Under the pieces are notes generated by a model that saw only the letters and a program-made list of their open reading frames with translations, was not told where the DNA came from and ran no database searches. The translations under genes and the position numbers were made by a program. DNA of 24,631 nucleotides from a virus: positions 1 through 24,631 of IMG/VR virus record IMGVR_UViG_3300046000_005672. One strand, written 5' to 3'. Position 1 is the first letter of the stretch. Each line of letters opens with the position of its first letter. This document shows positions 1-24,631 of the stretch, in pieces.

Positions 1-9
1 TTTATCCAT
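1..9 (-). CDS. Start of a further gene (partial, left edge)
   Basis: An ATG at 9-7 is followed by GAT AAA before the window ends, so only Met-Asp-Lys is visible. It lies 44 bp downstream of the preceding gene's stop and 3 nt downstream of a TAATTTTG box at 20-13, the Bacteroidetes -7 consensus. I infer the next leftward gene starts here, but three codons cannot prove it and nothing can be said about its product. Confidence 0.35.
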
Positions 10-12
10 GCC

Positions 13-20
13 CAAAATTA
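13..20 (-). promoter_or_regulatory. Candidate Bacteroidetes -7 promoter box (TAATTTTG)
   Basis: The minus strand reads TAATTTTG at 20-13, matching the TAnnTTTG -7 element of Bacteroidetes primary-sigma promoters. It sits in the gap between two genes, 3 nt before the ATG at 9. No convincing TTG -33 element is visible at the usual 19-23 nt upstream. The box is so close to the ATG that a transcript would have almost no leader. In such AT-rich DNA a chance match is possible. Confidence 0.35.
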
Positions 21-52
21 AAACAAAAATTTGATTAAAAAAATAAATACGA

Positions 53-223
53 TTATTTTTTTTTATTCTTTACTTTCCTCCAAAAAGAACCACCCTCTGG
101 AGTTGAACTAAAAAGGAATGCAGTTAATAATGGTTGTTCTATGTTTGATTTGCCTTTATAAGCTTGCTGCCTTATTAATGCCAGCTTTCTAACCTCCACG
201 TCTTGAATATCTTTTATTAGCAT
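53..223 (-). CDS. Small phage protein of unknown function (56 aa)
   Basis: A short basic protein starting at the ATG at 223-221, which overlaps the TAA of the upstream gene as TAATG. A longer frame begins with GTG at 313 but would overlap the upstream gene by 91 nt, so I prefer the coupled ATG. The N-terminal half is a predicted amphipathic helix; the C-terminus contains the TPEGGSFW patch and a lysine-rich tail. A 'TPEG..FW' ending is a pattern I associate with small phage proteins expressed near replication genes, but I know no function. It is the last gene of the replication-side run in this window. Confidence 0.6.
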   Translation of the reverse strand: MLIKDIQDVEVRKLALIRQQAYKGKSNIEQPLLTAFLFSSTPEGGSFWRKVKNKKK

Positions 224-480
224 TAGTTTATTACTGTTAAGGTATAACCATCTCTTTCCCACCTTGCTTTCATTATATCCAGCTGGTGCAATTCTATTGT
301 TTTGTTTAAACACCCTCTGCGTTGGTGTGATAGCAAAATGTTGATTTTTTCTAATCTTGGATCTGCTATTGACTTTACTTTTGATTTCTTATGATTTCTT
401 GTAAAATCTTCCTTTGGAAAATTCCTATTTCCTTTTGTTGCAAATTGATTGACTTTGTTTGCTTGTTTTTCTTCTACCAT
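223..480 (-). CDS. Small basic protein of unknown function (85 aa)
   Basis: Hypothetical protein rich in Lys, Arg and Asn, suggesting nucleic-acid contact, with no recognisable domain. I chose the ATG at 480, which overlaps the TAG of the upstream gene (ATGGTAG) and has AGGA nearby; a GTG start at 525 would add 15 residues and a 52-nt overlap. The end is TAATG-coupled to the next gene. The C-terminus (HQLDIMKARWERDGYTLTVIN region) looks folded and resists chance reading, which supports this frame over the overlapping one. Its place after the VRR-NUC gene suggests a part in early phage metabolism, but no role can be assigned. Confidence 0.6.
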   Translation of the reverse strand: MVEEKQANKVNQFATKGNRNFPKEDFTRNHKKSKVKSIADPRLEKINILLSHQRRGCLNKTIELHQLDIMKARWERDGYTLTVIN

Positions 481-752
481 GATATTCCTGAATCTATTAA
501 ATCTAAACTTACTTTTTCTAACCACTTATCCGCAAATTCTGCATCTCTTAATCGCTGGTCTTTGTTTGCTAACTTTAAACCTTTTTCTGTTTTGATAAAA
601 ACCGATATTTTGTCCTGTAAGCTACAAATGTGATTCATTGGCTTGGCTGCTGAAAGAACAAAATCTCCTTCACATATTTGCTTGATTGTTTTGTAGAAAG
701 CTTTGTGATTCTCCAAAGTTTCTATTTCTTGTTTTTCTTTATTGTAATTCAT
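474..752 (-). CDS. Hypothetical protein (92 aa)
   Basis: Unrecognised, mostly helical, charged protein. The start is fixed by an ATGA overlap with the stop of the VRR-NUC gene (ATG at 752-750, TGA at 751-749), and the end overlaps the next gene's ATG. It has no membrane segment, signal peptide or cysteine motif (isolated Cys only). Tight coupling on both sides makes it part of the primase-helicase-nuclease operon. Function unknown. Confidence 0.7.
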   Translation of the reverse strand: MNYNKEKQEIETLENHKAFYKTIKQICEGDFVLSAAKPMNHICSLQDKISVFIKTEKGLKLANKDQRLRDAEFADKWLEKVSLDLIDSGISW

Positions 753-988
753 TCTGTTAATATTAATGTTTCAAATCCATATTCTTTCAATTCCTTTATC
801 CTGTATTCCTGAACCTTTGACAATTTGCCCAACAATGGTCTTTTAACCTCCACAAATAAAACCTTACCATCTTTTAAAGCCATTAAGTCTGGGATTCCGT
901 TTTTTGATGTTTTGATTAATTTAATAACCAAAAAGCCTGAATCTGTAAACCTCTTTATAATCTTAGCTTGTATATTGCTTTCTAACAT
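749..988 (-). CDS. VRR-NUC domain nuclease
   Basis: A 79-residue stand-alone VRR-NUC protein of the PD-(D/E)XK nuclease superfamily. Visible motifs are GIPDLMAL at residues 31-38 (catalytic Asp34), the VEVKRP core at 46-51 (Glu47 and Lys49) and the SKVQ segment at 57-60 with Gln60. This is the usual length for phage stand-alone VRR-NUC enzymes, which in characterised cases cut branched or flap DNA and act with a helicase. It follows an SF2 helicase with a 26-nt overlap, an arrangement common in phage replication operons. I infer it resolves or trims branched replication or recombination intermediates; the substrate is not visible in the sequence. Confidence 0.92.
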   Translation of the reverse strand: MLESNIQAKIIKRFTDSGFLVIKLIKTSKNGIPDLMALKDGKVLFVEVKRPLLGKLSKVQEYRIKELKEYGFETLILTE

Positions 989-2207
989 ATTCTTTAAAAA
1001 ATTGCAGTGTAAAATCTTTTTTATTCATTACAGCCTTGTAAATATAAAACTCTATACCATTCTCGGCAAAAATCCAAAAGACATCATTTTTAAGCCTTTC
1101 CATCGTGCTAAGCCTGTCTCTGCTTTGCCAATATGATGTCGCTGAAAAATCAATATTTAAATATATCAAATATTTGGCGTTTTTCAAACTTATTCCTTCC
1201 CGACCTGAAACAATTTGTAAAGCGATGTTTTTATCGGTGCTGTCAAACTCCTCAACTGTATTACATAAGTTTTCACCAAATACTTTTTTTAATAGGTTAT
1301 ATTCTTCTTTGAACTTGTAAAATATCCCTATTTTAACTCCAGAAAACCTTTCTTTTATAAACTCGGCTTTTGAATAATCTATAATCATAGAATTACCGCT
1401 TTCAAACTTTACTGTTCCGCTATAAAGCTGGTGTACCTTACTCATTAGCTTTACCCCTGTGTCCGCCAATATTACTTCCTGCTTACCCTCTATTATTAAA
1501 TCTTTTTTAAGCTTATTAATAATATTGTATGTCTGCTGCTTCATTTTTACGGTTAATACATTTTCCTTAACCTCCGTTGTAAAGCCAGCCTGCTTTTGCG
1601 TAAAACTTATAATATAAGGACTAATGTACTTTTGTATCAATTCTATATTGGCATCGCTGTAATCGTTTAATTCACCGTAAGATACATATTTCTTTTTTAC
1701 TGTTACAAAGTCATTAGCCCATTTATAAAAGTTTTTATAATTATTAAAAGGGCTATAATCAGAAACTGCAAATTGGTGATAAATCTGCGAATATGATTCT
1801 GGGCAAATTGTACCGGAAAGGAATATCATTGGCAAATGTGAAAACTTTTCCTTAATAAATTTTGTAGCAATATTCATTTTTGGATATGCTCCGTTCCTGT
1901 GATGCTCATCAGAAATAAGTAAATCAAAATCTTTGTCAGTTACTTTATGTAATGATTCATTATTAATAATTTGAATTTCAAAAGTATGCCCAAAGCTTTT
2001 GTAATCACTTTCTATTGACCCAATTGCTTTTTTCTTTGTCAAAAATAAAACCTTTTTAGCTCCGTAGTTTTTAGCTACCTCTAATGAAGTACAAGTCTTT
2101 CCTGTTCTAACTTCCATGTTAAGGTAAACAATCTTTTTGGCTTGTAATATATTTAAAGCCTTATTTGCTATTTCCTGCTGGTAATCTCTTAATTTAAAAT
2201 GGTGCAT
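963..2207 (-). CDS. SF2 (SNF2-like) DNA helicase
   Basis: ATP-dependent helicase/translocase of 414 residues. Motif I is VRTGKT (about residues 33-38), motif II is DEHH (about 100-103) and motif III is the unusual SGT (about 131-133). Near the C-terminus are motif V-like SGREGISLKNA and motif VI-like YWQSRDRL, where the arginines would contact ATP. The opening KLRDYQQEIANKAL is a Q-motif-like start. I chose the ATG at 2207, 14 nt inside the end of the primase gene; an earlier TTG at 2345 would overlap that gene by 152 nt. It lies between a primase-helicase and a VRR-NUC nuclease, so a role in replication or recombination is likely. No nuclease domain is fused to it. Confidence 0.9.
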   Translation of the reverse strand: MHHFKLRDYQQEIANKALNILQAKKIVYLNMEVRTGKTCTSLEVAKNYGAKKVLFLTKKKAIGSIESDYKSFGHTFEIQIINNESLHKVTDKDFDLLISDEHHRNGAYPKMNIATKFIKEKFSHLPMIFLSGTICPESYSQIYHQFAVSDYSPFNNYKNFYKWANDFVTVKKKYVSYGELNDYSDANIELIQKYISPYIISFTQKQAGFTTEVKENVLTVKMKQQTYNIINKLKKDLIIEGKQEVILADTGVKLMSKVHQLYSGTVKFESGNSMIIDYSKAEFIKERFSGVKIGIFYKFKEEYNLLKKVFGENLCNTVEEFDSTDKNIALQIVSGREGISLKNAKYLIYLNIDFSATSYWQSRDRLSTMERLKNDVFWIFAENGIEFYIYKAVMNKKDFTLQFFKEYVRKQYTS

Positions 2208-4524
2208 CTTCCAATGTATTAACGTCTGTAACCATGAACCACCTTTCGCCCTGTGTATTTCCTTCCGAAAATATAAATCCTTTGTAATTTGAATACTTTT
2301 CAACCCAAATATGAAATCTTTTCCTTGATAGTTTTTTGTAGTCAATATATTCGTTCACAAATGCTTCATAAGCTTTGCCCTTATTATTTCGTGTATTGCT
2401 CCTAAAGTTTTCGCTATCATTGATCCATTCGTAAAACTCCATTGAAGTCTCTGCGATAAATTTTCTTAGCTTGATGTTCTTGGCATCCTGTTGCATCAAT
2501 CCATCTCTTAAATACGATTGCAAGCAAAAAACCATGTAATTATCAAAATGAGTAAAATCATTGACTGTCCAGTCGTCAAAGATTTGTCTTTTGAATTCAT
2601 CAAAAGGAGTGTTTTTCTTTCCGTAATGCTGGGCAAATTCTATCTCAAATCTTCTTCTGTCATGGCTATTTCCCTCTCCTTTTATTGCATAGTTGGTGCT
2701 GATTACCATTTTCGGGCTTTCCTTAACTGTTAACTTGATTGCATCCTTGTTCTTTCGTTCCAATGTCATGCCTTCAGTAACAAGACTAAATTTAGATTCA
2801 AAGTTAAAATTCTTAACTACGTCATCAAAAACAAGGATTTGAGTGTCTTGCTGAACTGTTTGGTATGGAAAAGACTTCTTGTCATCAAAAGTTTTACCAT
2901 CCAATATGGCAACATTTCGGATCTGTTTAATGCCCTGAATAAATAAACCTTTGCCAGTTCCGCCCTCTGGGTTTTCGCTTATTACTTCATCGTTTAATAT
3001 TATAGCCTTATTATTGGTATTGTCCTTATAAGTACTAAGTAGATACCCAATTACAGATTCTATTGATTTATCCTTACAAATATTGTTTATAAAGCTTTTG
3101 TAATCATTCTCATAATTCAATGTCCTTTTAAACTCTCTATTAATTATTTGGTTTCTCCAGATATATCCATCAATATCAATGTAATCTTTTAGTTCTATTT
3201 TGTCTCCTGTTACTTCTAATATGCCATTTCTAAATGCTATGTAAGATTTGTCTTTTTCATCTTTGAGCATCATTAATTCAATGGTGCTTAACATAGTCAG
3301 GTAATCATCCGAAAATAACTTAGAGGAAGTGCTGCAATAGTTCCATACTTCGTTCTCTCGCTTGCTTAATAGATATTCTAATACAAAGTCCTTAATCTTG
3401 TCTGATGAAGTCTCCTCGACCTTGTTTGATTCAATATAAACCAATGTAGGATTATTTGATTCATGCGGGAAAAATTTTTTGTACCCATGCCTTTCTAAAA
3501 AATTCTTAAACAGCAAAGAATCTATTTTTAATTTTGGTTTTTTCTCTTCGGTATAATACCAAAAGAAGTCATGATCAACTTCCTCTTTAATTTCGGTGTA
3601 GGTAGAATCGTCAATGCCAAACTTGTTTATAATTTCATTTTTCTTTAAGTCTTTAAACGAACTTTTGATTTTATTAATCTTCTGCTCATTTTCAAAGTAC
3701 TTTGTTCCAAATGTCATCTTTTTGTATGCGGACCGAATTGCAGTTATAGCCTCTTTCTCTGGAAAGTCTCCAATAACAATATTGTTGTTAATATATCCAA
3801 TAGCATAATCTTGGCTTACTCCATATTCACAAAAAGCACAAGCTAAAACGTAAATATTTTTATTTCTTTCGCCAGCAACAAAACCATATTTTGCATCCCA
3901 CCATTTCATTAAACGATTTACTATTTCTTCTTCACTATCAATCGGGAGCAGAGGAACTTTCTCTGTCATTTGATAGCCTTCATCGTTTTCAATGTTGCAT
4001 TCAAATACTTTGGCATTTGGATTATAATATAATTCAGGATCATAAGATTCAAAACATACCCTATCAATGTTTGAGCAAGCCGAATCGAAGTAATCGTAAT
4101 TGAATTTATTTTCAAACCCCTTAAAATACTTTTTGTGGCTTTCCTTATTTGCCTCTGGAATTTTAAAAACAGCTTTTAAGCCATTACCTCTCGGACTTTT
4201 AAATATTAAAGTAATATGCTCATTCTGTTTTAATATTTCTTTAAATGATTTAATCTCATCCAATGGTATTCCATCAAAGTCAAGAACACAAAGCCCTGAA
4301 TGCTTAATTAAGGAGTTTGAGTTTCTTTCCGAAAAATTGCCAGCAAAAAGAATACAAGGTAAAGTTAGTTTTAACTTCTGCTTTGTCTCTTTATCTTCGG
4401 CATCTGCGATGGCTTGAATTGTTGCAGCGGAGGATCCGTTTTTTATTCGGTCTATTACCTTTTCCATGCTTACATGGTAAGGTACATCCTTACTCCCGTA
4501 AAGTGTTTTAAAAATAGTTATCAT
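2194..4524 (-). CDS. Primase-helicase: BT4734/VirE-like PrimPol domain plus SF3 helicase
   Basis: A 776-residue replication protein. The N-terminal ~170 residues resemble the BT4734/VirE N-terminal (archaeo-eukaryotic primase-like) domain: LDFDGIP with the metal-binding DxD at residues 82-84, SPRGNGLK at 110-117, and a third motif around Asp147-Arg155. A linker/helical region follows (about 200-290). The C-terminal half is an SF3 (D5/DUF5906-type) helicase with Walker A GGTGKG at 521-526, Walker B ILVFDD at 563-568, sensor-like KMVISTNY at 605-612 and an arginine cluster HDRRR at 621-625. It probably primes and unwinds phage DNA. No DNA polymerase is encoded in this window, so the phage may use the host's. 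It is the first gene after the repeat-rich gap at 4525-4800. Confidence 0.92.
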   Translation of the reverse strand: MITIFKTLYGSKDVPYHVSMEKVIDRIKNGSSAATIQAIADAEDKETKQKLKLTLPCILFAGNFSERNSNSLIKHSGLCVLDFDGIPLDEIKSFKEILKQNEHITLIFKSPRGNGLKAVFKIPEANKESHKKYFKGFENKFNYDYFDSACSNIDRVCFESYDPELYYNPNAKVFECNIENDEGYQMTEKVPLLPIDSEEEIVNRLMKWWDAKYGFVAGERNKNIYVLACAFCEYGVSQDYAIGYINNNIVIGDFPEKEAITAIRSAYKKMTFGTKYFENEQKINKIKSSFKDLKKNEIINKFGIDDSTYTEIKEEVDHDFFWYYTEEKKPKLKIDSLLFKNFLERHGYKKFFPHESNNPTLVYIESNKVEETSSDKIKDFVLEYLLSKRENEVWNYCSTSSKLFSDDYLTMLSTIELMMLKDEKDKSYIAFRNGILEVTGDKIELKDYIDIDGYIWRNQIINREFKRTLNYENDYKSFINNICKDKSIESVIGYLLSTYKDNTNNKAIILNDEVISENPEGGTGKGLFIQGIKQIRNVAILDGKTFDDKKSFPYQTVQQDTQILVFDDVVKNFNFESKFSLVTEGMTLERKNKDAIKLTVKESPKMVISTNYAIKGEGNSHDRRRFEIEFAQHYGKKNTPFDEFKRQIFDDWTVNDFTHFDNYMVFCLQSYLRDGLMQQDAKNIKLRKFIAETSMEFYEWINDSENFRSNTRNNKGKAYEAFVNEYIDYKKLSRKRFHIWVEKYSNYKGFIFSEGNTQGERWFMVTDVNTLEDAPF

Positions 4525-4627
4525 TGTTAAAATTAAAATTTAAAAAATAAAAATATACCTTTTTAGGTAAAATTAAAAATAGAATTACTTAAAAAAATAT
4601 CAAATGTGTTGCGTGATACACTTCCAA

Positions 4628-4651
4628 AACACTTTAAAAAAATAAAGTGTT
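4628..4651. repeat. Short hairpin, 9-bp stem with 6-nt loop
   Basis: AACACTTTA at 4628-4636 is the exact complement of TAAAGTGTT at 4643-4651, separated by six A residues. The arms echo the nearby GTGTTGC motif. It lacks a clear downstream U-tract in the minus direction, so it does not look like an intrinsic terminator. It is more likely a binding site or part of an origin structure. Confidence 0.6.
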
Positions 4652-4698
4652 GTTTATAACTATCTAATTTATAATAAGTTATAAGCTCCGCAACACTT

Positions 4699-4793
4699 GC
4701 AACACATTGAAAACCGATTTTTTGTAATTTTTATTTTTTTCATTTTTTCCGCTAAAGCAGTATATAGAGATACTTTTTTTTTCAATGTGTTGC
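4699..4793. repeat. 15-bp perfect inverted repeat around a 65-bp spacer
   Basis: GCAACACATTGAAAA at 4699-4713 is the perfect reverse complement of TTTTCAATGTGTTGC at 4779-4793. The match stops cleanly on both sides. The repeat contains the GTGTTGC motif that recurs at 4606-4613 and 4689-4696. A 15-bp perfect match is not expected by chance within 100 bp, even in AT-rich DNA. It could be paired sites for an initiator or repressor, or the arms of a large cruciform. Confidence 0.75.
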
Positions 4794-4800
4794 GTTTGCA

Positions 4801-5124
4801 TCATGCTTTCAACTTGTATTTAGTTATTAAAGCATTCCAATCTTGCTCAAAACATTGCTGCTCCAATCTTGATAATTCTCCTGTTGCAATCAAGATATTA
4901 TACATTTGTTTATGCCATACCGTAAGATTCACAAGCTGGTCAACTGCTCCTTCACTCCCAAGGTCTTTATTCATTAAAATCATAAGGTCTTCTAATAAGG
5001 CTTTGGCTCGCTGTTTTGTCTTCATCTTAAACAATCCTATGCCATCGTCAATTTCGTCTATCAGAGACTGGCTTAATAAGGCTAAATACATAAGCCTTTT
5101 GGCTTCTTCAAATCTGTCTTTCAT
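4801..5124 (-). CDS. Hypothetical helical protein (107 aa)
   Basis: Unrecognised, highly alpha-helical protein with no signal peptide, membrane span or metal-binding motif. It is rich in Leu, Lys and Glu and opens with a long amphipathic helix (KDRFEEAKRLMYLALLSQSL). I chose the ATG at 5124; a TTG at 5133 gives three extra residues. It overlaps the small upstream gene by 17 nt. Notably, the frame stays open for over 40 codons past its TGA (see findings). It is the last gene before the repeat-rich region. Function unknown. Confidence 0.7.
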   Translation of the reverse strand: MKDRFEEAKRLMYLALLSQSLIDEIDDGIGLFKMKTKQRAKALLEDLMILMNKDLGSEGAVDQLVNLTVWHKQMYNILIATGELSRLEQQCFEQDWNALITKYKLKA

Positions 5125-5281
5125 AATCTTCAATTACATCTGTTAACGAATATGGTAACTTCTTTAAAATAGTGTTAATCGCATTTAATTTATCTCTTAA
5201 CATTGCTTGAACATACCAATCATGCTCTCCAGCAAGTTGTTGCTCAATAAAACCATACAATTCAATTAGTTTTTCTTTCAT
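5108..5281 (-). CDS. Small hypothetical protein (57 aa)
   Basis: A 57-codon gene read directly from the sequence, from ATG at 5281 to TGA at 5110-5108. The protein begins MKEKLIELYGFIEQQL and looks like one or two amphipathic helices. It starts 11 nt after the stop of the upstream gene and overlaps the next gene by 17 nt, so it fills what would otherwise be a gap in a tight operon. It is soluble in appearance and has no recognisable domain. Function unknown. Confidence 0.65.
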   Translation of the reverse strand: MKEKLIELYGFIEQQLAGEHDWYVQAMLRDKLNAINTILKKLPYSLTDVIEDYERQI

Positions 5282-5292
5282 AATTCTTGTAC

Positions 5293-5616
5293 TTATATTA
5301 AAGACCCCAAATCATTCTGCATTTTTATTTGTTCAGCATAATTTTTTCGAACTATGTCAATATGAGCTAAAATTGATTTGGCAAATAACTCTAAATCATT
5401 AATTGGTGCATCAAACATTATTGTTTTTTCTTTTTCTTTACCAAATTCTATCCACAACCCAAAAATAGTTGCATCCATTTCTTCATTCATTTCATAGTAA
5501 AGAACTAAATCACGTGTGTCTGAATACACTTTTAAATTAATCCCGTTTTCAAAATCCGAACTTTCAAAGTTTTCAAAGTCAATTACACATTCTGTTAATT
5601 CAATTATGTTTGTCAT
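5293..5616 (-). CDS. Acidic hypothetical protein (107 aa)
   Basis: Unrecognised acidic protein, rich in Glu and Asp, with a predicted mixed strand/helix fold and a helical C-terminus. The start is fixed by an ATGA overlap with the end of the helix-turn-helix gene upstream, implying translational coupling. No catalytic motif or membrane segment is visible. Small acidic phage proteins in early operons sometimes act as DNA mimics or host-takeover factors; that is only a possibility here. Confidence 0.7.
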   Translation of the reverse strand: MTNIIELTECVIDFENFESSDFENGINLKVYSDTRDLVLYYEMNEEMDATIFGLWIEFGKEKEKTIMFDAPINDLELFAKSILAHIDIVRKNYAEQIKMQNDLGSLI

Positions 5617-5867
5617 TTGTTTAATAATTTATTATTCATTTTTAAAATTTCCTTTACATCTTCCCGAGCCAAAAAGACATTTGCCTTGTCTTTCATTTTT
5701 TGAGTTTTAAACACTGGCATCGACTGCTCCACCAGCATCTTGTAGAAGTAATGATAACTTATACCTGTATCATCAGCCAAACGTTTCATTGAAACCCCTT
5801 TTTTTATGAGTTCCATGTACTGATTAACTATTAATCGTACATCATCATTTATCTTATACTTTTTCAT
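5613..5867 (-). CDS. Helix-turn-helix DNA-binding protein (84 aa)
   Basis: A small basic protein whose residues 26-45 (VSMKRLADDTGISYHYFYKM) fit a helix-turn-helix: the 'ADDTGIS' turn followed by a recognition helix with aromatic residues. The rest is helical. It may be a transcriptional regulator of this phage, or an excisionase- or replication-type DNA-binding protein. It starts 4 nt after a TAATTTTG box and is coupled (ATGA) to the next gene. The GTGTTGC repeats 0.9 kb downstream would be a natural target to test. Confidence 0.7.
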   Translation of the reverse strand: MKKYKINDDVRLIVNQYMELIKKGVSMKRLADDTGISYHYFYKMLVEQSMPVFKTQKMKDKANVFLAREDVKEILKMNNKLLNK

Positions 5868-5871
5868 TCGA

Positions 5872-5879
5872 CAAAATTA
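5872..5879 (-). promoter_or_regulatory. Candidate -7 promoter box (TAATTTTG) before the HTH gene
   Basis: The minus strand reads TAATTTTG at 5879-5872, 4 nt upstream of the ATG at 5867, in a 39-nt intergenic gap. It is part of a 14-bp sequence, GTAATTTTGTCGAA, repeated exactly upstream of the helicase-methyltransferase gene (8432-8419). No clear -33 TTG is present. If used, the transcript would be leaderless or nearly so. Confidence 0.4.
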
Positions 5880-5906
5880 CGAAAAATAATTTGATTTATT
5901 TTTGTA

Positions 5907-6161
5907 TTAAATAATCCCAGCGTTTTCAAGGTGATTATAATCTACTTTTGCGTTTCCAAAGTATAAATTACCTTTATCACTTGACGGATTAAACAAACTT
6001 ATACTTATGTTTTGACCATTAAATAAATCCCTATCCAAGAAATTTATATTTATTTTTAATATGCTATCTCCGCTTTCAGAAGTATAAAGGCATCCTTTAT
6101 TTTCCTCCATTAGTTTTAATAATTTAGTTACGTTTATTCCACCTTTTGCAAATGCTGCCAT
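5907..6161 (-). CDS. Hypothetical protein (84 aa)
   Basis: Unrecognised small protein. Its N-terminus (AAFAKGGINVTKLLKLMEEN) is helical and the rest looks beta-rich, with alternating hydrophobics in the ILKININFL and ISISLFNP segments. It starts 11 nt after the stop of the helicase-methyltransferase, so it is probably co-transcribed with it. No active-site motif is visible. A partner of the modification enzyme is conceivable from position alone. Confidence 0.65.
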   Translation of the reverse strand: MAAFAKGGINVTKLLKLMEENKGCLYTSESGDSILKININFLDRDLFNGQNISISLFNPSSDKGNLYFGNAKVDYNHLENAGII

Positions 6162-6172
6162 GTTTTTTGTTT

Positions 6173-8398
6173 TTAAAATAAAGTTAAAATAGAATTATTT
6201 TCTTCAACACATTCTCTATGATTTTTCTCGTTAAGATTAAAATAGCTTTCTTTTAACTCAATTGATATTGATTTCCTATTCATCTTTAAAGCTTGAAAAC
6301 CTTCTGAACCAATCCCTCCAAATGGAGACAAAACTGTTTCTCCTTCGTTAGAATACAAATGTATGCACCTTTCAATCGTATCAAGTTGCAAAGGACAAAT
6401 ATGCTTTTCATCATTACCATCACGCCCAGAACGGTATTGCAATGTCCTAGAATAATCTATATCGTACCATACTGGAGAAGCATATTTTTGCCACAAATCA
6501 ACTGGCAAATAATTTGGCATATTTGAATCTTTGTCTTGGTGTTCTATTGGTATTAAATTTTCACCTTCATTTCTAAAAAATAATACATAATCAGGAATAC
6601 CAACACGGCTCATTGAGCTATCTTTTTTTATAGTCTTATGAAGTAGTCCTAATGCCTTTGTCCTTTGCATTTCTGTTACTGGATTCTTCCATATAGTAGC
6701 TCTTGAATGATATATAAATCCTTCATTTTGAAACCAATCAATTAGCATACCGCTAAAGTCACGAAGACCAATATAGCCTTCTTTACCCTTTTGTATTGGC
6801 AAATCCATACAATGCACAGCACAAATTCTACCACTCTTTAAAACCCTTTTTAATTCAGGAATAAGAAATTTAAAGTGTTTTTCAAATTCATTATAATCTG
6901 ATACATTACCCATATCATTAGGACTATCAGAATATACGTACAATTCAGCGAAAGGCGGAGAAAATACAACTAAGTCTGCTACATTATCATCTAGGTTTTT
7001 AGTCTCTTGAACGCAGTCACCATTTATAACATGATAGTTTTTTGTTTTTACGTTTTTCTTGTTTACCATAAATTTTGATTTATTTTGTTTATAATCTGTT
7101 ATTGATGAATACTTAGCCATTTCGCTAATCATATTCTTATGCTTTTGTTCTTTTTCTAATATTGACTTTCTTACATTTAATTGACTTTCAGGAACTAACA
7201 AATGAACTGTTACTTTCTTAGTTTGCCCAAAACGATATTGCCTTCTTACTGCTTGATAAAATGACTCAAACTTGAAATCATAAGAAGTAAATACCATATT
7301 AAAAGAGTTTTGATAGTTCATTCCAAATGAAGCAATTGAAGTTTTTGTTATCAAGCATTTAAATTCATTATCAGCAAATCCATTTAAATGTTTTGATTTA
7401 TACTCTGGACTATCAGAACCTTGAACATTTATGGAATTAGATATTTTTTTAGATAAATAATCCGATTCTTTATTCCTTAAACACCAAACTATCCATTGCT
7501 CATTTGAATTTTCAACAAGTTCAATAGTCTTTTCCATCCTCAAATCAAATGACCTATTAAGGTCTTGGTGTATATCAGTTGCTGAAACCGCAACGTGTCC
7601 AAATAATGTATTAGTATTATTTTCAACTGGTATCAAATGCTCTACAAATTCAATTTCAGGAAGTTCATATCCGCAACCATCAAATCCTAAAGTCTTAGGA
7701 TTATCTATTGATAAAGACCAAGAGCATACATATTTCCAAAATACATCAGTAGCGTGTTTTCTTAAACGCCATTTACTTGTTTCTCCTCCATCATGCACAA
7801 AAAACATAGCCAACATTTCTAAATAACTCATTGCACCCAAGAATTCACTATGTTGACCTAACTCCATGTGGTCATTTGGTGAAGGAGTAGCAGTACAAGC
7901 CAACTTATAAGGCGTATTTTTAAATGAAGATATGATTAATGAAGAAGTAGCACCATCTCTCCCTTTAAGTATAGAACTTTCATCCAATACCACACCAATA
8001 AACACGCTACAATCAATGTTTTTTAATTGGTCATAATTGCTGATTAAAATATTTGGTTGTTTTGCATCATAAATACAATCAAATTCATATTTATTTATTT
8101 TAATTCCGAATCTATTTCCTTGTTGGATAGTTTGATTTACCACAGCCAAAGGAGCTAAAATTAAAACAGGTGAGTTATATTTTTCTGTTAAAATTCTTGC
8201 CCATTCCATTTGCTGAAATGTCTTACCAAGTCCACAATCCTCAAAAAGAGCAAATCTACCCTTGCTTAAAGCTGTTTTAATTGCATACTTTTGAAAGTCA
8301 AATAATTTATCATTTAGTACTGATAAATCGACCTCAAATCCTGATTCAACAAAGTTTTTTATCTTTGTTTTTAGAAAATCGTCATAGGTTTGTTCCAT
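6173..8398 (-). CDS. SF2 helicase fused to a DNA amino-methyltransferase
   Basis: A 741-residue two-domain protein. Residues ~30-440 form an SF2/SNF2-like helicase: Walker A DCGLGKT (54-60), DEAH-box variant LDESS (138-142), TATP motif III (169-172), motif V ITKTSIASFGMNY (350-362) and motif VI QAVRRQYRFGQ (382-392). Residues ~455-725 form a class-beta-like methyltransferase: SPPF catalytic motif IV (480-483), followed much later by the SAM-binding motif I SPFGGIGSEGF (691-701). Motif IV before motif I is the beta-class order, and S/T-PP-F/Y can mark N4-cytosine or N6-adenine enzymes. No nuclease domain is visible. It probably modifies phage DNA, perhaps while translocating, to avoid restriction. 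It is the first gene after the terminator/promoter pair. Confidence 0.9.
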   Translation of the reverse strand: MEQTYDDFLKTKIKNFVESGFEVDLSVLNDKLFDFQKYAIKTALSKGRFALFEDCGLGKTFQQMEWARILTEKYNSPVLILAPLAVVNQTIQQGNRFGIKINKYEFDCIYDAKQPNILISNYDQLKNIDCSVFIGVVLDESSILKGRDGATSSLIISSFKNTPYKLACTATPSPNDHMELGQHSEFLGAMSYLEMLAMFFVHDGGETSKWRLRKHATDVFWKYVCSWSLSIDNPKTLGFDGCGYELPEIEFVEHLIPVENNTNTLFGHVAVSATDIHQDLNRSFDLRMEKTIELVENSNEQWIVWCLRNKESDYLSKKISNSINVQGSDSPEYKSKHLNGFADNEFKCLITKTSIASFGMNYQNSFNMVFTSYDFKFESFYQAVRRQYRFGQTKKVTVHLLVPESQLNVRKSILEKEQKHKNMISEMAKYSSITDYKQNKSKFMVNKKNVKTKNYHVINGDCVQETKNLDDNVADLVVFSPPFAELYVYSDSPNDMGNVSDYNEFEKHFKFLIPELKRVLKSGRICAVHCMDLPIQKGKEGYIGLRDFSGMLIDWFQNEGFIYHSRATIWKNPVTEMQRTKALGLLHKTIKKDSSMSRVGIPDYVLFFRNEGENLIPIEHQDKDSNMPNYLPVDLWQKYASPVWYDIDYSRTLQYRSGRDGNDEKHICPLQLDTIERCIHLYSNEGETVLSPFGGIGSEGFQALKMNRKSISIELKESYFNLNEKNHRECVEENNSILTLF

Positions 8399-8423
8399 AC
8401 TTTTTTTTATTTATTAATTTCGA

Positions 8424-8431
8424 CAAAATTA
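8424..8431 (-). promoter_or_regulatory. Candidate promoter box (TAATTTTG) for the early/replication unit
   Basis: The minus strand reads TAATTTTG at 8431-8424, 25 nt before the ATG of the helicase-methyltransferase and just downstream of the late terminator. It lies within GTAATTTTGTCGAA, repeated exactly before the HTH gene. The flanking DNA is a 90-nt A/T-rich stretch without a gene. No good TTG -33 element is visible. Its position makes it the most credible promoter in the window. Confidence 0.5.
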
Positions 8432-8488
8432 CAATAAACTTTTTATAAAAAAAATAAACTGAATTATTTTTTTTATTTATAATCTAAC

Positions 8489-8516
8489 AAAAAAAATAGG
8501 ACCAAATTAGCCCTAT
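8489..8516 (-). terminator. Intrinsic terminator ending the late operon
   Basis: On the minus strand ATAGGGC at 8516-8510 can pair with GTCCTAT at 8502-8496 (one G-T wobble), giving a 7-bp stem extendable by two weaker pairs. It is followed by an uninterrupted run of eight T (8496-8489, overlapping the last stem base). It lies 33 nt after the stop of the spanin-like gene, with no gene between, and just before the promoter box at 8431. This is a textbook Rho-independent terminator for leftward late transcription. Confidence 0.85.
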
Positions 8517-8548
8517 CTTTAAAATAAATAATAAAATTTAAAAAATGA

Positions 8549-8965
8549 TTAACGTAATGTTTTTGCCAAACTATCGCAATTCACCTCCACCAGTACCGTT
8601 CTATGTTTCATAAACCCGACCTTGATTTTTTGCGGAACTTTACAAATCAAACCATTCTTATATCTTTCTATCGCTTTGGCTTTTGCCTTTATATCTTTGC
8701 TCTGCTCCTGTACTAATATCTGAAATAAAGAGTCGTTGGTCTTCTTTGCCTGCATCGTTTCATCAAGCATTCTTTGTGTGTCATTAGCCCATTTATTCAA
8801 TTTTGCCTTATGGACAATTAACGTGTCTCTTTCGATTAACAATTTCTTGTACTTCCTGTTGTTGACTGTGGTATAATTCCAAAAGCTAAAAAAACTAATA
8901 ATTATGAATATACCTATTACAATATAGGTAATTACTTTACTTATTTTTAAATACTTCCAAATCAT
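8549..8965 (-). CDS. Membrane-anchored coiled-coil protein, i-spanin-like (138 aa)
   Basis: One N-terminal transmembrane segment (about residues 10-30, VITYIVIGIFIIISFFSFW) is followed by a long charged, coiled-coil-like region (about 38-110) and a short C-terminal segment with two cysteines. This is the shape of Rz/i-spanin proteins, which link inner and outer membranes and finish lysis in Gram-negative hosts. Its place at the end of the lysis genes fits. No lipoprotein (o-spanin) partner is evident nearby, so it may be a different type of lysis accessory. The ATG overlaps the stop of the 55-residue membrane protein (ATGA). Confidence 0.6.
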   Translation of the reverse strand: MIWKYLKISKVITYIVIGIFIIISFFSFWNYTTVNNRKYKKLLIERDTLIVHKAKLNKWANDTQRMLDETMQAKKTNDSLFQILVQEQSKDIKAKAKAIERYKNGLICKVPQKIKVGFMKHRTVLVEVNCDSLAKTLR

Positions 8966-9129
8966 GTCTTTTTAATTTTTTTGATGTAACAAATTGTGCG
9001 AACTACAAAGAAAACTGTTGCTGCAATCCTACTCAATATCAATAACCCTAAATCAATATCTTTTAAATCTGCCATTGCTATGCTTCCAAACAAGATAATC
9101 GATGCATACTCCCAAACCTTTGATTCCAT
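8962..9129 (-). CDS. Very small membrane protein (55 aa), holin-like
   Basis: A 55-codon gene found by direct reading: ATG at 9129-9127 overlaps the TAA of the upstream gene (TAATG), and the TGA at 8964-8962 overlaps the next ATG (ATGA). Both ends being coupled makes it almost certainly real. The protein has two hydrophobic stretches, around residues 8-20 (YASIILFGSIAMA) and 28-44 (LGLLILSRIAATVFFVV), and a basic tail KKIKKT. This is the profile of a two-span class II holin or holin partner. An open frame on the opposite strand (8996-9181) is its shadow. Confidence 0.75.
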   Translation of the reverse strand: MESKVWEYASIILFGSIAMADLKDIDLGLLILSRIAATVFFVVRTICYIKKIKKT

Positions 9130-9335
9130 TATTTACTTTTATCGCAATTATAAACCGCTTTCTTTAAAGAATCTTTATTAACCCCTTCTTTAACTGATTC
9201 TTGTATTACTGCCTTAATTATGCCCTCTGACCTCTTATATTTGTTTTGGTAGTAAATCATACCACCCAACGACAAAACTATCAACAGAATCGAAACAAAC
9301 ACCAAGTAAGTATCTTCGCTAATTAGCTTATTCAT
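9129..9335 (-). CDS. Small single-pass membrane protein in the lysis cassette (68 aa)
   Basis: One membrane segment (LVFVSILLIVLSLGGMIYY) near the N-terminus is followed by a charged, helical soluble tail. I chose the ATG at 9335: it has GGAG six bases upstream and overlaps the holin stop by only 8 nt. An ATG at 9347 would add four residues. The end is TAATG-coupled to the next small membrane protein. The topology suits an antiholin, a holin partner or a short spanin subunit; the sequence does not decide. Confidence 0.65.
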   Translation of the reverse strand: MNKLISEDTYLVFVSILLIVLSLGGMIYYQNKYKRSEGIIKAVIQESVKEGVNKDSLKKAVYNCDKSK

Positions 9336-9723
9336 TATTTTCTCCATTGCCTATGGTTTTAATTACACTATCTTTAAATGCTAATATTATATCCCAAGTA
9401 AATTGTGCAATGGATCCCATACCTAAACCAACCAATAACTCTGGAAGATTAAACCGCGATGAAATAAACGGTGTGCTGATGTAAGCTAAAATTGCACCCA
9501 ACGTAATTGATGCAACCCAGTACCAAACTGGTTCTTCTTTGCTTTTGCCTTTCTTCCTAAATTCGCTTACTTTTCTTGAGCCAATGGCAATAGCTTGACC
9601 GCCTGCCCCGACAATAGCATGAGCAATATTATATTCAGCTAAAAATGCAAAGGTTGTGGCTGGTACGCTCAACGTAATAAACGCGTCTACCAACTTGCCA
9701 AATACCTGCTCTTTTGTTACCAT
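9328..9723 (-). CDS. Putative holin (131 aa, multi-span membrane protein)
   Basis: A hydrophobic protein with about three membrane-embedded stretches: around residues 14-48 (one long or two short, including AHAIVGAGGQAIAIG), 67-86 (WYWVASITLGAILAYISTPF) and 97-116. A basic loop SRKVSEFRKKGKSK (49-62) lies between them. It follows the endolysin and homing endonuclease and leads the small membrane proteins, the usual place for a holin that releases endolysin through the inner membrane. The start ATG at 9723 directly abuts the stop of the HNH gene. Assigned by topology and context; the family is not certain. Confidence 0.65.
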   Translation of the reverse strand: MVTKEQVFGKLVDAFITLSVPATTFAFLAEYNIAHAIVGAGGQAIAIGSRKVSEFRKKGKSKEEPVWYWVASITLGAILAYISTPFISSRFNLPELLVGLGMGSIAQFTWDIILAFKDSVIKTIGNGENNE

Positions 9724-10236
9724 TTATTTAAATTGATTAAATTCGAAGTGCATACCAAAAATAGGTCTTTTATGTTTTATGGACCAGCTAACAGAACCTG
9801 AACCTAAGTTTAATTTTCTTGATGCTTCAGATTGTGAACCATAAATCACTCCAGTTTCTACACAAATAACAGACATGCTTCTATTATGGTCTTTTCCAAA
9901 TTTGCCTTTATAATGCAAAGGTTTATATTTCTTTAATCCCATACTATATGCATGTTTAATGTTTTCAGACTGTGTATTCCATTCTAAATTTTTTAAACTA
10001 ATATCTGTTTTAATTCCGTTTTTATGATTAACAAAATCTTTGCCTTTTACATGAGGAATAAATGCAAAAGCTATCGCCCTGTGAGTAAAATAACTTTTAT
10101 TTCTAATATTGACAAAATAATAGCCACTATTTGATATAGATTTTTTTAATATCTTACCTTTTGGGCTTTTTATGTCTCCGTATTTATTTACCAAATAATC
10201 TTTTGGCAAGTAATTTGTTTGTATAAAATTTTCCAT
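9724..10236 (-). CDS. HNH homing endonuclease with NUMOD domains
   Basis: A 170-residue free-standing HNH endonuclease. The N-terminus (YLVNKYGDIKSPKGK, about 14-28) resembles a NUMOD4 segment. The HNH_3-type core includes THRAIA with His52, VNHKNGIKTD with Asn70-His71, and the LKNLEWNTQSEN segment (81-92). The C-terminus (about 123-157, TGVIYGSQSEASRKL then SVSWSIKHK) is a NUMOD1 DNA-binding helix-turn-helix module. Such enzymes nick or cut related phage genomes lacking the insertion and spread themselves. It splits the lysis cassette between endolysin and holin, and has a promoter-like box 3 nt before its ATG. It ends exactly at the holin start. Confidence 0.92.
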   Translation of the reverse strand: MENFIQTNYLPKDYLVNKYGDIKSPKGKILKKSISNSGYYFVNIRNKSYFTHRAIAFAFIPHVKGKDFVNHKNGIKTDISLKNLEWNTQSENIKHAYSMGLKKYKPLHYKGKFGKDHNRSMSVICVETGVIYGSQSEASRKLNLGSGSVSWSIKHKRPIFGMHFEFNQFK

Positions 10237-10239
10237 TTA

Positions 10240-10247
10240 CAAATATA
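10240..10247 (-). promoter_or_regulatory. Candidate -7 box (TATATTTG) before the HNH gene
   Basis: The minus strand reads TATATTTG at 10247-10240, a full match to TAnnTTTG, 3 nt upstream of the HNH start. It lies in the 49-nt gap between endolysin and HNH genes. No -33 TTG is visible at the normal spacing. It could give the mobile gene its own leaderless transcript, or be a chance match in AT-rich DNA. Confidence 0.3.
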
Positions 10248-10285
10248 CAAAATAAATATTAGCTATAAATGCATTCAGGAAATTA

Positions 10286-10750
10286 TTATAAGTGCAATAT
10301 TTCCCAATGCATTGCATCAAACCCTTTTTCTTTCCCTTGATTTATAAAGCCATTTTTATAGTAAATATCTATCATCGGCTTATATTCCTGTTTAAAAAAT
10401 TGTGAATTTTTCCACGTCATTTTCAACCCGTTCTTAATCGGATTTAAATCTTCTGCAATGCCCCAGCTATGCCTTGACCAGTCTGATCCGCCTCTCATTT
10501 TACGGAAATTATAACACCCACCAAAAATATCAATCTCCAGCCTCTTAATCTCCTCAATGCCGTAATGCTCCAATATCTCGGTGTGAATCTTTTGAAACAC
10601 TGGAGCAACTAATTTGTGACATTGCATCTTATTGGTAAGTGCCTTTAAATCCCAAGCAATACGCCTTGAATATGGCATAGTAACAGTGATTAAGTTCCTG
10701 TCATCTCCTGCTTTGCCAAAGATTGATATTATTTGTCGAGTGCTTAACAT
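10286..10750 (-). CDS. M15-family peptidase endolysin
   Basis: A 154-residue zinc peptidase of the D-Ala-D-Ala/L-Ala-D-Glu carboxypeptidase M15 (VanY-like) fold, which cleaves peptidoglycan peptide stems. The motif SRHSWGIAEDLNP places the first zinc ligands at His94 and Asp101, and MHWE at 147-150 gives His148 with catalytic Glu150. There is no signal peptide, so export would rely on a holin, candidates for which lie downstream. It is TAATG-coupled to the upstream gene. Length and motifs fit a single-domain phage endolysin; there is no separate cell-wall-binding domain. Confidence 0.9.
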   Translation of the reverse strand: MLSTRQIISIFGKAGDDRNLITVTMPYSRRIAWDLKALTNKMQCHKLVAPVFQKIHTEILEHYGIEEIKRLEIDIFGGCYNFRKMRGGSDWSRHSWGIAEDLNPIKNGLKMTWKNSQFFKQEYKPMIDIYYKNGFINQGKEKGFDAMHWEILHL

Positions 10751-11106
10751 TATTCTGGTACAATTATAATACTACCTATTAAATTTTCTGCTGCCCATTT
10801 GGCATCCACTTGTCCTCCGTTTTGTAGGCTTATAACCTCTCCTTTGATATTACCAATGTCGTTAATATTCACATAAAAGAAATTCCCTTCAAACTCTTTG
10901 TTTAAAAAAACTTCCAATGCCTCTTCTTCATCTTTGCTTTCCTTTTCCTGCGAAATTTTCTTTATCTCATTTTCATCTGCTATAATCTTTTCAGCTATCT
11001 GACTTTGGTTTTTTCTTAACTGCAATGCCGTTAGTAATCCGACTTGATTAGAATAACTTAATAAGCTTGCAATGATACACTTTTCTTTTGCTTCTCTGTT
11101 TGTCAT
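10750..11106 (-). CDS. Hypothetical phage protein (118 aa)
   Basis: Unrecognised protein with an N-terminal helix, a charged coiled-coil-like middle (about residues 35-65, rich in Glu and Lys) and a beta-rich C-terminus that looks like a small barrel (INDIGNIKGEVISLQNG). It is TAATG-coupled to the endolysin. The position right after the tail fibre suggests a tail- or lysis-associated accessory, but no function can be given. A TACTTTTG box lies 20 nt before its ATG. Confidence 0.7.
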   Translation of the reverse strand: MTNREAKEKCIIASLLSYSNQVGLLTALQLRKNQSQIAEKIIADENEIKKISQEKESKDEEEALEVFLNKEFEGNFFYVNINDIGNIKGEVISLQNGGQVDAKWAAENLIGSIIIVPE

Positions 11107-11126
11107 AAATTAAATTTTAGTTTCTA

Positions 11127-11134
11127 CAAAAGTA
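11127..11134 (-). promoter_or_regulatory. Candidate -7 box (TACTTTTG) upstream of the lysis genes
   Basis: The minus strand reads TACTTTTG at 11134-11127, matching TAnnTTTG, in the 33-nt gap between two genes and 20 nt before the next ATG. That spacing would give a normal short leader. No clear -33 TTG is seen. It could be an internal promoter that lifts lysis-gene expression late in infection. Confidence 0.35.
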
Positions 11135-11139
11135 GCATT

Positions 11140-11499
11140 TTAATTTGATTTTACTAAAACGTAGCCATACATTGAAGCCAATATTTCAGCATTTAATTCT
11201 ATTTCGTCAAGTGTTCCGTAATCAAGCCCTTTTAAAATAGACTTAACATATAAAGTTGCCTCCTCTTCTGTTTCTCCTCCTGCTACCAATTTTTGCACCA
11301 AGTCATTACTTGAAAAATATCTTGCGTTATACAGCGAGCCTGAATCTTGCACGAACGCAATCCATAAATCCCTTACTTTAAATTCGTTTCTGCTGTATTC
11401 CACTGCGGAAACTGCACTGCACATTATGCCGACTATTGTTCTTGTTTCTCCTACCTCGTCTGTAAATGACTTTGGCTCTACATCCCAAATGTAACCCAT
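11140..11499 (-). CDS. Hypothetical protein following the tail fibre (119 aa)
   Basis: Unrecognised protein that starts 12 nt after the stop of the giant tail gene. It appears globular, with a WDVEP N-terminus, a strand-rich middle (FKVRDLWIAFVQDSG) and helical segments. There are no membrane spans or coiled coil. A gene directly behind a receptor-binding fibre is often a fibre chaperone or a second fibre component. That is inference from position only. Confidence 0.65.
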   Translation of the reverse strand: MGYIWDVEPKSFTDEVGETRTIVGIMCSAVSAVEYSRNEFKVRDLWIAFVQDSGSLYNARYFSSNDLVQKLVAGGETEEEATLYVKSILKGLDYGTLDEIELNAEILASMYGYVLVKSN

Positions 11500-11511
11500 G
11501 TTTGTTTTTGT

Positions 11512-14500
11512 TTATAATGTTAAATAACTTATTCCTCCTGATAATAAAGTGTTTATTTTTTGCAAAACAAAAGCACTTTTGCTTCCATCGTATGTTATTA
11601 ATATTTTATCTCCATTTGCTGGTGTATAAGGTCCTCCTGCAAAATCTGACAAAGCTAACTTAAAAGGTGTACCTGATATATTTACTAAACTCGTGCTTGT
11701 AGGTCCAATGTTTATACTTGCTGAAACCAAATTTAATATACCTGCATAAAAATCCATTGAAACATTAGAGGCAGCAGTTAAGCGAATACTTTCAGGTGAC
11801 CCATTTAATTGAGAAACCCCTGCTAGATTACCAATACTTTGATTGTTTTGCGATGTGAAAAACACCCCTCCGTTTTTAATAACAAGATTTTTATCAAATG
11901 CCGTATTTCCAGCCGCTAAAACTTGGTCAATATTCCCAATACTAACGCTTGGTATTGCTTGGGTGGATAAAACACCAGTTGCATCAGCTACAACCATTCT
12001 TGTGCCTGTTCCTGACAAACTACCAATAATTGTACTTGTTCCATACAAACCTACACTATCTTCAGATAGAATCTGTATTTTTGAAGTTGATGTTAAACGT
12101 AATCGATCTAATGTTAAAAACTGATTATCGTAATATAATTTTCCTTTTTCCACTCCGTTTCGATAGAACATTATTGCCGCACTGTCAAGTACACTGTTTG
12201 TGCCGTTTAATATTATCTGCTTATTTATTGCAGAATTACCGACTCCCAAAACATCATCTAAATCTTGCGTGCCACCGCTAACAGTTGTCCATGTCGGATT
12301 TGCTGAATCCCCTTGACTTGTTAAAACTTGCCCTGCCGTTCCTGGAAGATTATTAAGCAAAATACGACCCAGAAAATTGTGGTTTGACTGTGAAACAACA
12401 CTTCCACCACCGCTCATAATTTTCAATTCAAGATTTCCACCGTGAACATATAGCCCGTAGTTGCTTGAACCAACATATCTGGCTACTTCCATTTTGCTTG
12501 TAGTACCTTCTTTGATAGCGATAATCCTGTCGGATTCAAATACAAAGTTTTCACTGCTTGTCAAAAGGTTTGAGCCACTTCCAAACCCGATTCTTGTACT
12601 TGTAAGTGTAGGTGCTGGCAATGTCGCCCAAGTTTGGTCACCTCTCAAGAAAGTTGTTGCTGATGCCGTACCTGAACCCAAGCGAGCCTGTGCAATAACA
12701 CCAGAAACAATATCCACTGCTGCGTGTGTGTGAACAGTTGGAGCAGCCCCTATCTCACCAAGTGTCCAAGCTACATTTCCACTTCCGTTAAAAGTTTTTC
12801 CTGTAGTGCCTATGGTAAATGTCCTTGCCGTTGTTAATGTCGCTGCCGACCCCGTAATACTTCCCGAAGAAGTTATAAATCCTGATGGATTACTTGCGTT
12901 GTAAGGTGTAAAGCCTAATGCTGTAGTTACTTGAAGAGAAGTAATGTTTGTTAAATATGTCGCAGTGTCTAAAACAAAAGTATTGGCAGCGGTCTTTCTA
13001 AGTAACCCAGTTGTACCTGTCAAACCAGCTATTGAGGTTAAATCTTCATCTAAAGGTTGTATGCCTGATTCAGCTAAGGTACTATTAATCCATGCTGTAC
13101 CATTCCATCTTAATAATTCCCCAGCTGAATTACTTGTAATCGTTACGTTTGAGTGGCTATCCAACGTATGTGCTGATGGTGCAAACGTTGTAGGCACTCC
13201 AGTAAGCTTTGTCCAAGCCAATGATGTTATCCATGACGGGTTTACGTAGCTCCCTGTTAAAGACACAAATCTTGCATCTGATTCTGACTTGGTATAAGCA
13301 TCCGTTATGGCATAGCCTGCTAAAGTTGTTGGATTCGTTCCTGATGTTACTAATCCTTTTGCATTGATTGTAACACTTCTGTACGTTCCTTCGGTGGCTA
13401 CGTTTGCAAGTGTCAAAGCAATTGATGTCGTTCCTGATCCATTAGCATCTCCCGTTATTGATATGCTTTGGTTTGCCGTTAAATAATTATTGGTATCTAA
13501 TGACCAAGTATTTGCTGCGGTCTTTCTTAGTATTCCACTTGTTCCTGCTAATGCTCCAATGGCTTGCAAGTCCGCATCATAGGCTTGAACGTCTGTACCT
13601 ATCACTAAACCAAGTGAAGCTCTACCTGTTGCAGCAACTAATCCTGTTGCCCCGCCATCCCATCTATTTCTTTCGGCAAATGCAGTATTCCAATTATCTG
13701 AATTATTAGTTACATAAGTTATTGTTCCAGCAGTTGACAATACTAATCCTGTTCCGCTTAATGTGGCTTGTTTACTATCTAATGCCGTTTGTAATCCTGA
13801 TGTCTTGGCAATGCTTAAAGCTGCATCGGCTATTGCTGTCGTTATTGCTGTAGTTCCTGAACCTGTTACAATACCACTTAAAGTAATGGTTTGATTACCG
13901 CTTATGTAAGTAGGTGTGAAATATTCTAATGCCGTTGCACCTGCATTAACTCTAAGTATTTGGTTTGCTGTACCTAATGCTGTTAACCCTGTGCCTCCTC
14001 TTGTAGTTGCTATTGCGGTGCCGTTCCAAGTTCCTGCTGTTATTGTACCTAACGTTGTTATGCTTGTAGAACCTGCCCAACTACTAAGGTTTGATATATC
14101 ACTTGTCGTTACAGAACTCCAAACACTTGTACCGTTAACGTTATTGCACTTCAAGAAACTGCCAACTGTCGCCCCCCCTGTAATTAATATACTTGTTGTC
14201 CTTATTGTTCCCGAAACATCAAGTGTATAGGCTGGAGTTGTTGTATTAATTCCTACAAAACCACTATTGGCAATTCTCATTACTTCCGTTCCTACTGCTT
14301 TAGTTCCGTGTGCTCCAACGTAAAACTGATGCTGTGTTGCTGGTTCTGCTAATCCTGTACCTCCTCCATATTGTATTGTATTGTTATTAATGTTCGCACC
14401 AAATATAAAACCAGTCATACCGTTATTGGTATAACTACCTCCTATAATTCTGAATGCTCCAGTTGTGTTAATTGTTTCCGAATGTCTTAATATAATTCCT

Positions 14501-17500
14501 GTTGCATTAACAATGTCAACTTTATAAGTTGGGCTTGTTGTACCTATACCAATATAAGTCCCGTTGTCAAATATTTGGCTGTTTGCAAACGCTGTACCAT
14601 TCCACTTTGAAAGAAAATTAGTCGTTAATGTTGTCGGAGTAACAAAATAAGAAGCCGTATCTAATGACCAAGTGTTTGCTGCAGTCTTCCTTAATATTCC
14701 ACTTGTGCCTGCTAATGCAGCTATGGCTTGCAAATCTGCGTCATAAGCTTGAACATCTGTTCCAATTACTAAACCAAGCGAAGCTCTACCTGTCGCAGCG
14801 ACTAATCCCGTTGCCCCTCCATCCCATTTATTCCTGTCAGTAAATGCCGTGTTCCAATTTGTTGAATTATCAGTGATATAAGTAATAACACCAGCTGTTG
14901 AAAGGACTAATCCTGTGCCTCCTAATGTGGCTTGAATACCTGCCTCCGCTAAGGTATTATTAACCCAAGCCGTACCATCCCATTTTAAAACCTCTCCTGC
15001 AAGGTTTGAACTTATCGTAACGTTTGAATGTGAATCTAACGTGTGTGCTGATGGTGCAAATGTTGATGGCACTCCTGTAAGCTTGCTGTAAGCTAAAGCA
15101 GTTATCCATGTTGGATTTGAGTAGCTACCAGTTAAAGATACATACCTTGCATCCGATTCTGTTTTAGTATAAACATCTGTTATGCCGTAGCCTGCTAACG
15201 TTGTCGGGTTTTCTGCTGCAGTAACTAAACCTTTTGCATTAATTGTTACCTTTGTAAACTGTCCAATGTTGCTGTTAACTGTCGCCAATGTCAATGCAAT
15301 AGTTCCTGTTCCGCCTGTTCCTGTTAGGTCTCCGCCAAACGTGTGAGTATGGTCTCCACTTGCCGCCGTTGTGGAGGTTGTTCCGTAACTTACTGACAAA
15401 TCACCTCCTGCATTAATTGTAAGTCCTGTGCTTATCTTCACACCACCAAGAACCGAAGCCGTAGCAACTGGTAATGTAAATGAGCTTGGTATCCTTTGCC
15501 AAATAGTGCCGTTATAATATACTTGGTCTCCGACCGCAAAAGTTAAGCTATTCCAAGTCCCTGCAACCGTTACAATATAGAATTGCCCTGCTGTTCCTGT
15601 TCCGTCTGCTATGGTTGGGTTGTTTGTATTTGCGTTCCATGTGCCTAAGTATCCACTTGTGTTAAGAGTTACCCATGAAGCATTTCCGCTCGCATCTGAT
15701 TGCAAAATTCGCCCAACCGCTGCCCCAGATGTCATTCTAAAATTAGTCGTTGCTATTGTGCCAGCTACGTCTAATTCAACCGCTGGCACTGTCTTTCCTA
15801 TACCTATACCAACATTGCCTCTAAAATGGTTTTGTGCTGTGCCGTTAAAAAAAGCTCCGTATCTATTAGTGCCAGATGCAATAGTACTTTGAAATCCGTA
15901 AACATTTGTAAAACCAGCATTGTTAGCACTTGCCCTAAAATTAATTAAGTTTGTTCCAGTACCGTTTATAGTACCTACTTGTGATTCATAACCTATTATG
16001 GAAGTAATTGCATAGTTTGCTTGATTAATAACAGCTCTAAAAAAGAATCCACTTGTTGTAACATCTGATTGTAGTTGTCCACTTGACCTTATACCAGAAA
16101 CCTCGGTGCCTCCTGTAATACTTTTATTTACAATTAAAGAGTTAGTACCTGCACCTGATCCGATATTAACATCACCTCCACTTGATATATTAAGTCTATT
16201 AATACCGTTTGTTACTAAAGCTAAAGCATCCGCACTTGGACTGTATAATCCTGTGTTTAAGTCTCCAATAAACGAATACGCTGGATTAGCTAAACTACCC
16301 AAACTTGCTGAAACCTGACCTACCACGTGCAATTTTGTTGCTGGGCTTATACTTCCAATTCCTACGTTGCTGTCAAAAATAGCATTGCCTGTGCTGTGCA
16401 ATGTTCCTGTTATATCTAAATTATAAGTAGGCAAAACATTGTTTATTCCTACGTTTGTGCCGTTGTCAAATATTAGGCTATTTGTTAACCCTCCCGTTGC
16501 GTTTGACCACTTAGGAACATAATTTAAAGTTCCTGTTCCTGATGATAACCCTAACTCCGCAAAAGTCTTGTTCTTCCATAAACTCGTACTTGATTCGTAA
16601 GCTAAAAGATTATTGTTTGCCAACGTACCAATGGCTACATCATGAAGCTCATCAATTTCAAAGCCGTTCTGCACCTTTACAAATATTACCCCCTGCGTTG
16701 CATGGCTTCTTAAACAAAATCCAACTACCACCATGTGATTGGGTGCTGATGGTTTTGTTGTTGTCATACCTCCTGCAACTGTCGGGCTTAAATAGATCGT
16801 TGCACCTTCGGCAAATGCGGAGGTGTTTATGCCCTCAATATTCCCAAAGGTTGTGCAAAATGCTTTACCTCCACCCGTTACGGTTTCCGCTATAATACCA
16901 AATGTTTTACTGCTTGTACTTTCTGCGTTTGCCTGTGCTAACCTTACAGTCTTATTAATGCCATCACTTCCTGCTGTATAAACTACCGTTCCTTTTGTTA
17001 GCCCTGCATTGTCAGCACTCTTAACATAAACAATTGAACTTTGACCTAAACGATAATTAACATTTCCTCCTTTTAAACCAAATTCTAATGTTCCAAAAGT
17101 ATCGTTCCAAACAGTTTTAGCAACGCCAACAGTTTGAGCCGTTGCCACTTTATACTGAACCGCTCCAACGTCTAATCTATTATCTAAAAGGTCTAATCCT
17201 GTGGACTTAATTTGTCCAATATTAATATTGTTCCTGATTATGTTAAAATCAAAGTTATCAAGTGTTCCCAGCTTCTTAGTCGCTACTGTTGCTGTATTGC
17301 CTTCTTGTAACCAAGCTAAATCCTCAATGTCTTCTAATAAGGCATAAGTACCATCTTTTGCTGGCTTTATCAACGTGAAATTTCCTTCCGTATCTTCTGC
17401 AACGTCTTGAATGCTTCCATCGCTTGCAGTTCTTAAAAATACGTCCGTTGAATATAACCTGCTGATTCTAAAATCTTGTCTAAGGCTTAAACTCTTTTGC

Positions 17501-19518
17501 CCATCGGCTAAAGTATTAATTTGAATATTTTTGTCAACAAACTTTAAATTAAGGTTGTCTCCATACTTTCTATTCATATCAATATCAACTTGATTAAGAA
17601 TAGAATCAATATCTAAATTAACATCCGAATCGTAAACTGGTAGTTCCTCTATCGTATCGGCATTAACTCCCAATCCGATTGTTTTAATATTTGCCTGCTT
17701 TAATTTATAGTTGTATTCGTAATTGTGTATTCTGTGCTTTTCGCCATCAATATCTAATAAGTCTCCAAACTCAATATTGGCAATTACTGTACCTTGATAA
17801 AACTTTTGTCTTTGAGATAAAACACTCAAATAAGAATCAGCAATAAATTCTTCAATAGGTAAAGAATTGTACAGTGTTATTGGCTTTGTTGATGATCCGT
17901 TAAAAAACAAAGAATCATAAGCAACCGGAAACGATGGATAACCTACACCAAGTTTTATGGTTAAATCTCCACTTCTATCTTTTTGAGTTGATACTCCGAA
18001 CTTTTTAGTAAAACCATTTAAGGCATTGTTATTAACATCTTCTACTACTATGTTAATATAATCTATTTGAGTTGTTGAGCGTAAAGCTGTTGAACCTGCT
18101 GGGAAATCGTCTCCTAACCTTTCTGGCATAAATACCCTAACATAAATTTTATAAGGCAAATCAGAAACAGCGTTAAGATATGGGAATGGCATAAATTCAC
18201 CATAAACTGGTATGACGTTTGAAAGAACTGGAGGTGTGTCCGGTAAAAGAAAAGGAACTTGAGGTATTGGTATTACCTCTTCAATCCCATCTTTAAAGTT
18301 TGCAGCAAAAATTGGAGTGCCTACACCTTCAACTGCTCTATACCAACTTGACTCGTTTGTTAAATAATAAAAATTGGCATCTAAGTCTTGAACGGCTATT
18401 ATTTGAAGCCTTAAATTTTTTATAAAACTACCTTTTGTAGATTTAAACTTAATCTTTATCTCCTGTTTAGGTGTAAGTTCAAAACTACTTTTAAAAGGAA
18501 AGTAAGTTGTTGCTGGACTTTGTACATAAGAACTGTCAGGCAAATTACTCGGTTGAGTAAACCAAGTATTCCCTTTGTTTGTTAAATAGCCATTTGTAAT
18601 TTCAAATAATAAAGGTGCAATACCTTCAAAAGTCCACCCGCTTGTATTTTGAAAATCTGCATTTGCATTTAAACTCCTTGATATAGATTTAGCCTTTTCA
18701 ATCGTTACGCTCTTTTGGCTGAACATAAGCCCAAAATCGCCACCTGCTATCCTTGTTACGCTCTCGTCTGGTCTTGTGTACGTTGTGCTTGATTGAAGAA
18801 CTCCTGCATTAGTGTATGTCCTTTTTACGCTATTTACTTTTGATATTTCCGCAATGTTTTTAATATCCCATCTTCCATCTGTAAACGTAAATTGTCCGTA
18901 TTGCTGAATTATATTATTTATAACATCATAACAACTTAACCCCTCGAAGAACTTATCTTCTATAAACGATTCGTAATAGTATGGCTTGTTTAAATCTTCA
19001 TCTCTTAAATCTACATTATCAACTACTGAATACCCAAAGCTGTTAACGTATGGAATATTATTAATACATTCTATAATTACATCTAATAATTTCTTTCTTG
19101 TTCCCGATGGTAAAAAAGTTATGGTTTTTAAATTTACCAATCCACATTCCGCACTTAAATTAACAGAATAAATACCATCATTAAGATCTGAATCCGAACC
19201 TTCAAAAGGTACAATAATAGCATTGTATTGCAAAACAGTATTCTTGTAAACAACCGCTACCGCATCTCCATAATTTTGACCGGTAAAGTCCACCGCATGA
19301 AAAGAAGCATTTGAAATGGCTTCAATGCTAATAACTGATGGAACAATTCCACCGAGATATTTCTCGCCAACGTCTTTGTTGTAGCTTCGTGTTAATGGAT
19401 TACCTCCTGCTATTAATTCCGTTGCTGTACCTGAAAACCCTTCAACCCAAATCTCTACTTTGTAATCGTCTGCGTCAATATCTGAAAACTCAAAGAAATA
19501 TTTTAATGCCTTAGCCAT
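11512..19518 (-). CDS. Giant baseplate-hub/tail-fibre fusion protein (2668 aa)
   Basis: The largest gene here. Residues ~1-620 are globular and look like a siphovirus distal-tail/tail-associated (Dit/Tal-type) hub. The remainder is repetitive fibre. Around 840-990 is a beta-rich domain (GIIAETVTGGGKAFC) ending in ELHDVAIG. Short trimeric-fibre motifs of the VGIGTTSPTYKLDV type recur at least five times (for example VGINNVLPTYNLDI, VGIGSISPATKLHV). Two module pairs are duplicated: residues ~1424-1528 with ~2049-2153, and ~1529-1621 with ~1917-2009. No peptidase S74 chaperone or glycanase is visible at the C-terminus. It probably attaches the tail tip to host-surface receptors. The ATG overlaps the tape-measure stop by 8 nt. 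Confidence 0.85.
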   Translation of the reverse strand: MAKALKYFFEFSDIDADDYKVEIWVEGFSGTATELIAGGNPLTRSYNKDVGEKYLGGIVPSVISIEAISNASFHAVDFTGQNYGDAVAVVYKNTVLQYNAIIVPFEGSDSDLNDGIYSVNLSAECGLVNLKTITFLPSGTRKKLLDVIIECINNIPYVNSFGYSVVDNVDLRDEDLNKPYYYESFIEDKFFEGLSCYDVINNIIQQYGQFTFTDGRWDIKNIAEISKVNSVKRTYTNAGVLQSSTTYTRPDESVTRIAGGDFGLMFSQKSVTIEKAKSISRSLNANADFQNTSGWTFEGIAPLLFEITNGYLTNKGNTWFTQPSNLPDSSYVQSPATTYFPFKSSFELTPKQEIKIKFKSTKGSFIKNLRLQIIAVQDLDANFYYLTNESSWYRAVEGVGTPIFAANFKDGIEEVIPIPQVPFLLPDTPPVLSNVIPVYGEFMPFPYLNAVSDLPYKIYVRVFMPERLGDDFPAGSTALRSTTQIDYINIVVEDVNNNALNGFTKKFGVSTQKDRSGDLTIKLGVGYPSFPVAYDSLFFNGSSTKPITLYNSLPIEEFIADSYLSVLSQRQKFYQGTVIANIEFGDLLDIDGEKHRIHNYEYNYKLKQANIKTIGLGVNADTIEELPVYDSDVNLDIDSILNQVDIDMNRKYGDNLNLKFVDKNIQINTLADGQKSLSLRQDFRISRLYSTDVFLRTASDGSIQDVAEDTEGNFTLIKPAKDGTYALLEDIEDLAWLQEGNTATVATKKLGTLDNFDFNIIRNNINIGQIKSTGLDLLDNRLDVGAVQYKVATAQTVGVAKTVWNDTFGTLEFGLKGGNVNYRLGQSSIVYVKSADNAGLTKGTVVYTAGSDGINKTVRLAQANAESTSSKTFGIIAETVTGGGKAFCTTFGNIEGINTSAFAEGATIYLSPTVAGGMTTTKPSAPNHMVVVGFCLRSHATQGVIFVKVQNGFEIDELHDVAIGTLANNNLLAYESSTSLWKNKTFAELGLSSGTGTLNYVPKWSNATGGLTNSLIFDNGTNVGINNVLPTYNLDITGTLHSTGNAIFDSNVGIGSISPATKLHVVGQVSASLGSLANPAYSFIGDLNTGLYSPSADALALVTNGINRLNISSGGDVNIGSGAGTNSLIVNKSITGGTEVSGIRSSGQLQSDVTTSGFFFRAVINQANYAITSIIGYESQVGTINGTGTNLINFRASANNAGFTNVYGFQSTIASGTNRYGAFFNGTAQNHFRGNVGIGIGKTVPAVELDVAGTIATTNFRMTSGAAVGRILQSDASGNASWVTLNTSGYLGTWNANTNNPTIADGTGTAGQFYIVTVAGTWNSLTFAVGDQVYYNGTIWQRIPSSFTLPVATASVLGGVKISTGLTINAGGDLSVSYGTTSTTAASGDHTHTFGGDLTGTGGTGTIALTLATVNSNIGQFTKVTINAKGLVTAAENPTTLAGYGITDVYTKTESDARYVSLTGSYSNPTWITALAYSKLTGVPSTFAPSAHTLDSHSNVTISSNLAGEVLKWDGTAWVNNTLAEAGIQATLGGTGLVLSTAGVITYITDNSTNWNTAFTDRNKWDGGATGLVAATGRASLGLVIGTDVQAYDADLQAIAALAGTSGILRKTAANTWSLDTASYFVTPTTLTTNFLSKWNGTAFANSQIFDNGTYIGIGTTSPTYKVDIVNATGIILRHSETINTTGAFRIIGGSYTNNGMTGFIFGANINNNTIQYGGGTGLAEPATQHQFYVGAHGTKAVGTEVMRIANSGFVGINTTTPAYTLDVSGTIRTTSILITGGATVGSFLKCNNVNGTSVWSSVTTSDISNLSSWAGSTSITTLGTITAGTWNGTAIATTRGGTGLTALGTANQILRVNAGATALEYFTPTYISGNQTITLSGIVTGSGTTAITTAIADAALSIAKTSGLQTALDSKQATLSGTGLVLSTAGTITYVTNNSDNWNTAFAERNRWDGGATGLVAATGRASLGLVIGTDVQAYDADLQAIGALAGTSGILRKTAANTWSLDTNNYLTANQSISITGDANGSGTTSIALTLANVATEGTYRSVTINAKGLVTSGTNPTTLAGYAITDAYTKSESDARFVSLTGSYVNPSWITSLAWTKLTGVPTTFAPSAHTLDSHSNVTITSNSAGELLRWNGTAWINSTLAESGIQPLDEDLTSIAGLTGTTGLLRKTAANTFVLDTATYLTNITSLQVTTALGFTPYNASNPSGFITSSGSITGSAATLTTARTFTIGTTGKTFNGSGNVAWTLGEIGAAPTVHTHAAVDIVSGVIAQARLGSGTASATTFLRGDQTWATLPAPTLTSTRIGFGSGSNLLTSSENFVFESDRIIAIKEGTTSKMEVARYVGSSNYGLYVHGGNLELKIMSGGGSVVSQSNHNFLGRILLNNLPGTAGQVLTSQGDSANPTWTTVSGGTQDLDDVLGVGNSAINKQIILNGTNSVLDSAAIMFYRNGVEKGKLYYDNQFLTLDRLRLTSTSKIQILSEDSVGLYGTSTIIGSLSGTGTRMVVADATGVLSTQAIPSVSIGNIDQVLAAGNTAFDKNLVIKNGGVFFTSQNNQSIGNLAGVSQLNGSPESIRLTAASNVSMDFYAGILNLVSASINIGPTSTSLVNISGTPFKLALSDFAGGPYTPANGDKILITYDGSKSAFVLQKINTLLSGGISYLTL
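13061..15249. repeat. Duplicated tail-fibre modules within the giant fibre gene
   Basis: Two blocks occur twice. Block Y (about 313 bp) is at 13061-13374 and 14936-15249, constant offset 1875. Block G (277 bp) is at 13494-13770 and 14658-14934, constant offset 1164. The copies align without any indel I could see but differ at many third positions, so they are old duplications under protein selection. In the right copy the two blocks touch (Y then G in reading order), while in the left copy the order is G then Y with about 40 codons between. Confidence 0.8.
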
Positions 19519-21640
19519 TTGCTCTATTTACGTTATTTAATACCCCTACTAATGTATTGCCTTGAATCTCGAATTTTACGGTGTTGTTAAATCCTGATGG
19601 ATTTTGAAATGGTACAATATTCCTTGCTCCTGTTGATGTACTAACAGAACTGTTAGAATTGTTACCAATAGCAGAACCTCCGCCCATTAATGCACCCCCT
19701 AAAGCAATCAAACCAAGACCTGCCGCTACTTCTTTTCCTGCAACAGCAGTTCCAACAACTGAAGCACTTAATCCTAAACCGACTGCTAAAATAGCAGCAC
19801 CCATAGATATTGCCATTTGACCCATTGCTTTTAAAAATGACCCCAATACTTTCTTAAAGTCAAATTTAACATCTTTATCAAACATTGATTCAAAAATTCC
19901 TGAAAAAGTATCACCTAAAGTGTTTGAAACAATATCCATTACTCCTTTAAGTACATCTCGCATTTTAAGGAAACCTTCAATCATTTCTGATTCCGCATCA
20001 TCAATTCCATCTGTCCAATCTATTTTTAATTTCTCAAAAATTTTCTGATTACTTGGAAACTCTGGCAAATTTAATTCACTAAATCTTGACCTTAAATTAT
20101 TCCAATTATTTAATAAAAAATCGCTTAATCCTCCAATCTCTTGACCTAAATCGCTCTTTAATCCTGTAATATTTAATGATTGTTCTTCGCTAAAGTTTAA
20201 AGATATAGGATTTACGGCTGGCAAGTCTTCTAAGCTTAAAATTTTCTCCATTTCTAAAGCATATTCTCTTTCTTTCTTTAGCCTTTCAGAAAACTGCTTA
20301 TCCCTTTCCCTCATCTCATCGGAGTGCATTTTTTTAAATGCTTCAAGTCTTTTATAACCAGCATCCTTTATTTGCTTTTCTGTAACTCCTGTTTCAACTT
20401 TGCCGCTTGTCTTTCCTGTAAAATCAAGTAAGCCAGTCATGGAAACATTAGCTTTTTTTACTTCTGCAACAAATTTTTGTATGCTTTCTCCAAAACCTAT
20501 ATTATTAATTGCATCAGAACGCTTTACAAGTTCTTCTTGCAATTCCATTAAGCGATTGTTTGTCCATTCGTTACCGTTGATTATCCTTAAAAGTCTAACC
20601 ATTGTCCGTTCAAAATTATAAAACTCTCTATTAAGAGTATGTAAATTTGTCTTTAGTGTAGAAAAGTTTTCACTTGCACCATAAGCAAGAGCAGCAATTA
20701 AAGCTATTACTGCTATGATTGGAAGATTAAGTGCTGCAATAGCAACACCTATTGTTTTAACTGCCGTTATTAATGCTCCTATTGCCACTAAAGTTGGTCC
20801 AATTGCAGCCACAAAAACTGAACCTATAATTATATTTTTCTTTGTTTCACTGTCTAATTTAGCAAACTCTTTCATAAAATTATTTACAAGAGTTATTCCT
20901 TTTGTAAATGATGGTAAAACAGTTGTTCCAAAAGTGTCTCCTATTTCTTTTAACGATTCTCCAAACATTCTCATTTGGTTTGCCGCACCTCCTCCAGTTC
21001 TTGCAAAATCACCTTGTGAATTTGTGGTGTTTGCCAATACATAATTATACCTAAGTAAAACCTTTTCAGCCTGTGTTAAATCTTCTGCATTTCCTTTGAA
21101 TCCTTTTGATAAAGCATAAGCCTTTAAATTGGCTTCTGTCATTACTATTCCTAAAGTTTTAAGAGATTCTGTTTCGCCTGTGAATATGCCTTTTAAGGCT
21201 GTATTTGCTTGCTCTATTCCTATATTTTTAAATGAAGCCAAATCTGCAGCTAAGCCTACTAAAGAAGTCGATAAACTTGCGGCTTGTTCTTGCGTTAGAC
21301 CCATAGAAGTCGACATATCTCCATAAGTCGAAGCCATGTCCATTGCTGAACCTTTAGCGATACCGAATTGAGTTAATGATGTACTTGCAAATTCTTTTAC
21401 CGCATCCGCTGATTTGCCAAAAGCAACCTCGACCTTATTAGTAGCTTCTTGTGAATCGGAAGCTAACTTAATCATTTGCTTGCCAATCAAAAGCAAAGGT
21501 GTGGTAATCGCCAATGACATTGCCGAGCCTATGCTGGTCATTTTTTTACCAAACTCTTCAAATTTTTTGCTTGCTGAATTTAAGCCATTATTTAACTCAT
21601 CAACATCTACGCCGATACTAACTTCTAAATCTGCCGCCAT
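19511..21640 (-). CDS. Tail tape measure protein
   Basis: A 709-residue tape measure protein, which sets tail length and helps DNA ejection. The N-terminal ~250 residues match the TP901-type tape-measure core: DVDELNNGLNSASKKFEEFG, and the segment around FKNIGIEQANTALKGIFTGE. A hydrophobic membrane-like segment spans ~270-320 (IIGSVFVAAIGPTLVAIGAL) and a second glycine/alanine-rich one spans ~603-655. A helical charged region lies between. It follows the chaperone genes (TAATG overlap) and precedes the tail-tip gene, exactly as in other siphoviruses. The length predicts a moderately short tail. Confidence 0.93.
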   Translation of the reverse strand: MAADLEVSIGVDVDELNNGLNSASKKFEEFGKKMTSIGSAMSLAITTPLLLIGKQMIKLASDSQEATNKVEVAFGKSADAVKEFASTSLTQFGIAKGSAMDMASTYGDMSTSMGLTQEQAASLSTSLVGLAADLASFKNIGIEQANTALKGIFTGETESLKTLGIVMTEANLKAYALSKGFKGNAEDLTQAEKVLLRYNYVLANTTNSQGDFARTGGGAANQMRMFGESLKEIGDTFGTTVLPSFTKGITLVNNFMKEFAKLDSETKKNIIIGSVFVAAIGPTLVAIGALITAVKTIGVAIAALNLPIIAVIALIAALAYGASENFSTLKTNLHTLNREFYNFERTMVRLLRIINGNEWTNNRLMELQEELVKRSDAINNIGFGESIQKFVAEVKKANVSMTGLLDFTGKTSGKVETGVTEKQIKDAGYKRLEAFKKMHSDEMRERDKQFSERLKKEREYALEMEKILSLEDLPAVNPISLNFSEEQSLNITGLKSDLGQEIGGLSDFLLNNWNNLRSRFSELNLPEFPSNQKIFEKLKIDWTDGIDDAESEMIEGFLKMRDVLKGVMDIVSNTLGDTFSGIFESMFDKDVKFDFKKVLGSFLKAMGQMAISMGAAILAVGLGLSASVVGTAVAGKEVAAGLGLIALGGALMGGGSAIGNNSNSSVSTSTGARNIVPFQNPSGFNNTVKFEIQGNTLVGVLNNVNRANG

Positions 21641-21945
21641 TATTTTACCATGTTTTTAAATAAATCAATACTTGCACTTTCATTATGTTGGATTCTGCTA
21701 TCTAAATTTAAAGGTTTAATCTTTTCAGGTGTTATTGGTTTACATCCCATGCTTGTATTATTAATCATCGTCATTAATTCCCTTGTATGCACCCATTTTA
21801 ATTCCTCTCTTCTGTTATAACCCTCTCTAAGCATAAAGAACTCGAACAAGGTAAGCTCAATTATTTCACTTCCTTTTAGTCCGAGTTCCCCGTAACAAAA
21901 TAATAAAATGTCAAAGTGACTTTCTCTTATGCTTTCACCTTTGTT
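21640..21945 (-). CDS. Frameshift extension of the tail assembly chaperone (GT-like)
   Basis: This -1 frame is open from the A-run at 21952-21944 to the TAA at 21642-21640, about 101 codons. It has no ATG until well inside (21834), and the only early starts are weak codons such as TTG at 21849. The protein segment (SHFDILLFCYGELGLKGSEI, then a REGYNRREELKWVHTREL region) has the look of the T part of lambda GT or of gp13/14-type chaperones. I infer it is made only as a fusion to the upstream chaperone, about 216 residues in all, through a -1 frameshift. It couples to the tape measure gene by TAATG. Confidence 0.8.
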   Translation of the reverse strand, partial: NKGESIRESHFDILLFCYGELGLKGSEIIELTLFEFFMLREGYNRREELKWVHTRELMTMINNTSMGCKPITPEKIKPLNLDSRIQHNESASIDLFKNMVK

Positions 21946-22289
21946 TTTTTTTGTTCAACTTTTGCGAAACCTGAAAATAAAGCCGTTGTCATAATCGCAA
22001 TATTACTTTCGTTTAAAAGTCCTTCTACATCAATTAACAGAAACGTTTCTTTTTGCGACAAAGTATATTCTTCTTTTTTATAAACAGAATAATTAATTGC
22101 AGCAAAATAAATCAATGACATAAAATTTTTCATTAATTGAATCGTGTCTGTATTGTCTCGCAAAGATTCCTCAAACTGGCTAAATGACAATTTTCTGTCT
22201 TCGCAAAAATCCATAATTGCCATCATCCCAAATAGGCACGTCAGTTTAACTTCTCCCTCGCTATTTTTGAACTCTACTAATCCTTTCAT
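21927..22289 (-). CDS. Tail assembly chaperone (G-like, zero-frame product)
   Basis: A 120-residue protein between the tail tube and tape measure genes, the fixed place of tail assembly chaperones, which coat the tape measure before tube polymerisation. It is mainly helical after an N-terminal beta segment (GLVEFKNSEGEVKLTCLF), with hydrophobic helices but no true membrane domain. I chose the ATG at 22289, 1 nt after the tail tube stop, over a TTG at 22310. Its 3' end carries the slippery A-run, so a fraction of ribosomes should shift into the downstream frame. Confidence 0.8.
   Translation of the reverse strand: MKGLVEFKNSEGEVKLTCLFGMMAIMDFCEDRKLSFSQFEESLRDNTDTIQLMKNFMSLIYFAAINYSVYKKEEYTLSQKETFLLIDVEGLLNESNIAIMTTALFSGFAKVEQKKTKVKA
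21945..21951 (-). promoter_or_regulatory. Slippery heptamer A_AAA_AAA for -1 frameshifting
   Basis: Nine consecutive A (minus strand 21952-21944) include A AAA AAA in phase with the zero frame (CAA AAA AAA ACA), five codons before the stop codon at 21929. A -1 slip puts ribosomes into the AAC AAA GGT frame, which stays open for about 100 codons into the downstream ORF. A_AAA_AAA is a classic X_XXY_YYZ slippery sequence in bacteria. I did not identify a strong downstream pseudoknot or an upstream SD stimulator. Confidence 0.78.
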
Positions 22290-22290
22290 A

Positions 22291-22713
22291 TTATGCTGAT
22301 AATATATCAATAGTTGGACTTCCTGTTGGAGTTAAATCACAAGTAAATGTTGCTGCTTCGTCCTGTCCAAATGTTAAAGGTAGACTGGTCACAAAGCAAG
22401 ACCATTGGAAAGTTGTGTCTCCTGAGGTTGCAGTCTTAAACTTAACAATTAACGGTGTATTGGCTACTAAAGCATTTACCAGTTGATCTACTTGGTTTGT
22501 GCCTGAAAAGTTGACCATTCCACTAATAGAAATTGAACCTTCTTTTAATCCTGCTATTACTTCTCTCCAACCATTTGAATCTTTGGTTGTAGTGTCTATT
22601 GGCGACATCGTGAAACTAATTTCACTTGAATCCGTGTCTGTAATCAGAGTATCGATTCCACCTGAAACGGTGTAAACCTTCATGTCTTTCCCGTTAAATT
22701 TTCCGCTTGGCAT
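22291..22713 (-). CDS. Major tail tube protein
   Basis: A 140-residue protein with the features of siphovirus tail tube proteins (TP901-1/lambda gpV type): an N-terminal beta-rich core (MKVYTVSGG, ISFTMSPIDTTTKDSNGW), the EVIAGLKEGSISISGMV helix-strand unit, and a C-terminal strand region ending near FTCDLTPTGSPT. Such proteins stack as hexameric rings to form the tail tube. It sits between the tail terminator and the chaperone genes in standard order. Start ATG at 22713 with a 9-nt gap from the upstream stop. Confidence 0.88.
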   Translation of the reverse strand: MPSGKFNGKDMKVYTVSGGIDTLITDTDSSEISFTMSPIDTTTKDSNGWREVIAGLKEGSISISGMVNFSGTNQVDQLVNALVANTPLIVKFKTATSGDTTFQWSCFVTSLPLTFGQDEAATFTCDLTPTGSPTIDILSA

Positions 22714-22722
22714 TGTATTATA

Positions 22723-23160
22723 TTATTTTTCAAAAAATTTATGTTGCAAAATTGCTACTGTCCTGTAATTTGTTTCACTATTACCATCATTAAAACCATC
22801 AAAACTACCACTTAATTCTAAACTGACAAAATTAAATATTGTACTTGTTAAATTTATTGTGTCTCTGCTTGGATTAACTATTGTTAAAACTGCGTTTAAT
22901 ATATCGTCCGCTTGTTTCCTGCCTCCATACGTTGGTATAACCTCTGTATTAACTTCTATATTTAACGTTGCAGTTCCTCCGAAATTGTCCTTTGTATTTT
23001 GGTCTTCTGTCTGAACGTATGAACCTAAAATTATAAATGGTCTTGGTGAATTTATCGGTGCTTCCATGTCGTAAACTTTTACAACGTTTCCCGAACTTGT
23101 TATGGAGTTCCCTATCGCTGTGACGTAAGCTTTCCGTAATTCATATCCTGCCCATTTCAT
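22723..23160 (-). CDS. Tail terminator/completion protein (DUF3168-like)
   Basis: A 145-residue protein matching the pattern of DUF3168/gp17-type tail completion proteins: an N-terminal helix, then VVKVYDMEAPINSPRPFIILGSY, long antiparallel strands (GTATLNIEVNTEV), a helix (KQADDILNAVLTIV) and a final strand ending in TVAILQHKF. It caps the tail tube and joins it to the head. ATGA overlap with the gp10-like gene and the tube gene immediately after support the role. Confidence 0.85.
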   Translation of the reverse strand: MKWAGYELRKAYVTAIGNSITSSGNVVKVYDMEAPINSPRPFIILGSYVQTEDQNTKDNFGGTATLNIEVNTEVIPTYGGRKQADDILNAVLTIVNPSRDTINLTSTIFNFVSLELSGSFDGFNDGNSETNYRTVAILQHKFFEK

Positions 23161-23576
23161 AACCTCAAATCTTTAATTATCTTTTTTAAATCTGCTTTAA
23201 AAATTGGAACTTCACTCGCCCAGCTTGGAATCAAAAATGGTCTTGGTTTCATTCTACCTTTGCCGTTAACAAAAAAACTCATCGCCATTTCATCAAAACC
23301 TTTCGGAACTTTTACAAACTGTCCTGTTCCAAACTCTACATAAGGTGCATAATCTTCTGTCGCTGAAATTCTGCCTATCAATCCGTTTTTATCAATTTTT
23401 GATTTTATGCTTTGTTTTAGTTTTCCTTTATCTACCGGAACGATTAAAACAGCTTTTAGTTGTATGTTTTGAGTAGCTTTAGCAACTGCAAACTTAGTCC
23501 TTGTGGTTACTTGAGCGTCAAGGTTTCTTAGTTTTGCCTTTAGTGCCTGCATCCCCTTCACTGTTATCTGTGCCAT
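23157..23576 (-). CDS. HK97 gp10-like head-tail joining protein
   Basis: A 139-residue basic protein of the HK97 gp10 family. The family's hallmarks are the helical basic N-terminus (MQALKAKLRNLDAQ), the VPVDKGKLKQSIKSKI motif (about residues 47-62) and the YAPYVEFGTGQF motif (about 78-89) that ends the conserved core. These proteins act at the head-tail interface or in tail completion. It overlaps the small upstream gene by 59 nt and is coupled by ATGA to the tail terminator gene. Confidence 0.92.
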   Translation of the reverse strand: MAQITVKGMQALKAKLRNLDAQVTTRTKFAVAKATQNIQLKAVLIVPVDKGKLKQSIKSKIDKNGLIGRISATEDYAPYVEFGTGQFVKVPKGFDEMAMSFFVNGKGRMKPRPFLIPSWASEVPIFKADLKKIIKDLRL

Positions 23577-23694
23577 GTGCTAAACCTTGTTTTATCCAAA
23601 TTAATGCTATTTCCTCATCCACTTCTTTTTCTTCTCCCTGACCCACAAGACCATATTTTAATGAATCAATATTTTTCAGTGCTGTTACTTTCAT
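23518..23694 (-). CDS. Small phage protein in the head-tail module (58 aa)
   Basis: Read directly: ATG at 23694 overlaps the TGA of the head closure gene (ATGA), stop TGA at 23520-23518. The sequence begins MKVTALKNIDSLKYG and contains EVDEEIALIWIKQGLA, a pattern of small phage proteins with a short beta segment and a 'DEE.A..wI..GlA' helix, seen among head-tail genes. The C-terminus is a disordered Gly/Lys tail. It overlaps the gp10-like gene by 59 nt in another frame, so the tail may be dispensable. Function unknown. Confidence 0.65.
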   Translation of the reverse strand: MKVTALKNIDSLKYGLVGQGEEKEVDEEIALIWIKQGLAHGTDNSEGDAGTKGKTKKP

Positions 23695-24020
23695 TTTGTT
23701 GCAATTCTAAGTTTTAAAATCTTATTTCTATTTTCTACATTTTCAACGAATAATATTCTGTAATCCTTAGAATTATATCTAACCAGCATAGTATCGTTAA
23801 TCGTTACCTCGTTTCTAATCCAAACGTCAAACACTTCCTGAAATATCTGTATTCCTTGACCATCAATTTTTGCCCTGCCATTAGGTACTATTTTAGCCAA
23901 TATTTCAAGAGACAAAGTTTTAGTGCTGGTATAACCTCCGCCACCATCTGCCGTTGGTGTTACCGTATAAAAGCCGATTTGGTCTCTAAGGTCTCCAAAG
24001 TTTAAAACTACATCAGCCAT
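23691..24020 (-). CDS. Head closure / head-tail adaptor protein (SPP1 gp16-like)
   Basis: A 109-residue beta-rich protein of the phage head-tail adaptor family. Seen are the N-terminal GDLRDQIGFYTVTPTADGGGG (loop) region, the central KTLSLEILAKIVPNGRAK, the WIRNEVTINDTMLVRYNSKDYRILFVENVENRNKIL-like barrel strands in its second half and a short basic end. Family members seal the portal channel after packaging. Its position between the gp6-like connector and gp10-like gene is standard. Overlaps the connector by 13 nt. Confidence 0.88.
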   Translation of the reverse strand: MADVVLNFGDLRDQIGFYTVTPTADGGGGYTSTKTLSLEILAKIVPNGRAKIDGQGIQIFQEVFDVWIRNEVTINDTMLVRYNSKDYRILFVENVENRNKILKLRIATK

Positions 24021-24529
24021 GAACTTCTATATTTTAAAGCCGATTCTCTCCAGTTGTTTGGGAGTAAATTGCTTGTCGTTAATGTTATGCCTGTTCTAAA
24101 CTCGAAATCCTCTCCTACCTTCTTAATAACTATCATTTTAAGGTTATCAGTCAAACTTGCATAACCTGCTGTATATGTCACTTTGATTGGATCCTCTGAT
24201 GTTAACTTAACCTTTGGATTATTTCCACCTCCTACAGTAAAAGAAACCGATGCATTGTCCATATCAACGACTGTAATATTTCCCTGTAATGGTATAACTG
24301 GTAAGTTAAAATATTCATTTACGCTTTCGAATTGAGCCTCTACGCTCGTGGTTACTAATGCCTGTTTAATGTATAAACCAACTTCTTGCCTTCCTGATTC
24401 TAACAATATTGCTAACAGTGTATCATGAACCGAAGTACTTATGCCTAAGTAAGATTTAACCTCACTCAAAGTAATAAGTTCGTTGCCTGTTTCGGTTTGT
24501 GTACAACTATTTAATATCGTTCTTGTCAT
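24008..24529 (-). CDS. Head-tail connector (HK97 gp6-like)
   Basis: A 173-residue protein of the gp6/connector family: LITLSEVKSYLGI (about residues 18-30) opens the conserved helical domain, followed by the helix LAILLESGRQEVGLYIKQAL and a C-terminal strand-helix region (IKVTYTAGYASLTDNLKMIV). It forms a ring below the portal. The start overlaps the preceding gene's TGA as ATGA. It marks the head side of the morphogenesis module, so portal and capsid genes are expected just beyond the right edge. Confidence 0.9.
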   Translation of the reverse strand: MTRTILNSCTQTETGNELITLSEVKSYLGISTSVHDTLLAILLESGRQEVGLYIKQALVTTSVEAQFESVNEYFNLPVIPLQGNITVVDMDNASVSFTVGGGNNPKVKLTSEDPIKVTYTAGYASLTDNLKMIVIKKVGEDFEFRTGITLTTSNLLPNNWRESALKYRSSWLM

Positions 24530-24631
24530 TTCGTTAGCTTTCTTTCTTTTGTGACTACTTTTTCTGCTTGGATAATATACCCTTCTTTAATTAGGTCATG
24601 TGCAGTGTAAGACTTTAAATTTATTTTGTCT
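24526..24631 (-). CDS. C-terminal part of an upstream gene (partial, right edge)
   Basis: Thirty-four in-frame codons run from the window's right edge to the TGA at 24528-24526, which overlaps the connector's ATG. The visible end is Lys-rich and includes the segment SYTAHDLIKEGYIIQAEK. In this place one expects the major capsid protein or a small head accessory protein. The fragment resembles neither clearly enough to name it. Confidence 0.6.
   Translation of the reverse strand, partial: DKINLKSYTAHDLIKEGYIIQAEKVVTKERKLTK

Follow-up and report, generated by a model that had tools for sequence, protein, structure and literature searches.

A probable phage replication origin of inward-facing iterons and an AT-rich core beside a primase-helicase gene

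SaPI Rep recognises its origin through its C-terminal domain (PMC7581432), and the origins of the PICIs (SaPI5, SaPIbov1 and the E. coli PICIs, with a Rep or a fused Pri-Rep) lie directly 3′ of rep. The element described here, found on phage contigs, is built like these PICI/SaPI origins, and the model of its primase-helicase resembles SaPI5 7ola, but it lies mostly 5′ of the gene, with a 3′ position in L010, L099 and L103 only. It also differs from them in its iterons, which are about 10–13 bp long and face inwards, and in the C and G tracts found in the cores of most relatives. PICIs are satellites, whereas the window (the whole stretch of DNA analysed, a virus record of 24,631 bases) encodes its own large structural and tail-like genes and is not a phage-inducible satellite.

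A second comparison is offered by pRN1, which carries a stem-loop of about 100 bp with a 21-nt stem and a 58-nt loop (PMC4234260). Its protein ORF904 has the domain order predicted here, AEP primase, SF3 helicase and winged helix, and both elements present a long inverted repeat with a loop of about 60 bp, adjoining the gene and with fast-changing arms (PMC4234260). They differ in that the pRN1 element has no iterons, lies 3′ and is proposed to act as a stem-loop, while the phage element has tandem and mixed iterons, which point to sequence-specific binding. P4 alpha likewise unites primase, helicase and a C-terminal winged-helix origin-binding domain in a single protein, and 1ka8 is among the fold matches obtained here; however, the P4 primase is of the Toprim type (PMC4234260) and the present one an AEP of the BT4734 type. 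In the case of SCCmec Cch2 and its putative origin, the isolated C-terminal domain binds short iterons adjoining the gene (PMC7581432). Unlike here, the repeats are direct and read AAGTG, a separate pair of proteins serves as primase, and inverted repeats are dispensable for binding. Finally, in Vibrio cholerae PLE the DNA-binding domain of the initiator RepA_N varies in concert with the origin iterons, and the two are swapped as one module (PMC8263062), but RepA_N is predicted to be without primase or helicase activity and its DNA-binding domain is N-terminal. We found no description in the literature of the present phage replicator family with its BT4734-type AEP primase.

All substantial genes of the window lie on the minus strand. 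The gap of interest, 4525–4800, is gene-free and extends from the primase start (4524, minus strand) to the end of a 110-aa ORF (4801). The features of the gene and the gap are as follows.

2194–4524, minus strand: primase-helicase, 776 aa, proposed initiator
2197–2484, minus strand: codons 681–776, predicted winged helix, proposed iteron-binding domain
4603–4613, minus strand: fourth iteron, CGCAACACATT, mutated in L001 and otherwise conserved
4614–4688, no strand: second AT-rich spacer, separating the fourth iteron from the double one
4626–4652, no strand: 9-bp hairpin, most likely two degenerate inverted iterons (AACACTTTA / TAAAGTGTTG) with the letters of the L095 iteron
4689–4697, plus strand: tandem second iteron, CGCAACACTT on the plus strand, abutting the inner arm
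4698–4713, plus strand: inner iteron and second arm of the inverted repeat, GCAACACATTGAAAA on the plus strand
4714–4778, no strand: AT-rich core, 65 bp with 15 G/C, proposed DNA unwinding element
4779–4794, minus strand: outer iteron, CGCAACACATTGAAAA on the minus strand, forming one 15-bp arm, conserved in L001–L007

The motif GTGTTGC occurs four times in the gap, at 4606–4612 (+), 4690–4696 (−), 4699–4705 (−) and 4787–4793 (+); the remainder of the 24.6-kb record holds two more, at positions 14334 and 20742. Under a Poisson model, a group of four within 190 bp has a probability of about 8e-9 for a single interval of that size and about 2e-6 for the record as a whole; GTGTTGCG is found three times in the entire record, each time within the gap. 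The inverted repeat is perfect over 15 bp (arms 4699–4713 and 4779–4793, spacer 65 bp). Its score exceeds that of dinucleotide shuffles of the same 450-bp stretch by 10 SD, and among inverted repeats with spacers of 45–100 bp it ranks first within the 10.5 kb surrounding the primase. An earlier, sequence-only reading of this DNA had pointed out the four motif copies and the inverted repeat and had proposed to count the motif across the full phage genome; both features were confirmed, and within the record the count shows the clustering. It had also listed a 9-bp hairpin (arms 4628–4636 and 4643–4651). The hairpin is present but does not stand as a separate element, since one of its arms, read on the minus strand as CAACACTTTA, equals the iteron (GCAACACTTTA) of L095, which is the nearest relative and shares 70% primase identity, and the hairpin is most likely a pair of worn iterons.

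Read on the minus strand towards the primase, the order is CGCAACACATTGAAAA, the 65-bp AT-rich core, TTTTCAATGTGTTGC, AA and GTGTTGCG, followed by 75 bp with the small hairpin, CGCAACACATT, about 80 AT-rich bases and the primase ATG. On the same strand the core contains CTATATACTGC, the counterpart of which in relatives is CTATATACCC. A double iteron on the inner side is typical of the relatives, and the AT-richness of the core is conserved in them. Seven near-identical phages, L001–L007, keep all parts except for the damaged fourth iteron in L001. What characterises an iteron origin, namely clustered short repeats beside a candidate initiator gene and an AT-rich region between the repeats, is thus found in the window.

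The claim that no gene explains the repeats held as well. A 24-codon ORF within the core (MKKIKITKNRFSMCC...) has lost its start codon and has a broken frame in the sisters L003, L004 and L006, so that coding does not explain the gap region. Known RNA families (Rfam) gave no hit at the gathering threshold in the window and its neighbours, and a nucleotide search in annotated phages was without match. Elsewhere the window encodes an SNF2-like helicase fused to an N6/N4 DNA methylase in a single 741-aa protein (6173–8398, minus strand), an HNH/NUMOD4-type homing endonuclease of its own (9724–10236, minus strand) and, adjoining the latter gene, an M15 peptidase endolysin-like protein (10286–10750).

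The primase-helicase comprises a BT4734-like AEP primase, PriCT_1, a D5/SF3-like helicase core with GGTGKG and a predicted C-terminal winged helix. The C-terminal 96 residues were modelled as a winged helix (pLDDT 88), and RFX1 and 1ka8, the origin-binding domain of P4 (Z 5.8), are among its fold matches in VIA-align. The two score Z 5.8–6.4 within a range that is middling overall (Z 5–7); the domain is called a winged helix on the basis of its predicted secondary structure together with these middling scores. Foldseek with the C-terminal domain alone returned nothing at E ≤ 0.001, and a PDB sequence search with the primase profile found no relative. The whole-protein model resembles the SaPI5 primase-helicase (7ola), poxvirus D5 and the ASFV PrimPol (AsfvPrimPol); the tail domain of African swine fever virus C962R has been described as a winged helix like those of P4 and RFX1 (PMC10516667).

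Searches with the primase yielded about 90 related loci, mostly from Flavobacteriaceae where a host is named, which fall into 43 lineages at 90% identity. Most lineages have an inverted repeat in the gap adjoining the primase, and the shared geometry is one of inward-facing iterons flanking an AT-rich core, with a typical spacer of 65–85 bp. An inverted repeat upstream of the primase reaches p ≤ 0.02 against shuffles in 19 of the 43 lineages (0.86 expected). The arm sequence is lineage-specific (GCAACACATT, AGTACACATT, AGTCAACATT, AGCAAACATT, AAAGACACATT, GTGCGAAGTT, GAACGAAGTT, GGGCGAAGTT, ACGCAACGA, CGTGACAACC and more), the outer letters of the iterons being variable and the inner ACATT or AAGTT more constant. 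In most lineages the core takes the form TTTCCTATATACCC ... AT-rich ... TATAGGGGGG, with one iteron on its CTATA side and usually two on its G side. The check proposed earlier, conservation in similar phages, therefore came out positive for the geometry and negative for the motif letters, which vary in step with the C-terminal domain of the primase.

A core profile derived from 17 lineages matches 62 loci in 29 of the 43 lineages, all beside the primase, and has no match away from the primase in 0.92 Mb. Together with the window, L095 and L102, which were counted on significant inverted repeats without a profile match, the element is present in at least 32 of the 43 lineages. The proposed membership of the window in this family rests on position, iterons and phylogeny, since its own core is degenerate, without C/G tracts, and does not match the profile. 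Scanning 2.9 million viral contigs for the core pattern gave 24 matches, 18 of them directly 5′ of the same primase, two in truncated copies of the element and four that look like chance. For the exact inverted-repeat pattern, two of nine viral-contig matches (L017 and L018) fall within a coding gene in an unrelated phage and were discarded as chance. No clear element was seen near the primase of the distant cultured elemovirus, Panino, P12024L and BT-TP2, which have partial primase similarity. MW202828.1 (42% identity) has a similar element by eye, with TATCTATGT arms 101 bp apart and C and G runs between them, the score of which is not outstanding. In many relatives the gene preceding the element on its 5′ side (in L008 at 4988–5659) encodes a product that has an acidic tail (DDLxF), like a single-strand-binding protein, and corresponds to phrog_6706, to which no function is assigned; the window has the unrelated 110-aa ORF in this place.

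Iteron types, assigned by hand (by eye) without reference to the protein, follow the C-terminal domain. Iteron distance correlates with distance in residues 681–776 when the rest of the protein is controlled for (partial 0.41, p 0.0002), and residues 191–420 in the middle of the protein show no such correlation (−0.32). Along the primase the correlation peaks at 721–770, and with automatically extracted arms at 717–776 (0.33, p 0.002). GAAGTT iterons require one change on the C-terminal tree versus four on the tree of residues 1–680, at least three of the four being forced by well-supported branches; for AACATT iterons the figures are one and three. Each type corresponds to a single C-terminal clade (support 82/83 for GAAGTT and 94/88 for AACATT). 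Since these two classes are C-terminal clades but are scattered on the body tree, a joint exchange of the tail domain and the iterons appears to have taken place. Two positions (window numbering) are candidate specificity residues: 735, where the predicted recognition helix begins, is N in each of the five GAAGTT lineages while almost all remaining lineages have K, and 761, located in the wing, is Q in the three AACATT lineages and in no others.

The C-terminus is not the sole signal, as the primase N-terminus also correlates with iteron type, though more weakly (partial 0.30), and so do the first 60 residues of the next, downstream helicase (20-lineage control). Both signals fit an exchange of DNA blocks. 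Neither is specificity strict, given that L105 and L110, with nearly identical primases, have mixed iterons, AGTACACATT on one side and GCAACACAT on the other. We also observed swaps of the inner iteron between AATGTGTACT and AATGTGTTGC among nearly identical primases (L105, L106, L110, L115, L122, L123 and L126); it seems that one initiator accepts both or that two binders exist.

These data bear on the possibility of a pRN1-type stem-loop origin, in which an extruded hairpin (cruciform) would be recognised by its shape and the arm letters would matter for pairing alone. The arms in the window are perfectly complementary, and the pRN1 stem-loop, whose stem sequence changes fast, also adjoins the gene of an AEP-SF3-winged-helix protein (PMC4234260). 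However, two tandem copies are usual on one side and extra copies lie outside the hairpin, arms of differing iteron types pair imperfectly in L070, L105 and L106, and pairing alone leaves unexplained why the arm sequence tracks the predicted DNA-binding domain of the protein. We therefore regard recognition by shape as rather unlikely.

The placement of the element speaks to another alternative. In most lineages it lies 5′ of the primase in forward orientation, and it is also 5′ in the window; in L071, L072, L085 and L086 it is 5′ but flipped, and in the three lineages with a 3′ element it sits between the primase and helicase genes. A promoter, an operator or a leader RNA would depend on side and direction, while a replicator need not, and the flips and changes of side argue against an operator or promoter. 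The usual 5′ position and a Bacteroidota-type promoter (TATATTTGCA-like) after the inner iterons in many relatives would suit an operator or autoregulatory region, in which the HTH protein (84 aa) or the primase would act as a repressor that binds the repeats and controls transcription of the primase operon. In view of the four flipped and three 3′ elements and of an HTH gene confined to the species cluster of the window, this is improbable. An operator for the HTH protein encoded at 5613–5867, as suggested in the sequence-only reading, was rejected on co-occurrence: its homologue is restricted to the cluster of the window, and the element is shared with HTH-less lineages such as L008, which has the same iteron as the window and no HTH gene in 6 kb of upstream sequence. 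Packaging, partition and attachment sites are likewise gene-free and repeat-rich, but another cis-acting phage site of this kind is very unlikely for an element that accompanies the primase gene wherever it is placed and evolves with its predicted DNA-binding domain.

Two further observations concern the surroundings of the element. HNH endonuclease genes, one of them NUMOD4-HNH, stand directly beside it in L059 (425–796) and L094 (2181–2681), between element and primase or just upstream, and NUMOD4-like ORFs also adjoin the primase, by eye, in L034 and L078; the origin region may be a target of homing or attack. Between the element and the primase start, in the last ~120 bases before the ATG, about 17 lineages have a putative H-type pseudoknot RNA (including L008, L031, L047, L044, L045, L062, L069, L075, L081, L091, L090 and L092). 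Its stems differ completely yet are complementary (for instance GTGGTAG/CTACCAC, GCTCAAC/GTTGAGC, ACTTCGACA/TGTCGAAGT, GGTCTGAC/GTCAGACC) and it scores above dinucleotide shuffles; it has no Rfam match where tested and is absent from the window. Possibly it is a riboregulator of the primase.

In our view the gap is very probably a phage replication origin, or one of several, that would be bound and melted by the adjoining AEP-SF3-winged-helix primase-helicase. An origin had been one of the readings proposed from the sequence, and it is now strongly supported. What is observed is the anatomy of the element, its conservation, the exclusive linkage to this gene, the indifference to orientation and side, and the way in which iterons and C-terminal domain evolve together. 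Initiator binding, ring assembly, melting and priming are modelled on the relatives SaPI Rep and Cch2 (PMC7581432) and pRN1 (PMC4234260). By this analogy, the C-terminal winged helix of the primase-helicase would bind the inward-facing CGCAACACATT iterons and helicase rings would assemble on both sides of the core, as with the structural relatives. The assembled protein would then melt the 65-bp AT-rich core between the iterons, which would allow loading of helicase and primase and the start of priming. Through the gene-proximal iterons, the initiator may in addition act as a repressor of its own promoter. GC skew, proposed earlier as a check, gave no signal for an origin: no turn is seen at 4.6 kb in the window, and in MW202828.1, a complete relative, the element shows none either, the minimum there falling at the gene-strand switch.

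The related loci may well represent a large, previously undescribed phage replicator family, mostly of Bacteroidota, in which iterons and winged helix are exchanged as a specificity cassette. Geometry and enzyme would then stay constant while related phages split into many origin-specificity groups. If this is true, phages that exchange the cassette could thereby evade coinfecting relatives, satellites or origin-cutting nucleases that interfere with them. The origins of uncultivated phages are rarely identified; here the sequence would suffice to predict them in dozens of lineages and to name a candidate binder, and the set of lineages would provide a natural code linking the winged helix to its site on the DNA. 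An AT-rich core framed by two sets of iterons, a plan supposed to be confined to satellites, would then also occur outside them, and the element is a potential replicator for Flavobacterium vectors.
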